In this document: piece after piece, positions 1-64,000 of the stretch | Layout of the letters: each line of letters starts with the position of its first letter | Position numbering within the stretch: the first letter of the stretch is position 1 | IMG/VR virus record: IMGVR_UViG_3300034101_001322 | Location: 1-64,000 of that record | Origin: a virus | Length of the DNA: 64,000 nucleotides | Reading direction: 5' to 3' (one strand) | Translations under genes and position numbers: made by a program | The notes under the pieces: generated by a model | Told to the model about the DNA's origin: nothing | What the model saw: the letters and a program-made list of their open reading frames with translations, nothing else | Database searches by the model: none

Positions 1-81
1 ACAGGAATTATTATTTTTGATCTACATGAAACAAGAATTGACCCATGTCAATGTCCACCAGATAACATGCTAGTGTTATAG
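1..81 (+). CDS. 3' end of a truncated gene, product unknown
   Basis: Frame 1 is open from the first base to a TAG at 79-81 and encodes 26 residues ending in DNMLVL. The segment is rich in charged residues and has a Cys-Gln-Cys-Pro-Pro stretch. It looks like the C-terminus of a protein that begins outside the window. Too little is present to name a family. A short open frame could also be chance, so confidence is moderate. Confidence 0.45.
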   Translation, partial: TGIIIFDLHETRIDPCQCPPDNMLVL

Positions 82-84
82 GAT

Positions 85-106
85 AGGGGGTACCCCCACC
101 CCCTTT
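85..106 (+). terminator. G-tract/C-tract palindrome, possible weak terminator
   Basis: Five G are followed by TA, five C, A, five C and TTT. The GGGGGTACCCCC core (86-97) is a perfect palindrome. The G run could also pair with the second C run (99-103), leaving TTT at the base. It follows the stop of the truncated gene, where a terminator is expected, but the U-tract is short. Confidence 0.3.
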
Positions 107-150
107 CTGCAGTGTGCTCACTAAAATTTATGCATTTTATTTTTACAATC

Positions 151-163
151 ATGTATCATACAT
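151..163. promoter_or_regulatory. inverted repeat ATGTAT-C-ATACAT, operator-like
   Basis: A perfect 6-bp inverted repeat around one central base lies about 60 bp upstream of the -10 element at 225-233. An 11-bp direct repeat TTCAGATTTTG (176-186 and 203-213) lies between them. The arrangement resembles a regulator-binding region for the small gene at 240, but no regulator is identified. Confidence 0.3.
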
Positions 164-224
164 CTGACAAAAATATTCAGATTTTGGGGAAATGAAAAAT
201 TTTTCAGATTTTGCCAGGGACAGA

Positions 225-233
225 TGATACAAT
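225..233 (+). promoter_or_regulatory. extended -10 promoter TGATACAAT
   Basis: The hexamer TACAAT, preceded by TGA, ends 6 bases before the ATG at 240. Transcription would therefore start at or next to the start codon, giving a leaderless message. There is no clear -35. Confidence 0.55.
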
Positions 234-239
234 AAATCT

Positions 240-380
240 ATGGGAATATTAGACAATCTAGAAAACTCCTGGGATGACTTTGAATTTGAGTCCAAACCTC
301 TAATCGAGACAAATAACCTAGGTGAAAAGATCCAGGGTACACAAGAACTCACTCTGGACGAAGAAGTAATAGACCTATAG
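240..380 (+). CDS. small acidic protein, unknown function
   Basis: This 46-residue frame starts MGILDNLENSWDDF and ends LDEEVIDL. It is strongly acidic, with about a dozen Asp/Glu, and has no membrane segment or metal-binding motif. The start is chosen because the extended -10 element ends exactly 6 bases before this ATG, the same geometry as several other genes here. The frame on the opposite strand over the same bases has no such signal. Small acidic early proteins of phages often bind host proteins or mimic DNA, but nothing here shows that. Function unknown. Confidence 0.6.
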   Translation: MGILDNLENSWDDFEFESKPLIETNNLGEKIQGTQELTLDEEVIDL

Positions 381-419
381 CCAGTTACAAGGTTTGAAGG
401 TTTGGCAGGGTATAAAAAC

Positions 420-632
420 CTACCACTTACCTATAGGACACTTAGCCTTTTCAAGTGTAGTCTTTAACTTCATAAAACATCCACACTTCTTACAGGTTTG
501 AGTCTTTGGTCTAAACCATTCACAGGTTTGGCATATTTTCAAACGGTATGCAGCCAATTCATCTGGCGACTTAGGTGATCCATTAATCAAATCCCAAGGC
601 TTAACATCACGGTCATCCTGATCATCATTCAT
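420..632 (-). CDS. small zinc-finger protein (DUF6171-like)
   Basis: This 70-residue protein begins MNDDQDDRDVKPWDL. Its second half has a four-cysteine pattern (CQTC about residues 34-37, CKKCGC about 47-52, one more Cys before the end) typical of a small zinc ribbon found in many phages. The frame stays open upstream to 872. The start at 632 is preferred because a TATACT -10 element on the same strand ends 6 bases before it, and the longer version would overlap the promoter of the gene at 857. It is one of only two - strand genes in the window. Role unknown; zinc ribbons of this size usually bind nucleic acid or protein partners. Confidence 0.65.
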   Translation of the reverse strand: MNDDQDDRDVKPWDLINGSPKSPDELAAYRLKICQTCEWFRPKTQTCKKCGCFMKLKTTLEKAKCPIGKW

Positions 633-638
633 CAAACC

Positions 639-644
639 AGTATA
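639..644 (-). promoter_or_regulatory. -10 element TATACT for the - strand zinc-finger gene
   Basis: Read on the - strand, TATACT is followed by six bases and then ATG at 632. This predicts a leaderless message and supports the short start. Unlike the other promoters here it lacks the TG two bases upstream. Confidence 0.45.
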
Positions 645-694
645 CCTTATCTGGATCATATGTAGATATAACAAAACGTTACAAACCTTATATT

Positions 695-726
695 TGGCTA
701 TCGGGGATAAATGGCTATCGGGGATA
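695..726. repeat. tandem 15-bp direct repeat TGGCTATCGGGGATA
   Basis: Two perfect copies (695-709 and 712-726) are separated by AA, giving a 17-bp period. They lie in the 224-bp space between two divergent promoters (gene 420-632 on - and gene 857 on +). No coding frame explains them. Binding sites for a regulator are a reasonable guess. Confidence 0.55.
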
Positions 727-841
727 CGGAGATAGCAGAGAATATATTCCATACCAGACATATGTGGTTTGTTAAACCATTGTTGTCTGTAGGGAGGTTT
801 GTTATCTCTATTTTCGCCTTTGTTGTTTCCCGCCAAAATAA

Positions 842-850
842 TGCTATAAT
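842..850 (+). promoter_or_regulatory. extended -10 promoter TGCTATAAT
   Basis: Perfect TGnTATAAT ending 6 bases before the ATG at 857. A leaderless start of the virion-protein pair 857/1133 is predicted. Confidence 0.65.
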
Positions 851-856
851 AACGAT

Positions 857-1132
857 ATGACCCAACACTCACTAACTGCTCTTAGCAACGCTACATCAAC
901 TCGCATGACTCCTCCAGGTTCACACGGTGGAATGGATATTACGCTTCAAAATGTTAATGCTACGGGCTACATCTATATTGGCGGCGAAGGAGTTACCTCT
1001 TCTAATTACGGCTTTAGGATTTTGCCAAACCACTCAATTTCTTTCGAACTTTCATCCAACGACGCTTTATATGCAATCTCTTCAGTAGACGCTATGAACA
1101 TTGCTATGATTCAAATCGGCTTGGAGCCTTAA
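857..1132 (+). CDS. small virion-type beta-domain protein
   Basis: This 91-residue protein has a central stretch of the type GYIYIGGEGVTSSNYGF...SFEL followed by DALYAISS. That pattern recurs in small phage structural proteins and resembles short beta-sandwich head or tail decoration domains. There is no signal peptide or membrane segment. The start is fixed by the extended -10 element 6 bases upstream. The next gene begins directly after its stop, so the two are probably translated together. A structural role is inferred from composition and from the neighbouring virion genes; the exact location in the particle cannot be told. Confidence 0.6.
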   Translation: MTQHSLTALSNATSTRMTPPGSHGGMDITLQNVNATGYIYIGGEGVTSSNYGFRILPNHSISFELSSNDALYAISSVDAMNIAMIQIGLEP

Positions 1133-1579
1133 GTGGCAAGATTTACTCATCCCGCCTTTGGTGATGTCGGCGGACTCACAACCGAAATAAAATCTTATTC
1201 TCCAGTATGGTCTGGAACTGGACTAGCCTTTACTGGAACTCCTGCGACAGGAACATATATAAAAATCGGAAATCTTATTCAAGTTCAAATTAGTGTTGAC
1301 TTTGACAATGTAAGTAATTTTGGAACTGGACAATATTCGTTGACTTTACCTTTCCCGTCAAAATACCACACCGATGTTTATGGTGGCTCTGTTCATGATG
1401 TTGTTAATCAAGGAGTAGATCATTATAGTATTAAAGGGCACTTAACTGATGCCAGTTCTACCTTTACAATTTGGAACATTAAGTCTTCCGCAGCAGATGA
1501 ACCATTTGACCACAACAGTCCTATTAACTTGACAACATCAGACTTATTTCACATGTCTTTTTCATACATTTGTGAATAA
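1133..1579 (+). CDS. putative receptor-binding or minor structural protein
   Basis: This 148-residue protein starts at a GTG immediately after the preceding TAA, with GGAG about 7 bases upstream. Its core (GTYIKIGNL, FGTGQYSLTLPFPSKY, DLFHMSFSY at the C-terminus) is a compact beta-rich domain of the kind found at the tips of fibres of aquatic phages. It contains no collagen-like or coiled-coil stalk, so it could be a head domain carried on another protein or a small decoration protein. It lies between another small virion protein and a holin-like gene. Function is inferred, not shown. Confidence 0.55.
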   Translation: MARFTHPAFGDVGGLTTEIKSYSPVWSGTGLAFTGTPATGTYIKIGNLIQVQISVDFDNVSNFGTGQYSLTLPFPSKYHTDVYGGSVHDVVNQGVDHYSIKGHLTDASSTFTIWNIKSSAADEPFDHNSPINLTTSDLFHMSFSYICE

Positions 1580-1593
1580 TTAATCTCAAATAG

Positions 1594-1602
1594 TGATATA
1601 AT
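1594..1602 (+). promoter_or_regulatory. extended -10 promoter TGATATAAT
   Basis: Perfect extended -10, ending 7 bases before the ATG at 1610. A leaderless message is predicted for the holin-like gene. Confidence 0.6.
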
Positions 1603-1609
1603 AAAACTT

Positions 1610-1825
1610 ATGACTCCACAAGACTGGGCAGCGCTAATATTATCTATAGCATCTATTTTTGCAATTGTTGCTGGTGGAATCAAATGGCTCGTAAAACATT
1701 ATTTAAACGAACTTAAGCCCAATTCAGGATCCAGTCTAAAAGATTCTGTTACAAGACTTGAAGAAAAAACTGACAAGATGTTCGATCTATTAATTGAACA
1801 TATCAAAGATCATAATAAAAAATAA
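1610..1825 (+). CDS. small membrane protein, holin-like
   Basis: This 71-residue protein has one clear hydrophobic helix (about residues 6-28, LILSIASIFAIVAGGIKWLV), then a polar region ending in an amphipathic, charged helix (RLEEKTDKMFDLLIEHIKDHNKK). One transmembrane helix plus a charged helical tail is common among phage holins and XhlA-type lysis proteins. The endolysin gene of this phage is 13 kb away, so lysis-module context is missing and the call is tentative. It has its own predicted promoter. An anti-holin or an unrelated membrane protein is also possible. Confidence 0.5.
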   Translation: MTPQDWAALILSIASIFAIVAGGIKWLVKHYLNELKPNSGSSLKDSVTRLEEKTDKMFDLLIEHIKDHNKK

Positions 1826-1942
1826 TCTTCTATATATAATATATTCTAAAAACTAAGTTTAGATATAGTTCTTTTCTTTATATATTTTAAGTATACACCA
1901 TCTACACTCTGGGCTATTGAGACTTATAGGTATAAAACGGAC

Positions 1943-1959
1943 ATTGTAATTATAACAAT
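1943..1959. promoter_or_regulatory. 17-bp near-palindrome ATTGT...ACAAT
   Basis: The outer 5-bp arms ATTGT and ACAAT are perfect inverted repeats around an AT-only 7-base centre. It resembles a repressor operator. No regulator can be assigned. Confidence 0.3.
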
Positions 1960-2051
1960 TAGATAACGAATTTTATATACCTGGATTTTTAAACGTTTTA
2001 TGCGTAAAGGTAACAAAAAGTTATACAATCAATAAAAGTATAATATTTCAA

Positions 2052-2060
2052 TGATATAAT
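2052..2060 (+). promoter_or_regulatory. extended -10 promoter TGATATAAT of a candidate small RNA
   Basis: Perfect extended -10 inside the non-coding stretch. The expected start at about 2067 falls one base before the left arm of a 14-bp hairpin that ends in a T6 tract. There is no gene between promoter and terminator. Confidence 0.6.
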
Positions 2061-2066
2061 CTAAAC

Positions 2067-2127
2067 AGATTAGTCCCTAGGTTGCTCTCTACCCCACCCC
2101 ACTGCTCCTAGGGATTAATCCTTTTTT
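2067..2127 (+). ncRNA. candidate ~60-nt small RNA: one hairpin plus U6 tail
   Basis: The predicted transcript is almost entirely one stem-loop. The left arm 2068-2081 pairs with 2107-2120 over 14 bp (one G-U), leaving a 25-base loop made mostly of pyrimidines with two CCCC runs, followed by CTTTTTT. A canonical extended -10 sits 6 bases before the expected start, and a second promoter for the next gene follows immediately after the T-tract. It could be simply a terminator for the upstream operon, but the dedicated promoter placed right at its foot argues for a short independent RNA. The C-rich exposed loop would suit pairing with G-rich ribosome-binding regions. Confidence 0.5.
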
Positions 2128-2128
2128 A

Positions 2129-2137
2129 TGGTATAAT
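2129..2137 (+). promoter_or_regulatory. extended -10 promoter TGGTATAAT
   Basis: Perfect extended -10, ending 8 bases before the ATG at 2146, directly behind the T-tract of the candidate small RNA. A leaderless or nearly leaderless message is predicted for the tail-gene run beginning at 2146. Confidence 0.6.
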
Positions 2138-2145
2138 CAATTATT

Positions 2146-2550
2146 ATGTGTACCTCTACAATCCAAAAATATGGCGCTAACCCAATAAGCGTAAAATGGA
2201 ACGTTGTCCGTGGAGACACTGCCCAACTTTTTATTGACTTCCTTGAGTTGGATGAAACTACAGGGTTTGACTGCTCTGACTGGACCTATAAGGCTACAGC
2301 ATATGATACCAATGGTGATGTCCTAGATGAACTTGTTACAGAGTCTGAGGGGCATTCTGTGACCATTAAAGCCCCTGCCTCACTTACGCTTAACTGGGGA
2401 TCTTCATATAAAACTGTTGTAGCAGAACTGCCATTTGATTTACAGGTAGTTATTGAAGCAGGTAGCGGTGCAGGAGAAGACACAGTTTGGACTCCAATTA
2501 TTGGTACAATTACTGTCATAGGAGATGTTTCTCCAGGAGGTAGTCTATGA
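2146..2550 (+). CDS. RGDT-family structural protein, copy 1 (BppU N-terminal-like)
   Basis: This 134-residue protein has VVRGDTAQLFIDF near residue 22 and GTITVIGDVSPGG at the C-terminus. The same two landmarks recur in the proteins at 2651 and 16441, so the three are paralogs. The layout (RGDT, a polar turn, an all-beta middle, a closing GTITV strand) resembles the N-terminal domain of BppU-type baseplate proteins, which anchors receptor-binding proteins to a tail. The RGD triplet is more likely a structural turn than an adhesion motif. The start is supported by the promoter 8 bases upstream. It overlaps the next small gene at ATGA. Confidence 0.6.
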   Translation: MCTSTIQKYGANPISVKWNVVRGDTAQLFIDFLELDETTGFDCSDWTYKATAYDTNGDVLDELVTESEGHSVTIKAPASLTLNWGSSYKTVVAELPFDLQVVIEAGSGAGEDTVWTPIIGTITVIGDVSPGGSL

Positions 2551-2651
2551 GTATTCCAACAGACATAGTAATTGCTATTACATCTAAGACAGATGTTCTA
2601 CCACCGATTGTAAAAGTTGATGATATTATTTATAAGGTACAGGAGTTGTAA
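2547..2651 (+). CDS. 34-residue protein coupled to both neighbours
   Basis: MSIPTDIVIAITSKTDVLPP and 14 further residues, ending KVQEL. The start overlaps the previous stop as ATGA, and its own TAA overlaps the next ATG as TAATG. GGAGG at 2536-2540 is a good ribosome-binding site for it. Such tight coupling on both sides makes it a real gene despite its size. It probably makes a small structural or assembly peptide together with the two RGDT-family proteins that flank it. No family recognised. Confidence 0.6.
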   Translation: MSIPTDIVIAITSKTDVLPPIVKVDDIIYKVQEL

Positions 2652-2995
2652 TGGCGTTTCCAGGAACATTTAATTTTAGTTACTACCGTGGTGATACAAA
2701 TCAGTTTGTAGTTCGCCCTAAGACTGCCAATGGATCAGCATTTGACTTGACTGGATATACCGCTCAATTTATAATTGCAAACCGTCGTGGTGCAACTGGC
2801 ACACAGTATGAAGCACAGGCTGTAGTAGATACAGTAAATGATTTAATTACATGCACAATCTTGCCAGGTGTAGGACGACAACTTTCAGCAGGAACCTTTG
2901 TATATGATATTCAGATTACAACAGGTGCTGCAAATATTTTAACAATTTTAACTGGATCAATTACAGTAACGGATGATATTACAGGTGCCGTCTAA
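2651..2995 (+). CDS. RGDT-family structural protein, copy 2 (BppU N-terminal-like)
   Basis: This 114-residue protein has SYYRGDTNQFVVRP near residue 10, then FDLTGYTAQFII and a closing GSITVTDDITGAV. It fits the BppU-N-like pattern best of the three copies, because it carries the typical phrase 'phi-DLTGYT' of that domain. It is likely an anchor domain for fibres on the tail. Its ATG overlaps the stop of the 34-residue gene, and its stop overlaps the next ATG (TAATG), so the group 2146-3570 is probably translated as one coupled unit. Confidence 0.6.
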   Translation: MAFPGTFNFSYYRGDTNQFVVRPKTANGSAFDLTGYTAQFIIANRRGATGTQYEAQAVVDTVNDLITCTILPGVGRQLSAGTFVYDIQITTGAANILTILTGSITVTDDITGAV

Positions 2996-3570
2996 TGCCT
3001 GATGTTTTATTGTCTAACGATGATGTAACTGTTTTAGGTCCCCCAAATACCGTTGAGGTTTTAGTAGACATTGGTCCAACTGGAACTCGTGGTAGCCAGG
3101 TATTCGTTGGTATCGGAGATCCAAACCTTGTAGAAATTGGTCAAACACCAATTCTTAATGATTTATATATTAATACATCTCCAGGCGCAGATTATGGATA
3201 TATGTATCAATATGTTTCTGAGCCTGGTGGAGATACTTGGATTCAGATTTTAGAAATTAGTCCAACCCTATATAGCGAACTTCATACTACAACATATGTT
3301 GACGGAGTTGCACAAATAGTAATACCTATTTCAAACATTGTTACAGTTACTGGCTCCCCGCTAGTTTCTACTAACTTTGTAGTTCAATATAGCATTGCCC
3401 ATACTAACCCAGTTGCTTCATCTGTTGTTGTCCCCGCCCTAGTTGGAGAAGGTACAAACTTAGTCTTAGACTTTGCAGCAGTAGAATATACTGGATCAGC
3501 ATGGCAAAATTTAGATGAGGAGGTAACCACTCATATCTTTATATCAATTGTTCTGGACGAAGAGTCATAA
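2995..3570 (+). CDS. putative fibre or baseplate protein with short collagen-like turn
   Basis: This 191-residue protein carries near its N-terminus TVLGPPNTVEVLVDIGPTGTRGS, a beta strand followed by a Gly-Pro-Thr-Gly-Thr-Arg-Gly segment seen at the base of many phage fibres, then GIGDPN and a beta-rich body. The C-terminal half (VVQYSIAHTNP, HIFISIVLDEES) looks like a small globular domain. It is coupled by TAATG to the RGDT protein upstream, suggesting the pair forms an anchor and first shaft segment. No enzymatic motif is visible. The exact family was not recognised. Confidence 0.55.
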   Translation: MPDVLLSNDDVTVLGPPNTVEVLVDIGPTGTRGSQVFVGIGDPNLVEIGQTPILNDLYINTSPGADYGYMYQYVSEPGGDTWIQILEISPTLYSELHTTTYVDGVAQIVIPISNIVTVTGSPLVSTNFVVQYSIAHTNPVASSVVVPALVGEGTNLVLDFAAVEYTGSAWQNLDEEVTTHIFISIVLDEES

Positions 3571-3584
3571 AGACAATAAGATTA

Positions 3585-3593
3585 TGGTATAAT
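3585..3593 (+). promoter_or_regulatory. extended -10 promoter TGGTATAAT with leader and SD
   Basis: Perfect extended -10. Expected start about 3600, followed by GGAGAGGTG before the ATG at 3613. A short leader with a Shine-Dalgarno sequence is expected, unlike the leaderless genes nearby. Confidence 0.6.
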
Positions 3594-3612
3594 TTTGGAG
3601 AGGTGATATATT

Positions 3613-4710
3613 ATGGCAGTTGAATCAATTGGAGCGCTCTACCCAACAAAGATCCCAGGGTATGCAGACGCAGCAGACATTCAGGCAGCATTACGTGCCT
3701 ATCATTATGGATCATACACATATGACACAGCGAATACCTCAACAGCAGCACTAGAGGCAAACTCTATTGCAAAAATTTTATTTGATATCGAAACAGATAT
3801 TACAGCACTTGAAAATCGTCCATCATCAGGTGGAGAAGTTGATACAACAGCACCTGCCGCAGGAGACTTTACACCAACAGAAATTCCAGATGGTTTTATT
3901 TGGGTTGACGAAGACGGTTCACTTGGTGGAGCACCAGTCGGTGCAACAGCGGTATTTACAAACTCAGCACCTACAACATCACTTACAACTGGAACAGTTT
4001 GGGTAGATAAAGATGCAACAGCAGTTTTAAGTAATCCTTTTATTCCTCAAGCAATTATTGCAGCAAAAGGTGATTTGCTAGCAGGTACTGCAAATGACAC
4101 AGTAGCAGTTCTCTCAGTTGGATCAAATGGACAGGTACTTAAGGCTAATTCAGCAACAACATCTGGTCTTGAATGGGCAGCAGATTCAACATACTCAGCA
4201 CCAACACTTGGATCAACATCAATTGCTTCTGGTGCAACAGTTACAACAGTTGCAGGTTTGACATTAACAGCACCAACTCTAACATCTCCAACATTTACTG
4301 GTACATCAAAGATTGCACAAATTTTAGAAACAACAACTCTTTCAACATCAGCACCTACATCAACAACAAACTATGATGTTCTTACAAATGGCGCTGTAAC
4401 ATATGTTACTGCTTCAAATACAAGTAACTACACACTCAATGTTCGTGGGGATGGATCAACAACTCTTAACTCAGTAATGTCAACTGGACAAGCATTAACA
4501 ATTGCATTCTTGGTTACAAATGGTGGAACTGCTTATTATCAAACAGCCCTTCAAATTGATGGAACAACATCAGGAGTAACACTTGAATGGCAGGGCGGAA
4601 CAGCACCTTCTTCAGGAAATACAAACTCAGTTGATATTTATTCAATTACAATCATTAAAACAGCATCAGCCACCTTTACAGCATTCGCTGCACAAACAAA
4701 GTTTGCGTAA
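3613..4710 (+). CDS. tail fibre protein with C-terminal VRGDG...QTKFA domain
   Basis: This 365-residue protein starts with MAVESIGALYPTKIPGYADA, has a short helical segment, then the fibre phrase AAKGDLLAGTANDT...VLKANS, and a Thr/Ser/Ala-rich beta repeat region (SPTFTGTSK). The last ~100 residues (LNVRGDGSTTLNS ... WQGGTAPSSGNT ... QTKFA) match closely, at protein level, the end of the fibre at 12269, so the phage carries two fibres with a shared tip or trimerisation domain. GGAGAGGTG precedes the ATG at good distance. Confidence 0.7.
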   Translation: MAVESIGALYPTKIPGYADAADIQAALRAYHYGSYTYDTANTSTAALEANSIAKILFDIETDITALENRPSSGGEVDTTAPAAGDFTPTEIPDGFIWVDEDGSLGGAPVGATAVFTNSAPTTSLTTGTVWVDKDATAVLSNPFIPQAIIAAKGDLLAGTANDTVAVLSVGSNGQVLKANSATTSGLEWAADSTYSAPTLGSTSIASGATVTTVAGLTLTAPTLTSPTFTGTSKIAQILETTTLSTSAPTSTTNYDVLTNGAVTYVTASNTSNYTLNVRGDGSTTLNSVMSTGQALTIAFLVTNGGTAYYQTALQIDGTTSGVTLEWQGGTAPSSGNTNSVDIYSITIIKTASATFTAFAAQTKFA

Positions 4711-4719
4711 GGTGATCTA

Positions 4720-5316
4720 GTGAGTCCATTACTAGATTCAATAGGTTCAGTTAAAGGTTTTGGATTTGGATCTTTTGTACCTTCAGCAGAAATTCTAGGA
4801 TCATTTGATGCTCTATCTGCTGTAAATTTAACCACAACTACAGCATCTGTAACACTATCTAGCATTCCAGGTTCATACAGACATTTACAACTTCGTGGTA
4901 TAGCAAGAAGTAATGCTGCTGGTGCTGGAGGTAATGCTGGAATATATGTTCAGTTTAATGGAGACACTGGATCAAGTTATTCGTTTCACTATTTTCTTGG
5001 AAGTGGGTCAGGTAATGCAGGAGCAGGAGCACTATCAAGCCAAACCTCTATATTCACAGCACCTATGAATCCAAGAGCAGGAGATACTGCTAATATGTTT
5101 GGTTCTTATATTACTGATATATTTGATTATTCTTCGGGAATAAAAAATAAAACAGTATCTACTTTGGCTGGTTCAAGCACTAACAATTCAACTGGTGAAA
5201 GAATTTCTTTAAACTCTGGTTTATGGAGAAGCACAACGCCAATCACATCTATAACATTATATATGGAAGGCGATTTTGCTGCAAATTCAAGATTCGCACT
5301 TTATGGGGTGAACTAA
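4720..5316 (+). CDS. fibre-tip paralog: N-domain without glycine-rich part
   Basis: This 198-residue protein starts at GTG with AAGGTGAT upstream. The pattern (TTTTASVTLSSIP, LQLRGIARS, FNGDTGSSY, ISLNSGLWRST, ITSITLY, FALYGVN) is shared with the first ~170 residues of the proteins at 5318 and 6629. Here the protein ends at the LYGV phrase where the others continue into a glycine-rich domain. It may therefore be a stand-alone copy of the domain that attaches glycine-rich adhesins. An all-beta jelly-roll-like fold is likely. Decay by loss of a glycine-rich tail is possible, but the frame is intact. Confidence 0.6.
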   Translation: MSPLLDSIGSVKGFGFGSFVPSAEILGSFDALSAVNLTTTTASVTLSSIPGSYRHLQLRGIARSNAAGAGGNAGIYVQFNGDTGSSYSFHYFLGSGSGNAGAGALSSQTSIFTAPMNPRAGDTANMFGSYITDIFDYSSGIKNKTVSTLAGSSTNNSTGERISLNSGLWRSTTPITSITLYMEGDFAANSRFALYGVN

Positions 5317-5317
5317 T

Positions 5318-6616
5318 ATGGGACTTAATACTTATGTGGCTTTATATACAACAACACTTGCATCTCCAGCAGCATCTATAGTATTTAACTCTATCAGCCA
5401 AAATTATACAGACCTTGTTTTAGTTTCTAGAATTATTGGTGGATCTGGTGGAAATGATTGTCTTGTAAGATTAAATTCTGATACTGGAACTAACTATTCG
5501 AATACAGTTTTATATGGATCTGGAAGTTCAAATGCACTCTCTACTAGAGGTGTAAATGTTACCTACCTTGCTGGAAACATTACTTCAATTGAAACAGGCG
5601 AAGTTAATAATATGGTTATGTCTTTTAATAATTACTCAAACACGGTCACACATAAAACTTGTTTAACTAGACATAACTCAACACATAGCGGAAAGTATGT
5701 AACTGCCAGCGCTGGTCTTTGGCGTAATACAAATGCGATTACATCGATTGAAATTAATACAAATAATAATGGTACTTGGGCTGCTGGTACTAGCATATCT
5801 TTATATGGAATAGTTGCTGCAGGAGCAAACCCAACTCCAAAAGCAACTGGTGGAGTTATTTCTACTGACTCTCTATATTACTATCACACCTTCCCCAGCA
5901 GTGGAACATTCACTCCATCACAAGCACTTACATGTGACTACTTTATAGTTGCTGGTGGCGGTGGTGCAGGAGCAACAGTAGGTGGAGGTTGGTCTGGTGG
6001 TGGTGGAGGTGCAGGTGGTTACAGAAGTTTTAATTCAGTTAGTTTTGCTAGCGGAACTACATATACAGCAACAATTGGTGCTGGAGGCAATGGTGGGTCT
6101 GGATCAGGTGGTACTGGTTCCAATGGTTCCACTACAAGTTTGATTGGTGGAGCAATATCTAGTTCATCATCTGGTGGTGGAGGTGGTGGTACTTCTAAAG
6201 AAAATGGTAACACTCAAACAAACGGAGCAGCAGGTGGTTCAGGTGGTGGTGCACCACAGAATACTGTAAATGTTAACGGTGGTGCTGGTAACTCTGGTGG
6301 CTATACCCCTGTAGAAGGCTACGCAGGATTTTCAAATACTACAGGAGGATTTACTGGAACTGGTCAAGGTGGTGGAGCAGGCGGTATAGGTATTGCTGGA
6401 ACTTACTTATTAGAATATCCATTTAATGGAGTAGTAGCCTTTGACGGAAATCGTTATGCCAATGGTGGTGGTGCTAGATGGCTTACTGCTGACGTTATGA
6501 CTGGAGATCAGGCAACAGGCAATGGTGGCTATAGTAAAAATGACGGGACTGGAACTAACTATACTGGTGGTAAAGGTGGATCTGGAACTGTTGTGATTAG
6601 ATACTTGAAGGCTTAA
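5318..6616 (+). CDS. glycine-rich adhesin (one Gly-rich domain)
   Basis: 432 residues. Residues 1-170 are the LYGV-type beta domain shared with 4720 and 6629. After a hinge (TDSLYYYHTFPSSGTFTPS) comes a strand YFIVAGGGGAGA and then about 220 residues with many Gly runs, closing with GSGTVVIRYLKA. The phrases 'FTFPSSGTFTP', 'VAGGGGGAGG' and 'GGSGxVVIRY' define a glycine-rich adhesin domain that in phage S16 gp38 forms packed polyglycine-II helices with variable receptor-binding loops. A receptor-recognition role at the fibre tip is inferred by that analogy. It starts two bases after the previous stop. Confidence 0.7.
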   Translation: MGLNTYVALYTTTLASPAASIVFNSISQNYTDLVLVSRIIGGSGGNDCLVRLNSDTGTNYSNTVLYGSGSSNALSTRGVNVTYLAGNITSIETGEVNNMVMSFNNYSNTVTHKTCLTRHNSTHSGKYVTASAGLWRNTNAITSIEINTNNNGTWAAGTSISLYGIVAAGANPTPKATGGVISTDSLYYYHTFPSSGTFTPSQALTCDYFIVAGGGGAGATVGGGWSGGGGGAGGYRSFNSVSFASGTTYTATIGAGGNGGSGSGGTGSNGSTTSLIGGAISSSSSGGGGGGTSKENGNTQTNGAAGGSGGGAPQNTVNVNGGAGNSGGYTPVEGYAGFSNTTGGFTGTGQGGGAGGIGIAGTYLLEYPFNGVVAFDGNRYANGGGARWLTADVMTGDQATGNGGYSKNDGTGTNYTGGKGGSGTVVIRYLKA

Positions 6617-6628
6617 AGGGAGATATAT

Positions 6629-7990
6629 ATGTCAGCAAATTATGTACTACTAGAAACTATAGAACTTACTACAAGTGCTGCATCTGTCACCTTTGATAAC
6701 ATACCTCAAACTGGATATACAGACTTAGTTTTAAAGTGTAGTGCAAGAACAACATATGCTTCTGCTTATGGAGACTCCTTTTATGTTTCTTTTAATGGTT
6801 CATCATCAAATATGTCACGCAGAAGAATGTATGGTTTAGGCGCTGGAACACCTGGATCAGATTCAGCATCAAATTCTTATGGAGGGTTTGGATCTGCTGC
6901 ATCTCAAACATCTAATGTTTTTGGAATTTCTGAGTTATATATACCAAACTATACTTCAGATAAATTAAAAACTTCATCTTTATATGCAGTTTCAGAAAAT
7001 AATGCTGCAGAAGCCCAGATAATCCTTAATGCAAATCTTTGGAGTAGCACTGCTGCTATCAATTCAATAACTTTAACTTCTGAAACATCTTCTAATTTTG
7101 TTCAATATAGTTCGTTTTCTCTTTATGGAGTGGCAGATTTAAATACAACTCCTACCACAGTTCCAAAGGCTAGTGGTGGAAATATTGTCACTAGCGATGG
7201 TACATATTGGTATCACACATTTTTGTCATCAGGATACTTTATTCCACAAGCCAATATCACCTGTGATTATTTAGTAGTTGCTGGTGGTGGCGCTGGAGGA
7301 GAAGGATATTCAACAAGAACAGGTGGCGGTGGTGCAGGTGGTTTACGATCAACTGTAGGTGCAACTGGTGGCGGTGGAACTCTTGAAACTCCTGTTCTTT
7401 TAAGTTCTGGAACAAGTTACGCAATTACAGTAGGCGCTGGGTCAGTCGGAGGAAATGGAAGCAATTCATCTATTGCAGGAACAGGATTAACAACTATCAC
7501 TTCATTAGGTGGTGGCGGTGGAACACAGTCTCCAGCCACTGCAAATAGTGGAGGCTCAGGAGGTGGTGCAGGTTGGAACCCAACAAACGGAATTGGAATT
7601 GGCGGTGCTGGAACTGCTGGACAAGGTTTTGCAGGTGGTAATTCATCAACAGGCGCATCATACGCTGCGGGTGGCGGTGGAGGAGCAGGTGCAGTTGGTC
7701 AAGCAGCACCTAATAATTCTACTGGTGGTGCAGGTGGCGCAGGAGTTTCTATTTCCGCTTTGGCTACTGCAACAGGAACAGGTGTGAGTAATTATTATGC
7801 AGGCGGCGGAGGCGGTGGCGGAAGCACAGCAGGAGCAGGCGGAGCAGGTGGTGGTGGTAACGGAAGTAGTGGAAGTATTGGAACTGCTGGTAGAGCAAAT
7901 ACAGGCGGTGGTGGTGGAGGACAACTTGGAGAAGGTTATTCCGCTAAAGGTGGTTCTGGTATTATTATAATTAGATATGCAATGGTATAA
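6629..7990 (+). CDS. glycine-rich adhesin (one Gly-rich domain), paralog
   Basis: 453 residues with the same two-part design as the preceding gene: LYGV-type beta domain (residues 1-170, ending SFSLYGVAD), hinge GTYWYHTFLSSGYFIPQ, then a Gly-rich domain beginning CDYLVVAGGGAGGEG and closing SGIIIIRYAMV. The glycine segments differ in length and loop sequence from the neighbour, as expected if the loops contact different receptors. A good SD (AAAGGGAG) precedes the ATG. It is followed by the first KNYAGIGY-type gene. Confidence 0.7.
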   Translation: MSANYVLLETIELTTSAASVTFDNIPQTGYTDLVLKCSARTTYASAYGDSFYVSFNGSSSNMSRRRMYGLGAGTPGSDSASNSYGGFGSAASQTSNVFGISELYIPNYTSDKLKTSSLYAVSENNAAEAQIILNANLWSSTAAINSITLTSETSSNFVQYSSFSLYGVADLNTTPTTVPKASGGNIVTSDGTYWYHTFLSSGYFIPQANITCDYLVVAGGGAGGEGYSTRTGGGGAGGLRSTVGATGGGGTLETPVLLSSGTSYAITVGAGSVGGNGSNSSIAGTGLTTITSLGGGGGTQSPATANSGGSGGGAGWNPTNGIGIGGAGTAGQGFAGGNSSTGASYAAGGGGGAGAVGQAAPNNSTGGAGGAGVSISALATATGTGVSNYYAGGGGGGGSTAGAGGAGGGGNGSSGSIGTAGRANTGGGGGGQLGEGYSAKGGSGIIIIRYAMV

Positions 7991-8002
7991 AGGAGAATAT
8001 AA

Positions 8003-8338
8003 ATGTCACATTGGGCAGAAGTAGACGAAAACAACATAGTTCTTAGAGTGCTTGTTGGAAATAACAGTGAGTCAGACGAAGGCGAAGCCTTTATGAACTC
8101 ACTTGGCGGTACCTGGATAAAAACCAGTTATACCGATAGCATTAGAAAGAATTTTGCGGGAATTGGTTATTCATATGACCCATCTCGTGATGCATTCATT
8201 GCCCCCAAGCCATTTGAGTCTTGGGTACTGAATGAAGATACCTGTATATGGGAAGCACCAGTTGCATACCCAGAAGGTGGTATTATGTATACATGGAACG
8301 AAGAACTTGTCAATTGGGAGGAAATTGTAAATGACTGA
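8003..8338 (+). CDS. KNYAGIGY-family small fibre-associated protein, copy 1
   Basis: 111 residues: MSHWAEVDENNIVLRVLVG, then RKNFAGIGYSYD, FIAPKPFESWVLNEDTCIWE, and a tryptophan-rich end (MYTWNEELVNWEEI). It is paralogous to the genes at 11900 and 14041. This compact family is widespread in marine and freshwater phages beside tail fibres. Each copy here lies downstream of a Gly-rich adhesin gene, suggesting a tip, adaptor or assembly-factor role for that adhesin. SD AAAGGAG is well placed. The end overlaps the next gene by 8 bases. Confidence 0.6.
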   Translation: MSHWAEVDENNIVLRVLVGNNSESDEGEAFMNSLGGTWIKTSYTDSIRKNFAGIGYSYDPSRDAFIAPKPFESWVLNEDTCIWEAPVAYPEGGIMYTWNEELVNWEEIVND

Positions 8339-8564
8339 TGTACCTAAAAAATTGGTAGTAAACCTTGAGACTGGAATCCAGTCATACATCGATCTTACAC
8401 CAGAAGAAATTGAACAGCGTGAACTTGATGCTATTGCTTTTGCAACAGCACAGGCAGAGCGTGAAGCAGCAGAAGAAGCAGCACAGGCTGCTAAAGAGTC
8501 TGCAAATTCTAAGTTAACAGCACTAGGGTTAACTGCAGAAGAGATTGCTTCACTAACCAAGTAG
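8331..8564 (+). CDS. small coiled-coil tail-associated protein
   Basis: 77 residues. The N-terminal part VVNLETGIQSYIDLTPEE is followed by an uninterrupted charged helix (residues 25-60) rich in Ala, Glu and Gln, then SKLTALGLTAEEIASL. The 'LTxEE..Q' helix plus 'L.ALGLT.EEI.' end is typical of small phage tail-fibre assembly or XkdW-like proteins encoded next to fibres. It starts inside the previous gene (ATGACTGATG overlap), so translation is probably coupled. Confidence 0.55.
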   Translation: MTDVPKKLVVNLETGIQSYIDLTPEEIEQRELDAIAFATAQAEREAAEEAAQAAKESANSKLTALGLTAEEIASLTK

Positions 8565-8580
8565 CATTTTAGAATAAATC

Positions 8581-8589
8581 TGCTATAAT
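8581..8589 (+). promoter_or_regulatory. extended -10 promoter TGCTATAAT with leader and SD
   Basis: Perfect extended -10. The expected start near 8596 leaves GAGGAG just upstream of the ATG at 8608. Drives the fibre/adhesin pair 8608-11705. Confidence 0.6.
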
Positions 8590-8607
8590 AAGTAACGAGG
8601 AGAAATA

Positions 8608-9177
8608 ATGCCAACTTTTAACACCACAGATCCGAAGCCAGGGTATGTATATGATGCAGCAGTCGATACATGGTTCCCTTTAGCAGGTATAGCAACACAG
8701 ACTCTTGATGGTTTGACGGATGTCATTATTACTTCCGCTTCAACAAACCAGGTTCTTGCATATAATGGAACTAACTGGGTAAACTCTTCTGAGGCTGGAA
8801 ACGTAGATTTATCTAGTGCTCAAACCTTAACAAATAAAACTTTAACTGATCCAAAAATTAATCTAAGTATTAATGAACAAACAGGAACAACATATACTCT
8901 TGTATTAGCAGATAATGGTAAGTTCATTACATCTTCTAATACCTCGGCAATTACAGTTACTATACCGCCCAGCACATCAGTTGCTTATGCAACAGGTGCA
9001 CAGGTCAATATAATTCAGAAAGGAGCGGGACAAGTAACAATCTCACAAGGTTCAGGAGTAACAATTCGTTCAACAGGCGCTACAGCGACTGCTCCTAAAC
9101 TTCGTGCACAGTATTCATCTGCAACTTGTATTTATGAAGGTTCAGATATTTGGTATGTAGTAGGAGACATTGCATAA
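8608..9177 (+). CDS. tail fibre protein, short
   Basis: 189 residues. It begins with a fibre N-terminal segment (TTDPKPGYVYDAAVDTWFPL), then QTLDGLTDVIITSASTNQVL, the shaft phrase SSAQTLTNKTLTDP, and a C-terminal domain (YTLVLADNGKFIT, VTIPPSTSV, VNIIQKGAGQVTI) that occurs as the tip domain of many phage fibres. It is followed by the three-domain Gly-rich adhesin with a TAATG overlap, so this could be the fibre that carries that adhesin. The start is supported by GAGGAG. Confidence 0.65.
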   Translation: MPTFNTTDPKPGYVYDAAVDTWFPLAGIATQTLDGLTDVIITSASTNQVLAYNGTNWVNSSEAGNVDLSSAQTLTNKTLTDPKINLSINEQTGTTYTLVLADNGKFITSSNTSAITVTIPPSTSVAYATGAQVNIIQKGAGQVTISQGSGVTIRSTGATATAPKLRAQYSSATCIYEGSDIWYVVGDIA

Positions 9178-11705
9178 TGCCTATTATTGGAACTACTGCA
9201 TCTGCTATAACTGGTAATTTAGGTTTACTTGTTAATTACCTTGTAGTTGCAGGCGGAGGTGGCGGAGCATCTGAATCTGTTGGAGGCACACAAAATGTTG
9301 AAGGTGGTGGAGGTGGAGCAGGAGGTTTACGCTCCACAGTTACAGCAACTGGCGGTGGTGGTTCTCTAGAGTCACCACTTACTTTGGCATTTGACACTTC
9401 TTATACTGTTACAGTTGGTGCAGGTGGTGCAGGAGGTGCAAGTGGTGGTGCTAATTCAGGATCAGTTGGCTCTAATTCAGTTTTTTCAACAATAACTTCT
9501 AATGGCGGCGGTTTTGGTGGTGCTCGTGCAATCGGTGGTAATGGAGGCTCAGGTGGTGGTGGTGGTACAGCAGGCAATTACGCTGGAGGTACTGGTACAT
9601 CAAACCAAGGTTACGCAGGCGGTACTGGATTTTGGGTAAATGAATCTAACGGCGGAGGCGGAGGCGGAGGCGGTGCTGGCGCTGTTGGTGGTAACGGATC
9701 AAGCGGTACAGGCGGTAACGGTGGTGCTGGTGTAGCAACTTCTATTTCAGGTTCTTCTGTAACTTATGCAGGTGGTGGTGGTGGCGGTGGTTATCCAACC
9801 GCAGCAGGTACAGGAGGCTCAGGTGGTGGCGGTGCAGGTGGTTATGTAAGCAATAACAATGCAGCAGCAGGAACAGCAGGAACAGCAAATCTTGGTGCAG
9901 GTGGCGGTGGTGGTGCAACTCATCGCACTGGTAACGGAGCATCAGGTGGCAACGGCGGATCAGGAATTGTTATTGCTAGTTATTCAGGTACTACACAAAA
10001 AGCCTTAGGCGGTGCCATTACATTTTCTGGTGGAAATACAATTCACACTTTTACTTCATCAGGTACATTCCAAACTGGAACAACATTTGGTAGCGCAACA
10101 GGTGGCGTTGTCTATACAGACGGTAATTATTGGTATCACACATTCTATTCATCAGGCACATTTACACCTTTACAATCTTTAACTGCTGATATTCTTGTAG
10201 TTGGTGGTGGAGGTGGAGGTGGAAATGGTTATTACGCAGGTGGCGCAGGCGCTGGCGGTATACTTTCTTTTACAGATCAAAGCATAACAACCGCTTCTGC
10301 AGTAACTGTTGGTGCTGGTGGTGCTGGTGCAACCGTTGGCAACGATTCTCAATTTGCTTCATTAACTCTTGTTAAGGGTGGCGGTAGAGGTGGAAGTCAA
10401 GAAACTGCTGGTGGAAATGGTGGCTCTGGAGGTGGTTCTGGTGGAGTTGGCACTAATGGTGCTCGTTTACCAGGTGGAACTGCAACGGCAGGTCAAGGTA
10501 ACGACGGTGGTACAGGTTTTAACAGATTTGAAAGCATTGGTGCAGGTGGCGGCGGTGGAGGTGCTGGTGCTGTAGGATCAAATGCTAGTTCATCAACTGG
10601 TGGTGCTGGTGGTATTGGAACATCAAGTTTTTCAACTTATGGTGCAGTAACAGGAACTGGTCAAAACATAGATGGAACTCGTTGGTTTGCAGGCGGTGGC
10701 GGTGGATCGGGTGCAGGCTCTGCTGGCGTAGGAGGTTCTGGTGGCGGTGGCGCTGGTTTAAGTGGCTTCCCAATTATAACTGGAAATCCTGGTTTAGCAA
10801 CTACTGGTGGAGGCGGTGGCGCTGCAAATAATGGCGAAACCCCTGTGCAACAAGGTGGAACTGGTGGTAGCGGTGTTGTGATTGTTCGTTACTCAGCAGC
10901 AAAAGCGGTAGGTGGAACAATTACAAATGATGGAACATATTATTATCACACATTTAGATCATCAGGAACTTTTACTCCTAAACAATCATTAAGCGTTGAT
11001 TACTTAGTGGTTGCAGGCGGAGGCGGAGGTAATGCTGGTGGCGGTGGCGCAGGTGGATATCGCACAGCAACATCACAATCTGTTACTGCAACTAACTATA
11101 CTGTTACAGTTGGCGCTGGCGCTACTTGGGGCGCAAAAGGTTCGAACAGTAGTTTCTCTTCTTTTGCTGCTACAGGTGGTGGCTCTGGTGGAAATGACAC
11201 TGGTGTAAATAGTGGTGGTTCTGGCGGTGGTGGAGGACGAGACGGTGGCTCAACTCCTGGTTCTGGAAACCAGGGTGGTTATTCACCAATAGAAGGTCGT
11301 AATGGTGCTGGTAACAATAATACTGGTTGGTGTGGTGGTGGTGGCGGTGGCGGTATTGGAGCCGCTGGATCACCTGGATCAGGTAATGGAGCACCAAGTG
11401 GTGAAGTAGGCGGTAATGGCGGTATTGGTTCATTTACATCAATTTCAGGTGGTGCAACCACTGGTGTAGGGCAGTTATCGTCAGGTAACTATTATTTTGC
11501 AGGTGGTGGTGGCGGTGCCGTTGGTTCATCTAGTGGAACCGCATCATCAGGTGGTATAGGCGGTGGAGGTCGTGGTGGTAATCAAAGTAGCATTACTGCA
11601 GACAATGGAACCGCTAATACTGGAGGCGGCGGAGGCGGTGGAGCATCAGGCTCTAACTCAGGCTCAGGCGGTTCTGGTGTAGTCGTAGTAAGATATGCAA
11701 TCTAA
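9177..11705 (+). CDS. large glycine-rich adhesin with three Gly-rich domains
   Basis: 842 residues from the ATG that overlaps the previous stop (TAATG). There are three successive Gly-rich domains. Each opens with a strand of the type YLVVAGGGGG or ILVVGGGGGG and ends SGIVIASY, SGVVIVRY or SGVVVVRY. They are joined by hinges of the type YYHTFRSSGTFTP. Unlike the adhesins at 5318 and 6629 it lacks the LYGV beta domain and starts almost directly with glycine-rich sequence. Tandem domains suggest several receptor specificities or a longer polyglycine-II sheath on one chain. The coding strand is G-rich and contains GGCGGA hexamer repeats near 9651. Confidence 0.7.
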   Translation: MPIIGTTASAITGNLGLLVNYLVVAGGGGGASESVGGTQNVEGGGGGAGGLRSTVTATGGGGSLESPLTLAFDTSYTVTVGAGGAGGASGGANSGSVGSNSVFSTITSNGGGFGGARAIGGNGGSGGGGGTAGNYAGGTGTSNQGYAGGTGFWVNESNGGGGGGGGAGAVGGNGSSGTGGNGGAGVATSISGSSVTYAGGGGGGGYPTAAGTGGSGGGGAGGYVSNNNAAAGTAGTANLGAGGGGGATHRTGNGASGGNGGSGIVIASYSGTTQKALGGAITFSGGNTIHTFTSSGTFQTGTTFGSATGGVVYTDGNYWYHTFYSSGTFTPLQSLTADILVVGGGGGGGNGYYAGGAGAGGILSFTDQSITTASAVTVGAGGAGATVGNDSQFASLTLVKGGGRGGSQETAGGNGGSGGGSGGVGTNGARLPGGTATAGQGNDGGTGFNRFESIGAGGGGGGAGAVGSNASSSTGGAGGIGTSSFSTYGAVTGTGQNIDGTRWFAGGGGGSGAGSAGVGGSGGGGAGLSGFPIITGNPGLATTGGGGGAANNGETPVQQGGTGGSGVVIVRYSAAKAVGGTITNDGTYYYHTFRSSGTFTPKQSLSVDYLVVAGGGGGNAGGGGAGGYRTATSQSVTATNYTVTVGAGATWGAKGSNSSFSSFAATGGGSGGNDTGVNSGGSGGGGGRDGGSTPGSGNQGGYSPIEGRNGAGNNNTGWCGGGGGGGIGAAGSPGSGNGAPSGEVGGNGGIGSFTSISGGATTGVGQLSSGNYYFAGGGGGAVGSSSGTASSGGIGGGGRGGNQSSITADNGTANTGGGGGGGASGSNSGSGGSGVVVVRYAI

Positions 11706-11716
11706 GGGGGAATAAA

Positions 11717-11899
11717 ATGAAAAAAGAAAAAGATTTAACTCAGTGCTTTAGTTTTGAAGTCAAGATGTTAGTACATGTAATTGCTGACAATGAAACAACA
11801 GCAAAAACACAACTTGATGAAAAAGGTGGTATTGTAACTAAGCGTGATGTAAAGTTACTTAATACAATAACTCTCTACGGAGAAGATAAGGATAAATAA
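11717..11899 (+). CDS. small protein of unknown function
   Basis: 60 residues, beginning MKKEKDLTQCFSFEVKMLVH. The protein is charged with an alternating beta-like centre, a middle phrase ETTAKTQLDEKGG and a Lys/Asp-rich end. A strong purine-rich site (AAGGGGGGAA) precedes the ATG, and the stop abuts the next ATG directly, so it is part of the adhesin operon between the large adhesin and the second KNYAGIGY protein. No family recognised; it could be an adhesin assembly factor. Confidence 0.6.
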   Translation: MKKEKDLTQCFSFEVKMLVHVIADNETTAKTQLDEKGGIVTKRDVKLLNTITLYGEDKDK

Positions 11900-12241
11900 A
11901 TGGCACACTTTGCAAAAGTAGTAGATGGCATTGTTGAGCAAGTAATTGTTGCCGACACCAAAGAATGGTGTGAATCTAACCTTGGTGGAACCTGGGTTCA
12001 GACTTCATACAATACACATGGCAACGTCCATACATTAGGTGGCACACCTATGCATAAGAACTATGCAGGTATTGGATACACATGGGATGGCACAGGGTTT
12101 GCAGCCCCTCAGCCATACGCTTCATGGACACTTAATGATGAGTCCTATCTTTGGGAAGCACCAACACCTATGCCAACAGACGGCGGTATATATCAATGGG
12201 TAGAAGACGATCTTAACTGGCAATTAATAGAAGGAGAGTAA
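11900..12241 (+). CDS. KNYAGIGY-family small fibre-associated protein, copy 2
   Basis: 113 residues: MAHFAKVVDGIVEQVIVAD, TSYNTHGNVHTLGGTPMHKN, YAGIGYTWDG, PYASWTLNDESYLWEAP and a Trp-rich tail. The form is closer to copy 3 (same NTHGNVHTLGGTP-type loop with two histidines) than to copy 1, which lacks that loop. The His-containing loop may bind metal, as fibre-tip domains often do; this is inference. It is encoded one small gene downstream of the three-domain adhesin. Confidence 0.6.
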   Translation: MAHFAKVVDGIVEQVIVADTKEWCESNLGGTWVQTSYNTHGNVHTLGGTPMHKNYAGIGYTWDGTGFAAPQPYASWTLNDESYLWEAPTPMPTDGGIYQWVEDDLNWQLIEGE

Positions 12242-12253
12242 GCAGAATAATTC

Positions 12254-12262
12254 TGCTATAAT
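12254..12262 (+). promoter_or_regulatory. extended -10 promoter TGCTATAAT
   Basis: Perfect extended -10 ending 6 bases before the ATG at 12269; no SD in the short gap. A leaderless fibre message is predicted. Confidence 0.65.
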
Positions 12263-12268
12263 AGCACT

Positions 12269-13132
12269 ATGGCAATCACATTCGATAATGACGGCAAACC
12301 AGCCTATATGTTTAAGCAGGGTGCTTCGTCATCCGATGGTGTTTGGTACGCAGTAGGAGCAAAGGTTGATACCTCTGCTGCTTATGAGTTTACTGGAGCC
12401 AATAGTTTTACCAATACCGTTTTATTTGACGATGCTGTTACAGCAACGAATGGTTGGAATAACTTCCTAAACCCTGCTGCTAGAGATGCAGCACTTGCTA
12501 CTCCAGTGCGTGGAACAATTTGTTTTGTTCGACAAGATGCAGGTGGATCAGCATTAAACCAGATTCAATCATATGATGGTTCTGCTTGGGTTGCAAGCGG
12601 TGACGTTTTTGGAGTTACAGCAGGAACAGGTATTTCTGGTGGCGGTACATCAGGAACAGTAACAGTATCAGTAGATACAGCCGTAGTAGCAACAACAAGC
12701 AACACTCTTACAATGAGTGGAAAAACACTAACATCGCCAGTTTTGGTATCACCAGAAGAGCGTACAAGTGTTTCAACATCTGCTCCAACTTCTACAACAA
12801 ACATTGATGCAGTAACTGCGGGTACACATTTATTTACAGCAAATACAACATCAAACGTAACATTAAATATTCGTGGTGACGGATCTACCACACTTAACAC
12901 ACTAGTTGCTACAGGAGACTCAATATCTATTGCAGTTCTTCTTACAAATGGTGGAACAGCATACTACCCATCAACAATTACAATTGATGGAACTACAGTC
13001 ACTCCAAAGTGGCAAGGTGGTACTGCTCCAAGTTCAGGAAACACATCAAGTATTGATGCATATGTATTTAACATTATTAAGACAGCATCTGCAACATATA
13101 CGGTTTTGGCAAGTCAAACAAAGTTTGCATAA
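12269..13132 (+). CDS. tail fibre protein sharing its C-terminal domain with 3613
   Basis: 287 residues. The N-terminal region MAITFDNDGKPAYMFKQGAS leads to a phrase seen in fibres (FVRQDAGGSALNQIQSYDG), a shaft (LTMSGKTLTSPVLVSPEE), and the ~100-residue tip LNIRGDGSTTLNTLV ... KWQGGTAPSSGNT ... QTKFA. That tip is clearly homologous to the end of 3613 although the DNA has diverged, so the duplication is old or was acquired independently. It starts leaderless behind an extended -10. It is followed closely by the fourth Gly-rich gene. Confidence 0.7.
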   Translation: MAITFDNDGKPAYMFKQGASSSDGVWYAVGAKVDTSAAYEFTGANSFTNTVLFDDAVTATNGWNNFLNPAARDAALATPVRGTICFVRQDAGGSALNQIQSYDGSAWVASGDVFGVTAGTGISGGGTSGTVTVSVDTAVVATTSNTLTMSGKTLTSPVLVSPEERTSVSTSAPTSTTNIDAVTAGTHLFTANTTSNVTLNIRGDGSTTLNTLVATGDSISIAVLLTNGGTAYYPSTITIDGTTVTPKWQGGTAPSSGNTSSIDAYVFNIIKTASATYTVLASQTKFA

Positions 13133-13144
13133 GGGGTAAAGTAA

Positions 13145-14041
13145 ATGCCATTTTTAGGAACTCGTGGTGGTGGTTCGGTAATAGGCTATGGTAGGTTTGG
13201 TGGATCTTCTAGACCTTCAACAGTAGAGGTTCTTGTAATTGCTGGTGGAGGAAGTGGTGGAGCAAATAATACAGGTGGCGGTGGTGGTGCAGGTGGTTAT
13301 CGTTACAACTCTGCACTAGCAACTCCTTCTGGTTCATTTACAGTAACTGTTGGTGCTGGCGGGGCAAGCAGTTCTACTAGAGGTGGTAACTCAACATTTA
13401 GCACCTATGCAGCAACTGGTGGTGGTAGAGCCTATGGTGACTCTAGCGGTGGTGGAAGTTCAGGTGGCTCAGGTGGTGGTGCTGGTGGTAACTACTCAGG
13501 TGGATCTCCAAATCCAGACCAAGCGGCTCAAGCAGGTAACGCTGGAGGGTATACTCCAGTAGAAGGATATGCTGGTGGAAATGCAAAGGGAAATGGTCCC
13601 TATCCTTGTGGTGGTGGCGGTGGTTCTAGTGCGGTAGGAAATAACTGGGGCGGAAATACTGGTGGCTCAGGCGGAGCAGGAACTGCTTCTTCAATTACAG
13701 GTACTTCGGTAACAAGAGCAGGCGGTGGTGGAGGCTCTGGATATTCACCTGAAGGTGGCTCTGGCGGTGGCGGTGGTTCAGGCGGAGGCGGAAGCGCTGG
13801 TGGCGCTGGCGGTAACGCAGGATCTACAAACACAGGTAGCGGTGGCGGTGGGTCAAGCGGTGGAAACGCTGGTGGCTTGCCAGGTGCTGGTGGTTCAGGT
13901 CTTGTTGTTCTTGCTTACCCTAACTCTTTCCCAGAACTAACAAGTGTTGGCGCAGGACTTACTTATTCTTTATCTAATACTTCAAGGTCAGGGTATCGTG
14001 TTTATCAGTTCACACAAGGAACAGGATCGGTGACTTTCTAA
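13145..14041 (+). CDS. glycine-rich adhesin (one Gly-rich domain), divergent C-terminus
   Basis: 298 residues. A short N-terminus (FLGTRGGGSVIGYGRFGG) leads directly into VEVLVIAGGGSGG and a dense Gly-rich domain with GGGGSSGG-type runs, closing SGLVVLAYPNSFPEL. About 35 further residues (LTYSLSNTSRSGYRVYQFTQ) form a final beta hairpin not present in the other adhesins. No LYGV domain is present. The stop overlaps the start of the third KNYAGIGY gene by one base, repeating the adhesin plus small-protein cassette. Confidence 0.7.
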   Translation: MPFLGTRGGGSVIGYGRFGGSSRPSTVEVLVIAGGGSGGANNTGGGGGAGGYRYNSALATPSGSFTVTVGAGGASSSTRGGNSTFSTYAATGGGRAYGDSSGGGSSGGSGGGAGGNYSGGSPNPDQAAQAGNAGGYTPVEGYAGGNAKGNGPYPCGGGGGSSAVGNNWGGNTGGSGGAGTASSITGTSVTRAGGGGGSGYSPEGGSGGGGGSGGGGSAGGAGGNAGSTNTGSGGGGSSGGNAGGLPGAGGSGLVVLAYPNSFPELTSVGAGLTYSLSNTSRSGYRVYQFTQGTGSVTF

Positions 14042-14409
14042 TGGCTCACTATGCTTTCTTAGATGAAAATAATATTGTCACTGATGTAATTACTGGCAAA
14101 GATGAAAATGAACTTCTTGATGGTTTAGACCCAGAAACTTGGTATGGTAATTTTCGTGGTCAAGTCTGTAAAAGAACTTCTTATCATACGCATGGAAATC
14201 AACATTCTTTAGGTGGTACTCCGTTTAGAAAAAACTATGCAGGTGTTGGAATGACTTACGATCCTGCAAAAGATGCTTTCATTCCTGAAAAACCATATCC
14301 CTCTTGGACATTAAACGAAGAAACATGTCTTTGGGAAGCCCCTGTACTATATCCTGATAGTGAACTACTTCATTTTTGGGACGAAGCAACTTTGTCTTGG
14401 ATAAGATAA
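14041..14409 (+). CDS. KNYAGIGY-family small fibre-associated protein, copy 3
   Basis: 122 residues: MAHYAFLDENNIVTDVITGK, SYHTHGNQHSLGGTPFRKN, YAGVGMTYD, FIPEKPYPSWTLNEETCLWE, and a Trp-ended tail. It retains the His-containing loop of copy 2. The first base of its ATG is the last base of the adhesin stop codon, so the two products are translationally coupled and presumably needed in similar amounts. Family function unknown. Confidence 0.6.
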   Translation: MAHYAFLDENNIVTDVITGKDENELLDGLDPETWYGNFRGQVCKRTSYHTHGNQHSLGGTPFRKNYAGVGMTYDPAKDAFIPEKPYPSWTLNEETCLWEAPVLYPDSELLHFWDEATLSWIR

Positions 14410-14438
14410 AAATAATATAAAAAAAGGGGGGGTGTGTT

Positions 14439-15149
14439 ATTAAAAATATAATAACTTTTGTAGAACTAAATGAATTATCAAATTATGAACCAGTACCTGC
14501 TAAGACTATAATTCCTGATTGGTATAAAAAATTAGAATCTTACGTTGGTGGTAAAAAAACTTTTAACATAAATAATCAAGATGGGCATCCAACAGCAAAA
14601 AAATGTATGCCATTATTTGATGCAATTACATCAGGATATATCATGTTTTCTCCAGTAGATTACTATTTTAGAATAAATGAGCGTGGAGAGCAAGAATATA
14701 GTTATGCCAACTCTGTAAAAGAGTGGATTCCTATAAACTTGCATAATCCTGCAACGATAGGGGATTATCCTAACTTGGTATCACCAACATATAGAATGGA
14801 TAGTCCGTGGACAATAAAAACTCCAAAAGGATATTCTGTAATGGTTCTTAATCCTTTACATAGAGAAAATTCTGTATTTAGAATATTTGAAGGAATAGTT
14901 GACACAGATAATCATCCAAGTCCACTTAATTTCCCATTTACCCTGCTTGAACCTAATTTTGAAGGTTTGATTCCAGCAGGAACTCCATTTGCTCAAATTA
15001 TTCCCTTTAAAAGAGATAGTTGGAAAATGAAAATTGAAGAACTTGGGAGTCCTTTACAAAAACACTTTGTTAAAGAAAACTATAAGTTGCAGTCATCATT
15101 TTGGAACTTTTATAAAAATAAGATATGGGCTAGAAAAAGTTTTGAATAG
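14439..15149 (+). CDS. DUF6065-like phage protein with probable AUU start
   Basis: 236 residues if read from ATT at 14439 (IKNIITFVELNELSNYEPVP). The phrase FVELN...YEPVPAKTIIPDWYKK is the typical beginning of a conserved phage family found near fibres, so the frame upstream of the first ATG (14607) is clearly coding. From the in-frame TAA at 14418 to 14607 there is no ATG, GTG, TTG or CTG in frame. ATT lies 6 bases behind a G7-TG tract, the only plausible Shine-Dalgarno sequence. Later conserved-looking parts are FSPVDYYF, VMVLNPLHRENSVFRIFEG and GTPFAQIIPFKRDSWKM. Function unknown. A one- or two-base assembly error in the A7G7 tract is the main alternative. Confidence 0.65.
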   Translation: MKNIITFVELNELSNYEPVPAKTIIPDWYKKLESYVGGKKTFNINNQDGHPTAKKCMPLFDAITSGYIMFSPVDYYFRINERGEQEYSYANSVKEWIPINLHNPATIGDYPNLVSPTYRMDSPWTIKTPKGYSVMVLNPLHRENSVFRIFEGIVDTDNHPSPLNFPFTLLEPNFEGLIPAGTPFAQIIPFKRDSWKMKIEELGSPLQKHFVKENYKLQSSFWNFYKNKIWARKSFE

Positions 15150-15160
15150 CAAATAATAAA

Positions 15161-15190
15161 ACCCCCCAAGCCAAAAGCAAGGGGGGTCTT
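15161..15190. terminator. bidirectional rho-independent terminator
   Basis: ACCCCCC (15161-15167) pairs with GGGGGGT (15181-15187) around a 13-base loop, with CTTTTATT downstream. On the - strand the same stem is followed by TTTTATTATTT. It sits between two convergent genes and can serve both. Confidence 0.75.
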
Positions 15191-15200
15191 TTATTAAATT

Positions 15201-15752
15201 TTATGCTTTACATGGATATTTGTTGTACCACTCGTGATACCGTTTCCCATTTAGGGATGACCATGATGACCAATCTGTTCCGCTTTTTGTCATGTGAAGC
15301 GCCACCTGTGCATTAGTAACTGGGTTAAATAACTCAGCGTTTGAACTTAAGTCAAACTTCTCTCTACGATCTGGACCTAGACCACCTATCATGTTTATTT
15401 GAAACATGCCATATGAACTATCTCCAGTTTTTAAGTTACCATTAAAAGCAAGTGGGCGACCATTAGATTCAGCCTTGGCGATTGCACAAGCAGATCGTAA
15501 AGCCTTTCCTTTGAAGCCTACAGCCTTTAGTAGTTCAACTAACTGCCCATCACTTAAGTTATGAGCATTTTCGTACTTCTCTAACATTTTCTCCTTAGAA
15601 ACCAAAAAAGCCCCTTTGAGGGCTGGTTCAGACTTCTGGGTAGTTTTTATTAGAGTTTTAGTTTCAAGAGCATTAGCGGCATTGCTAAAAGGTGCAATCA
15701 ACCCAACTAGTGCTATCAAACCTAACCAAACCCCTGTTTTATTTTCTCTCAT
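15201..15752 (-). CDS. secreted endolysin, lysozyme/transglycosylase-like
   Basis: 183 residues. The N-terminus has a signal peptide (positive MRENK, hydrophobic VWLGLIALVGLIA, small residues NAANA near 24-28 as a likely cleavage site). The catalytic domain is of the lysozyme/SLT superfamily: ACAIAKAESNG with the putative catalytic Glu95, then GDSSYGMFQIN (residues 110-120), NPVTNAQVALHM and DWSSWSS. Expected to cut peptidoglycan glycan strands. A signal peptide means export by the host Sec system, so release may not need a classic holin. It is encoded opposite to all its neighbours with its own promoter, a 5' hairpin and a very strong SD (AGGAGGT, 8-9 bases before ATG). Confidence 0.8.
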   Translation of the reverse strand: MRENKTGVWLGLIALVGLIAPFSNAANALETKTLIKTTQKSEPALKGAFLVSKEKMLEKYENAHNLSDGQLVELLKAVGFKGKALRSACAIAKAESNGRPLAFNGNLKTGDSSYGMFQINMIGGLGPDRREKFDLSSNAELFNPVTNAQVALHMTKSGTDWSSWSSLNGKRYHEWYNKYPCKA

Positions 15753-15779
15753 TGTATATTACCTCCTAGAGCAAAATAA

Positions 15780-15793
15780 CTACCTTGCGGTAG
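15780..15793 (-). promoter_or_regulatory. 5'-leader hairpin CTACC-GCAA-GGTAG of the endolysin mRNA
   Basis: On the - strand this is a perfect 5-bp stem closed by a GCAA (GNRA) tetraloop, beginning only a few bases after the expected transcription start near 15796. Such a 5' structure can protect an mRNA from decay. The SD further down is not sequestered by it. Confidence 0.5.
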
Positions 15794-15802
15794 CATATCT
15801 TA

Positions 15803-15811
15803 ATTGTAGCA
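15803..15811 (-). promoter_or_regulatory. extended -10 promoter TGCTACAAT for the endolysin gene
   Basis: Read on the - strand: TGC TACAAT, with a possible TTGCTT -35 eighteen bases upstream. This is one of the few promoters here with a recognisable -35. It lies back to back with the + strand promoter at 15880. Confidence 0.6.
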
Positions 15812-15879
15812 CGGATTTGTTCTCAAAAGCAAGTTTTAATGACATTTTATTTAATTTCTTATAAATTTACGCCAGGAAG

Positions 15880-15888
15880 TGGTATAAT
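15880..15888 (+). promoter_or_regulatory. extended -10 promoter TGGTATAAT
   Basis: Perfect extended -10 ending 10 bases before the ATG at 15899. A message with only about 3-4 untranslated bases is expected. It supports starting the protein at 15899 and not at the ATG at 15839, which lies upstream of this promoter. Confidence 0.6.
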
Positions 15889-15898
15889 AATAATTACT

Positions 15899-16441
15899 AT
15901 GGCTACTGGTGCAACGACTATTTATGATTTACCATACCCGATACTAACAGATCCTGTCAATGTACACGGAGATATTCAGTCATTAGCAGAACAGATTGAA
16001 CTTGTACTTCCTGGTTTAGGATTACCTTATTTTACATATGAGGTTAAAAATTCTAGCGGGGTAACAATTAATAAGGGTGATCCAGTATATGCAACAGGAT
16101 ACTCAACTAAGACTACAGTTGCAAAGTCTGTTTCTGGAACGTTAGCAACATTTCCAGTTCTTGGTTTAGCACAAACAAATATTTCAAACGGCAGTGATGG
16201 AGTTGTTATTGTTTCTGGTATTTTTGCAGGTACCGCTGATATTCCACTAAACACATCTTCGTATACCGCTGGAAATATACTTTATGTAGGAACCTCTGGA
16301 GGTCTTACTGCAACACAGCCAGCAGGCGGTTCAGGGGCTGTAGGAGTTGTTTTAAGATCAAATGCATCGCTAGGTGTCATAATGGTTGGACAACCAAAAG
16401 GTAACGGAACTTGGGGATCAATGAAAGCAGGTTTGGCATAA
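15899..16441 (+). CDS. tail fibre or virion decoration protein
   Basis: 180 residues. The N-terminus MATGATTIYDLPYPILTDPV and DIQSLAEQIELVLPGLG form a fibre-base segment. The body FTYEVKNSSGVTINKGDPVY, VVIVSGIFAGTADIPL, AGNILYVGTSGGLTAT is a beta domain of the type 'V.N..G.TI.KG.PVY..G' found in shafts of fibres and on capsid-decorating proteins. The start at 15899 is preferred over the in-frame ATG at 15839 because of the promoter. The TAATG overlap couples it to the third RGDT-family gene. Confidence 0.6.
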   Translation: MATGATTIYDLPYPILTDPVNVHGDIQSLAEQIELVLPGLGLPYFTYEVKNSSGVTINKGDPVYATGYSTKTTVAKSVSGTLATFPVLGLAQTNISNGSDGVVIVSGIFAGTADIPLNTSSYTAGNILYVGTSGGLTATQPAGGSGAVGVVLRSNASLGVIMVGQPKGNGTWGSMKAGLA

Positions 16442-16824
16442 TGGCAACATATAGAGGACAAGGCACAGATTCTTTTTCAATTGGATCAGCCCCACCAAAT
16501 GTTCTTTGGACATTAGTTCGTGGAGACACAGCAGCATTTAGAGTTTATGTTACAGATGAAAATAGAGTGCCACTTACAATTAGTGAGTGGACTATCTCTA
16601 TGGATATTGTTAGACCACCAAGTACATTAATAGTTTCACTTAGTCCAGAAGTAACTTTACAAGACGATGACGGTGAATTTACAGTTTCACTATCTTCTGG
16701 AGAATCTGAAGATCTTGAAACAGGAGATATTTTTGATATTCAATTATCTGATGCTACCCGCACATGGACAATTTGCAAGGGTACAATAACAGTAATTGAA
16801 GACGTAACTGCTGCTGAGAGTTAA
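16441..16824 (+). CDS. RGDT-family structural protein, copy 3 (BppU N-terminal-like)
   Basis: 127 residues with WTLVRGDTAAFRVYVTDENR near residue 21 and GTITVIEDVTAAES at the end, the same landmarks as the copies at 2146 and 2651. The middle is more acidic. The ATG overlaps the stop of the preceding gene. It is followed by a 74-residue gene, just as copy 1 is followed by a 34-residue gene. A second anchor unit for a fibre set encoded downstream (17064-20858) is the likely role. Confidence 0.6.
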   Translation: MATYRGQGTDSFSIGSAPPNVLWTLVRGDTAAFRVYVTDENRVPLTISEWTISMDIVRPPSTLIVSLSPEVTLQDDDGEFTVSLSSGESEDLETGDIFDIQLSDATRTWTICKGTITVIEDVTAAES

Positions 16825-16825
16825 A

Positions 16826-17050
16826 ATGCCAGTAGAAAAAGTTACGACCCTAGAAGTTGTCAAGGTATCAGTAAAGCCAACTGAGTACACAGACATTAAT
16901 ATAACTAGAATCGGAACCACTCTTTCTGAGGTTCAAGGAGTTTATCCATTCAAAGTTAGGTTTAAAGATATCGGATATCCTGGTTTTTCTACCAATACTA
17001 CGCCAGGCATTGGCATAGCAGTCATCGGTAGTACATTCTATATTTTATGA
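16826..17050 (+). CDS. small protein of unknown function
   Basis: 74 residues, MPVEKVTTLEVVKVSVKPTE at the start, then VYPFKVRFKDIGYPGF and GIAVIGSTFYIL at the end. Mainly beta-like with alternating hydrophobics, and no Cys or membrane helix. It lies one base after copy 3 of the RGDT family. Its TGA stop doubles as the TG of the next promoter (17048-17056). Probably a structural component; family not recognised. Confidence 0.55.
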   Translation: MPVEKVTTLEVVKVSVKPTEYTDINITRIGTTLSEVQGVYPFKVRFKDIGYPGFSTNTTPGIGIAVIGSTFYIL

Positions 17051-17056
17051 TATAAT
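17048..17056 (+). promoter_or_regulatory. extended -10 promoter TGATATAAT overlapping a stop codon
   Basis: The TGA of the preceding gene supplies the TGn of the extended -10. The hexamer ends 7 bases before the ATG at 17064, so a leaderless message is predicted. Confidence 0.65.
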
Positions 17057-17063
17057 CACATAT

Positions 17064-17501
17064 ATGGCTATCGTACCAATTAATACGCTGAAAACAAAAT
17101 TTGAGTCTGGAGATAGACCTACTGGACAAGATTTTGCAGATTTAATTGATACTACTTCATACCGTGCAGAAGCGCTTGGTGGAGATGGAAATAACTCAGC
17201 AACAATAACAGGTATTGAAACAGCCACGGTATTTGACACAATTGATACAACTGTATGGAGAACCATAAAGTATCTAATTCAGGTTGCACACCCATCCACA
17301 AACGTATATAAAAGCACAGAAATAAACATAGTTTTTGATGGAACAAATCAAAACATAACAGAGTTTGGCACGGTATCTAATACGGCAAATGCTATTGGAA
17401 ATATCACTGCTAATTTAAATTCTGGTATAATCAGTATGACGGTAACACCCGTATTAACCCCGATGACCATTCGGTATTATCGAACTGGTTTAAAGGCATG
17501 A
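17064..17501 (+). CDS. short fibre-type protein, cyanophage-like C-terminal domain
   Basis: 145 residues. An N-terminal helix (MAIVPINTLKTKFESGDRPT, DFADLIDTTSYRAE) is followed by a beta domain IKYLIQVAHPSTNVYKSTEI...ITEFGTVSN. This 'KYxVQV...EI.V..DG....TE...' domain also ends the 724-residue fibre that follows (AKYIVQMKNGGDIEVLEVLV), and is common at the C-terminus of fibres in aquatic myoviruses and siphoviruses. It is probably a fibre tip or a chaperone-like competitor of that tip. Confidence 0.6.
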   Translation: MAIVPINTLKTKFESGDRPTGQDFADLIDTTSYRAEALGGDGNNSATITGIETATVFDTIDTTVWRTIKYLIQVAHPSTNVYKSTEINIVFDGTNQNITEFGTVSNTANAIGNITANLNSGIISMTVTPVLTPMTIRYYRTGLKA

Positions 17502-17517
17502 CCCAAAGGAGCAACAA

Positions 17518-19692
17518 ATGGCAACAGTAGACAAAGCCTTTAGAGTAAAAAATGGCTTGGTGGTTGAGGGTGCTACGGCTACCGTCAATACACATGATGT
17601 AATTACAAAAGAAATCTTTGACGCAAAAGGTGACTTGTTAGTTGGTACAGGATCAAACACTGGTACCAAAGTTGCAGTAGGAACAAACGGATATGTTCTT
17701 ACAGCAGATTCATCAGAAACAAATGGCGTTAAGTGGGCAGCAGCCCCAGCAGTCGGAGCATTTGAAACTTCAATTGTATTTGAAGGCACAACTGCAAATG
17801 ATTTTGAAACAACTCTTACAGTAACTGACCCAACAGCAGACCGCACAATTACATTCCCAGACGTAACAGGAACTGTAATTACAAGTGCTGATTCTGGGAC
17901 AGTAACTAGCGCAATGATTGAAAATGGAACAATTGTTGATGCAGACATCAACGCTTCAGCAGCGATTGCTGCTAGTAAGATTTCTGGAACAGCCGTAACT
18001 CAGGCTGACTCAGGAACAGTTACATCCACAATGATTGCTAATGACACAATTGTAGATGCAGACATTAACTCTGCTGCAGCAATTGCACAGTCTAAGATTT
18101 CAGGACTTACCACTGATCTTTCAAACAAGGCTTCAGCATCAGACCTTACAACTCACACTGGTGCCTCAACAGGAGTACACGGTGTAACTGGTTCAGTGGT
18201 TGGAACAACTGACACACAAACACTTTCAAGTAAGACTCTAACAAGCCCAGTAGTTTCAGGACTTGCACTTTCAGATTCAAGCATTGTCTTTGAAGGTTCA
18301 TCAGCAGATGATAACGAAACAACTCTTACAGTAACAAATCCTACAGGAGATCGTACTATTACTTTGCCAGATGCTACAGGTACTGTTATTACAACTGGCA
18401 ACCTTCATAACATTACTGAGTTTGGAGTACTGACTTCAGCAATCGTAATGGAAGGTACAACAGCAAATGATTTTGAACTTACAATTTCTGCAGGTGACCC
18501 TACAGCAGATCGTACAGTAACTTTCCCAGATGCTACAGGTACTGTTGCTCTTACAAATAATAAGTTAGATGTTTTTGCAGCAACTACTTCAGCAGAACTT
18601 CGTACAGTAATCTCTGATGAGACTGGTACTGGCGGACTTGTCTTTGCTGATACCCCAACACTTATAACACCAAATATTGGTGTAGCAACTGGTACATCTT
18701 TGGTTCTTTCAGGGGACCTAACAGTTAATGGTACAACAACTACAATTAACTCAACAGAAATCACAGTTGATGACAAGAACCTTACACTTGGTTCAGTAGC
18801 AACACCAACAGATGCAGGCGCTGACGGTGGTGGTATTACTCTTAAGGGTGCTACAGATAAGACCATTAACTGGGTAGATGCAACTGATGCGTGGACATTC
18901 TCTGAGCACGTCAACCTTGCTTCTGGAAAGTCATACTATGCAAATGGTACACTACTTAAAGATGTATCAGAAACTCTTACAAACAAGACTCTTACATCAC
19001 CAACAGTTTCAGGACTTACACTTTCTGATGCAAGTATTGTTATTGAAGGTTCTACAGCAAATGACTTTGAGACTACACTTACAGTAACTGATCCAACTGG
19101 AGACCGTACAATTACATTCCCAGATGCAACTGGTACTGTAGCCCTTACTTCAGATATTACAGTAAGTGCATCATCAACAAATACATTCACAAACAAGTCA
19201 ATTGCATTAGGAACAAATACAGTATCAGGAACACTTGCAGAGTTTAACACTGCAGTTACAGATGCTGATCTTGTTTCAATTGCAGGAACAGAAACACTTA
19301 CAAACAAAACTTTAACATCTCCAATACTTACTACTCCAGACATTGGAGCAGCAACTGCAACATCTATTACACTTGCAGATGCTCTTATGGGTTCTGCTAC
19401 AACTAGCCTAAGCACAACTAGTGCAACAGTAGTTGATTCATGGTCAGCAACAACCTATTCATCTGCAAAGTATATTGTACAAATGAAAAACGGTGGCGAC
19501 ATTGAGGTTCTAGAAGTTCTAGTAACTGTTAATGGAGCAAACAACGTTTACATCACAGAATATGCAGATATTCAGAGCAATGCACAAATTGGAACAACAG
19601 ATGCAGATTACTCAGGCGGCAACGTTCGCTTGTTAGTAACAGCAACAGATGGTACAACAGTAAAGGTTCACAAGACGCTTATCGAAGCGTAA
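17518..19692 (+). CDS. long repeat-containing tail fibre
   Basis: 724 residues. After a short N-terminus (VDKAFRVKNGLVVEGATATV) and an AKGDLLVGTG phrase, the shaft contains at least four copies of a ~35-residue unit of the type 'IVFEGTTANDFETTLTV' then 'DPTADRTITFPDVTGTV', separated by SADSGTVTSAMIENGT- or LTNKTLTSP-type links. The central part has VNGTTTTINSTEITVDDKNL and GGGITLKGATDKTINW. The C-terminus is the KYIVQM domain shared with 17064. A trimeric beta-helical shaft is likely. AAAGGAG precedes the ATG. Confidence 0.75.
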   Translation: MATVDKAFRVKNGLVVEGATATVNTHDVITKEIFDAKGDLLVGTGSNTGTKVAVGTNGYVLTADSSETNGVKWAAAPAVGAFETSIVFEGTTANDFETTLTVTDPTADRTITFPDVTGTVITSADSGTVTSAMIENGTIVDADINASAAIAASKISGTAVTQADSGTVTSTMIANDTIVDADINSAAAIAQSKISGLTTDLSNKASASDLTTHTGASTGVHGVTGSVVGTTDTQTLSSKTLTSPVVSGLALSDSSIVFEGSSADDNETTLTVTNPTGDRTITLPDATGTVITTGNLHNITEFGVLTSAIVMEGTTANDFELTISAGDPTADRTVTFPDATGTVALTNNKLDVFAATTSAELRTVISDETGTGGLVFADTPTLITPNIGVATGTSLVLSGDLTVNGTTTTINSTEITVDDKNLTLGSVATPTDAGADGGGITLKGATDKTINWVDATDAWTFSEHVNLASGKSYYANGTLLKDVSETLTNKTLTSPTVSGLTLSDASIVIEGSTANDFETTLTVTDPTGDRTITFPDATGTVALTSDITVSASSTNTFTNKSIALGTNTVSGTLAEFNTAVTDADLVSIAGTETLTNKTLTSPILTTPDIGAATATSITLADALMGSATTSLSTTSATVVDSWSATTYSSAKYIVQMKNGGDIEVLEVLVTVNGANNVYITEYADIQSNAQIGTTDADYSGGNVRLLVTATDGTTVKVHKTLIEA

Positions 19693-19719
19693 TGTGGGCT
19701 GAGGGGACAGTGAACTTCA

Positions 19720-20085
19720 GTGGCAACTAACAATAAAGACTTTGTTGTAAAACAAGGTATTAAGGTTGCTACTGGAGTCACCTTTCCTGATAACTCTGTA
19801 CAAACAACAGCATTTACAGGATCTGCCCTAACTGTTGGAAGCACATTTCCAGCAACTCCATCTAATGGTCAATTATTTTTGTACACTGTTACAGAAAGAA
19901 TTTACTACTATTTAAATAGTGAGTGGAACCCCATAGCAACATATTTTGATGCTCAGTCTGAGTATAATGGAAATGGAATGACTTACCCAACATTATTTGC
20001 TAGACTTAATGGTGGCGCTCCAAACACTACTTTTACAAACGCTTTACCTTCAGCAGATGGCGGTAGTCCAAGTGAACAATTCTGA
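19720..20085 (+). CDS. short fibre protein
   Basis: 121 residues from a GTG start with GAGGGGAC upstream. It starts ATNNKDFVVKQGIKVATGVTF, a typical fibre N-terminal anchor related to that of 17518, then NGQLFLYTVTERIYYYLNSE, and ends with low-complexity sequence. It looks like an N-terminal anchor plus a short stalk, without any tip domain. Its TGA stop forms part of the next promoter. It may be a fibre base that pairs with another chain, or the remnant of a longer fibre. Confidence 0.55.
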   Translation: MATNNKDFVVKQGIKVATGVTFPDNSVQTTAFTGSALTVGSTFPATPSNGQLFLYTVTERIYYYLNSEWNPIATYFDAQSEYNGNGMTYPTLFARLNGGAPNTTFTNALPSADGGSPSEQF

Positions 20086-20091
20086 TATAAT
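20083..20091 (+). promoter_or_regulatory. extended -10 promoter TGATATAAT overlapping a stop codon
   Basis: The stop TGA (20083-20085) doubles as the TGn of the element. A short leader with TTGGAGG precedes the ATG at 20112. Confidence 0.6.
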
Positions 20092-20111
20092 AAACGTTGG
20101 AGGATTAATAA

Positions 20112-20858
20112 ATGGCAACTAGAATTCAAGTTCGTAGAGGTACTACCTCCGAGTGGAATACAGCAAATCCAATCCTTGAAGAAGGAGAGATTGGATATAA
20201 CAGTACCCTTGGTCAAATGAAAATTGGAGATGGGTCAACATCTTGGGGAAACCTAGACTATCTAGTTAGTGATGGAAGTTTAGATACAAGTCTTGGCAAC
20301 TATATTGAGTCTACTGAAAAAAGTGCAATAGATGGTATTGCTGAATTAGACGGATCTAAAAATATCCTTGCGCCAGCAGGTATTATTTTTGAAGGTACAG
20401 AAAACGATTTTGAAACAACTTTAGCGGTAACAGACCCTACTGGTGATAGAACAATCACTCTTCCAAATATAACTGGAACAGTCATTACAACAGGAAACCT
20501 TTCAGATATTACATCTGTAGGAACTCTGGCTAGTTTAACAGTTACTGGTGACTTTACAGTAAATGGAACTACTACAACAATCAACTCTACAACTCTTACA
20601 GTTGATGATATAAACATCTTGTTAGCACAAGGAAATACTTCTGATGCCGCAGCAAATGGTGGTGGAATTACTCTTGCAGGTGCAACAAATAAAACTTTTG
20701 AATGGATAGATGCAACAGACGCTTGGACATCTTCTGAACATATGAACCTTCTTAGTGGAAAGTCATATAAGATTAACAATACTGCAATATCAGCAGCCTT
20801 ACCAGCCCTTACATGGGGAGAAGTTAAAAATGGTAAGTCTGGTATGGTAATTAGTTAA
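20112..20858 (+). CDS. tail fibre with Mtd-type N-terminal domain
   Basis: 248 residues. The N-terminus MATRIQVRRGTTSEWNTANP ... LEEGEIGYNSTLGQMKIGDG is the classic fibre-anchoring domain (major tropism determinant N-terminal type). The middle has one copy of the FEGTENDFETTLAVTDPTGD repeat shared with 17518, then the VNGTTTTINSTTLTVDD and GGGITLAGATNKTFEW phrases also shared with it. The end (TWGEVKNGKSGMVIS) is short, so the fibre lacks an obvious large tip. Strong SD GGAGG. It may assemble with, or be a shortened relative of, the long fibre. Confidence 0.7.
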   Translation: MATRIQVRRGTTSEWNTANPILEEGEIGYNSTLGQMKIGDGSTSWGNLDYLVSDGSLDTSLGNYIESTEKSAIDGIAELDGSKNILAPAGIIFEGTENDFETTLAVTDPTGDRTITLPNITGTVITTGNLSDITSVGTLASLTVTGDFTVNGTTTTINSTTLTVDDINILLAQGNTSDAAANGGGITLAGATNKTFEWIDATDAWTSSEHMNLLSGKSYKINNTAISAALPALTWGEVKNGKSGMVIS

Positions 20859-20880
20859 ACTACTTTGTAAAAGAAAAAGT

Positions 20881-20899
20881 ACTTAACGTTAAACTTAAC
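20881..20899. repeat. ACTTAAC direct repeat overlapping a TTAACGTTAA palindrome
   Basis: ACTTAAC occurs at 20881-20887 and 20893-20899. Between and over them lies the perfect palindrome TTAACGTTAA (20883-20892). The element sits about 45 bp upstream of the ribonucleotide reductase -10 and could be an operator. It does not match the NrdR-box pattern. Confidence 0.35.
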
Positions 20900-20941
20900 A
20901 TTTAGTGTCCACTTTATGCGTATTTACATTGTTTAAATTTG

Positions 20942-20950
20942 TGATATACT
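20942..20950 (+). promoter_or_regulatory. extended -10 promoter TGATATACT for the ribonucleotide reductase gene
   Basis: TGA TATACT; expected start about 20957, leaving a leader of roughly 55 bases that begins with a hairpin. There is no convincing -35. Confidence 0.6.
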
Positions 20951-20955
20951 AAGAG

Positions 20956-20991
20956 TACTTTGCATTTAGCAAAGTATTAACTATTTTTTTT
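20956..20991 (+). promoter_or_regulatory. leader hairpin TACTTTGC/GCAAAGTA followed by T8
   Basis: A perfect 8-bp stem (20956-20963 with 20969-20976) around ATTTA begins at the expected 5' end of the mRNA. Eight T follow after 7 bases (20984-20991). It may stabilise the mRNA or work as a leaky attenuator. The gap between stem and T-tract makes a classic terminator less likely. Confidence 0.45.
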
Positions 20992-21011
20992 ATTAGAAAG
21001 TTGGAAATTTA

Positions 21012-23042
21012 ATGTCAGAGGTCTTTTCTTTTCGTTTATCAGATGAGTTTGTAACAAAATACGCAGCAGCACCAGCCCCATTTGGGTTTTCCGATGCTGG
21101 ATCTAACTCATTAGGCGAGATTACGTTTATTCGTACTTACTCTCGTGTTAAAGAAGACGGAACTAAAGAACGTTGGCATGAGGTTTGCCGTCGTGTAATC
21201 GAGGGTATGTATTCAGTGCAAAAGAACCATGCCAAGGACAATCGTCTACCATGGAACGATAACAAAGCACAGAAGTCTGCACAAGAAGCATTCCAAAGAA
21301 TGTTTGAATTAAAGTGGACTCCACCAGGTCGTGGTCTCTGGGCGTTTGGAACTCCTATGACTATGGAAAAGCGCAACTCTGCATCCCTTCAAAACTGTGC
21401 AATGGTCTCTACTCGTGATATTGATCGTAATGATCCTGGTGCCCTTTTTGCTTGGGTAATGGATGCACTTATGCTGGGTATTGGAGTAGGGTTTGACACT
21501 ATTGGTCAAGATAAGCAAATGTCTATTTATGCACCCACAGAGCCAGCCTCTATCTATGAAATCCCAGATACTCGTGAAGGATGGGTAGAATCTGTTAGAT
21601 TACTTATTAACTCATTCTTGCGTCAAAACCAGCCTATCCAAGAGTTTAACTATGACCTTATCCGTCCACTAGGAGCCCCTATTAAGGGCTTTGGAGGCGT
21701 TGCAAGCGGTCCAGCACCGCTCATTGATCTCCATACACGGATTCGCAATGTAATTGGCTCTAGAGCGGGAGAAGTATTAGATAGCCGTGCTATTGTAGAT
21801 ATCGTAAACCTTATTGGTACATGTGTTGTTTCTGGCAATGTTCGTCGTTCTGCTACCCTTGCACTTGGCGCACCAGGAGATAAAGATTTTATTAATCTAA
21901 AAAACCCAGAAGTCTTTGCAGACCGTAATTCATATGATCCAGAAAAGCCAGGTTGGGCGTGGATGAGTAACAACTCAATCGCTGCTGAAGTTGGAACTAA
22001 ATATGAAGACTATGTAGATTTAATTGCAGATAATGGAGAACCAGGTTTTATCTGGCTTGATGTTGCTAGAAACTTTGGTCGTCTTGCAGATCCTGCAGAT
22101 GGTAAAGATTCTAGAATTATGGGCTTCAATCCTTGTGCGGAGCAGCCATTGGAATCATACGAACTTTGTACACTTGTAGAAGTGCACTTAAATCGTCATG
22201 AGTCCAAGGAGGACTTCCTCAAGACATTGAAGTTTGCATACTTATATGGTAAGACTGTTACTCTTATGCCAACACATTGGCAACAGACAAACGGCATCAT
22301 GCAACGTAATCGCCGTATTGGTACTTCACTTACAGGCATTGCTGCATTTGCTGATGAGCACGGTCTTCCAGTTATTCGTGAATGGATGGACGAAGGATAC
22401 AATACAATTCGTAAATACGATCACTCATATTCAGAATGGCTATGTGTTCGTGAATCAGTTCGTGTAACTACTGTTAAACCATCAGGATCAGTATCACTTC
22501 TTTCTGGTGCTACCCCTGGAGTTCACTGGGGACCTGGTGGAGAGTTCTACCTTCGTGCTATTCGTTTTGGTGATCAAGATCCAATGCTTCATTTGTTTAA
22601 AGCAGCGGGATATAAGATTGAACCAGATTTAGTATCAGCAAATACACAAGTAGTCTACTTCCCTGTAGCATCTGGACATAAGCGTTCAGAGAAGCAGGTA
22701 AGTCTATTTGAAAAAATTGGTTTGGCAGCAACTGCTCAAAAGTACTGGTCAGATAACGGAGTTTCTGTAACACTTTCATTTGACAAGGAGAATGAAAAGA
22801 AGTTTATTGCTCCTGCTCTCAATATGTACGAGGGACAGTTAAAGGCAGTATCATTCTTACCAATGGGAGACAAGGTTTATCCACAACAGCCGTACTCAGA
22901 AATTACAAGAGAAGAGTACAACGCTTACGTTGGAACTATCGGTAAGATTGACTGGTCTGCCATTTATGATGGTAAGGACAATTTAGATGCCGAGTCTGAA
23001 AAGTATTGTTCTACAGACGCATGTGAAATTAAACTATATTAG
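21012..23042 (+). CDS. nrdJ: class II (B12-dependent) monomeric ribonucleoside-triphosphate reductase
   Basis: 676 residues, Lactobacillus leichmannii RTPR-like. It reduces ribonucleotides to deoxyribonucleotides with adenosylcobalamin as radical source, supplying precursors for phage replication. Key residues are visible: Cys129 (SLQNCAMV), thiyl-radical Cys375 with Glu377 in FNPCAEQPLESYELC, Cys386 as redox partner of Cys129, and the C-terminal shuttle pair Cys666/Cys671 (CSTDAC). VKPSGSVSLLSGATPG is the family's phosphate-binding loop. Length is a little below the 739 of the bacterial enzyme. No intein is present. The host must provide or import B12. It sits alone between fibres and head genes with its own promoter. 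Confidence 0.92.
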   Translation: MSEVFSFRLSDEFVTKYAAAPAPFGFSDAGSNSLGEITFIRTYSRVKEDGTKERWHEVCRRVIEGMYSVQKNHAKDNRLPWNDNKAQKSAQEAFQRMFELKWTPPGRGLWAFGTPMTMEKRNSASLQNCAMVSTRDIDRNDPGALFAWVMDALMLGIGVGFDTIGQDKQMSIYAPTEPASIYEIPDTREGWVESVRLLINSFLRQNQPIQEFNYDLIRPLGAPIKGFGGVASGPAPLIDLHTRIRNVIGSRAGEVLDSRAIVDIVNLIGTCVVSGNVRRSATLALGAPGDKDFINLKNPEVFADRNSYDPEKPGWAWMSNNSIAAEVGTKYEDYVDLIADNGEPGFIWLDVARNFGRLADPADGKDSRIMGFNPCAEQPLESYELCTLVEVHLNRHESKEDFLKTLKFAYLYGKTVTLMPTHWQQTNGIMQRNRRIGTSLTGIAAFADEHGLPVIREWMDEGYNTIRKYDHSYSEWLCVRESVRVTTVKPSGSVSLLSGATPGVHWGPGGEFYLRAIRFGDQDPMLHLFKAAGYKIEPDLVSANTQVVYFPVASGHKRSEKQVSLFEKIGLAATAQKYWSDNGVSVTLSFDKENEKKFIAPALNMYEGQLKAVSFLPMGDKVYPQQPYSEITREEYNAYVGTIGKIDWSAIYDGKDNLDAESEKYCSTDACEIKLY

Positions 23043-23051
23043 TCTTTGCCC

Positions 23052-23060
23052 TGCTATAAT
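23052..23060 (+). promoter_or_regulatory. extended -10 promoter TGCTATAAT with SD
   Basis: Perfect extended -10 directly after the reductase gene. A short leader with AGGAG precedes the ATG at 23078. Confidence 0.6.
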
Positions 23061-23077
23061 AAGGGTATAGGAGAAAT

Positions 23078-26000
23078 ATGTCTAACCCATCAAACTTATA
23101 TGCAGAAAAGATATACTCAGAGCACCCATTAGTTCTTTGGGCGTTAGACGATAAGGCTGATTACGTAGACCTTATATCTGAAGCAAATAGAGATGTAGAA
23201 ACTGATTGGTCTGTTTCTGGCGGCACAGCAGTAGAAGGATCCGCTGCTAATGAGCCATTTCCTGATAGCATAACTACTGAAATTGAAGGAAATGTTCCAG
23301 TTGGAAGTACAAACGACATTATTTGTATTAGTCCAGATTTAATTAATTTTACAGACTTAAACTCTGAACTTGGTACATTCTCTGTTGGCGGGTATTTTTA
23401 TTCAAATAGCGCATACCTAGACTCAATATCTATTGGGTATGAATATACAGATACAACAACCTCTTTAGTTGTTCAAAAACTAAAAACTTTTCCAACCACA
23501 ATATTTCAAAACTGGGCATTTGTATCTGAAACATTTGAAATTCCTGATGAGAATACAGAATTACGGGCTGTTGTTAAGATAGTTACTAATACTGGTGGGG
23601 CAAGCACAGCAGATTATCAATTTTATATCAATGGAATAACAGTTGGTCAATGGGCTGAAGACTTCAATGCAATTTCCCTTGGCGTAGTGCCAGAGGCTTT
23701 TCCAAACACAATAGCGCTCACCACAACAAGCCAGGCAATTCCAACAGCCCCTTACGGAATATCTTCTGACGAAGGTTACTATCTTGTAGATAATAATTCT
23801 ATTGTTGCAAAAAACTCAAGTGTTCCTATGGTCTTTGGAGCATCTGGAGTAACAGTTGTCACACCCAACTCTGGAGGAGACCCGTCTCTCATTGTTCCAG
23901 GAAAAGGATTTTTAAATGAACTTGGAAGATACAAAGATTATACTGTAGAGTTTTGGGCAAGAATAAGTTGCGACTCTTCAACCCCTAAAAGAATATTTGG
24001 TCCAATAAACAGTACAGATGGACTTTACGTTGAAGGTGGCTTTTTAACATTTGTTCTTGGTAGTGAATTTGGATCACACTTTGTGGGCGAGTGGTTTAGA
24101 CCAATGCTTATTCATATTCGTGTAATTAGAAACTCTGTTAGCATATTACTTAACGGAGAAGAAGTTATTTCTTTTCCTGTCGACACAGAGTCTTTAGAGT
24201 TGCCAGAACCATTAAACTTAGGAAAGTCACAAGACTGGCTTGGCTTCTATGCTTATGCAGACGTTACTCCAGTAGAGATTGACTGTGTTGCAATTTATCC
24301 ATACCAGGTTCCAGTAACAGTTGCTAAGCGTAGATGGGTATATGGTCAGGGAGTTTTATCTCCTGAAGGAATTAATTCCGCATATGGAGGAACATCTGCA
24401 TTTATTGATTATCCATTTGCAGACTATACAGCCAACTATAATTATCCAGATTTTGCCTCATGGCAGCAGGGTACATTTGACAACCTTGTAACAACAAACA
24501 CTGCATTAACAACGCCAGAATACACTTTGCCAGAAATCTTTTTAGACTCAAAGACTATCAATGACCTTTATGTTGATAATCAAGAAATCCAAGAGGTTGC
24601 ATCTGGTATAACAGTGCCTAAAAAATTTATAACATTTAGACCAAATAATACTTGGAGTTCAAAACAGTGTTATTTTAATTTCCCACAACTTAATGTTTTA
24701 AATGATCAAGTTAGATCTGTTTATGCAGTTTTTAGTACAACCGACATAGGACCAGAATCTGGACCAGTGCAGTCACAGACACTTATTAAGATATATAACT
24801 CTTTAACTAGTGATTTTTTTATTGTTAGACAAGAAGAAGATTTAATTAAATATGCTTTAAATTATAACGGAGTAGAAGAGTTACTTTACACAACAGCAAG
24901 TCTTGAATCAGATCAGTTATTTTCAGTAGGACTAAATTTTCAAACAATATCAAATACATTTGGAGAAAATGTTTCATCATTTTTTGGAAATCAAAATGGA
25001 TTAAAACTATACATAGGAGGAGATGAAGAGGCAGAAAATACATTTACTGGTAAAATTTATTCTGTTGGATTATCTACTGCATCTAATACGGTTGAAATAG
25101 CAGATTACTTTGATGAAAATGGCTTTATATTATTTGATGATTTGTTAGAAAGCGGAGTAACGGAAGAAACCTCTGCAGCATTAATAGATCACACTGCAAG
25201 TTATACCCTGCTACCAACAGAGTCTTATGAAAAATTTTTTTTAGACATTGGTGTTTCAGGATATTGGCAAGATTATATGCCGCTATCATATTTTGCCAAA
25301 TATGTAGCAAATGATGTTGGAAATCAATTTTATGATCTTGACTTTTTGCAATTTAACATAGGATACCCTGGACCATCTTCTAGTTCTCAGTCTGAAGAGG
25401 TTGCTGAGTCCTGGACATATGCTGATTTAAAATCACAGTTTGAGCACCCAGAACAAAAGACCTATTATCAGTTTGATAATTTCCTATTTACTGGCTGGTC
25501 TAATTATGAAGATATTGAACAAAAGTCTGTTAAGTTCTACCAATATGATACAGAAAATGCCTCTATTAGAAGTTATGTAACCTTTCAATATGTCATGGAA
25601 GGTGCTAACTCACCACAAACAAGTTTTGATAGAGTTGAAGCAGCAAAGTCTACACGTATAGTAGACATTGACGAGCACCCACTTTGGGCAACAACAAAGT
25701 TTGAAGTTGTTGACAATACAATTATTTATCCAACAAAGACCATTGACTTTAACGAGTTAGCCATAGTTTATCACCTTGAGTTTAACATTAGAAATATTCT
25801 TACAAAACCAATTGCCTTGCGTAGACTAGAAGTTGCATCTCAGGCACTTAATGCAAACTCCTTTAATCCAATAGGAACTAGATTTAGCCTAAACATGTTT
25901 CCCTATAAAAGAGCAGGGCTGTACTACGACTATAAATCTAAAAACCCATTTAGCATTTACAAGGGAAGTACTCCATATCTATATCTAAATAGAAAGAGTG

Positions 26001-26728
26001 GAATTGAAGTGCGTGGCTCTTTTGATCCACAGGTTAGCCGTGGTATTGCTGTTCCAATCAATCAAACATCGGCTGCAAATTATCGTATTAGTGCGGCTCA
26101 GATTTGGATGAGATATGATGATGACTTTTTCCCAGGCACACCAACAGAATTGTTTGAGATCGAGTATAAGGCTGACACAATAAAGTTTTATATGGTTGCA
26201 GATAGTTCAAAGGGCTCTAGGGCTAGAATATTTGCTAGAAGCCAAAACACTGGACTAGAGTTTAACGGTCTTGCTTATTTCTGGAACGGAGCACTTGTTC
26301 GTGAACCAGTAATCACCAAGAAGGAGTGGGGAGTGCTTGGTATTGCTTTCTCAACAGCCCTAAACTTTGATGGATACCTAGGCGGTATTAACCTAACTGG
26401 TCCAATGCTATTCAATAATATTGCCTACTATCAGGCTAATAACCTACAGCAGGTACAGAGTGCTTTAACACGACCATGGCTACAAGTTAAAACAGACGGA
26501 GTGACAAACTTTGATTGGCAGTATTGGTTAAATAACTTTACTTGGGAAGGTGTTTTGGTTATCTCAGCCTCAGACCTGTATGGTGTAAGCCCACAGGATG
26601 TATATAAGACCTATACAGGAACTAATAAGATTATTATTGATGACGATGAAGGCATGATCTTTGATGCAGAGAAATTAAAGATCTATGCAGATACAACTTG
26701 GCAGACCACTGTCAAGATTCCAGTATAG
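23078..26728 (+). CDS. giant lectin-like (LamG/ConA-type) structural protein
   Basis: 1216 residues, mainly beta. The opening SEHPLVLWALDDKADYVDLI and the segment around residues 270-420 (YKDYTVEFWARI, DGLYVEGGFLTFVLG, VSILLNGEEVISFPV, LNLGKSQDWLGFYAYADV, IDCVAIYPYQV) have the signature of concanavalin/LamG-like lectin domains. A second such domain lies near residues 490-690 (SFFGNQNGLKLYIGGDEE, FTGKIYSVGLST), and possibly a third near the C-terminus. These domains usually bind glycans, so a tail-side or capsid-side adhesion role is likely. No enzyme residues were recognised. It is placed between the reductase and the portal operon, an unusual spot for a tail protein. Confidence 0.65.
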   Translation: MSNPSNLYAEKIYSEHPLVLWALDDKADYVDLISEANRDVETDWSVSGGTAVEGSAANEPFPDSITTEIEGNVPVGSTNDIICISPDLINFTDLNSELGTFSVGGYFYSNSAYLDSISIGYEYTDTTTSLVVQKLKTFPTTIFQNWAFVSETFEIPDENTELRAVVKIVTNTGGASTADYQFYINGITVGQWAEDFNAISLGVVPEAFPNTIALTTTSQAIPTAPYGISSDEGYYLVDNNSIVAKNSSVPMVFGASGVTVVTPNSGGDPSLIVPGKGFLNELGRYKDYTVEFWARISCDSSTPKRIFGPINSTDGLYVEGGFLTFVLGSEFGSHFVGEWFRPMLIHIRVIRNSVSILLNGEEVISFPVDTESLELPEPLNLGKSQDWLGFYAYADVTPVEIDCVAIYPYQVPVTVAKRRWVYGQGVLSPEGINSAYGGTSAFIDYPFADYTANYNYPDFASWQQGTFDNLVTTNTALTTPEYTLPEIFLDSKTINDLYVDNQEIQEVASGITVPKKFITFRPNNTWSSKQCYFNFPQLNVLNDQVRSVYAVFSTTDIGPESGPVQSQTLIKIYNSLTSDFFIVRQEEDLIKYALNYNGVEELLYTTASLESDQLFSVGLNFQTISNTFGENVSSFFGNQNGLKLYIGGDEEAENTFTGKIYSVGLSTASNTVEIADYFDENGFILFDDLLESGVTEETSAALIDHTASYTLLPTESYEKFFLDIGVSGYWQDYMPLSYFAKYVANDVGNQFYDLDFLQFNIGYPGPSSSSQSEEVAESWTYADLKSQFEHPEQKTYYQFDNFLFTGWSNYEDIEQKSVKFYQYDTENASIRSYVTFQYVMEGANSPQTSFDRVEAAKSTRIVDIDEHPLWATTKFEVVDNTIIYPTKTIDFNELAIVYHLEFNIRNILTKPIALRRLEVASQALNANSFNPIGTRFSLNMFPYKRAGLYYDYKSKNPFSIYKGSTPYLYLNRKSGIEVRGSFDPQVSRGIAVPINQTSAANYRISAAQIWMRYDDDFFPGTPTELFEIEYKADTIKFYMVADSSKGSRARIFARSQNTGLEFNGLAYFWNGALVREPVITKKEWGVLGIAFSTALNFDGYLGGINLTGPMLFNNIAYYQANNLQQVQSALTRPWLQVKTDGVTNFDWQYWLNNFTWEGVLVISASDLYGVSPQDVYKTYTGTNKIIIDDDEGMIFDAEKLKIYADTTWQTTVKIPV

Positions 26729-26730
26729 TA

Positions 26731-26739
26731 TGCTATACT
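26731..26739 (+). promoter_or_regulatory. extended -10 promoter TGCTATACT
   Basis: Ends 7 bases before the ATG at 26747. Leaderless transcription of the portal operon is predicted. Confidence 0.6.
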
Positions 26740-26746
26740 TGTAGTT

Positions 26747-27118
26747 ATGGATAACGAAATTCTTAAAAAAGTTGGCAATGTCCGACGCAAAGTAATAGAA
26801 AAAGACTATAATTGGGGTCTCTATGTGTACAAAAAGTCAGATGGAAACTGGTTTACTGACGGTAGCGGAAGCGTTTTAAACATTCCATCAGAGCGTGGTG
26901 ACATTTCAAAGATTGCAGAGTTACGTAAGGTTGCTGCTTACTATGGAGATGATGGTGAAGGCAAGGCTGTCTTTGTACCTGGTTTGACAAGAATTAGCGA
27001 AGAAGAGCACTCAGAACAAATGGATAGAATGAAGAACGGTTTGATTCCTTCTATGAATGACCACGGTGCTTGGGTAGCAGCACGACAAACCTATGACAAG
27101 TATGGTAGCGATGACTGA
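26747..27118 (+). CDS. conserved protein before the portal, unknown function
   Basis: 123 residues. Charged N-terminus (ILKKVGNVRRKVIEKDYNWG), an aromatic centre (LYVYKKSDGNWFTDG), ISKIAELRKVAAYYGDDGEG and a C-terminus DHGAWVAARQTYDKYG. No membrane segment or metal site. It overlaps the portal start by 8 bases (ATGACTGATG), implying coupled translation. In most phages this place is held by terminase or a small connector, but the protein shows no ATPase or nuclease motif, so terminase is excluded. Confidence 0.6.
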   Translation: MDNEILKKVGNVRRKVIEKDYNWGLYVYKKSDGNWFTDGSGSVLNIPSERGDISKIAELRKVAAYYGDDGEGKAVFVPGLTRISEEEHSEQMDRMKNGLIPSMNDHGAWVAARQTYDKYGSDD

Positions 27119-28706
27119 TGATTATGTAAGAGTTGGGTTAAATACTCAACCAAAAGAAGATAGTCCATTTAACGAACAAGATCCGTTTAATAAGTCTTGG
27201 GAAAATCTAAAAGATTACAATGGGTTAAATCAAAACTTTCGTAGAAAAACTTCACGCAATGTTGCGAAGGCAGTAATAATTCCAACAGATGCGTATTTAG
27301 ATTCAGCAAATGCAACGCCTTCAGGTGTAGATGCATCATCAAAGGCTATCAATCCTGGAACTGTATATCGTAATGGATACGGATTATTTGATGTAATCAC
27401 ACCACCATATAATATGTATGAGTTGGCTAATTTTTATGACACATCTTTTGCAAACCACGCTGCTATTGATGCTAAGGTAGAAAACGTTGTTGGTCTTGGA
27501 TATCGTTTTGATATTGCAGATAGAACGATGCTAAGGTTTGAGATGAATGCTGATCAGTCAGCAGTTGAACGTGCTCGTAATCGTATTGAAAGAATGAAAC
27601 TTGAACTAAAGGATTGGCTTGAAAATCTTAACGATGATGATTCATTTACCAAGACTATGGAAAAGTTTTACACAGATGTTCAGGCAACAGGAAATGGCTA
27701 CCTAGAAATTGGTAGAACTGTAACTGGAGAAATCGGATATGTCGGACACATTCCAGCAACCACAGTTCGTGTACGTAGACTCCGTGATGGATTTGTTCAA
27801 ATCATTGGAAACTCTGTTGTTTACTTCAGAAATTTTGGGGCAAGAAACCCAAACCCAATGACTGGAGATACTCGTCCAAACGAAATCATTCATTACAAAG
27901 AATACTCTCCACTAAACACATACTATGGAATTCCAGACATTGTTGCTGCTCTTCCATCTCTTATTGGTGACCAACTTGCCTCACAGTATAATATTGATTA
28001 CTTTGAGAACAAGGCTGTTCCAAGATATATTGTAACTCTTAAAGGCGCAAAACTATCATCAGATGGTGAAGACAAGATGTTTAGATTCTTGCAGACAGGA
28101 CTTAAGTCTCAGTCACACAGAACACTCTACATCCCACTTCCTGGAGACACTGATCAGAATAAGGTTGAGTTTAAAATGGAGCCAATTGAAAACGGTATCC
28201 AAGATGGCTCATTTAAAGAGTATCGTAAACAAAACCGTGATGACATTTTAATTGCTCATCAGGTTCCAATCTCTAAACTTGGTGGTGCTGACTCAGGCAT
28301 TGCTGCAGCACTTTCACAAGATCGTACCTTTAAAGAGCAGGTTTCTCGTCCAGCACAGAAGCACCTTGAAAAGGTAGTCAATAAGATTATTAAAGAAAAG
28401 ACAGACATTCTTGAACTTAAGTTTAATGAACTTACGCTTACAGATGAAATTGCTCAATCTCAGATTATTGAGCGTTATGTTAAGACACAGGTTATGACTC
28501 CAAATGAGGCTCGTGAGAAGTTAGATCTTCCACAAAGAGCAGACGGAGATGAGCCATTTGTAATGTCACCACGTCAAGCAACTGATTCAAGAGCAAACTT
28601 GGCGGGTAACAGACAAAGAGATGCTGAAAGAACAAATAACAACTCAGACTCTACAACAACCGTCTCTGGACGCAATGCACAAGGAGAGGGTAGGGCATCT
28701 CAATAA
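27111..28706 (+). CDS. portal protein (HK97/PBSX-type)
   Basis: 531 residues from the ATG overlapping the previous gene; an in-frame ATG 18 bases upstream is less likely. The portal forms the dodecameric DNA channel at one capsid vertex and docks the packaging motor. Visible features are the N-terminal PPYNMYELANFYDTS and AAIDAKVENVVGLGY, the wing region ATGNGYLEIGRTVTGEIGYV, HIPATTVRVRR, NEIIHYKEYSPLNTYYGIPD, and the crown/clip helices AALSQDRTFKEQVSRP. The C-terminal tail is Asn/Ser/Thr-rich and disordered. All match phage portal family 2-type proteins. The protease and capsid genes follow. Confidence 0.88.
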   Translation: MTDDYVRVGLNTQPKEDSPFNEQDPFNKSWENLKDYNGLNQNFRRKTSRNVAKAVIIPTDAYLDSANATPSGVDASSKAINPGTVYRNGYGLFDVITPPYNMYELANFYDTSFANHAAIDAKVENVVGLGYRFDIADRTMLRFEMNADQSAVERARNRIERMKLELKDWLENLNDDDSFTKTMEKFYTDVQATGNGYLEIGRTVTGEIGYVGHIPATTVRVRRLRDGFVQIIGNSVVYFRNFGARNPNPMTGDTRPNEIIHYKEYSPLNTYYGIPDIVAALPSLIGDQLASQYNIDYFENKAVPRYIVTLKGAKLSSDGEDKMFRFLQTGLKSQSHRTLYIPLPGDTDQNKVEFKMEPIENGIQDGSFKEYRKQNRDDILIAHQVPISKLGGADSGIAAALSQDRTFKEQVSRPAQKHLEKVVNKIIKEKTDILELKFNELTLTDEIAQSQIIERYVKTQVMTPNEAREKLDLPQRADGDEPFVMSPRQATDSRANLAGNRQRDAERTNNNSDSTTTVSGRNAQGEGRASQ

Positions 28707-28728
28707 TTGAGATAACCTTTAAAATGTT

Positions 28729-28737
28729 TGGTATAAT
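28729..28737 (+). promoter_or_regulatory. extended -10 promoter TGGTATAAT
   Basis: Perfect extended -10 ending 9 bases before the ATG at 28747. A leaderless or near-leaderless message for protease, scaffold and capsid is expected. Confidence 0.6.
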
Positions 28738-28746
28738 GGTTACGAT

Positions 28747-30066
28747 ATGTTAATAAATAAGGCTCATTGGGTGACTGATGGCGACAACGTTCGTCTATCG
28801 ATGCCTATTGGAAAAGTTGATATTGAGCGCCGCATGGTGTCAGGTTTTGCAACCCTAGACAACATCGATAAGCAAGGCGACATTGTTACCACAGAGTCCA
28901 GTATAAATGCATTTAAGAATTTCCGTGGAAATCTCCGTGAGATGCACCAGCCTTCAGCAGTCGGCAAGATTGTTTCATTTAAAGAGGATCGTTACTTTGA
29001 TCCAAATACAAAAAAGTTTTATAGTGGAGTATATGTTTCAGCATATGTCTCAAAGGGTGCACAAGATGCCTGGGAAAAGGTTCTTGATGGAACCTATACT
29101 GGTTTCTCAATTGGTGGAAACATCAAGACTTGGGATGATGCATTCAACGAAGAGATGGACAAGTCAATCCGTGTTATTAAAGAGTACGATTTATTCGAAC
29201 TATCTCTTGTAGATTCACCAGCAAATCAGTTCGCAAACATTATATCAATTGAAAAGCAGAATGGTCACAACGTAATCGGTGGCTTAATTTCAAAGGTAGA
29301 TACAGAAAATATTTTTTATGACCAAGAGTCAGGCATGGTAATCGTATCAGATGCTGAATCAGTTAACCATCCAGTTACAGAGAAGCAAATGAAGAACATC
29401 GGTTTTGTTGAAAAGAATGATAATGAAAAAGCAGAAATGATAAAGTTCTTAGTTGATAGTGCTAAAGGCATTAGTACAATTAAGATTACAAAGGAGGTAA
29501 ACCCTATGACAGAAGCAACAGAAACAGCAGTTGATGCTGCAGTTGAAGAAGTTCAGGTCGCTCCAGAGGCACAACCAGCAGAGGTTGTTGAAACTCCTGC
29601 AGTCGTTGATGAGGCACCAGTAGCGGAGGCTACAGATGCAGAGAAGTCAATCGATGGTAGTGCAGATTCTTCTATTGAAAAATCAGAAGAGGGAGAAGTT
29701 GTTGCAACAGAAACTGTTGTAGCAAAGTCTGATGAGGCAGTTGTTGAGGCAGTTGCTGAAATCAAAAATTCTCTTACAAATGCCTTTGGCGATCTTGCAA
29801 CAACTATCAAGTCTCTTCATGAGCAAATTGTTGCACTAAATAAATCTCTTGACACAGTATCAGGTGAAGTTAAGTCCGTATCTGATGATGTAAAAAACGT
29901 CAAGGGAGTCTTTAATGAGTTTGGTAAGCGAGTAGATGCCGTTGAGCAAGACACCGCTTTCCGCAAGTCTGGCGATCTAGGCGAGATCGTGCAGTTTGAG
30001 CCTGAAAAGGTTCAGAAATCCCTATGGGGCGGTCGTTTCCTCACAAATACCGACCTATTTAACTAA
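28747..30066 (+). CDS. prohead maturation protease fused to scaffold domain (XkdF-like)
   Basis: 439 residues. Residues 1-180 form the protease: VSGFATLDNIDKQGDIVTTE, LREMHQPSAVGK with putative catalytic His67, TGFSIGG with putative Ser121, and YDLFELSLVDSPAN with Glu151. This fits the XkdF/HK97-type prohead protease. From about residue 254 the chain becomes Ala/Glu/Val-rich, then a long coiled-coil (IKSLHEQIVALNKSLDTVSG, VKSVSDDVKNVKGVFNEF) and a basic C-terminal hook, typical of a scaffold. The protease would trim the capsid and scaffold during maturation. An internal in-frame start with a very strong SD makes the scaffold separately. Confidence 0.82.
   Translation: MLINKAHWVTDGDNVRLSMPIGKVDIERRMVSGFATLDNIDKQGDIVTTESSINAFKNFRGNLREMHQPSAVGKIVSFKEDRYFDPNTKKFYSGVYVSAYVSKGAQDAWEKVLDGTYTGFSIGGNIKTWDDAFNEEMDKSIRVIKEYDLFELSLVDSPANQFANIISIEKQNGHNVIGGLISKVDTENIFYDQESGMVIVSDAESVNHPVTEKQMKNIGFVEKNDNEKAEMIKFLVDSAKGISTIKITKEVNPMTEATETAVDAAVEEVQVAPEAQPAEVVETPAVVDEAPVAEATDAEKSIDGSADSSIEKSEEGEVVATETVVAKSDEAVVEAVAEIKNSLTNAFGDLATTIKSLHEQIVALNKSLDTVSGEVKSVSDDVKNVKGVFNEFGKRVDAVEQDTAFRKSGDLGEIVQFEPEKVQKSLWGGRFLTNTDLFN
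29506..30066 (+). CDS. nested capsid scaffold protein (internal in-frame start)
   Basis: 186 residues starting MTEATETAVDAAVEEVQ. The ATG has the near-perfect SD AAGGAGG 8 bases upstream (29491-29497), stronger than the signal of the parent gene. The product would be the acidic linker, the coiled-coil and the C-terminal segment without the protease. In lambda the scaffold Nu3 is made the same way from inside the protease gene C, so the arrangement has good precedent. It explains how many scaffold copies can be made per protease. Direct proof needs protein data. Confidence 0.65.
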   Translation: MTEATETAVDAAVEEVQVAPEAQPAEVVETPAVVDEAPVAEATDAEKSIDGSADSSIEKSEEGEVVATETVVAKSDEAVVEAVAEIKNSLTNAFGDLATTIKSLHEQIVALNKSLDTVSGEVKSVSDDVKNVKGVFNEFGKRVDAVEQDTAFRKSGDLGEIVQFEPEKVQKSLWGGRFLTNTDLFN

Positions 30067-30093
30067 GGTAAAAATCACTAGGAGGTGAACAAT

Positions 30094-31245
30094 ATGTCGG
30101 AACAAAATAACAATCTAGAAAAGAACTATCCAGGATCAGGCGGAGCAGGCAATGAGATTAACTCTCAGGGCGGTTTCGTTTCTGGTGGTATTGGTAGTGC
30201 AACTGGTCTTGACGCAGACGGAGCATCCGTTGGCGCACAACTTGGAAACACTGCTACTGCAGCATTCGGATCAACATCTGGTGCAAACGCAGTAAACCCA
30301 ACAGGCGTGGCTGGTGGTATTCTAGCACCAGAGCAGGCTCGTCGCTTCATCGACTACGTGTGGGATGCAACAGTTCTCGCCAAAGATGGACGTAGAGTTA
30401 CAATGCGTGCTAACACAATGGAAATCGAAAAGGTTAACGTTGGAGAGCGTGTTATCCGTGCAGCAGCACAGGGTGCACCAGATTACACAAACGCAGGCGC
30501 TACATTTACTAAGGTAGAACTTACAACCAAGAAGATTCGTCTTGACTGGGAAGTTTCTACAGAAGCACTTGAAGACAATATTGAAGGCGGAGCACTTGAA
30601 GATCATCTAGTTCGCTTGATGACAAATGCATTTGCTAACGATATCGAAGATCTTGCTATTAATGGTGAAGGATCAGGCGCAGATGCCTTCCTATCTATCA
30701 TGCCTGGCTTCGTAAAGCAGACTCGTGGAACAGTAGGAAATGCTGCTCATGAGTACGCTGCAACAGTTGCAGACAATAACTACACAACATCAGTAATGCA
30801 GGGCTTGCTTCTAGCAATGCCACGCAAGTACCGTGCACTTAAGTCAAACCTTAAGTTCTACGCAGGCACTGATGCATTTGCTGGTATTGTCCGTAACAAC
30901 GGTACACTAGCGGATGCTATTTCAGCAGCCTTCTCAGACCGTACTGGTAGCACACAAGCAAACCGTCAAGAATTCCTTGATGGTGGCGCACAAACACTTG
31001 GTAACACACGTACAACTCGTGTACTTGGTGTAGATGTTCTTGAGGTTCCTTACTACCCTGCAGGTTATGTCGACTTGACATTCCCTCAGAACCGTGTATG
31101 GGGCTTCCAGCGTGATATCACAGTAAATCGTGAATATCGTGCGAAGAAGGACACAATCGAATACACAGTATTCGTACGCTTTGGTATCCAATGGGAAGAA
31201 CTAGATGCAGTCGCTTATGTCGACTCAGATAGTGCCGATTCCTAA
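30094..31245 (+). CDS. major capsid protein (HK97 fold)
   Basis: 383 residues from ATG at 30094, chosen because AGGAGGTGA lies 5-9 bases upstream. An in-frame GTG at 30085 lies inside that SD. The first ~70 residues are Gly/Ser/Asn-rich and may be a flexible arm. The body shows typical features: LAPEQARRFIDYVWDATVLA, TTKKIRLDWEVSTEALEDN (E-loop to spine helix), LEDHLVRLMTNAFANDIEDL, LKFYAGTDAFAGIVRNNGTL, VLGVDVLEVPYYPAGYVDLT and a beta-ended C-terminus. It forms the icosahedral shell. Followed by a terminator, as expected for the most abundant protein. Confidence 0.88.
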   Translation: MSEQNNNLEKNYPGSGGAGNEINSQGGFVSGGIGSATGLDADGASVGAQLGNTATAAFGSTSGANAVNPTGVAGGILAPEQARRFIDYVWDATVLAKDGRRVTMRANTMEIEKVNVGERVIRAAAQGAPDYTNAGATFTKVELTTKKIRLDWEVSTEALEDNIEGGALEDHLVRLMTNAFANDIEDLAINGEGSGADAFLSIMPGFVKQTRGTVGNAAHEYAATVADNNYTTSVMQGLLLAMPRKYRALKSNLKFYAGTDAFAGIVRNNGTLADAISAAFSDRTGSTQANRQEFLDGGAQTLGNTRTTRVLGVDVLEVPYYPAGYVDLTFPQNRVWGFQRDITVNREYRAKKDTIEYTVFVRFGIQWEELDAVAYVDSDSADS

Positions 31246-31265
31246 GATTTAACCAATCACTAATA

Positions 31266-31300
31266 GGGAGGGTAGCGTAAAAACTACCCTCCTTATTCTT
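31266..31300 (+). terminator. rho-independent terminator after the capsid gene
   Basis: GGAGGGTAG (31267-31275) pairs with CTACCCTCC (31284-31292) around an 8-base loop, followed by TTATTCTTTTCT. Located 20 bases after the capsid stop and directly ahead of the next promoter. Confidence 0.8.
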
Positions 31301-31303
31301 TTC

Positions 31304-31312
31304 TGGTATAAT
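31304..31312 (+). promoter_or_regulatory. extended -10 promoter TGGTATAAT for the neck operon
   Basis: Perfect extended -10 immediately downstream of the capsid terminator. The first ATG after it (31318) opens a 6-codon frame whose stop overlaps the ATG of the gene at 31335. Confidence 0.6.
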
Positions 31313-31317
31313 TACAA

Positions 31318-31338
31318 ATGAGCACTGGAGAATTATGA
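31318..31338 (+). CDS. possible 6-codon leader frame MSTGEL
   Basis: ATG at 31318 lies 5 bases behind the -10 hexamer, so it may be at the very 5' end of the mRNA. It encodes MSTGEL and stops with TGA that overlaps the next ATG as ATGA. It contains the GGAG used by that gene. It may guide ribosomes to the downstream start; equally it may be a chance frame. Confidence 0.25.
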   Translation: MSTGEL

Positions 31339-31685
31339 ATCTAACAATAGAAGAGTTATCAACAAAAACTGTTATGTCTTTAAAGTCATATGCAAAGAAA
31401 AATAATATTGAACTATTTGAAGCAAATACTAAACTTGAAATTTTAGAAATTTTGGCTAGTTGGATTCCACCAGAGCCAAAAGAAGAAGTAGAACAAGCAG
31501 ACAAAGCAAAAACTTTAATTAATAAGGTAGCCCTATATTCAGAAAGAAACCTACATATGGATAACCTGGGTGCTTTAAAGGTAGGTTACAACATAGTCTC
31601 AAAGGAGGCATCGGAAAAGTGGCTAACACACAGGCTGGTTAGAATTGCACCGCCTGAAGAGGTAGCCTCATACTACGGTAAATAA
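31335..31685 (+). CDS. head-tail connector with N-terminal SAP/HeH-like domain
   Basis: 116 residues. Residues 1-45 (TIEELSTKTVMSLKSYAKKN, LFEANTKLEILEILASW) form two helices around an extended strand, as in Rho-N/SAP/HeH domains that often occur in small phage neck proteins. The rest (LINKVALYSERNLHMDNLGA, VSKEASEKWLTHRLVRIAPP) would be an adaptor fold. It lies directly after the capsid gene, so a head-completion role is probable. SD GGAG. Confidence 0.55.
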   Translation: MNLTIEELSTKTVMSLKSYAKKNNIELFEANTKLEILEILASWIPPEPKEEVEQADKAKTLINKVALYSERNLHMDNLGALKVGYNIVSKEASEKWLTHRLVRIAPPEEVASYYGK

Positions 31686-31687
31686 AT

Positions 31688-32677
31688 ATGAACATTTTAA
31701 GACTTCCACCATACCCGCTATCTGTTACGTATACAGTTCCAGATGCAAACACAGACTATATCATTGTTATTGAAGATGTTGCTGATTTGACAGAGATAGA
31801 AGAGTCTATAACCTCTAATGCAAACTCCAAGATCACCTACTCATTAACAGGTGATTTTGTTAAATATGATAAGTCATATGCTGTTAGCATTTATGAAGAT
31901 GCTGGCTCTTCTGGTGCAGACCTAGTACGTGGAGATATTGTTGTTGAAGACAACTTAAATATTGAAAGACCATATGTAAACCCAATCACCTTAGCAACTT
32001 CTGGAACTGCAACAGATATTGCAGCCTATACAGAGTATGAAGGTTTAGCAAGATCAATTATTGATTCAATTACTGGTGGGTTCTACTACAACAGAACATA
32101 CTTAGAAGTTGTTGGTCAAGGAACTGATTATGTTCCGCTTTGGAAAAAAACACATAAAATTTTAAAGGCATATGAAAATGCAGAACTAGTCTATGATTTA
32201 AGTGATACAGTTAATGGTCCAGCACTAAAGTCCTATACGTATGTAATAACAAAAGACAAGTCTGCAATTACAAAAGATCCAGTAGAAAATACTGACTCAT
32301 TGAATCGTGCTGAAAGAAAATACCCTAATATTCCAGTTGCACCATCAGATTCTATTAGTCTTTTTGACACTGAAGATAGCGGAAACGTTCAGACAATTGT
32401 TCCAGCAGTAGCCTTTCCACAAGGAATAGACTGCATCTTTTTACTAGAGACTGGCTACAAAGTAGTTCCAAACGATATTACAGATGCTACAAAAATGTTA
32501 ATTGAAGATATTAAGTGTGGCAAACTAGATTATTACAAGCGCTATATTAAGAACTATAGTACAGATCAATTTAAAATTGAATATGACAAGAGAATGATTG
32601 ATGGTACTGGTAATATTCTTGTTGATAAAATTCTTGACAAGTACATAGAAACGATTATCCGTCCAGGAGTATTATAA
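31688..32677 (+). CDS. head-tail adaptor (neck) protein with N-terminal beta domain
   Basis: 329 residues. Residues 1-100 look like an Ig-type beta domain (YPLSVTYTVPDANTDYIIVI, KSYAVSIYEDAGSSG). From about residue 110 there is a helical connector domain (YTEYEGLARSIIDSITGGFY, LWKKTHKILKAYENAELVYD) similar to adaptor proteins that bind below the portal. The C-terminal part ILLETG-like, KMLIEDIKCGKLDYYKRYIK, is helical. TAATG overlap with the next gene. The adaptor role is inferred from order and fold pattern. Confidence 0.6.
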   Translation: MNILRLPPYPLSVTYTVPDANTDYIIVIEDVADLTEIEESITSNANSKITYSLTGDFVKYDKSYAVSIYEDAGSSGADLVRGDIVVEDNLNIERPYVNPITLATSGTATDIAAYTEYEGLARSIIDSITGGFYYNRTYLEVVGQGTDYVPLWKKTHKILKAYENAELVYDLSDTVNGPALKSYTYVITKDKSAITKDPVENTDSLNRAERKYPNIPVAPSDSISLFDTEDSGNVQTIVPAVAFPQGIDCIFLLETGYKVVPNDITDATKMLIEDIKCGKLDYYKRYIKNYSTDQFKIEYDKRMIDGTGNILVDKILDKYIETIIRPGVL

Positions 32678-33126
32678 TGGAATGCTGCCCAGAAACAGAT
32701 TTCATGTATCCGATGAAGGCAGATATCTATTATCCAATTATTAAACAAACCCAGTATGGTCAGGCTACAAAAGACTGGGTTTTTGATAGAACGATTATTT
32801 GTAATGCAACAAGCGTAGGTGGAGCAGGTACAGAAGATATTAAACCAGAGACATTTCTTCAGTACGAAAATAAACTTATTGCTAGAACTAAAAATGATCC
32901 AAGAATATCCTCTAATAGTTCAGAAAATGCCATAACAAATATTTTAGTAACTAACATTCGTAATGCACATGATGACATGATTTACAAAGAAACTGCGGGA
33001 CCGAGATCTGGCAGAGGAACCATATACGAAATGGCTACAGTAGAACCATTTACTGGACCATTTGGCAATGTTGAATATTTTAAGATGCTCTGGCGTAGAA
33101 CAGAGAATCAGACAATAGGTGACTAA
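32677..33126 (+). CDS. head closure (stopper-like) protein
   Basis: 149 residues. MKADIYYPIIKQTQYGQATK, DWVFDRTIICNATSVGGAG, DPRISSNSSENAITNILVTN and EYFKMLWRRTENQTIGD make a small beta-barrel-type protein in the position of the stopper or head-closure protein. Coupled by TAATG on both sides with neck genes. The N-terminal MECC pair of cysteines is unusual for this position, and no metal site is evident. Confidence 0.55.
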   Translation: MECCPETDFMYPMKADIYYPIIKQTQYGQATKDWVFDRTIICNATSVGGAGTEDIKPETFLQYENKLIARTKNDPRISSNSSENAITNILVTNIRNAHDDMIYKETAGPRSGRGTIYEMATVEPFTGPFGNVEYFKMLWRRTENQTIGD

Positions 33127-33803
33127 TGAGAGTAACAACCAACTCAAAACAATTTGAATTACAGATGAATAATATCATCAAGTATTCTGTTGGGTTTTTA
33201 GATGGCGTTCAAAATGGAAAGTCTTTATTTTTAAAAAACCTTGGGGCTGGTGTTATTCAAGCACTAGCGGCATATGTCGATGTTTCAGCAAAAGGTAATC
33301 CAAGAGCGCTTCATCATATGTACGAGTGGTATCAAACTGGAAGTCCAAGCGCAAGATTGTTTGACCTAGACTATACAGTTAGTAATCTAGGGTTAAGCAT
33401 TAATTCAAAGTTCAAACAGTCAAGAACTTTAAAAGAAGATTCAAATGAGCCATTTTATAATAAAGCAGAAATAATGGAACGTGGTATACCAGTTACAATA
33501 ACTCCAAAAAGATCATCAGTTTTAGTATTTGAAGAAGGTGGAGAAACCATCTTTACAAAAAGTCCAATTACAGTTAGAAGCCCAGGTGGTGACGAGGTAC
33601 GTGGGTCATTTGAAAGAACAGTCGATGAGTTTATACTTAGATACTTCAAACAATCATTCTTAAGAGCAAGCGGAATTTATGACTACATTAAGAAGCCAAC
33701 CTTGTACAAGAAGAACCTTAAGGTTGGATCTAGGGCTGGAAGATCTAAGGGACTTGAAACTGGTTTTAAATGGATTGCAAATGCAAAGATTAGTGTAGAA
33801 TAG
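33126..33803 (+). CDS. neck/tail-completion protein (HK97 gp10-like position)
   Basis: 225 residues. N-terminal helix pair (QFELQMNNIIKYSVGFLDGV, LFLKNLGAGVIQALAAYVDV), then LHHMYEWYQTGSPSARLFDL and a beta part (PVTITPKRSSVLVFEEGGET, FTKSPITVRSPGGDEVRGSF), basic C-terminus. Length and order match minor tail or neck proteins between head closure and tail terminator. Name by position only. Confidence 0.5.
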   Translation: MRVTTNSKQFELQMNNIIKYSVGFLDGVQNGKSLFLKNLGAGVIQALAAYVDVSAKGNPRALHHMYEWYQTGSPSARLFDLDYTVSNLGLSINSKFKQSRTLKEDSNEPFYNKAEIMERGIPVTITPKRSSVLVFEEGGETIFTKSPITVRSPGGDEVRGSFERTVDEFILRYFKQSFLRASGIYDYIKKPTLYKKNLKVGSRAGRSKGLETGFKWIANAKISVE

Positions 33804-33807
33804 GCAT

Positions 33808-34386
33808 ATGACTCTTAACATTAATGCCCAAACTGGCTTTCCTCCAACATTTCTTAATGCTTATATTAATAGCGAATTAAAGGAGTTTGGATTAATTCCA
33901 GACGGTCCAAACCCATTCCAACCATTTTTTCCAGCACAGAGCCCAATAAACATTGAGGACATTTACAACGATAGCGTATACATCAAGAATAACCCTGATG
34001 CTATAGTTGTTATGTTTGATAGGCTTATTAGGTTTAGACCAAATGCATTTTATAGAAATAAGCGTGAGCAACTTGTATACTTTATTTATGCTCCAAACCT
34101 AAGCAAGTTGTTTGATGCAACCAGAGTTATTATTGAGTGCCTTGATAGAGAAGATGCTGCAGCCCAAGATCTCAATCTCTGGATAGCAACAAATGACGTT
34201 GAGGACGATAATGGAGTTGCTATTACTCCAAATGTAATGTTCCATAATGTAAAGGTTTATCAGGCAGATGAGGCAAGGGATATAGCCGAACTAGCCTCAG
34301 CCAGAACCCTATTTTTGAACAAATTGGTTATAGAGTATGACTACCATACAACCGATAGCCTAGGAATCTCCCAAAGATACACATAA
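33808..34386 (+). CDS. tail terminator-like protein
   Basis: 192 residues, coming just before the tail tube gene. AYINSELKEFGLIPDGPNPF opens a helix typical of tail terminators. VVMFDRLIRFRPNAFYRNKR, LVYFIYAPNLSKLFDATRVI and IIECLDREDAAAQDLN form an alpha-beta core, and HNVKVYQADEARDIAEL and the LVIEYDYH end complete it. Tail terminators cap the tube at its head-proximal end. Assignment rests on order plus this alpha-beta pattern. Confidence 0.55.
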   Translation: MTLNINAQTGFPPTFLNAYINSELKEFGLIPDGPNPFQPFFPAQSPINIEDIYNDSVYIKNNPDAIVVMFDRLIRFRPNAFYRNKREQLVYFIYAPNLSKLFDATRVIIECLDREDAAAQDLNLWIATNDVEDDNGVAITPNVMFHNVKVYQADEARDIAELASARTLFLNKLVIEYDYHTTDSLGISQRYT

Positions 34387-34391
34387 AATGC

Positions 34392-34400
34392 TGTTATACT
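34392..34400 (+). promoter_or_regulatory. extended -10 promoter TGTTATACT for the tail tube gene
   Basis: TGT TATACT; expected start about 34407. The leader is about 55 bases, with AAGGAAGAGGTG just before the ATG at 34463. A 9-codon frame (34405-34434, MRKHKRRTT) begins 4 bases after the hexamer but is probably chance. Confidence 0.55.
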
Positions 34401-34462
34401 TATCATGAGGAAACACAAACGCCGTACAACTTAATATCTATTCTTAAGGAAGAGGTGAATAA

Positions 34463-35101
34463 ATGGCATACAGTCGTGGAACGTCGTCCAACATTATCGT
34501 TGGTGCAGCAGCACTTTTTGTTGCAGACACAACCCTAACTCCAAATACATTGGAGAACTTTAGTACTGAAGTATCATTCAGAGAGACACTCTCAAATGAT
34601 GCAGATTATACAAACGTAGGTTACACCATGAACGGTCTAGAAATGCAGTTCCAACCAGACTTCGGTGAAGTCCAGGTAGACCAAATTCTTGACGTTGCAA
34701 AACTTTACAAGCAGGGCATGCAGGTTAATCTTGCAACTGCTTTTGCTGAAGCAACACTAGAGAATCTTCTCTTGGCTTTGGCATTCGGTTCAGACGAACT
34801 AACTGGCTCAGTCGCAACTCACACAGGTAAGACATTAAACTTATCTGCAGGAGATATCGGCGAGTGTCCAGTAGAGCGTGGAATTGTTGCAGTAGGACCT
34901 GGTACAGGTGACTGCGTAAACTCTCCATTCGTGGAGCGTGTTTACACAGCATACCGTGCTTTGTCAATCGAAAACGTAACAGTTTCAGCAAAGCGTGATG
35001 AGGCTTCAATGTTTGAAGTTTCTTTCCGTTTGCTACCAGAAGATACTTCAGGCTCATACGGTAAGATCGTTGATCGTACCTTCGGAGACCTATTGTCTTA
35101 A
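34463..35101 (+). CDS. major tail (tube) protein
   Basis: 212 residues. SNIIVGAAALFVADTTLTPN, FSTEVSFRETLSNDADYTNV, GLEMQFQPDFGEVQVDQILD and LYKQGMQVNLATAFAEATLE, then YTAYRALSIENVTVSAKRDE and FEVSFRLLPEDTSGSYGKIV. It is a beta-rich tail tube protein like those of long-tailed actinophages. It has its own promoter, a strong SD and a following terminator, in line with very high expression. Directly upstream of the tail-assembly chaperones, which is its canonical position. Confidence 0.75.
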   Translation: MAYSRGTSSNIIVGAAALFVADTTLTPNTLENFSTEVSFRETLSNDADYTNVGYTMNGLEMQFQPDFGEVQVDQILDVAKLYKQGMQVNLATAFAEATLENLLLALAFGSDELTGSVATHTGKTLNLSAGDIGECPVERGIVAVGPGTGDCVNSPFVERVYTAYRALSIENVTVSAKRDEASMFEVSFRLLPEDTSGSYGKIVDRTFGDLLS

Positions 35102-35120
35102 TAGTTTAATTACTCAGCAT

Positions 35121-35154
35121 AGCCCATGTCTTCGGATGTGGGCTTTGTTGTTTT
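35121..35154 (+). terminator. terminator with UUCG tetraloop after the tail tube gene
   Basis: AGCCCATGTC (35121-35130) and GATGTGGGCT (35135-35144) form a 10-bp stem with two G-U pairs around TTCG, followed by TTGTTGTTTT. UUCG loops are unusually stable. It separates the tail tube from the chaperone genes. Confidence 0.8.
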
Positions 35155-35155
35155 A

Positions 35156-35164
35156 TGGTAGAAT
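35156..35164 (+). promoter_or_regulatory. extended -10 promoter TGGTAGAAT for the long tail chaperone
   Basis: TGG TAGAAT ends 9 bases before the ATG at 35174. No SD lies in the gap, so the message would be leaderless or nearly so. The hexamer is weaker than most here. Confidence 0.5.
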
Positions 35165-35173
35165 AGAATTTCC

Positions 35174-35866
35174 ATGGCAACTACAATATATAAAAGTGAA
35201 ATAATACATTTATTTGACGGAACAGAATTAGAAATAACTCCATTAAAGATCAAGTATCTTCGTGAGTTTATGGTGGCATTTGAAGATGTCAAATTAACTA
35301 AAAATGACGACGAAGCAATAGCGGCATTAGTTGAATGCGTAAGAATTTGCATGAAGCAGTATCACCCATCTATATCTGGAACGGTAGAAGAGATTGAAGA
35401 TAGTTTAGACATGCCAACTATCTATAGAGTGTTAGACATATCTGCTGGTATTAGAATCAATAAGAAGTCTGAAGAGCCAGTTAAAGATCAAGCAGTTGAA
35501 AGCGGATCTACTTGGGATGATCTAGATTTAGCAAAACTTGAGTCAGAGGTTTTTTTGCTAGGAATTTGGAAAGACTATCAGGAACTAGAAAAATCTTTAT
35601 CCATGCCAGAACTAATGGCAACCTTAGAGGTTAGTAGGGAACTAGATTATGCTGAAAAGAAATTTATGGCTGCTATTCAAGGTGTTGATTTAGATAAAGA
35701 GTCTGGAAAAGGCAAGGGACAGCAAGAGTGGGAAGACATGAAGGCAAGAGTATTTAGTAAGGGTCAAACAAATGACTCAAATGACATTCTATCCTTACAA
35801 GGACCAAAAGCCCAGAAGTTGGGGTTTGGAATAGGTATGGGATTAGATTACGAAAATTTAACATAA
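35174..35866 (+). CDS. tail assembly chaperone, long (G-T fused) form in one frame
   Basis: 230 residues. Residues 1-95 (LFDGTELEITPLKIKYLREF, ALVECVRICMKQYHPSISGT, DMPTIYRVLDISAGIRI) match the whole of the short chaperone at 35912. Residues 110-230 add a second domain (LAKLESEVFLLGIWKDYQEL, SMPELMATLEVSRELDYAEK, GLDYENLT at the end) equal to the T-type extension that other phages add by a programmed frameshift. Here no shift is needed. The chaperone would hold the tape measure and recruit tail tube subunits. Own weak promoter, no SD. Confidence 0.75.
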   Translation: MATTIYKSEIIHLFDGTELEITPLKIKYLREFMVAFEDVKLTKNDDEAIAALVECVRICMKQYHPSISGTVEEIEDSLDMPTIYRVLDISAGIRINKKSEEPVKDQAVESGSTWDDLDLAKLESEVFLLGIWKDYQELEKSLSMPELMATLEVSRELDYAEKKFMAAIQGVDLDKESGKGKGQQEWEDMKARVFSKGQTNDSNDILSLQGPKAQKLGFGIGMGLDYENLT

Positions 35867-35877
35867 TAAGCGTTTTA

Positions 35878-35886
35878 TGCTATAAT
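35878..35886 (+). promoter_or_regulatory. extended -10 promoter TGCTATAAT for the short tail chaperone
   Basis: Perfect extended -10 with a TTTAACA -35-like sequence 18 bases upstream. The leader holds the palindrome CCTATATAGG (35895-35904), which overlaps the SD AGGAGG. Stronger than the promoter of the long form. Confidence 0.6.
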
Positions 35887-35911
35887 TGAGTTAACCTATA
35901 TAGGAGGAACA

Positions 35912-36244
35912 ATGGCAACAACAGTACATGAGGGCACAGAACTAACTCTTATGGATGGGTCAAAGATTAAGGTACGTCCACTTAAAATCTCTTTGCTTCG
36001 TCCATTTATGAAGAAGTTCGAACAGGTAGCAGGGGTGGCAGAAGATAACGAGAAGTCAATGACTCTTCTTATTGAATGTGTACAAATTGCGATGGAGCAG
36101 TACAACCCAGACTTGTCTACAGATATTAACAAACTAGAAGAGATCCTAGATCTCCCAACAGTCTACAAGGTTATTGAAGCCGCTTCTGGAGTTAAGTTAA
36201 CAGATGCAAACAACTTGTTAAACACAGTTCTTGCAAATAACTAA
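35912..36244 (+). CDS. tail assembly chaperone, short (G) form, paralog of 35174
   Basis: 110 residues that align over their full length with the first part of the preceding protein: LMDGSKIKVRPLKISLLRPF, TLLIECVQIAMEQYNPDLST, ILDLPTVYKVIEAASGVKL. It ends where the long form continues into its T-type domain. Directly followed by the tape measure gene, the canonical place. It would coat the tape measure in large numbers, with the long form as a minor partner. Promoter and SD (AGGAGG) are stronger than those of the long form, fitting the expected excess of the short form. Confidence 0.75.
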   Translation: MATTVHEGTELTLMDGSKIKVRPLKISLLRPFMKKFEQVAGVAEDNEKSMTLLIECVQIAMEQYNPDLSTDINKLEEILDLPTVYKVIEAASGVKLTDANNLLNTVLANN

Positions 36245-36266
36245 TTAATAAAAGAGGTGTAAATGA

Positions 36267-39200
36267 ATGGCTGATGTAAATGCTAATATTGGCGTACATA
36301 TTGATACGTCAGCGGCACTGGCAGAACTTAAAAACTTACAGCGTCAATTAGCGACATTTCATTCATCTGTAGCAAAGAATAGTGCAGCCTCAGCAGCAGC
36401 ACAAAAGAATCTACAGACAAACCTTTTAAATTCTATCAATGCCACTGGCAAATTTTCTGCCCAAATGGGGTTGGTAAGAACTTCAACGGAGTCGTTTACT
36501 CACGCACTGGAGAAAAATAAACTCTCTATGCGTGAGTATTTCCGTTATGCAGGCGGATCTACTAGAACATTCGGAAAGTTATTTAAGCAAGAGTTTGACA
36601 CAATTGGCAAGGTAGCCGAAGAGCGTGTCAAGAAGATGCAGACCCAATATATCAAGATGGGTCGTGACGCATCTGGTGCAATGAAGGCTATGGCAATTAC
36701 GCCAAGATCATTGGACATGAATGACTATGCTACTAAGACAGCCTTAGCAGCACAAAAGCAAGCACTATTTAATCAGTTAGTTAGACAAGGTTCTACTAAC
36801 CTTCTAAACTTTGGTAAGAACACTCAGTGGGCTGGTCGTCAGTTGATGGTTGGCTTTACTGTACCTCTTGCATATTTTGGTACCGCAGCAGCAAAAACAT
36901 TTATGGACCTTGAAACACAGGCTATTAAGTTTAGACGTGTTTATGGCGATATGTTTACAACAACAGATGAAACAACTAAGGCTCTTAGTGATATTGAAAA
37001 GATAGCAAAAGAATTTACAAAATATGGTGTTGCTGCTGTTAAAACCATGGAACTTGCATCTCAGGCTGCTGCGATGGGTAAAACAGGTGCAGAACTTACA
37101 GCCCAGGTTGTAGAAGCAAATAGACTTGCAGTCCTTGGCGGGGTAGAGCAAACAGAAGCACTAGAGACAACTATCTCAGTAACAAATGCATTTGGTATTG
37201 CAGCAGAAGACTTAGCAAATAAAATTAACTTTCTTAACGCAGTTGAAAACCAGACAGTTACAAGTATTGAAGATCTAACAATTGCTATTCCAAAGGCTGG
37301 ACCAGTTGTAAAGCAACTTGGCGGTACAGTAGAAGATCTAGCCTTCTTCCTTACAGCAATGAAGGAAGGCGGAATCAATGCATCAGAAGGTGCTAACGCA
37401 CTCAAGTCTGGTCTTGCATCTTTAATTAACCCAACTAAAAAAGCATCAGCAATGCTCCAAGACTATGGCATTAACATTAAGGCAATCGTTGAAGGTAATC
37501 AGGGAAATGTTAGACAGACTGTAATTGATTTTTCTAGAGCACTAGATACACTAGATCCACTAAACCGTGCTCGTGCAATTGAACAACTGTTTGGTAAGTT
37601 CCAGTTCTCACGTTTGTCAACACTATTCCAGAACGTAACAAAAGATGGAACACAGGCAAGCAAGGTTTTAGGGCTTGCTGGAGCATCTATTGAACAACTT
37701 GCAATCTTGTCAGAGCGAGAATTAAAAACTGTAGAAGACTCAGTTGGAGTTCAGTTTAAGTCTGCAGTAGAAGAATTAAAGTTAGCAATTGCTCCAATAG
37801 GAAAAACATTCTTAGAAGCAGTAACCCCAATTGTTAAGGTTATTGGAAATCTTCTTGAAAAGTTTAACGGTCTTGGAGATGGCACAAAGAAGTTTATAGT
37901 TATTGCATCAACTCTTGTTGGTATTATTGGACCTACACTATTGATGACATTTGGTCTTGTTGCTAACGGTGTAGCAAACATTATCAAGATGTTCCTAGCA
38001 ATGCGTATTGGATTCTTAAAACTTGGTGGAAACTCAAAGGTTCTTGCACAGCAAACAGGTTATTTAAATACTGAACAGATGGAAGCAGCAACTGTTGCAG
38101 CATCTCTAAATCAAGCACACACAAGATTAACTCAATCATTTACAGCAGAAACATCAGCAGTTAGATTATTGCGTCAAGCATATATTGATGCTACCGTAGC
38201 AGCAGCAAACTTTGCTAGAGCAAATCCAGGCATGATGATGCCAGGCAAGGGTGGTGCCCCAAAGAAGGGAGCAGCACCAAAGAAGTTTGCAACAGGAACA
38301 ACTGGACTACCAGGACCAAAGGGAGCGGGAGATATTATTCCTATCCTTGGTGCACCTGGAGAAGCAATTATTCCAGCAAACGTTGCACAAGATGATAGAT
38401 TTAAACCAATTATTGATGCAATGGTTAATGGAAATCTACAAGGTTTTGAAGAAGGAACAGTAAATTTAGGTGGTAAAACATTTACAACACGAAGCCAGTC
38501 TACTGCTCTAAATCTTCAGAACAAGATTTCTGAATTAATTTCTAAGGGATATTCAGAAGATAGAATTATCAAAGCATTAGAAACAAATGTTCAGCGTGGT
38601 CGTCCAATGACTGCATCACAACTTGAAAGAAGATTGTCAATTGGTCGTGGTGCTTCAACTGGATCATCTGCACCTTCATCTATTAGATCTCTTGCCAAGC
38701 AGTCTCAATCAGGATTTATGCAAGAAACCAATGCAATTAAGGAAGCACTTAAGCGCCAAGGAGTAGTATTAACACCAGCACAAGAAAAGAATTTGTTTAA
38801 TGTTCAGGCTTCTCATATTGAAGAAGTTAGAAATGCTGGAGTAAAAGAGTGGAAAACTAACAACCTTGTTGCAGATCTTGGATATGTTAATAATTATCTT
38901 AATACTGTAAAGGGTAAACTTGGTCAGACTCTTATGGGAATGTCTGATGAACAACTTAAGTCTATGGGCATTGATAGAAATGAACTTAAAAAACTTCAGT
39001 CTGGAACACACCCAACAAATGCAAGAGCAGCAGAAACACTACGTGCAGTTGCTAGATACGATGCATCGATTAATCCAAACTCATATCAAGCAAGGGCTGT
39101 TCTGGCTGGTTTAGAATATCGCTCAAAGAGCAATTTCTATTCTCAACCAATGAAGACTTTGGCTGACATGGTTGTATCAAAGGGCAAGAAGACTAAGAGC

Positions 39201-42200
39201 GGTGTTGTTGATGGTCAAACAGGAAGAGCAAAGTCTCCAGCAGTAAGTGTATCTGGTGGAGGTGTTGGAGACCGTCGTCAAGTTGCAGTTGGCAAGGGCG
39301 AAACAATTCTTAATAAGAAAACAACCACTGCTATTCGTGGTGGAAGAGCAGCGTTTATTCCAGGACTTGGAAGACTAAGAATTGCTGGAGCAGAAGATGG
39401 TATTCCTACTGGTCAAAAGACAGGAAGCACTACTGTTGGAGCGGTATCACAATCAGCACAACTATCAAGAGCACAGTTAATTGCTGCAACAGAAAGAATA
39501 AGTTTAAAGGAAGCAAAGCGTCGCATTGCTGCAGAGGGTAGACTAGCGAATGCAATGGATGATTCTACAAAGGCTCAAATTACAACAAAAGAAAAACTAT
39601 CAGAGTTTAGTAAAAAAGCAGGAATGGGCATAGGCGCAGTATCTGGTCTTACAATAGCAGCATCTTTTGCTGGTGGTAAAGTTGGAGAGATGGCTCAAGC
39701 CATAATGCCATTTGTATTTGGTCTTCAAGGAATTATAACTTTACTTCCATTACTTGCAAACCCTTGGGTTGCAGCCATTGCTGCTATTGCAGCAGTTGGT
39801 GGAGTAATGTGGAAGATGGCTAAAGATGTTGAAAAGGCTAGACAGGCTGGAGTTGATCTTGCTAAGTCTATGAACATGACATCTGAAAAATTACAAAACC
39901 TTTCAGTTCTTACGGCAACAGTTAGTGCTACTGAAGAAGCAGATAGAAAACGACAAAACATTCTTACTGGCGAAGATGCTGTTCAAAGAAAGTTTGGTCA
40001 AAATATTCTTGGTAGTGAATTTGGCAAGGGTCTTATGGCTGACATTGAGAAGCAAGCAAAATCTGGTCAGGGTATTCAAGAAATTGGAAGAAATATTTCT
40101 AATAGTCTTGCCTATGCAATCGTACAAGGTGTAATAACAACCGATCAAGCAAAAAGCATATCTTCTGCACTTGGTGAAGAATTAAAGAGTTATGAGATTC
40201 CAGCAATCATTAGTGGAAGATTGACAACTTTACTTGGACCAAATGGTGAAAATCTAGCAACAGACCCGCTAAAGATTACTCTTGCAATTCAAGAAGAGTC
40301 TATGCAAAGACAGGCTGATTTCTTTAAGACTGCTTTAGAAGGCTCCATGAGCACGGTTACATTTACAAATGTTGGACAGGTTATTGGTGGAGGAATTACC
40401 GCTGCTGTTGGAGGACTTATGGCAGCAGCAGGAGTTCCAGCACTTGCAGCAGGTGGAGTTCCAGGTGCTGGTATGTTGGCTGGTGGAACTGCTTTAGCAG
40501 GTGTAGGTGCAGCAAATGTAAGGGCTGGTCTATCAGATCAAAATCAAAGAAGAGAAGTAAATGCTAATCTTGGTGCAGCAGCACTTCAACTTGGACTAGA
40601 GCAAGTAACAATGAATAATGGTTTAGTTGATTCACTTAACAAGCAATATGACATTAAAGTTAAAATGGCTAAAACAGATGCAGAAATTGAAGAGATTGAA
40701 AAGAAAAGAACTGCAGCACTTGATACACTTAATGCAAAAAATGCAGAAGCGCTAAATCTTCTTATTGCACAAAAAGATAATTTTGGTGCTGATGTATTTA
40801 CAAAGGGAATTAATGCAGCAATAGATACACTTTACAAAGATGGACCAATGAAGGTTTTTGCTGATGAAGCAAAGAAAGAACTAGAAGGAATTAAAGACGC
40901 AGACTTTAAAGCAATGCTTCAGGTTCAATTTGCTAGCGGATCTATTGATCCAATAACAGTTACAAAACTTGCTAATAATGAAGAATTACAAAGTCAGTTT
41001 ACAATAATGGTTGAAAGCCAAGGTAGTGAGCAGGCAAACCTAGTAATGCAACTACTTATGAAGGCGGGAACAAATGAAACCAACCTTCCAATCTTTATGG
41101 ACATTATAAATAAAGATAAAAAGAATTTTGATAAAAATATGAAGGCAATAGCAATTCTTGGTAATATGCAACAAAAGTATGGCATATCCGTTAACATGAA
41201 TGTTAATGGTCAAAAGAAAATGGAAGATGTCGTTAAGATTACTGAAGATCTTAAGGGTATTTCTCAAGAAGAAATAACCAAAGAAGGATTGCTTGATCTT
41301 AAAGTAAAGGATCCTGCAACTTATAATGCACTTATGGCTAACTGGAATACTTTGGTTGGAACATCAAGTACAATTAATAAAACTGTAATTATTGACTTTG
41401 TTGCTTCACAAGATGAAAATACTGTAAATGCATATATGGCTGCTATGGGCATTACTGCTCCAAAGGGTAGACTGGGTGCAACACTTCGTAAAGGACTTGA
41501 AGAAAAAGCAGCGGCATGGAAAATTGGAAGACAAGGTAGAGTTACTCCCAACCCTATCCCTGGAGGAACTGGTGGCGGTGGAGATACAGGATCTAAGTCA
41601 AGAGATACAACACTTGATGATCTTTTGAACAGACTAAAGATGACAAGAAAAGCATCTATAAATGCTGCAGGTGGACTTGATGAATTGATGAAGCGCACAA
41701 AGGGTAAGGGTTTGACAAACTTTGGCGGAGTAATAAATAACCTCATGAACCAGTCTCCTGGCAGAATAAATAGAGAGTTCCTTGATTTTATTTCACAAAT
41801 GGATGATAAAACACGTAAAACATATCTAACTATTAAAGATGGAAAGGCTGTTCTTACAGCGCAAGGCAAGGCTCTTAAAGAAGGATTTGATGAAGCAGCA
41901 ATTGGTGATTATCTAACAACACAAACAAAGAGTCTTGATACTACAAAGGCTCAGGAAAGTGCTTTTAACAAGTTAAGGGCTGCTGGAGTAGGCACAGCAC
42001 AAGCAATTGAAATGGTTTCAGATGAACTGCTTGCAGTAGCCATCAATGGGAAAGACATTGATTCTAGAGAATTAAAAGTCATGGCAGACACTGCTAAGGC
42101 AGCAGCAGATGCTGCAAAAGACTTACAACAAAATTTAAACATGCAAACACGTCAAGGAAGGTTTGCAATCTTTAAGGAGTCTTTCAATGAAGCCATGGAT

Positions 42201-43721
42201 TATTTTGATGCACAGGAAGAACTTGTAAGACAACAAAGAGAAGCAACACCAGAATTTAAGGCTATAAATGCTGAGATAGATGCTCAGACCGCTGCAATTG
42301 ATGCAGCAGAAAAGGTAATCACTGATTATCAAAATAAGATTGGCGACTTACAGTATGACCTTGAAAACAACACTGTCTATGGAAGTCGAGTAATTGATAA
42401 TCTTAATGCACAGATTGACACACTAGGTAGAACTGCTGAAATTGATTTTGATAGACCACTTGCAGCACTAAGCGAAGAGTCTGCAATTATCTCAAACACA
42501 CTTGGACTTATTGATAAAGCAGAAGAAGAGATTAATAAAAAGTATGATGCTCAAGAGCAAGCATTATCTAAGATTTCTCAACTTAACTCAGAGATTGCAG
42601 CACAAGAAAAACAAAGACTTACACTTGCAGATGCACTAAGCCAAGGAGATATTTCTGCAGCAGCAGCAGCCGCTCAGGAAATGAGAGCAACTGCAGCAGA
42701 GGCTGCAACAAGAAGATCATCTGGAACCCTTGCCGCAGCAAGAGAGTCAGAGTTGGGTACCGTAACTGTAAATGGAATGACAAGAATTCAAATTGAAGAG
42801 CGTCAGTTCCAAATAGGACAGCAAACATTTGCTTTAGAACAACAACGTAAGGTAATTGAACAACAAATTTTATCTATTCAAGATCAAATTTATGCAAAAG
42901 AACTTTTGCGTGAACCAATTAACAGACAGATTAGAGACTATCAGTTTGAAATTGAAAAAACTCAGCGTAACTCACTTGAGCCTGCACAGCAGGCTCTTGA
43001 AAAAGCAACATTTGCAAAAGAGCAGTATCAAAAACAAACAGAATCAATTATTAAAACTTTTGAATATTTAGGTAAATCAAAAGACGAATGGATTACGATA
43101 AATGTAGAAGCAACTGCTGTTGAAAAAAGTGCAGATGCTATTGAAAAGTCAACTGCTAAATCTGCTACAAATACTGCTGCAATTCTGGAATCTTGGGAAA
43201 AGTTAAAAGATAAAACAATTACACTTACAGAAAAGATTAATAGAATAGTTACAACAACTAATATAGTTACTACTGTTTATGCTCCTGGCAGTACCCCACC
43301 ACCTGGTGGTCTTACTACAAAAATGTACGGTGGAGTAATTAAGAAGATGGCAGTTGGTGGCTTTGTTCCAGGAATTGGAATGACAGATAAGGTTCCTACG
43401 CTGTTAACACCAGGTGAGTTTGTTGTTAATAAGGCTGCTACAAAGCAGTTTGGTCCACTTCTGTCAGATATTAATAATTCTAAATTCCCATCAATGGTTA
43501 ATGAATTAACTCCCGCAGTCTATTCATCTAATAATTCATCTATATTTACACCAAATATTATTTCAAATAATGCATCTCTGTCAGATAACTCCAGCACCAT
43601 GTATAATTATAATATTGGAATAACTGTTCCACAAACAAATGCAAGTTCTGACGATATTGCTAGATCAGTAATCAGTCAGATTAGACATGTTGACGCACAA
43701 AGAATTAGAGGACAAAGGTAA
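36267..43721 (+). CDS. tape measure protein
   Basis: 2484 residues. It sets tail length and is ejected with the DNA; by the usual 0.15 nm per residue the tail would be near 370 nm. The TP901-type core lies at about 180-480 (QWAGRQLMVGFTVPLAYFGT, GGTVEDLAFFLTAMKEGGIN, LNRARAIEQLFGKFQFSRLS). Hydrophobic segments lie near 540-560, 1130-1175 and 1365-1415. Long coiled-coils fill about 1950-2300. Three similar motifs, APGEAIIPANVA (~690), VGKGETILNKKT (~1010) and LTPGEFVVNKAA (~2380), are spread along the chain. No peptidoglycan hydrolase domain was recognised. SD AAAGAGGTG; the stop overlaps the next ATG. Confidence 0.9.
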   Translation: MADVNANIGVHIDTSAALAELKNLQRQLATFHSSVAKNSAASAAAQKNLQTNLLNSINATGKFSAQMGLVRTSTESFTHALEKNKLSMREYFRYAGGSTRTFGKLFKQEFDTIGKVAEERVKKMQTQYIKMGRDASGAMKAMAITPRSLDMNDYATKTALAAQKQALFNQLVRQGSTNLLNFGKNTQWAGRQLMVGFTVPLAYFGTAAAKTFMDLETQAIKFRRVYGDMFTTTDETTKALSDIEKIAKEFTKYGVAAVKTMELASQAAAMGKTGAELTAQVVEANRLAVLGGVEQTEALETTISVTNAFGIAAEDLANKINFLNAVENQTVTSIEDLTIAIPKAGPVVKQLGGTVEDLAFFLTAMKEGGINASEGANALKSGLASLINPTKKASAMLQDYGINIKAIVEGNQGNVRQTVIDFSRALDTLDPLNRARAIEQLFGKFQFSRLSTLFQNVTKDGTQASKVLGLAGASIEQLAILSERELKTVEDSVGVQFKSAVEELKLAIAPIGKTFLEAVTPIVKVIGNLLEKFNGLGDGTKKFIVIASTLVGIIGPTLLMTFGLVANGVANIIKMFLAMRIGFLKLGGNSKVLAQQTGYLNTEQMEAATVAASLNQAHTRLTQSFTAETSAVRLLRQAYIDATVAAANFARANPGMMMPGKGGAPKKGAAPKKFATGTTGLPGPKGAGDIIPILGAPGEAIIPANVAQDDRFKPIIDAMVNGNLQGFEEGTVNLGGKTFTTRSQSTALNLQNKISELISKGYSEDRIIKALETNVQRGRPMTASQLERRLSIGRGASTGSSAPSSIRSLAKQSQSGFMQETNAIKEALKRQGVVLTPAQEKNLFNVQASHIEEVRNAGVKEWKTNNLVADLGYVNNYLNTVKGKLGQTLMGMSDEQLKSMGIDRNELKKLQSGTHPTNARAAETLRAVARYDASINPNSYQARAVLAGLEYRSKSNFYSQPMKTLADMVVSKGKKTKSGVVDGQTGRAKSPAVSVSGGGVGDRRQVAVGKGETILNKKTTTAIRGGRAAFIPGLGRLRIAGAEDGIPTGQKTGSTTVGAVSQSAQLSRAQLIAATERISLKEAKRRIAAEGRLANAMDDSTKAQITTKEKLSEFSKKAGMGIGAVSGLTIAASFAGGKVGEMAQAIMPFVFGLQGIITLLPLLANPWVAAIAAIAAVGGVMWKMAKDVEKARQAGVDLAKSMNMTSEKLQNLSVLTATVSATEEADRKRQNILTGEDAVQRKFGQNILGSEFGKGLMADIEKQAKSGQGIQEIGRNISNSLAYAIVQGVITTDQAKSISSALGEELKSYEIPAIISGRLTTLLGPNGENLATDPLKITLAIQEESMQRQADFFKTALEGSMSTVTFTNVGQVIGGGITAAVGGLMAAAGVPALAAGGVPGAGMLAGGTALAGVGAANVRAGLSDQNQRREVNANLGAAALQLGLEQVTMNNGLVDSLNKQYDIKVKMAKTDAEIEEIEKKRTAALDTLNAKNAEALNLLIAQKDNFGADVFTKGINAAIDTLYKDGPMKVFADEAKKELEGIKDADFKAMLQVQFASGSIDPITVTKLANNEELQSQFTIMVESQGSEQANLVMQLLMKAGTNETNLPIFMDIINKDKKNFDKNMKAIAILGNMQQKYGISVNMNVNGQKKMEDVVKITEDLKGISQEEITKEGLLDLKVKDPATYNALMANWNTLVGTSSTINKTVIIDFVASQDENTVNAYMAAMGITAPKGRLGATLRKGLEEKAAAWKIGRQGRVTPNPIPGGTGGGGDTGSKSRDTTLDDLLNRLKMTRKASINAAGGLDELMKRTKGKGLTNFGGVINNLMNQSPGRINREFLDFISQMDDKTRKTYLTIKDGKAVLTAQGKALKEGFDEAAIGDYLTTQTKSLDTTKAQESAFNKLRAAGVGTAQAIEMVSDELLAVAINGKDIDSRELKVMADTAKAAADAAKDLQQNLNMQTRQGRFAIFKESFNEAMDYFDAQEELVRQQREATPEFKAINAEIDAQTAAIDAAEKVITDYQNKIGDLQYDLENNTVYGSRVIDNLNAQIDTLGRTAEIDFDRPLAALSEESAIISNTLGLIDKAEEEINKKYDAQEQALSKISQLNSEIAAQEKQRLTLADALSQGDISAAAAAAQEMRATAAEAATRRSSGTLAAARESELGTVTVNGMTRIQIEERQFQIGQQTFALEQQRKVIEQQILSIQDQIYAKELLREPINRQIRDYQFEIEKTQRNSLEPAQQALEKATFAKEQYQKQTESIIKTFEYLGKSKDEWITINVEATAVEKSADAIEKSTAKSATNTAAILESWEKLKDKTITLTEKINRIVTTTNIVTTVYAPGSTPPPGGLTTKMYGGVIKKMAVGGFVPGIGMTDKVPTLLTPGEFVVNKAATKQFGPLLSDINNSKFPSMVNELTPAVYSSNNSSIFTPNIISNNASLSDNSSTMYNYNIGITVPQTNASSDDIARSVISQIRHVDAQRIRGQR

Positions 43722-44362
43722 TGGCAACAGCAGCGTATTTAACAGGAAGACGTAGATACCAAAGACCACAGGCTCTGTTGTGGTCTGAGAATGCTGGAAC
43801 ATTGACAGATGGACTTTATGTACCAACAGGGTATGAAATAGGCGCAGATGCCCCAGAGGGGGCTAACGAAGCCCTTCTAGACCAGTTCTTAATCCTTTCA
43901 GATCATAATCGTGGGGAACTACAGTTTAGCCCAACTAGAATTGAGCAACGTCAAAGAACAATCAATGGCAGGATGAGGTCTTATCACATTGCAGATAAAC
44001 TAAATATGTCTCTTAATTGGACGAACCTTCCATCAAGAGGATACCATCTTCCAGCAGATTTTGATGATGAGACTGGAGCATCCGCCTATAAAAATGTTTC
44101 TGGTCAAGAATATACAACAGACGGCGGAGCAGGTGGAGTTGAACTATTAGATTGGTATGAGAACCACAAGGGTCCATTCTGGATGTTTTTGGCATACGAT
44201 AAGTATAATAATTTTGGTAAAGACAGTGCTGCATATGGTCACTTAGCGCAATACAATCAAATCATACAAGTGTATTTTGCAGACTTTAATTATACGGTTG
44301 TAAAACGTGGTGGGGGCAACCATGACCTTTGGAATATTTCGGTAACCTTGGAAGAGGTCTAA
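43721..44362 (+). CDS. distal tail protein
   Basis: 213 residues. YLTGRRRYQRPQALLWSENA, FLILSDHNRGELQFSPTRIE, QRTINGRMRSYHIADKLNMS, VELLDWYENHKGPFWMFLAY and YFADFNYTVVKRGGGNHDLW. The protein follows the tape measure with a TAATG overlap and precedes the tail hub without a gap, which is the position of distal tail proteins that form the hexameric ring at the tube end. The beta-rich pattern with 'W.I.V.LEEV' at the C-terminus agrees. Confidence 0.65.
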   Translation: MATAAYLTGRRRYQRPQALLWSENAGTLTDGLYVPTGYEIGADAPEGANEALLDQFLILSDHNRGELQFSPTRIEQRQRTINGRMRSYHIADKLNMSLNWTNLPSRGYHLPADFDDETGASAYKNVSGQEYTTDGGAGGVELLDWYENHKGPFWMFLAYDKYNNFGKDSAAYGHLAQYNQIIQVYFADFNYTVVKRGGGNHDLWNISVTLEEV

Positions 44363-47300
44363 ATGTTTGTTAATGAAGCATTAAAGACACACCTAGAAAC
44401 ATCTTCAACAATTCGACTTCAGTCATTAGTTTTGGCTGAGTGGAATATGAATATGCCAGATAATATTTATAAGTTAGGTAATTACAGATATCGACCAACA
44501 GATACAACATCACAATATTTTACATTGCCAAATGACTTTGATCAGTTAGACGCTGGAAATTATTATACAAATGCAACAGATGCCGATGTAATAATCGATG
44601 GAGGTTTTACAAACTCCAACGTTCCACAGTTGTTTACATCTAAAAAAGATAAAATGAAAATGATTTATTCGCTAGAAGACTGCCTAAAACCTTTTAGACC
44701 TAGATCTGGAATTAATAAGGTATCATATTTTAATAATAGATTTTTGGCAAACTCAGGTGCTTCTATGGCACAACGTCCAAGATACTACATGGCTTCAAGG
44801 TATGATGAGTTTAAGTATTGGACATCTTACAGAACAGAAAATAATATTGAGCGGGGTATTGCAAAGAACATCTCTAATAACCTATATTACATAGACGATG
44901 CAGCACCATTTGTTGTTTATAAAGAAAACGTTCCAGCAAATAGACTTGTGGTTAAAATGCAGACAAATGTTGGTGACGTAGACCTGGGTCCTTTTACAAC
45001 AGCAACAACGTCTATCAGCGATCCATTATTTGCTTCAGCAAATAAGACAACCCCAACAAGATGGAAAATTCAATATTTAAATAATAATAGTTGGGTAGAC
45101 GCTTATTCTTTTAGAGAAACAGACACAAGAAGTTCTGGGGCACCAATTATTGGAACTGACGGATACGTAGAACTTGAGTACGGACTTATAATTCCAGAGG
45201 AATACATATCTTCATTTGTGTTTGCAGAAAGACTATCTTCTGATACTTTGCTTCCAGAAACAAGTATTGAAGGTTATGCTTATCTAGTTATAGAAAATGA
45301 AGGTGAGCGAGGAACTTTTTATATCTGGACAAATGGAGACTATGCAACTTTTGCACCAGAGTATGGTTGGAGCCTTGGATCTGAAGAGGTTGCAAACAAC
45401 ACAAACTTTATATCAGACCTGACATCTCCAGATTATTTTAATAATGACACCATTGGTGGAATAACCTACAGAGACTTTTCATACATTCGTGGAATTAGAG
45501 TAGTTGTAGATACCATGAATAAGTTTGACTCAACATTTGACCTTATTGAGATGTCTCCAAGACTTGCAGTAGATATATCAGATAAAGTAATTGACTTTAG
45601 AATTAACAAGACTCTTTCTGATATTGGAGTAACATCGATGCCAGTTGGACAACTCCTTGCTTCAAATGGTCAATTGTCTTTGTTTGATGATGACCAGGCT
45701 TTTAATCCAGAGAACTCAAACAGCATAATTGCAGACTATATAAGAAAAAATATTAAGTTTAACTTTTATGAAGTTGTAATTGATGTAGATGGATTTGATT
45801 ACTATGTTCCAATAAAAACATTATACTCAGAAGGATTTCCACAGGCAGATGCTACTGGCGGAACAGTGTCTATCGAACTTAGAGACTTCTTCTTCTTTTT
45901 AGAGTCAATGCCAGCACCAAGACTTTTAACAACCCAAGCATCTTTAAGTTATGCAATAACAACACTACTTGACTATATTGGTTTTACAAACTATGTATTT
46001 AGACGTGTTGATGGAGAATCTGATCCAGTAATTCCATTCTTTTTTATTGCTCCAGATCAAAACGTTGCACAGGTTTTAAACCAACTTGCCCTAGCCACAC
46101 AAACAGCAATGTTTTTTGACGAGTACAACAATTTTATTGTTATGAGCAAAGACTACTTAATGCCAACAGAGGCTCAGAGAACTACAGACTTTGTGCTTTC
46201 GGGTTCAAATAATCAAACAGATACAGGTGTTACAGAAAATGCATCTTCTGGCAATCTACCAAATATTTTATCAATAGCCTCACAAGATAAAAAGATTTAT
46301 AATGATGGAAAGATTAACTATACAGCCAGATATATTCAAAGATCTTATGGAACAATAAGGCAATCATCTATGATTGACCAAGAAAAAACTTGGATATACA
46401 AGCCAGCACTATTGTGGGAAGTTTCGGGAACTGAGGCTACTAAAAGCATAAATGAACTTGCTGCAAAGCAGGGTAGTTATGTTTTAGGAGCAATGCCATT
46501 AAACTCAAATTTATCAGCAACTCCACCAATTGTAGCAAACAACGTGGTAATAAATAATATTATGGACCTTGGAGAGAACGTTTATTGGTTAACTAGATAT
46601 CAAGGATATCTATATTCTAATGGTGAAATTATTAGGTATGATGCAGCGGAGTTTAATATTACTGGAACTGGAAATGTTTGGATATCAAGCAACCAGGAGT
46701 ATCAAAAGTATTTTGCATCTTTGCCATTTAATGGAAAGATTTACCCAACGGGTCTTATTCGCATATATTCTGTTCCCTATTATGAAGTAGTTGATGGAAT
46801 CACTAGACTACAAGGTGGGGCAGTAGTAGAGCATGGTCGTGCACAATTTGGAACAACAATTACAACACATACAGCAGGCATAGATAATTATTGGTCAAAC
46901 AATGAATATGTTCGTGGATGCAATATGCAGGCTGGACTTATGTTTACTACACAGTTAGATGAGGATGTTGTGTACCCGCCAACTACCATTGGAGCAGCAG
47001 GAGTAGACAATGTTCTTGCAAGACAGACAACTCGTAATGGTGTTATTAAAAACTTTATGGCAAACAATTACTTAACAGAAACACAGGTCAATAACTTAAA
47101 GAGTACTGAAAGTGGAACCATTCAATCTTCAGCACTTGTAATGAATGGTCCGTCATTTAAAACTACAGAAACTCCACTAAATTTTGTTTCTTACGTTTAT
47201 AAGCAATTAGACAACGCTTATAGGCATTTTGGAACTAGAATGCGTATTGTTGGTAAAGTTGAAAATAATGTAAGTAGAACTCAAACTCCTATTGGGTCTA

Positions 47301-48673
47301 CATCTTATTATCAAGTTACAGGCTCACAGACAGACCAGAACGTAAGTATCGGTGGTGGTTCAGGTGGCTTAGCCGTTTTGTTAAATCCAGAAACAAATAA
47401 TGGATATTACTTTGAGATTATTGCATTAACGGAAGATAATATAAACTCTTATCTAAAATTAAATACAAGAGGGCAGGCTGAAAAGTCTATTAACAACATT
47501 GTTTTTTATAAAGTTAAAAAAGACTCTTCAAACAATAACGCCATTCCAATAAAACTTTGGGGTGGTCTATCAAAGATTCTTGTTGACGACGGAAGATTTA
47601 CAGGTCAGTACAGAATGTCTGGAGAAGATAATCCAACAGTTTATGACTTATCTGTAGAATATCAAGACATCGGAAAGACTAGAAGATTCTTTTTATACAT
47701 TAACAACAAGTTAATTAAAGTCGTAGATGATACAGATCCACTTCCAATCTATAACAATATGGCACTATTTACTCGTGGCTCATCAAGGGTTATGTTTGAA
47801 AATATATATGCTCTTTCAGAAAACTATTCACAAAACAGCGTATTCACGGTAGGAGAAACACTTGCTGCATCTTTAGCAGAAGGAAAGATTAACGCAAATG
47901 AATCTTTTAGAAAATATGCAATGAGTGGAATTATACAGTCAACCTATCTGTCTGGAATCAGCGCACAAGAACCACCAAAATACAACATGTATTTTGAAGA
48001 GTTTGGATCAATTATGCGTGAGTGTGCTTATTTTGATATTAGATATAATCGTGCATACCCAGCACTTTATGCTCAGATATCACCAACATTTAATAGGATT
48101 AAAGGCTATACCACGTCTGGGTTTAATGCTGATTCTTACGGTGCAGAGTTCTTAATATTTAATGCAACAGATAAAGCCCTTAGCCTAGATGAAACAACTG
48201 GAAACTTTTTAAGAATTCAAGGTGTAACATTTACACAGGATACAACGCATGAGTTAAGTGTAGATGAATATTTTAAAAAACGTGGAAATCTTTCTGATCC
48301 AGAGTTTAAGGGTGACACTTTAATTTATTCTCCATTAGTTGAAAAAAATAAGTATGATGAGATTAGGCAAAGTAGAATGTTATATGGGAAAAATGAATTC
48401 TCCATTGATAGCGTATATATTCAAACTCAAGATGATGCTGAAGCCTTAATGGGATGGATCATAAACAAAGTTATGCATCCTAAAAAATCAATTGGCATAA
48501 GTCTTTTTTCAATACCAACACTTCAACTTGGTGACATTGTTACGGTTGATTACAAGGACTCAGATAACATAAACCTGGTTGCGCTAGATACCGCTAGGTT
48601 TGTTGTGTATAATATAGAGTATTCAAGAGGAAACTCTGGTCCAAACATGTCCATTTATTTGAGTGAGGTGTAA
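44363..48673 (+). CDS. tail hub / tail-tip protein with lectin-like domain
   Basis: 1436 residues. The region around 400-620 (LAVDISDKVIDFRINKTLSD, GQLSLFDDDQAFNPENSN, YVPIKTLYSEGFPQADATGG, TVSIELRDFFFFLESM) has the layout of gp27/Tal-type hub domains that close the tube. Around 1030-1160 (IPIKLWGGLSKILVDDGRFT, KTRRFFLYINNKLIKVVDDT) there is a concanavalin-like lectin domain. The final part (LQLGDIVTVDYKDSDNIN, ARFVVYNIEYSRG) is a beta domain often ending such proteins. It begins directly after the distal tail stop. It joins the tail to receptor-binding parts and may touch the cell surface. Confidence 0.7.
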   Translation: MFVNEALKTHLETSSTIRLQSLVLAEWNMNMPDNIYKLGNYRYRPTDTTSQYFTLPNDFDQLDAGNYYTNATDADVIIDGGFTNSNVPQLFTSKKDKMKMIYSLEDCLKPFRPRSGINKVSYFNNRFLANSGASMAQRPRYYMASRYDEFKYWTSYRTENNIERGIAKNISNNLYYIDDAAPFVVYKENVPANRLVVKMQTNVGDVDLGPFTTATTSISDPLFASANKTTPTRWKIQYLNNNSWVDAYSFRETDTRSSGAPIIGTDGYVELEYGLIIPEEYISSFVFAERLSSDTLLPETSIEGYAYLVIENEGERGTFYIWTNGDYATFAPEYGWSLGSEEVANNTNFISDLTSPDYFNNDTIGGITYRDFSYIRGIRVVVDTMNKFDSTFDLIEMSPRLAVDISDKVIDFRINKTLSDIGVTSMPVGQLLASNGQLSLFDDDQAFNPENSNSIIADYIRKNIKFNFYEVVIDVDGFDYYVPIKTLYSEGFPQADATGGTVSIELRDFFFFLESMPAPRLLTTQASLSYAITTLLDYIGFTNYVFRRVDGESDPVIPFFFIAPDQNVAQVLNQLALATQTAMFFDEYNNFIVMSKDYLMPTEAQRTTDFVLSGSNNQTDTGVTENASSGNLPNILSIASQDKKIYNDGKINYTARYIQRSYGTIRQSSMIDQEKTWIYKPALLWEVSGTEATKSINELAAKQGSYVLGAMPLNSNLSATPPIVANNVVINNIMDLGENVYWLTRYQGYLYSNGEIIRYDAAEFNITGTGNVWISSNQEYQKYFASLPFNGKIYPTGLIRIYSVPYYEVVDGITRLQGGAVVEHGRAQFGTTITTHTAGIDNYWSNNEYVRGCNMQAGLMFTTQLDEDVVYPPTTIGAAGVDNVLARQTTRNGVIKNFMANNYLTETQVNNLKSTESGTIQSSALVMNGPSFKTTETPLNFVSYVYKQLDNAYRHFGTRMRIVGKVENNVSRTQTPIGSTSYYQVTGSQTDQNVSIGGGSGGLAVLLNPETNNGYYFEIIALTEDNINSYLKLNTRGQAEKSINNIVFYKVKKDSSNNNAIPIKLWGGLSKILVDDGRFTGQYRMSGEDNPTVYDLSVEYQDIGKTRRFFLYINNKLIKVVDDTDPLPIYNNMALFTRGSSRVMFENIYALSENYSQNSVFTVGETLAASLAEGKINANESFRKYAMSGIIQSTYLSGISAQEPPKYNMYFEEFGSIMRECAYFDIRYNRAYPALYAQISPTFNRIKGYTTSGFNADSYGAEFLIFNATDKALSLDETTGNFLRIQGVTFTQDTTHELSVDEYFKKRGNLSDPEFKGDTLIYSPLVEKNKYDEIRQSRMLYGKNEFSIDSVYIQTQDDAEALMGWIINKVMHPKKSIGISLFSIPTLQLGDIVTVDYKDSDNINLVALDTARFVVYNIEYSRGNSGPNMSIYLSEV

Positions 48674-48674
48674 G

Positions 48675-49535
48675 ATGCCAGTATCAGCAGCAGAAATTAT
48701 AGCAAGTAAAGCAGCAATCGAAGCAAACAAGCAAAGAGCAGAAGAACGTGCAGCCCTTGCTGCTTCACAGGGAAATTCTGCCAGAGAACAAACTTGGTTA
48801 GCCAGCGCTGCAAGATATCAAAATCTTTTAGACATAAAAGACAGACTTGCTGCTTCTGCTGCTAGACAAGAACAGGCAAAAGAAGATGCTGAAGCAAGAA
48901 GACAGGCTGCAATTGAAGCAGCCAGACGTGCCGAAGAAGAAAGACAAAGACAACTAGAAGAAGCAAGAAAGAGAGCAAAGATTGATGGAGAAGTTGAACC
49001 ACCTTTTCGTGGAGGATATGTTGCTCCAGCAATCAGCCCAACACCTTTAACACCTTCATTAATTTCTAACCCAATTGTTTCTACTCCACCACCGCCTCCA
49101 GTTAAAACTGCTCCAATTGATACTGTTTTATTTAATGACGAAGAGGTACCAATTGAGGTTATGACTGACCTAATCTTTGAAGATATTGGTGGTCAAGAAC
49201 TAATTAATATTGCACGTAATGACATTATTAATGGTCAACAAGTTTCATATCAACCAATTAAAAACCTGTCTTCTATTCAGCAACAGTATAATCCAAACAA
49301 CATTCTTAGCCTACAGTCTACATCTGATAAATACTTTGCCAATTTTCCAATTAAACTTGAGAATAAGATACCTACTCCTGGAACTGGTCCTAGCGGAACC
49401 CACGTTTACATAGATTCTGCAAACGGAAACCTTGTTATTGAGGCTATAAATATTGAGCCTGATGAGCAGATTGAAATAGAAATCACGGTAAGTGGTACAA
49501 TATATGAAGCGGAATTTGGAGAAATAGTCTCATGA
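48675..49535 (+). CDS. minor tail protein with N-terminal coiled-coil
   Basis: 286 residues from ATG at 48675 with GAGGTG upstream; an in-frame GTG at 48663 lies inside the previous gene. Residues 5-105 are one long Ala/Arg/Glu-rich helix (AEERAALAASQGNSAREQTW, EAARRAEEERQRQLEEARKR). A Pro-rich linker (STPPPPPVKTAP) follows, then a domain around ELINIARNDIINGQQVSYQP and a C-terminal beta domain (TGPSGTHVYIDSANGNLVIE). The coiled-coil suggests a trimeric stalk under the tail hub. ATGA overlap with the next gene. Confidence 0.55.
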   Translation: MPVSAAEIIASKAAIEANKQRAEERAALAASQGNSAREQTWLASAARYQNLLDIKDRLAASAARQEQAKEDAEARRQAAIEAARRAEEERQRQLEEARKRAKIDGEVEPPFRGGYVAPAISPTPLTPSLISNPIVSTPPPPPVKTAPIDTVLFNDEEVPIEVMTDLIFEDIGGQELINIARNDIINGQQVSYQPIKNLSSIQQQYNPNNILSLQSTSDKYFANFPIKLENKIPTPGTGPSGTHVYIDSANGNLVIEAINIEPDEQIEIEITVSGTIYEAEFGEIVS

Positions 49536-50686
49536 TAACTAATACAGGTAAAAGCATTATTGGTAAATATATGCTTGGTCAAGCACCAGCATATGCTTCA
49601 TTTATTGCTGTAGGTTGCGGTCCAACACCACTAGATGTCGGAGATGTTCAGGGAGATTTTTCTACAAAAGCAGCCTTAGACTTTGAAATGTTCAGAGTTC
49701 CAGTTTCATCAAGAGGGTTTGTTAATGAAAACGGTGTGAACAAGATTGTTCTAACAGCAGAACTGCCAACAGAAGAAAGATATGAGATTACCGAAGTTGG
49801 TATTTATTCAGCAGGGTCAAACCCATCTGCTGGAGCATACGATAGTAAGACTGTCTTTGCTTTTACTACTGCAGAAAACTGGCAACATCATACAGCAGAA
49901 GCAGTTACGGCTATTGATTCATATTCTGCTCCACTAGATGATCCAGAAGATGACAACGTTATCTCTGTGGCTGATGCTGTGTTTCAAACAAATGCAGACA
50001 ACTCTATATTTTATAAACCATCTCGTGCAGGAAGATATGAAAGATGTAGATTTTTAAATAATACAATTTTTATACAAGGGGATGATTCTGACATTACAAT
50101 CAGTGAAGACAGTGGTCCAACAGAGGATCACTTTGTTGTTGAGTCTGGATCAAATCATATTCACCTAACTGGAGCAAGTGTTGATTTTACTAGAAACTCT
50201 CCAATTGATGAACTTAAGTTAGCATTTTCTTTAATAAACAAAGATGGAGATTCTAACGCAATTCCAGATACTGTTAGAATTCTTGTAGATTTTGCAGAAA
50301 CCGATACCCTAGGTGGAGAGTTTGCAAGGTTTGAAGCAGAAATCAATCATGGAACATCTGGAAATCCAGATTTAGTTCAAGACTTTTCTACTAATAGATA
50401 TTTTGTAGTATCAAAACAATTACAGGAGTTGTACACAAGTGCAAACTTTACCTGGAATGCTGTAACAGTGGTTAAAATTTATGCTTGCGTTATTGATGGT
50501 GGAATTCCTTCAGAAGATTACTATGTTGCTCTTGATGCAATTAGACTAGAAAATGTTGCAACTGTAAATCCTTTATACGGTCTTACTGGATATTCGCTAA
50601 TTAAAACAGAAGGCGCTGAATCAATCATAAAGTCTCCTAATACAAGTAATTATATTGAATTTAGATTTTCAATAGGAGTTACGTAA
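49532..50686 (+). CDS. minor tail / baseplate-type protein
   Basis: 384 residues. The N-terminus TNTGKSIIGKYMLGQAPAYA, FIAVGCGPTPLD and YEITEVGIYSAGSNPSAG resembles proteins that join fibres to the tail tip. The middle has jelly-roll-like stretches (DSYSAPLDDPEDDNVISVAD, FKLAFS-type strands, VKIYACVIDGGIPSEDYYVA, LDAIRLENV), possibly a carbohydrate-binding domain. It is coupled through ATGA with the coiled-coil protein and through TAATG with the next one. Confidence 0.55.
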   Translation: MITNTGKSIIGKYMLGQAPAYASFIAVGCGPTPLDVGDVQGDFSTKAALDFEMFRVPVSSRGFVNENGVNKIVLTAELPTEERYEITEVGIYSAGSNPSAGAYDSKTVFAFTTAENWQHHTAEAVTAIDSYSAPLDDPEDDNVISVADAVFQTNADNSIFYKPSRAGRYERCRFLNNTIFIQGDDSDITISEDSGPTEDHFVVESGSNHIHLTGASVDFTRNSPIDELKLAFSLINKDGDSNAIPDTVRILVDFAETDTLGGEFARFEAEINHGTSGNPDLVQDFSTNRYFVVSKQLQELYTSANFTWNAVTVVKIYACVIDGGIPSEDYYVALDAIRLENVATVNPLYGLTGYSLIKTEGAESIIKSPNTSNYIEFRFSIGVT

Positions 50687-51186
50687 TGGCTAATGAGTTT
50701 ATTAAAAAAGTTAAAGTTGAACAAGATAGCCTTCCAACATTAAGCAGTCTTACAGAAAAATATGATGTTAGATACAGAATAGTTTCTGAGGATAAAAATA
50801 GAATCTCTCATTGGTCTCCAATAGTTACTATTGATCCACAGTATGTTTATGTTTCAGGAAACATTTCTATTGTCTCTTCGGGGATAACAACGGTTGTTTG
50901 GGATACAGTTACTATTAAAATAGGAGCACAAGTTATTCGTCAAGCAAAAGATTATGATGTTTGGGTAAAGTGGAGTAGAGCAGCAGGAAATGGTGACTGG
51001 AATTATGTTCAAAGAATCTCTGGTAATTCTATTAGTCTTGTTCATCCATCAACATTTTATATTAATGGTGTAGATCAGGCGCAGTCTCCAAACAGAATAA
51101 CAGTAGAAGTTTACTTAAAGGGTGAACCAATAACAAGAGATTCAACAAATCTTTTAGTTTATAGTCCTGCAATGCATACGATCTAA
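50686..51186 (+). CDS. minor tail protein, fibronectin-like beta domain
   Basis: 166 residues. After a short N-terminal helix (EFIKKVKVEQDSLPTLSSLT) come strands like YDVRYRIVSEDKNRISHWSP, the pattern of a fibronectin III/Ig domain (Y.VRYRI...D.NR.S.WSP). VVWDTVTIKIGAQVI and YDVWVKWSRAAGNGDWNYVQ follow. Proteins of this kind sit at the tail tip of many actinophages. TAATG overlap with the preceding gene. Confidence 0.6.
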   Translation: MANEFIKKVKVEQDSLPTLSSLTEKYDVRYRIVSEDKNRISHWSPIVTIDPQYVYVSGNISIVSSGITTVVWDTVTIKIGAQVIRQAKDYDVWVKWSRAAGNGDWNYVQRISGNSISLVHPSTFYINGVDQAQSPNRITVEVYLKGEPITRDSTNLLVYSPAMHTI

Positions 51187-51195
51187 TGATATAAT
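51187..51195 (+). promoter_or_regulatory. extended -10 promoter TGATATAAT
   Basis: Perfect extended -10 right after the stop at 51186 and ending 9 bases before the ATG at 51205. GGAGA falls in the gap, so either leaderless or SD-led initiation could be used. Confidence 0.5.
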
Positions 51196-51204
51196 GGAGA
51201 TATA

Positions 51205-51648
51205 ATGGCTAAAGTACCGCTACCAGAACGAGGACAACCACTAGATGTTACTTACATCTATCAGTTGGCTGATACTATTAATGATCTGTCTACACAGGTT
51301 TCATCAGCAACCTATAACTATACAACAGTTGATACGGTTAGTGCGGGTAAGCAGAGTGTAAAGACTTCTGAGGCTCGTATGATTGGTGGATACGTAGAAG
51401 TTGCTAACAACTCTACAGTAAGCGCAGGAAACGAAAAAACCTTTTCTTATGACTTTCCAAGCGACTTTAAGTATCAACCAATAGCAACGGCTACCCCAGT
51501 AAACATAGGAAACACTCCTGCTGGACAAAATGTAAGCGTTATCTTAAAGACAGTAACAACATCAAGAGTAGAAGGAATTGTAAGATTTGGTGCTTCTGGA
51601 GATTTATCTCTAGCAATTAATTTAATTATTCTTGGTATACCAAACTAA
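51205..51648 (+). CDS. last structural gene: small tail or fibre protein
   Basis: 147 residues. N-terminal anchor LPERGQPLDVTYIYQLADTI (helix with NDLSTQV), then a beta domain EARMIGGYVEVANNSTVSAG, FSYDFPSDFKYQPIATATPV, NVSVILKTVTTSRVEGIVRF, LAINLIILGIPN. An N-terminal helix plus globular beta tip suits a short tail fibre. It ends the structural gene set; the replication genes begin 16 bases later. Confidence 0.6.
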   Translation: MAKVPLPERGQPLDVTYIYQLADTINDLSTQVSSATYNYTTVDTVSAGKQSVKTSEARMIGGYVEVANNSTVSAGNEKTFSYDFPSDFKYQPIATATPVNIGNTPAGQNVSVILKTVTTSRVEGIVRFGASGDLSLAINLIILGIPN

Positions 51649-51663
51649 CATTAAGGGTGGGAA

Positions 51664-51855
51664 ATGGTTTTTTGCAAAAAATGCAAAGGTCGTATGCTTG
51701 TTGATAGACAATATAGCACAACTGAGCATATTGAGATATTCTGTATACTGTGTGGTGCAAGAACATTCTTTCACCCACCATCAGAGAGTGAGCAAGGTAG
51801 ATGGATACTGCTAAGGGAAAGATCCAGAGCGAACAATACAATAACGAGTCTGTAA
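51664..51855 (+). CDS. zinc-ribbon protein
   Basis: 63 residues with two CxxC pairs, CKKC (residues 4-7) and CILC (27-30), spaced as in a zinc ribbon. The remainder is basic (RWILLRERSRANN). Such proteins bind DNA, RNA or proteins during phage development. The initiation region is unusual: GGGTGGG two bases from the ATG, the same element as at 52363. The 3' end overlaps the next gene out of frame by 55 bases. Confidence 0.65.
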   Translation: MVFCKKCKGRMLVDRQYSTTEHIEIFCILCGARTFFHPPSESEQGRWILLRERSRANNTITSL

Positions 51856-52343
51856 TAAAAGGAAACAAAAAGATTTGGTTTCTTAATGGAGATTTAGTTA
51901 GACTGTATCACAGTTCACGCTCTACTGGAATGGTAACTGTCTATAACATTAATAAAGATAGAATTGAAACATGCTTAAGGTCTGATTTTAGAAAAAATAG
52001 ACAAAGAGCCTATACTATTGCTGAGACTGCTAAATTAGTTAATCGTCATAGAAAGTATATGCCAAGTCTAATTAAACGAGGAGTTATCCCTAAGCCAGTT
52101 GGATCTAGCATTGATGGCAAAACTGGTTTTCAAATTAGGGCTTATTACTCAGAAGATCACGTTAGGGAGATACGTGCTATACTTGCAAGTATACATATTG
52201 GTCAACCAAGAAAAGACAAATTAATAACAAATAATATGACTCCTACAAGTCAAGAATTGACAAGACGCATGGGAGACGGTATACTTACATATACGAAGAC
52301 AGAAGATGGAAGGTTTATTCCAACTTGGTCTGAAAGCATTTAA
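51801..52343 (+). CDS. helix-turn-helix (MerR-like) DNA-binding protein
   Basis: 180 residues. NGDLVRLYHSSRSTGMVTVY is an N-terminal beta part. AYTIAETAKLVNRHRKYMPS followed by LIKRGVIPKPVG is a MerR/excisionase-type winged helix-turn-helix, and YYSEDHVREIRAILASIH continues it. It is likely a phage transcription regulator or recombination accessory. The chosen ATG has AAGG about 7 bases upstream but lies 55 bases inside the zinc-ribbon gene. A later start near KIWFLNGDL would need a non-standard codon. Confidence 0.65.
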   Translation: MDTAKGKIQSEQYNNESVIKGNKKIWFLNGDLVRLYHSSRSTGMVTVYNINKDRIETCLRSDFRKNRQRAYTIAETAKLVNRHRKYMPSLIKRGVIPKPVGSSIDGKTGFQIRAYYSEDHVREIRAILASIHIGQPRKDKLITNNMTPTSQELTRRMGDGILTYTKTEDGRFIPTWSESI

Positions 52344-52362
52344 ACTATGAAATGGGTGGGTA

Positions 52363-52596
52363 ATGGAAAATAGCAATTACGTAGTAACAAACGAACCAAC
52401 AAAGATTAATGTAACACTAGGATATACGCTTAACCTTGGTAACTTTCAATCACTTAGACTCGATCTAGGCGTTGTAGATAGCAAGCGTGATGGAGAAACC
52501 ACAGCAGACGCTTTTGAGCGTGTCTATAAGTTTGTAGAAGACAAACTAACAGAAAAGATTCAAGAAGCACAATCAGAGGCTGCTGAAAAAGAATAA
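52363..52596 (+). CDS. conserved small phage protein, unknown function
   Basis: 77 residues. INVTLGYTLNLGNFQSLRLD and LGVVDSKRDGETTADAFERV, then a charged helix YKFVEDKLTEKIQEAQSEAA. Two or three beta strands followed by a helix, no Cys. The ATG is preceded by GGGTGGG two bases upstream. The stop overlaps the next ATG (TAATG). Encoded just before helicase and primase, so a role in replication is plausible, but there is no direct sign of it. Confidence 0.55.
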   Translation: MENSNYVVTNEPTKINVTLGYTLNLGNFQSLRLDLGVVDSKRDGETTADAFERVYKFVEDKLTEKIQEAQSEAAEKE

Positions 52597-52904
52597 TGGC
52601 TGAACGCAAAGACCGAATGGCTTTGCTTAGTAGGTACAGTAAGTTCCATACAGCAAAGTATGAGCAAAAGCCATCTTTAAATTTAAATGTTGAGCAGTGG
52701 GCTTCCGATGCACTCATAGAGTCATACGGAATCAGCAAGTGCTATGACATATTGGAATATTACTTTAGCGTAGCACAAGATCCAAGTTGGAACTACTTTG
52801 CATACAATGCAGAAAAAATTCTAAATGGTAAAATTGAAGTAGATAAAGATAATGAAGAACGAATTGAGCGCAGACGATTAGCAAGGAAGTGGCTAAGTGA
52901 ATAA
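52596..52904 (+). CDS. conserved helical protein before the helicase
   Basis: 102 residues, helical: RMALLSRYSKFHTAKYEQKP, NVEQWASDALIESYGISKCY, DILEYYFSVAQDPSWNYFAY, ending in a basic helix (EERIERRRLARKWLSE). It overlaps the helicase start by 8 bases. Its position suits a helicase loader or accessory factor, but no AAA motif is present; function unknown. Confidence 0.55.
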   Translation: MAERKDRMALLSRYSKFHTAKYEQKPSLNLNVEQWASDALIESYGISKCYDILEYYFSVAQDPSWNYFAYNAEKILNGKIEVDKDNEERIERRRLARKWLSE

Positions 52905-54120
52905 TACAGAGGCAAGAGTTATATCAGCATTACTTGAAGATAAGCAGATGCATGTTTTACTGCAGGCAAATGTAGATAATCTTCTTAGAACTCATAATGA
53001 TATCTGGAATTTTATTCGTTTATACTTTGAAAACAATGGAAGCGTACCACCTGTATCTCTTGTTGTTGAAAAGTTTAGAGACTTTCAACCAGTTGCTGGT
53101 ATTGGTGCTACTAAGCACCACCTAGAAGAACTTCAGACAGAGTACTTAAACGATAGCCTTAAAGATATTCTACGATCTGCAGCAGGTGAAGTACAAGGCG
53201 GTGAAGGTTCAAAGGCATTAGAAGAACTAATTACAAAAACATCAGAGTTAAAAAAGAATACTTCTGCTATCCGTGACATTGATGCTACAGACTTAGAGTC
53301 TGCACTTGCATATTATGAAAATGTACAAAAGCAAAAAGAAACTGGTCAGATTGGCATTAAAACAAATCTTCCAGGGTTTGACAATTACCTGCCTTCTGGC
53401 ATTATGCCTGGGCAACTTGGAGTATTCCTAGCCTATCCTGGTATTGGTAAGTCTTGGATGGCTCTATACTTTGCAGTACAGGCATGGAAGCAAGGTAAGT
53501 CCCCATTAATCATTAGTCTTGAAATGTCTGAAACAGAAGTTCGTAACCGTGTATTTGCAATTATGGGTGAAGGTGTTTGGTCACACAGAAAGTTGAGTAA
53601 CGGAGAAGTAGAACTTGATATGCTAAAGAATTGGCATAAAAATAAAGTTGAAGGAAAGCCAGAGTTTCATATTATCTCAAACGATAATGGTGGAGAGGTT
53701 ACTCCATCTGTTATTCGTGGAAAAATCGATCAATACAAGCCAGACTTTATTGTTGTAGACTACCTACAACTTATGAGTCCAAATCAAAAGTCAGACAATG
53801 AAACGGTACGAATGAAGAACCTTTCACGAGAACTTAAACTTATGGCTATTAGCGAAGAAGTGCCCATCATTGCTATCTCTTCTGCTACACCAGACGATGT
53901 TAAGGACCTTAGTAGTGCGCCAACGCTGGGTCAAACATCTTGGTCTAGACAGATTGCTTACGATGCAGATTGGGTTATGGCTCTTGGTCGTGCTACCAAC
54001 AGTGATATTATTGAGTGTGTCTTTAGAAAGAATCGTAATGGTTTTATGGGTGATTTCTTAGTACAGGTAGATTTTGATAAAGGTTATTACAGATATAAGG
54101 ATTACGAAGACGGTAAATAA
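52897..54120 (+). CDS. replicative DNA helicase, DnaB-like
   Basis: 407 residues from GTG at 52897. Residues 1-120 correspond to the small helical N-domain (EARVISALLEDKQMHVLLQA). The RecA-type core has Walker A at about 179-187 (AYPGIGKSW), SLEMSETEVRNRVFAIMGEG (the typical DnaB H1a follow-up), Walker B with Asp288 (FIVVDYLQLM), and a C-terminal arginine-finger region FRKNRNGFMGDF. It unwinds duplex DNA ahead of the fork and interacts with the primase encoded next. Compact compared with bacterial DnaB. Confidence 0.88.
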   Translation: MNNTEARVISALLEDKQMHVLLQANVDNLLRTHNDIWNFIRLYFENNGSVPPVSLVVEKFRDFQPVAGIGATKHHLEELQTEYLNDSLKDILRSAAGEVQGGEGSKALEELITKTSELKKNTSAIRDIDATDLESALAYYENVQKQKETGQIGIKTNLPGFDNYLPSGIMPGQLGVFLAYPGIGKSWMALYFAVQAWKQGKSPLIISLEMSETEVRNRVFAIMGEGVWSHRKLSNGEVELDMLKNWHKNKVEGKPEFHIISNDNGGEVTPSVIRGKIDQYKPDFIVVDYLQLMSPNQKSDNETVRMKNLSRELKLMAISEEVPIIAISSATPDDVKDLSSAPTLGQTSWSRQIAYDADWVMALGRATNSDIIECVFRKNRNGFMGDFLVQVDFDKGYYRYKDYEDGK

Positions 54121-54121
54121 A

Positions 54122-55042
54122 ATGACAGACATATATACAGAAGATCAAATTAGACGAGTCCTAAACGGAATTGGTGTAGATGTTGAGGCAGAGTTTGGTA
54201 ACGAGTTAATTGTATACTGTCCATACCACAACAATAGTAGAACTCCAGCAGGAGAAGTATCAAAAGAGCATGGTAGATTCTTTTGTTTTGGATGCCAGGT
54301 TACTAAAAGCCTAGAAGAGTTTGTAATGACATCTTCAAACAGAACATACTTTGAGGCTGTTAGATATATTAAAAGTAAAGGTCAAGAGACTGATCTAACT
54401 AGTGTTATAAATAAAACATTGTATTCACCTCCAGACTTTGTTCAGTATGATGAACTACTGATTAAAAGATTAAACAATCAGGCTATGGAGTCACCTAGAG
54501 CAGTAAGATACTTTGAAGGTAGAAAGATCACAAAAGAATCTATGACAAAGTTTTCTCTTGGCTACTCAGAAAAACAAGACTCTGTTACTGTTCCAATGCA
54601 CAACCATGATGGAATGTGCTTGGGTTTTGTTGCTAGAACTATTGAAGGTAAAGAGTTTAAGAACACACCAGGACTTCCAAAGAGTAAGATCCTGTTTAAC
54701 CTTAACAGAATAAAAACATCAAGTACGGTCTATGTAGTAGAATCGTCTTTTGATGTTATAAGGTTGGACCAAGTAGGTTTCCCAGCAGTTGCAACTCTGG
54801 GTGCTAATGTGTCTGTATCACAGATCAGACTATTAGAAAAGTACTTCAATAATGTTGTGCTTATAGCAGACAATGATGAAGCAGGAGTTATTATGACAGA
54901 CAAGTTAATTGAAAAACTTGGCTCAAGAGTAACTGTTATTCATCTAGATAAAAAATACAAAGACATCGGAGATATGGATGATGAGTCAATAAGAAAACTT
55001 GAGTTTCAGTTTGACAATTCTATATCTGCTATGCTAAAATAA
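54122..55042 (+). CDS. DNA primase, DnaG-like
   Basis: 306 residues from ATG at 54122, one base after the helicase stop. Zinc domain: CPYH (Cys33, His36) and CFGC (Cys55, Cys58), a CHC2-type site with one His ligand. Toprim part: VVESSFDVIRL with Glu207 and VVLIADNDEAG with Asp250 and Asp252, the metal-binding residues. PRAVRYFEGRKITKESMTKF matches the RNA polymerase domain N-terminus. It makes primers for the lagging strand. Shorter than bacterial DnaG because the C-terminal helicase-binding domain is absent or reduced. Confidence 0.88.
   Translation: MTDIYTEDQIRRVLNGIGVDVEAEFGNELIVYCPYHNNSRTPAGEVSKEHGRFFCFGCQVTKSLEEFVMTSSNRTYFEAVRYIKSKGQETDLTSVINKTLYSPPDFVQYDELLIKRLNNQAMESPRAVRYFEGRKITKESMTKFSLGYSEKQDSVTVPMHNHDGMCLGFVARTIEGKEFKNTPGLPKSKILFNLNRIKTSSTVYVVESSFDVIRLDQVGFPAVATLGANVSVSQIRLLEKYFNNVVLIADNDEAGVIMTDKLIEKLGSRVTVIHLDKKYKDIGDMDDESIRKLEFQFDNSISAMLK
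55032..55040 (+). promoter_or_regulatory. extended -10 promoter TGCTAAAAT for the SSB gene
   Basis: TGC TAAAAT inside the last codons of the primase gene. Leader of about 20 bases with AAAGGAG before the ATG at 55067. It lets the single-strand binding protein be expressed above its neighbours. Confidence 0.45.
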
Positions 55043-55066
55043 ATATAACAAACAAAGGAGAAACAT

Positions 55067-55723
55067 ATGAGCGTAGTAAAGGGACTCAAAAACATTAATG
55101 CCCTGCTCGACAAGCCAAAGTATGACGAAAACTCACCAAAGGTAAAGTGGCTAAAACTTGCCGATGGTCAATCAGTAAAAATTCGTTTCATTGAGGAACT
55201 AGATGAAGACTCTGCAAACTATAATGCAGAACGTGGTCTTGCTCTAGTTGTTAAGGAACACACAAACCCAAAGGACTATAAGCGTAAGGCTGTAGATACT
55301 ATGGAGTCAGAAGGACGTGACTGGGCAGAAGAAATGCACCGCAAGGATCCAAAGGCAGGCTGGAGAGGTCGTCTTCGTTTCTATTGCAACGTTCTAGTAG
55401 ACGATGGCATTGAAGCACCATACGTGGCTATCTGGTCAATGGGTGTTAGCAAGCAATCTGCATTTAATACAATTCGTGAGTATGCTCTTGAAACAGGAAG
55501 CATATCTAACGTACTATGGAAAGTCAAGCGCAATGGTCAGGGAACTGAAACATCTTATACAATCATTCCAGGTTCACCAGACAAAGAACCATTTGATTGG
55601 GCAGAGATTAAGCCATATCCTCTTGAGTTAGCATTGAAGAATATTCCATATGCTGAACAAGAAGCATTCTATTTGGGCTTTGATGGTCCATCAACTTCTT
55701 CTGCTACCAACATCGACTGGTAA
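55067..55723 (+). CDS. putative single-stranded DNA-binding protein
   Basis: 218 residues. KVKWLKLADGQSVKIRFIEE starts an OB-fold-like strand pattern. GWRGRLRFYCNVLVDDGIEA, PYVAIWSMGVSKQSAFNTIR and NVLWKVKRNGQGTETSYTII continue it. The layout resembles the gp32/T7 2.5-type SSBs of actinophages, including the insertion of a Lys-rich segment (EHTNPKDYKRKAVDTM). The C-terminus (SSATNIDW) is short and only weakly acidic, so the usual protein-interaction tail is minimal. Placement between primase and polymerase and the private promoter with strong SD fit. Confidence 0.65.
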   Translation: MSVVKGLKNINALLDKPKYDENSPKVKWLKLADGQSVKIRFIEELDEDSANYNAERGLALVVKEHTNPKDYKRKAVDTMESEGRDWAEEMHRKDPKAGWRGRLRFYCNVLVDDGIEAPYVAIWSMGVSKQSAFNTIREYALETGSISNVLWKVKRNGQGTETSYTIIPGSPDKEPFDWAEIKPYPLELALKNIPYAEQEAFYLGFDGPSTSSATNIDW

Positions 55724-55726
55724 TAG

Positions 55727-58700
55727 ATGAGTTACGTAGGCTTACACGTACACACACACTATTCATTATTTGATGGTGTTGCTACTCCAGAAGAATATGT
55801 AGACCGAGCAGTTGAACTTGGTATGCCAGCATTGGCTATCACAGATCACGGAACCTTATCTGGGCATCGGGAACTGTACCGCATTGCAAAAGCAAAAGGT
55901 GTAAAGCCTATTCTTGGCGTAGAAGGATATTTTTGTGCTGATAGATTTGACAAGAGGGCAAAGGCAGAACGCACTGAGCCAACTGATATGGTCTATAACC
56001 ACATTATCCTTCTCGCTAAGAACCAACTTGGTTTAGAGAATCTAAACAAGATTAATGAAATCGCTTGGACTGAAGGATATTTTAGTAAGCCACGCTTTGA
56101 CTTTGAAGTTCTTGAAAAGTACAGCGAAGGAATTATTGTTTTATCTGGATGTCTAAGCGGTATCATTGCAAAAGCCTTAGAGCACGGAGAGTATGCTCAG
56201 GCAAAAAAGCACATTGAATGGTTTAAGAAAGTGTTTAAAGATGACTTCTATATGGAGTTAATGCCACACAATGGAGCAGAAGTTAATAAGCAACTAGCAG
56301 ATCTTGCAGATGAGTTTAAGATTCAGACTGTTGTTACTCCAGATTGCCATCATGTTGATGAATCGCAAAAAGAAATTCAAGAGTTTAAACTTCTTATGAA
56401 CTCACATGCTAAGGTTCAAAAAGATGTAACATATGAAAAGTCAAAGAAGCAAGATGGAATGATGAAGCGTCTTGACTATCTCTATGGAGAAGATCGACAA
56501 ATGTCGTTTAATAAGTTTGACATTCACCTACTATCTTATGATGAGATGAAAGTTGCCATGGAATCGCAGGGGATAGTAAGAGAAGACATGTATGTCAACT
56601 CTATCTCTATTGCAGACAAGGTTGAGGATTACGATATTAAAGATGGTCTAAACCTGCTACCAGTTCAGTATAAGAATCCAGACAAAGAGTTAAAGGCTCT
56701 TGCCCTTGAGGGTTTAAAGGCTAGAGGGTTTGACACAAACAAAGAATATTTAGACAGACTTGATGAAGAATTGCAGATTATTAAAGATAAATCATTTGGT
56801 CCATACTTTCTTGTTGTAAGTAACATGATTTCTTGGGCAAAGAAAGAAGGCATCATGGTAGGTCCAGGTCGTGGATCTGCTGCTGGCTCTTTGGTTTGTT
56901 ATACTCTTGGCATTACAGAGATTGACCCAATCGAACATGGACTACTGTTCTTCCGTTTTATTAACCCAGATCGAAATGACTTTCCAGATATCGATACAGA
57001 TATTCAAGATAACAGACGTGAAGAGGTCAAAGATTATCTTGTTAGACAGTATAGACACGTTGCATCTATTGCTACATTCTTACAGTTTAAAGATAAGGGA
57101 GTAGTTCGAGATGTTGCACGAGTACTAGACATTCCGTTAACAGATGTTAACAAGGTACTTAAACTTGTAGATACTTGGGATGAATACTGTTCATCAAAGA
57201 CAACTGCATGGTTTCGTGAAAAATATCCAGAGGTGGAAGTTTATGGAGACAGGTTGCGAGGAAGAATTCGTGGAACAGGAATCCATGCTGCTGGAGTTGT
57301 AACAAGTAAAGAGCCTATATTTAGGCATGCACCAATGGAGACACGCTCAAGCACTGGAAGCGATGACCGTATTCCAGTTGTTGCTGTAGACATGGAAGAA
57401 GCAGAAAGAATTGGTTTAATTAAGATTGATGCACTTGGTCTTAAGACGCTAAGTGTTATTCAAGATACATTGCAGATGATTAAAGAGAATCACTTTAAGG
57501 ATATTAAGTTACTTGATATTGATTTAAAAGATGCAAATGTTTATGAAATGCTTTCAAGTGGATACACAAAGGGTGTATTTCAGTGTGAAGCAACTCCATA
57601 CACCAACCTTTTAGTTAAGATGGGTGTAAAGAATCTAAATGAATTAGCAGCATCAAATGCATTAGTTAGACCAGGCGCTATGAATACTATTGGTAAAGAC
57701 TACATTGCACGTAAACATGGAAAACAGTCTGTATCATATACTCATCAGGTCATGAAGCAATTTACGGAGGATACTTATGGGTGTGTTTTATACCAGGAGC
57801 AAGTTATGCAAGCATGCGTATACCTTGGCGGTATGTCCATGTCGGAAGCAGATAAAGTTAGAAAAATCATTGGCAAGAAGAAGGATGCTAAAGAGTTTGA
57901 CGTATTCAAAGACAAGTTCGTTAAGGGTGCTTCTGCCTATATTAGTCCCAATCAGGCTCTTGATCTATGGCATGACTTTGAAGCGCATGCGGGATACTCG
58001 TTCAACAAGTCTCATGCGGTTGCTTACTCTACGGTCTCGTATTGGACGGCGTGGTTAAAGTACCACTATCCTCTGGAGTTTATGTTTGCCCTTCTTAAGA
58101 ATGAGAAGGATAAAGATGGTCGTACAGAGTATTTAATTGAGGCTAAGCGTATGGGTATTCCAATTAAGTTGCCACATATTAATGACTCTAGTGCTGACTT
58201 TAAGATTGAAGGTAAGGGTATTAGGTTTGGTCTAACTGCCATTAAGTATATTTCTGATAACATTGCTTCTAAATATATTGCTGCTCGTCCTTTTAAATCA
58301 TATAAAGAGTTAGAAGAGTTTACATTTACTAAAGGTAATGGAGTAAATAGTCGTGCACTGCAGGCTTTAAGAGTAATCGGTGCTGCAAATTTTCCAGATA
58401 ATCCACGTAATGAGCAAGAGATTAAAGAAAATCTTTATGATTATTTAAATCTACCAGAGTTTAATATTACAGTTCCTTCACACTATCATGCTTTCATACA
58501 GGAGGTTTGTGATTTTGAGGAAAAGGGTTCTTACATTTTGATGGGTATGGTTAAAGCAATTAAGCGTGGCAAAGGCTGGTCAAGAGTAGAGGTTCTTGAT
58601 AAAACTGGTAGTGTTGGCATATTTGACGAAGAGCAAACAACAATTGAGCCAGGTAAAACTTATTTACTTCTTGCAACAGATAACAGAATTGTTTCTGCTA

Positions 58701-59002
58701 TTCCTATTGATGAGATTAAGGGATCTTCAAATGCACTGATTAAGTTTTTAAATTATAAGCAGTTGCCATTTACAGATGAAGAAATGTTTGTTGTTTCATT
58801 TAAGCCAAGAATTACAAAGACTGGAAAGAAAATGGCTTCTCTTACACTTGCAGACACAAGTAGAGATTTGCACCCAGTAACAGTATTCCCAACATCATTT
58901 GCACAAGCATATATGCATATTGAAGAGGGCAATGCTTACAAGTTTAAGTTTGGAAAGACAAAGGATGGAACAGTGATAATGGAGGAAGTAAATGTTCGAT
59001 GA
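55727..59002 (+). CDS. dnaE: DNA polymerase III alpha subunit, DnaE-type
   Basis: 1091 residues. N-terminal PHP domain (GLHVHTHYSLFDG residues 5-17, ITDHGTLSGH 38-47, CHH 207-209). Palm with GPGRGSAAGS (379-388) and the catalytic PDIDTD (Asp421, Asp423, Asp425); a third acidic site in LIKIDALGLKTL. Then fingers, HhH region (FTKGNGVNSRALQALRV) and a C-terminal OB domain (YILMGMVKAIKRGKGWSRVE). It is the replicative polymerase of the phage. The PHP metal ligands appear intact, so proofreading by this domain is possible; no separate exonuclease was seen nearby. No intein. Confidence 0.92.
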   Translation: MSYVGLHVHTHYSLFDGVATPEEYVDRAVELGMPALAITDHGTLSGHRELYRIAKAKGVKPILGVEGYFCADRFDKRAKAERTEPTDMVYNHIILLAKNQLGLENLNKINEIAWTEGYFSKPRFDFEVLEKYSEGIIVLSGCLSGIIAKALEHGEYAQAKKHIEWFKKVFKDDFYMELMPHNGAEVNKQLADLADEFKIQTVVTPDCHHVDESQKEIQEFKLLMNSHAKVQKDVTYEKSKKQDGMMKRLDYLYGEDRQMSFNKFDIHLLSYDEMKVAMESQGIVREDMYVNSISIADKVEDYDIKDGLNLLPVQYKNPDKELKALALEGLKARGFDTNKEYLDRLDEELQIIKDKSFGPYFLVVSNMISWAKKEGIMVGPGRGSAAGSLVCYTLGITEIDPIEHGLLFFRFINPDRNDFPDIDTDIQDNRREEVKDYLVRQYRHVASIATFLQFKDKGVVRDVARVLDIPLTDVNKVLKLVDTWDEYCSSKTTAWFREKYPEVEVYGDRLRGRIRGTGIHAAGVVTSKEPIFRHAPMETRSSTGSDDRIPVVAVDMEEAERIGLIKIDALGLKTLSVIQDTLQMIKENHFKDIKLLDIDLKDANVYEMLSSGYTKGVFQCEATPYTNLLVKMGVKNLNELAASNALVRPGAMNTIGKDYIARKHGKQSVSYTHQVMKQFTEDTYGCVLYQEQVMQACVYLGGMSMSEADKVRKIIGKKKDAKEFDVFKDKFVKGASAYISPNQALDLWHDFEAHAGYSFNKSHAVAYSTVSYWTAWLKYHYPLEFMFALLKNEKDKDGRTEYLIEAKRMGIPIKLPHINDSSADFKIEGKGIRFGLTAIKYISDNIASKYIAARPFKSYKELEEFTFTKGNGVNSRALQALRVIGAANFPDNPRNEQEIKENLYDYLNLPEFNITVPSHYHAFIQEVCDFEEKGSYILMGMVKAIKRGKGWSRVEVLDKTGSVGIFDEEQTTIEPGKTYLLLATDNRIVSAIPIDEIKGSSNALIKFLNYKQLPFTDEEMFVVSFKPRITKTGKKMASLTLADTSRDLHPVTVFPTSFAQAYMHIEEGNAYKFKFGKTKDGTVIMEEVNVR

Positions 59003-59309
59003 TCTAGCAATAACAATACACAAAAATGCAGTAGAAAAAGGCTTCTGGGACCGTACAGCAGATGAGATATTTGTTACAAAACAAATGATGATGATTGTCT
59101 CTGAGGTTGTTGAAGCCATGGAAGCACTTAGAAAAGACATGGATCCAAACCAGTTATCTGATGAGTTTGCTGACATTATCATTCGTACATTAGATCTGTA
59201 CGCAGGCATGGTAGAAGCAGGGTACATGACTAAATCTTTAGACGCAGCAATTAAAGAAAAGATAGAAAAGAACTCTAGTAGACCAAAGAAGCATGGAGTA
59301 AGATTCTAA
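58992..59309 (+). CDS. MazG-like nucleotide pyrophosphohydrolase
   Basis: 105 residues. MIVSEVVEAMEALRK (Glu38, Glu41, Glu44) and LSDEFADIIIRTLDLY (Asp57/Glu58, Asp61) are the EExxE...ExxD-type metal sites of the all-alpha NTP pyrophosphatase family. Such enzymes hydrolyse NTPs, dNTPs or (p)ppGpp and are common in aquatic phages. It overlaps the polymerase gene by 11 bases and is linked by TAATG to the recombinase, so it is made together with the replication machinery. Confidence 0.75.
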   Translation: MFDDLAITIHKNAVEKGFWDRTADEIFVTKQMMMIVSEVVEAMEALRKDMDPNQLSDEFADIIIRTLDLYAGMVEAGYMTKSLDAAIKEKIEKNSSRPKKHGVRF

Positions 59310-60325
59310 TGGCTGTAACAATGGAAGAAGTATTAGCACAACTTAACCCTAAGTTGCGTAAGACTATTATGATTGGGGACTCGGTTCCTCCAACAGAGTA
59401 TGCTGAAACGCCTAGTTTTGGTTTAAACCGTGCCCTAGCAGGAGGACTCCCTTACGGTAGACAAGTACTCATTTGGGGTTCAAAGTCCTCTGCAAAGTCC
59501 TCTCTGTGCCTTCAGATGATAGGTCTAGCACAGAAGGAAGGAAAGATCTGTGCATGGATTGATGCAGAAATGTCATATGATCCAAAGTGGGCAGAAAGAC
59601 TTGGCGTTGATTCATCTAAGTTAATTTACTCACAGGCTCGTACCATTAATGAAATGGTAGATGTAGGAACTAACCTTATTAATGCTGGAGTAGACATTGT
59701 TGTTGTTGACTCAATTACTTCATTGCTGCCAGCGATTTATTTTGAAAAGGATTCAGATGAACTTAAGCAACTTGAAAATACAAAACAAATTGGTGCAGAG
59801 TCTCGTGACTTTTCTAATGCTTGGAAGATGATTAATTATGCTAATAATAAGGTTAAGCCAACGCTATTTGTTCTTATTAGTCAAAGCCGTAACAATATTA
59901 ATGCTATGTATACTAGCCAGCAGCCTACTGGTGGTCAGGCTACTAAGTTCTATTCTTCTACTGTTATTAAACTTTTTTCATCCGAGTCGGATAATCAAGC
60001 CATTAAAGGCAAGATAAAAATTGGTGACAAGTTGATTGAAGAAAAGGTTGGCAGAAAGATTCGTTGGGAATTGCAGTTCTCCAAGACATCTCCAGGATTC
60101 CAATCAGGAGAGTATGACTTCTACTTTAGAGGTGACGATATTGGCATTGACTCTATTGGCGATCTTGTAGATACAGCAGAAGCATCTGGTCTTGTTAATA
60201 GAACTGGTGCTTGGTATCAACTAGATGATGGAACAAAGGTTCAGGGTAGAGATGGTTTTATTTCTCGTGTTAGAGAAGATCTCACATTACAAGAAGAACT
60301 TAAGAATAAGTTAATCAATGGCTAA
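59309..60325 (+). CDS. UvsX/RecA-like recombinase
   Basis: 338 residues. SFGLNRALAGGLPYGRQVLI leads into a P-loop GSKSSAKSS (about residues 57-65), which has Ala where cellular RecA has Gly. T4 UvsX has a similar substitution (Phe). Then IDAEMSYDPKWAERLGVDSS, DIVVVDSITSLLP (Walker B), LFVLISQSRNNINAMYTSQQ (loop L1/switch) and QATKFYSSTVIKL (core). It catalyses strand exchange in recombination-dependent replication and repair. The C-terminal third contains an interaction part VNRTGAWYQLDDG, as in RecA. It overlaps the zinc-ribbon gene by 8 bases. Confidence 0.85.
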   Translation: MAVTMEEVLAQLNPKLRKTIMIGDSVPPTEYAETPSFGLNRALAGGLPYGRQVLIWGSKSSAKSSLCLQMIGLAQKEGKICAWIDAEMSYDPKWAERLGVDSSKLIYSQARTINEMVDVGTNLINAGVDIVVVDSITSLLPAIYFEKDSDELKQLENTKQIGAESRDFSNAWKMINYANNKVKPTLFVLISQSRNNINAMYTSQQPTGGQATKFYSSTVIKLFSSESDNQAIKGKIKIGDKLIEEKVGRKIRWELQFSKTSPGFQSGEYDFYFRGDDIGIDSIGDLVDTAEASGLVNRTGAWYQLDDGTKVQGRDGFISRVREDLTLQEELKNKLING

Positions 60326-60500
60326 AGAGTTTACAGTCTATCCTGGAAAGTTTCCATGTAAAAAGTGTGGCGCTGAGGTAACATCTTTAAGGTATTGGGG
60401 CGAAAGCGGAGATGCAACTTGGATGTGTGAAAACAAACATGTTTCTAAGGTCAACTTAATACCACCAAAGAAAAAGAAAAAGGACTTTGCCAATGAGTGA
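60318..60500 (+). CDS. small zinc-binding protein
   Basis: 60 residues. CKKCGAEVTSLRYWG followed by WMCENKHVSK gives Cys-x2-Cys ... Cys-x3-His as likely zinc ligands. The C-terminus PPKKKKKD is strongly basic and would suit nucleic-acid binding. Overlaps the recombinase before it and the next gene after it. Confidence 0.6.
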   Translation: MAKEFTVYPGKFPCKKCGAEVTSLRYWGESGDATWMCENKHVSKVNLIPPKKKKKDFANE

Positions 60501-60777
60501 AAGAGGAGAGTCTAAAAGAATTGGTGCCAAGCAGCACAAGAATTCTGGTAGAAATAATACTAAGGGAGATGCATCTTGGCATAACTTTGTCTTAGATTTT
60601 AAAGAGTGCTCTAAATCCTTTACTCTTAATCAAGACGTATGGGCTAAGGCAGTTACAGATGCACTCAAGAAGAGTATGGATCCAGCCTTAGTTATTGTGT
60701 TAGGCGAGGGGACAAAGAAGGTGCGTCTGGCTATTATAGAGTTAGAACTACTAGAACAGTTAATAGAAGGAGAATAA
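60493..60777 (+). CDS. possible archaeal-type Holliday junction resolvase-like protein
   Basis: 94 residues from ATG at 60493, overlapping the zinc-ribbon stop. RGESKRIGAKQHKNSGRNNT, GDASWHNFVLDFKECSKSFT, VWAKAVTDALKKSMDPALVI, VLGEGTKKVRLAIIELELLE. The order basic N-terminus, D/E-containing strand, K-S-x-[SF] strand, helix, then beta strands resembles phage proteins linked to PD-(D/E)xK or Hjc-type nucleases. The metal-binding set is not certain, so the call is tentative. Confidence 0.4.
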   Translation: MSERGESKRIGAKQHKNSGRNNTKGDASWHNFVLDFKECSKSFTLNQDVWAKAVTDALKKSMDPALVIVLGEGTKKVRLAIIELELLEQLIEGE

Positions 60778-60778
60778 A

Positions 60779-61090
60779 ATGACAGAAGGCACAGGACAGA
60801 CAACGCTAGAGATGATTAATGGTTTGGCAGAAATTGCCGAGTTTATGGAAGATGAAGAACTCAATATAGCCTTAACAATGATTGCTAAGTTAATCATTAA
60901 ACCAGACATTCCTGCCCCAGTAGCAAGCATTGAGATTGTAAGACTTCAAGCAATTGCAGGAAAGTTAGCATTAAAGGCTACCTGGATGGCAAATGTTGAT
61001 AAGAATAACAGAGCAAAGAAGAACATTTACTACACGGCTGCAGAGGCAGTTAACAACTTGGTATCAGCACTTAAATACATAATGCGCTAA
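60779..61090 (+). CDS. conserved helical protein, unknown function
   Basis: 103 residues, all helical: LEMINGLAEIAEFMEDEELN, IALTMIAKLIIKPDIPAPVA, IEIVRLQAIAGKLALKATWM, NIYYTAAEAVNNLVSALKYI. Such a protein precedes the nuclease in many related phages. No catalytic motif. Directly behind the resolvase-like gene with GGAG as SD. Confidence 0.55.
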   Translation: MTEGTGQTTLEMINGLAEIAEFMEDEELNIALTMIAKLIIKPDIPAPVASIEIVRLQAIAGKLALKATWMANVDKNNRAKKNIYYTAAEAVNNLVSALKYIMR

Positions 61091-61093
61091 ACC

Positions 61094-61102
61094 TGCTATA
61101 CT
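61094..61102 (+). promoter_or_regulatory. extended -10 promoter TGCTATACT
   Basis: TGC TATACT between 61090 and the nuclease gene. The short leader contains AAGGGG before the ATG at 61124. Confidence 0.6.
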
Positions 61103-61123
61103 TATATAAAACAAGGGGATATG

Positions 61124-61939
61124 ATGACGAAGAGTTTACTACAGCAAGTTATGCTTAAAAGTGTTTCGAAGAAGAGTACTATTATTGATGCAGATGCTTT
61201 GATCGAAAAGATCAAGTCTGGATATATCATTAATCGTGGTCCTAAATTCCAGACAAAGAAGACGTTTGCTCCATCTACAATTGCCTATAGCCACGGAGAA
61301 TGTCCACGCTATTGGTATTTGGCATTTGATGGTGCTACATTTGAAGATAATGCAGATGCTTATGGTGCAGCAAATATGACTGCAGGCACATTATCACACG
61401 CACGAATTCAAGATGCAATGATGAATTCTGGAGTAGCAAAGATTTATCGTGATGATGATAATCAACCAACAACAGAGTTTAAAATTAGATATGACGATCC
61501 ACCGATCTTTGGCTACGGCGATGCAATGCTTGAGTGGGAAGGCGAAGAGATTGTCGGAGAAATTAAGACAATGCTTAACGAAGGATTTGAGTATCGTAAG
61601 AACTCTATGAAGCCTAAGACTGGTCACCTGATTCAGTTACTTATTTATATGAAGATTCTTGGAAAAAAGAAGGGTGTTCTTATTTATGAAAACAAAAACA
61701 ACCATGAGTTATTGGTTCTTCCAGTAGAGGTAGACGATAACTATCGTGAATGGATTGACAATGCTTTTGCTTGGATGCGTGAAGTACGCAAGGCTTGGGT
61801 AGATCGTACACTTCCAACCAAAAACTATCGTGCTAACTCAAAGATTTGCAAGACATGCCCTATTAAGGCAGCATGTGATGAAGCAGGTGCTGGAGTAGTT
61901 AAGATAAAATCCATGGAGGGGCTGATTGAAACTTTGTGA
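61124..61939 (+). CDS. Cas4-like PD-(D/E)xK nuclease with Fe-S cysteines
   Basis: 271 residues from the second of two adjacent ATGs (better SD spacing). HGECPRYWY gives Cys60. GYGDAMLEW and VGEIKTM supply Asp133, Glu146 and Lys148 of the PD-(D/E)xK site. CKTCPIKAAC supplies Cys242, Cys245, Cys251. One N-terminal plus three C-terminal cysteines is the Fe-S cluster pattern of Cas4/AddB-type exonucleases. No CRISPR array or other cas gene is present, so a role in DNA recombination or end processing together with the UvsX-like protein is more likely. Confidence 0.78.
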   Translation: MTKSLLQQVMLKSVSKKSTIIDADALIEKIKSGYIINRGPKFQTKKTFAPSTIAYSHGECPRYWYLAFDGATFEDNADAYGAANMTAGTLSHARIQDAMMNSGVAKIYRDDDNQPTTEFKIRYDDPPIFGYGDAMLEWEGEEIVGEIKTMLNEGFEYRKNSMKPKTGHLIQLLIYMKILGKKKGVLIYENKNNHELLVLPVEVDDNYREWIDNAFAWMREVRKAWVDRTLPTKNYRANSKICKTCPIKAACDEAGAGVVKIKSMEGLIETL

Positions 61940-62216
61940 CAGATGTGATATATACTTTGACCCTAAAGTAAGTTATCAAATTTATTGTAGCATTGAATGT
62001 AGAGATGCTGCAACAAAAGATAAGATTACTGAAAGGTATCAGGTTACTCGTCGTCAAAAAAGAAAAGGCAAGGTTAGACGTTGTTTAGGTGGTTGTGATA
62101 CACAACTATCGATCTACAATGATTCTGGATTTTGCTCTAACTGCAACGTTAGTGAAAAAGCAGTTGCAAAAATGCTAAAAGAGTTGAAGGGATTTATTGA
62201 ATATGAGCAAGAATAA
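61926..62216 (+). CDS. double zinc-finger protein
   Basis: 96 residues from TTG at 61926 (GGAGGGG about 5-11 bases upstream), overlapping the nuclease gene by 14 bases. CDRCDIYF and YCSIECRDA form the first Cys4 finger, followed by a basic linker (RRQKRKGKVRR), then RCLGGCDT and GFCSNCNV as a second. Reminiscent of zinc fingers that bind DNA or RNA. Role unknown. Confidence 0.6.
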   Translation: MKLCDRCDIYFDPKVSYQIYCSIECRDAATKDKITERYQVTRRQKRKGKVRRCLGGCDTQLSIYNDSGFCSNCNVSEKAVAKMLKELKGFIEYEQE

Positions 62217-62796
62217 GTGGGGATTAGAACTTCCACCTAAGACTATTTGTGCAATAGATGCAAGTACAAACAGTCTTGCTTTTGCATTATTTGATACTGA
62301 ACAAAAAACATTGGGTGTAGTTGGAAAGATAACCTTTGATGGTAACGACACATATCAGAAAGTTATGGATGCTGGGGCTAAGGTCAAAGCATTCTTTACT
62401 TACTATGGTGGTTTTGAAGCAATCATTATTGAGCATACAGTTTTTATGAATAGTCCAAAAACTGCTGCAGATTTAGCACTTGTTCAAGGAGCAATTCTTG
62501 GTGCTGCAGGTCAGTCTGGAACAACAGTGATAGGTAAAGTATCTCCAATAACCTGGCAAAATTTTATTGGAAATAAAAAAATATCAAAAGATGAGCAACT
62601 ATTTATACGTTCTCAACACCCAAATAAATCATTATCTTGGTATAAATCACATGAAAGAAACCTTAGAAAAGAAAGAACTATAAGGTTTATTAATACTATT
62701 TATGATAGATCAATTACTGATAATGATGTGGCTGACGCTTGTGGCATTGGTCATTGGGCACTAAGTAATTGGGACAAAGCAATAGGAAATGTTTAA
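62203..62796 (+). CDS. RuvC-like Holliday junction resolvase
   Basis: 197 residues. RNase H-like fold with ICAIDASTNSLAFALFD (Asp19), AIIIEHTVFMNS (Glu77) and DNDVADACGIGHWAL (Asp175, Asp178) as the four acidic residues, spaced as in RuvC. It would resolve branched intermediates before packaging. LVQGAILGAAGQSG matches the RuvC central helix. It overlaps the zinc-finger gene, and its stop overlaps the next ATG. Confidence 0.82.
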   Translation: MSKNKWGLELPPKTICAIDASTNSLAFALFDTEQKTLGVVGKITFDGNDTYQKVMDAGAKVKAFFTYYGGFEAIIIEHTVFMNSPKTAADLALVQGAILGAAGQSGTTVIGKVSPITWQNFIGNKKISKDEQLFIRSQHPNKSLSWYKSHERNLRKERTIRFINTIYDRSITDNDVADACGIGHWALSNWDKAIGNV

Positions 62797-62969
62797 TGGA
62801 CAGAGATACTTTTAGTTTTAAAGAAGAAGATGAAAAAGTTATTTTAACAGTCAATACACTTGTGCCAACAAAATGGTTATTGGTTGATAGAGAAACGGGT
62901 CAAGTTTATCAGGGTAATCCACAAGGATATTGGGATAAACTAAAAACAGTAGAAAGAGATAAGCAATAA
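62796..62969 (+). CDS. small acidic/basic protein, unknown function
   Basis: 57 residues: MDRDTFSFKEEDEKVILTVN, VPTKWLLVDRETGQVYQGNP. The phrase 'WLLVDRETGQVYQGN..G.W.KL' describes a short beta meander often encoded next to phage replication genes. The start overlaps the resolvase stop (TAATG), and the same overlap links it to the next gene. Confidence 0.55.
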   Translation: MDRDTFSFKEEDEKVILTVNTLVPTKWLLVDRETGQVYQGNPQGYWDKLKTVERDKQ

Positions 62970-63613
62970 TGCCAGAGTTAAATGCAAACATACCACCTAT
63001 TGAATGCTATGTGCGTGGTAATTTTTTAAGAGATCAGTTAGATAGTCATGATCAATATTTTCCATGTGTAATCTTTGGAGTATCAAGTATTAAGGCAAGA
63101 AGCCCACTGTTTCATTTTATGATGGAAGATGGTGGTATTTGGTGGCGTATGCCAATAAATGCCTTCTGTTCTAAGCCAGGAGTTCCAGAAGAACCAATTC
63201 ATAATCTTGTTCTATGGAATTCTTTTAGTCCACATGTTTCTGTTACAAAGTTTCAAGCATTAAGCAATATGAGAATGTCCTACATTGACAGAAACAAAAA
63301 TACTATTCCTGGAACATATCTTTTTACTTTAGATTGGCACAGCCCAGAAACAAATATACTGGACGACGGTTATTCTGAAAACCCAGGGCAGCATAAATGT
63401 GGGCATGTTATTCAAAGAGATGATGGAAATTTTGCGGTACAGCCAAACAACAGAGTGAGAATTAAAGAGCCGTCATTTGTTACTAAGAAAGATCTAGTCA
63501 TAAACAGGTTAATTAATACAAATAAGTGGGATGTTGAGAGTTACGACAAGTGGATACTTGAAGACTCCAATGCATATAATTATGATGTTATTGATACGGA
63601 AGTTGACAAATAA
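62969..63613 (+). CDS. conserved phage protein, unknown function
   Basis: 214 residues. IECYVRGNFLRDQLDSHDQY, PCVIFGVSSIKARSPLFHFM, GGIWWRMPINAFCSK, LVLWNSFSPHVSVTKFQALS, then GTYLFTLDWHSPET and HKCGHVIQRDDGNFAVQPNN. Many aromatic residues and a few His/Cys (HKCGH) that could bind metal. Related proteins are encoded in many T4-like and actinobacterial phages without a known role. Links by TAATG to the gene before. Confidence 0.55.
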   Translation: MPELNANIPPIECYVRGNFLRDQLDSHDQYFPCVIFGVSSIKARSPLFHFMMEDGGIWWRMPINAFCSKPGVPEEPIHNLVLWNSFSPHVSVTKFQALSNMRMSYIDRNKNTIPGTYLFTLDWHSPETNILDDGYSENPGQHKCGHVIQRDDGNFAVQPNNRVRIKEPSFVTKKDLVINRLINTNKWDVESYDKWILEDSNAYNYDVIDTEVDK

Positions 63614-63617
63614 CACT

Positions 63618-63773
63618 ATGACTGGTAAACTATATACAAGTGAGGTTTGGCTACGAAAGCGGTATTTGATGGACAAGAAGAGTCCAGAAGATATTGCTAA
63701 AGAGTGTGGGGCAAGCGTAGAGACAATCTATGTTTACCTTGCTAAATTTGGACTAAGGAAGTCAAGGCGATGA
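63618..63773 (+). CDS. small helix-turn-helix protein
   Basis: 51 residues from ATG at 63618. YTSEVWLRKRYLMDKKSPED and IAKECGASVETIYVYLAKFG form a clear HTH (helix SPEDIAKECG, turn ASVE, recognition helix TIYVYLAKFGL). Basic end RKSRR. Possibly a regulator of late replication genes; its size is that of a minimal HTH. Confidence 0.65.
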   Translation: MTGKLYTSEVWLRKRYLMDKKSPEDIAKECGASVETIYVYLAKFGLRKSRR

Positions 63774-63904
63774 ATAAATTACAAAAGGTTGTTGTTGCAG
63801 TTGGTATTGCTGGCGCAGTGGGTTTGACCTACGTAATTACAGCACTAAAGGGTATGCCTGAAGCATTTGATTGGGAAGATGACGAAGAGGAAAACTATGA
63901 GTGA
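63770..63904 (+). CDS. small membrane protein with acidic tail
   Basis: 44 residues: a basic start (MNKLQK), one hydrophobic helix (residues 7-26, VVVAVGIAGAVGLTYVITAL), then a strongly acidic end (DWEDDEEENYE). The topology predicts the acidic tail outside or inside depending on insertion. It overlaps both neighbours as ATGA. A role at the membrane, for instance in exclusion or lysis timing, is possible but not shown. Confidence 0.5.
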   Translation: MNKLQKVVVAVGIAGAVGLTYVITALKGMPEAFDWEDDEEENYE

Positions 63905-64000
63905 TAATCTAACTATTACGGTAGATCAGGTTAATCACCCACGCCATTACACTACAGATCCTTCTGGTGTTGAGTGCATAGAAATTACACGTCATCGTAA
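63897..64000 (+). CDS. DUF3310-family protein, 5' part (cut by window edge)
   Basis: 34 codons are present. The phrase VNHPRHYTTDPSGVECIEI is diagnostic of the DUF3310 family (short phage proteins sometimes described as nucleotide-kinase-like). The ATG overlaps the previous stop as ATGA. The rest of the gene lies beyond the window. Confidence 0.75.
   Translation, partial: MSDNLTITVDQVNHPRHYTTDPSGVECIEITRHR

Follow-up and report, generated by a model that had tools for sequence, protein, structure and literature searches.

A conserved C-rich hairpin in freshwater actinophages: a predicted small RNA gene and its proposed target in the replication operon

To our knowledge, phage small RNAs that act by base pairing on a conserved target have rarely been documented, and the targets are usually unknown. 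A bacterial RNA with similar features is the 6C small RNA, which we take to be Rfam family RF01066. In mycobacteria, the 6C RNA is B11, which carries two unstructured loops with cytosine strings; these C-rich loops pair with G-rich ribosome-binding sites and repress, as demonstrated by compensatory mutations in M. abscessus (PMC10470900). Regulatory RNAs encoded by phages, including lambda OOP, P22 sas, and VpdS, have been reviewed, with OOP and sas presented as antisense RNAs of the genes that they control (PMC12197685).

Here, we analyzed a hairpin locus in a 64,000-nucleotide stretch of DNA (hereafter the window), which covers positions 1 to 64,000 of IMG/VR record IMGVR_UViG_3300034101_001322. 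The full record comes from an environmental phage, is 94.5 kb long, and has a GC content of 38.7%. The locus shares with 6C/B11 an actinobacterial setting and, as its proposed mode of action, a C-rich loop facing a G-rich ribosome-binding site. In contrast to 6C/B11 with its two C-rich loops, it is phage-encoded and forms a single hairpin with a single loop; the loop is a mixture of C, A, and U with a specific core, and the evidence points to a phage mRNA as the target. No Rfam family matched, either at the gathering threshold in the window or in a cmscan of positions 1826–2160 up to E = 10; the latter search also gave no match to the 6C model (RF01066). The unit in the window folds as a single hairpin and thus lacks the two C-string loops of 6C. 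The best reading is that the phage RNA would work like 6C/B11 but is a separate RNA, with repression being inferred by analogy. Like OOP, sas, and VpdS, it would be a short phage RNA controlling phage (or host) mRNAs by base pairing; unlike OOP and sas, its gene lies ~50 kb from the proposed target, and only ~6–10 bases would pair. The features of the locus are as follows.

1610–1825, + strand: upstream gene of 71 aa, unknown function; found upstream of the element in 101 of 101 testable relatives, and also in records of cultured Planktophila phages
2052–2060, + strand: extended −10 TGATATAAT, predicted small-RNA promoter, read directly; of the phage's usual promoter type
2067–2127, + strand: small RNA gene, predicted to be ~60 nt, from the fold z-score, covariation, and a cross-class covariance-model match; the 5′ end (2067) is inferred from the −10 spacing
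2068–2081, + strand: left arm of the stem, from folding and from two-sided changes in relatives
2082–2106, + strand: C-rich loop TTGCTCTCTACCCCACCCCACTGCT, 25 nt, from conservation and pairing evidence
2093–2099, + strand: CCCACCC inside the loop, proposed target-pairing stretch, from pairing evidence
2107–2120, + strand: right arm of the stem, from folding
2121–2127, + strand: U-tract, C then T6 (T6 at 2122–2127), completing the intrinsic terminator, read directly; T-rich in relatives, some of them weak
2129–2137, + strand: second extended −10 TGGTATAAT, promoter of the near-leaderless gene at 2146, read directly
2146–2550, + strand: downstream gene of 134 aa with a weak phrog_1084 match, adjoining the RNA gene

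A first-pass annotation had described this site as a perfect extended −10 followed after 6–7 bases by a 14-bp hairpin with a 25-base C-rich loop and T6, with nothing encoded in between and another promoter immediately behind. Each of these elements was confirmed. The gap between the extended −10 and the stem is 7 bases, the stem comprises 14 pairs including one G-U (2068–2081/2107–2120), and the loop contains two inner G-C pairs (2084–2085/2104–2105). No ORF of at least 40 aa is present in 1826–2145, and the second extended −10 stands 8 nt from the ATG at 2146. The predicted folding energy is −23.5 kcal/mol (z = −5.5), with none of 200 shuffled sequences equally low. The hairpin was not listed by a simple terminator scan, because that scan allows loops of only 3–8 nt.

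The RNA gene sits among probable tail genes. The 94.5-kb record contains 22 copies of the TGnTATAAT motif on the coding strand versus 3 on the opposite strand. Most copies besides the one at 2052 lie 6–30 nt upstream of a start codon, an arrangement that often leaves the mRNA nearly leaderless. The 2052 copy is exceptional in that no gene starts behind it before the next promoter. Based on the strand bias and the proximity to start codons, we regard the 2052 site as a typical phage promoter without a gene of its own. Extended −10 promoters with strong strand bias and many near-leaderless mRNAs were seen in both the window and L302. Two more extended −10 sites (G000:68205 and G000:73426, equivalent to L302:4205 and L302:9426) are located 55–76 nt from the next start codon and could possibly represent leader RNAs or other small RNAs. 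Elsewhere in L302, a proteasome-subunit-like protein (L302:7655–8179) adjoins a subtilase-family protease (L302:8380–9261). The window phage also carries three paralogous phrog_1084-type genes, at 2146–2550, 2651–2995, and 16411–16824.

The host is likely actinobacterial, probably Nanopelagicales, an inference drawn from three observations. The window phage encodes WhiB, and whiB is treated as a key sign of actinophages (PMC10202952). Its portal protein is ~44% identical to those of Streptomyces phages such as Comrade (Stanwilliamsviridae), which are distant relatives. Records OX376640 and OX376641 contain counterparts of the upstream 71-aa protein at ~55% identity, and OX376641 carries the title LanE43-AprF5, a phage that was grown in culture on Ca. 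Planktophila. The Ca. Planktophila phages E7 and F5, with genomes of 39 kb, have this 71-aa protein and whiB in common with the window phage (PMC10202952). The class-B model of the RNA described below, the only model used here, found no match in the Comrade genome or the F5 record.

We searched viral contigs for relatives of the two flanking genes and for DNA patterns, requiring a strong hairpin and a following promoter and setting no condition on an upstream −10. This search identified at least 113 distinct elements in related phage contigs. Among those listed, all 113 combined a strong hairpin, whose loop has a C-rich core, with a promoter behind it, all 113 had a −10 box before the stem, and a relative of the 134-aa gene lay directly downstream in every case. 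The modal distance from the −10 to the first stem base is 6 nt (43 cases); the transcript is therefore predicted to start at or beside the stem, in agreement with the earlier proposal that the RNA consists of the hairpin alone. Thirteen of 14 long contigs carry one copy of the element. A separate DNA search of a phage collection returned no match. A pattern scan of bacterial genomes gave six matches in unrelated taxa, none with a class-B model match, and these were taken as chance.

The loops fall into two classes: class A, UUGCUCUCUACCCACCCCCACUGC with two inner G-C pairs, which includes the window hairpin, and class B, GUCUCUCAUACCCACC plus shorter variants. The classes track the phylogeny of the downstream protein, and a lone class-A label within class B (L178) is a pattern artefact. 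In gap-free alignments, the class-B stems showed two-sided changes in 14 of 18 pairs, with 92.6% of cells paired versus 77.3% after shuffling, and the class-A stems showed such changes in 9 of 16 pairs (89.2% versus 73.8%). Slid pairings were far worse than the true stem pairing in the alignments of both classes. The loop is better conserved than the stem and is near-invariant within each class. Furthermore, a covariance model built from class B alone recovered the class-A window hairpin (E = 2e-4) and nothing else in the window genome, where the unit is thus single-copy. The covariance check suggested in the first-pass annotation therefore came out positive in both classes, and the case that would have refuted its proposal, a stem kept without its promoter, does not occur among the 113 relatives listed. 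Given the conserved 113-member cassette, the covarying stems, and the lack of an Rfam match, that proposal of a stand-alone small-RNA gene is supported by the conserved −10, stem covariation, and loop conservation, all of it sequence evidence. The hairpin thus looks like a real stand-alone small-RNA gene, its transcription being inferred.

The proposed target lies in a DNA-replication operon ~50 kb from the RNA gene.

52354–52365, + strand: proposed target ribosome-binding site and start GGGTGGGTAATG, from loop complementarity, the ortholog scan, and further pairs
52363–52596, + strand: proposed target gene, 77 aa, phrog_5189, unknown function, adjoining the DnaB helicase and primase genes

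This gene is positioned just upstream of those encoding DnaB helicase, primase, a single-strand binding protein, RecA/UvsX, and a DNA polymerase III alpha-like protein, the last assigned from sequence without a family search. A fairly confident structure model of the 77-aa protein shows a beta-hairpin and a helix, and it matched nothing in the PDB. In an initial scan of the window genome, the gene at 52363 was among the better loop pairings, and the ribosome-binding sites of its orthologs seemed to follow the loop class, as noticed by eye before the unbiased ortholog-wide scan. That scan itself treated all genes alike. It covered 14 genomes bearing the small RNA, including the window phage, with genes placed in 130 ortholog groups; each start region was scored against the loop of its own phage, with 150 composition-matched shuffled loops as the control. 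Of the 130 groups, the 77-aa gene took the top rank (Fisher P = 9e-6), and the next-best P value, 0.023, is what chance predicts for 130 tests. When loops of the other class were swapped in, the gene fell to rank 101 of 130 (P = 0.97). In a hold-out set of 13 further phages with both loci, the signal was recovered (Fisher P = 2e-6).

The complementarity also varies in step between loop and target. Over 24 distinct loop–target pairs, none of 20,000 permutations reached the mean of the matched pairing, and matched pairs also exceeded permuted ones in each class taken alone (P = 0.017 for class A, P = 0.032 for class B). Among class-B pairs, the C/U base of the loop motif C/U-AUACCC predicts G/A in the target motif GGGTAT-G/A for 12 of 13 pairs (8/1/0/4, P = 0.007), as in CAUACCC with GGGTATG and UAUACCC with GGGTATA; one additional case, behind an inserted gene, agrees. 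The longest matches reach 10 bp (class-A G001, class-B G014, G035, and G065). In the two testable phages that lack the RNA, the ribosome-binding site of the 77-aa gene is a plain GGAGG. GGGTAT or GGGTGG sites occur upstream of only 0–6 of the 114–164 genes per phage and are therefore too rare for the general use of G-rich Shine-Dalgarno sites to account for the match. With its own promoter and terminator and no coding capacity, the locus has the properties expected of a trans-acting base-pairing small RNA, judged from sequence and conservation alone; conserved complementarity to a distant mRNA is also seen, although weakly for several class-A phages and the window. As a separate observation, a possible second target is the gene at 51664, which encodes a zinc-ribbon-like protein of 63 aa. 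It lies two genes upstream of the 77-aa gene and, within 51654–51666, has a GGGTGGG ribosome-binding site complementary to the loop.

Several points weaken the target evidence. The window's own pair, CCCACCC with GGGTGGG, is limited to 7 contiguous bp and does not reach significance by itself (p = 0.22 in the ortholog-wide scan and 0.08 in the later pair analysis), and the predicted mRNA structure leaves its target site only 31% unpaired. For the class-A phages G009, G010, G011, G044, and G066, the true loop scores no higher than its shuffled versions. Two class-B pairs, G012 and G050, show only a weak fit, and in G002 the covarying position holds the wrong base. Because the phages are related, the loop–target pairs are not independent, and the P values are too small by an unknown factor. 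In a separate check, GGTGGGTA was not enriched overall above its reversed pattern in the phage genomes.

A real small RNA whose C-rich loop acts mainly on host RNAs or a host protein, with the 77-aa match secondary or a by-product, is unlikely but is the alternative that survives best. C-rich loops suit many G-rich sites, and the candidates include G-rich ribosome-binding sites, ribosomal RNA, Rho, and cold-shock proteins; the class-B sequence UACCCACC also matches 8–10 nt of a 23S rRNA segment. However, this match is broken in the window loop, and the rRNA matches are no longer than those of shuffled loops for most classes, while the phage-gene signal is specific and disappears with swapped loops. 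We rejected rRNA as a target, since for most loop classes neither the 16S nor the 23S matches surpassed those of shuffled loops.

The hairpin might instead be a terminator and insulator that separates the upstream genes from the strong promoter driving the 134-aa gene, without any independently acting RNA, and we consider this improbable. Its U-tract lies at the end, it precedes the promoter and the 134-aa gene in all 113 relatives listed, and such strict synteny also fits a cis role. Yet every one of these relatives places a −10 box at transcript-start distance, and the loop predicts the binding site of one gene and is better conserved than the stem, a constraint that a terminator would not require. 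A simple intrinsic terminator, having no dedicated promoter and an unconstrained loop, is not what is observed. In addition, four relatives forming one clade (L068, L077, L095, and L096) lack the whole cassette between the 71-aa and 134-aa genes but retain the 134-aa gene's own promoter. L054 carries an inserted gene exactly between the hairpin and the promoter of the 134-aa gene, yet the hairpin persists together with its own promoter. The small-RNA unit thus behaves, in these sequence comparisons, as a self-contained cassette and not as part of the downstream promoter. By eye, the L054 insert (L054:3213–4315) resembles the DUF6065-like gene at window position 14607. Finally, recognition of the hairpin as single-stranded or cruciform DNA by a replication, packaging, or recombination protein would suit a stem conserved as structure, a loop conserved as sequence, and a single copy at a fixed place, but has very little to recommend it, since a −10 box at transcript-start distance and a T-rich tract always flank the hairpin on the same strand and four relatives live without it.

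We therefore prefer, with somewhat better than even confidence, a ~60-nt trans-acting antisense small RNA of freshwater actinophages whose loop pairs with the ribosome-binding site of the 77-aa gene and lowers its expression. This interpretation rests on comparison of the conserved cassette, the covarying structure, and the covarying loop and target; transcription, pairing in the cell, repression, and its timing are inferred. In the proposed mechanism, the RNA would be transcribed from its own extended −10 and end at its own stem, acting as an intrinsic terminator, so that the product would be only the hairpin with its C-rich loop. The loop would pair through ~6–10 bases with the ribosome-binding site of the 77-aa gene (phrog_5189), keeping ribosomes off the mRNA and lowering expression of the gene and perhaps of its operon neighbors. 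Repression might be timed, for example, to the switch from replication to late functions, which is plausible but unproven.

The hairpin RNA family is absent from the Rfam catalogue. Whether it is a new, widespread phage family in which a hairpin RNA from among the tail genes provides an internal antisense switch for the replication operon, and in which the loop co-evolves with the ribosome-binding site in both classes, appears to us an evenly balanced question. As loop and target differ between the two classes, a natural swap experiment is already available. The analysis thus offers one RNA family, present in many environmental actinophages, with a specific and testable target backed by co-evolution, and it suggests that phages of abundant freshwater Actinobacteria may use 6C-like control through C-rich loops on their own replication genes.
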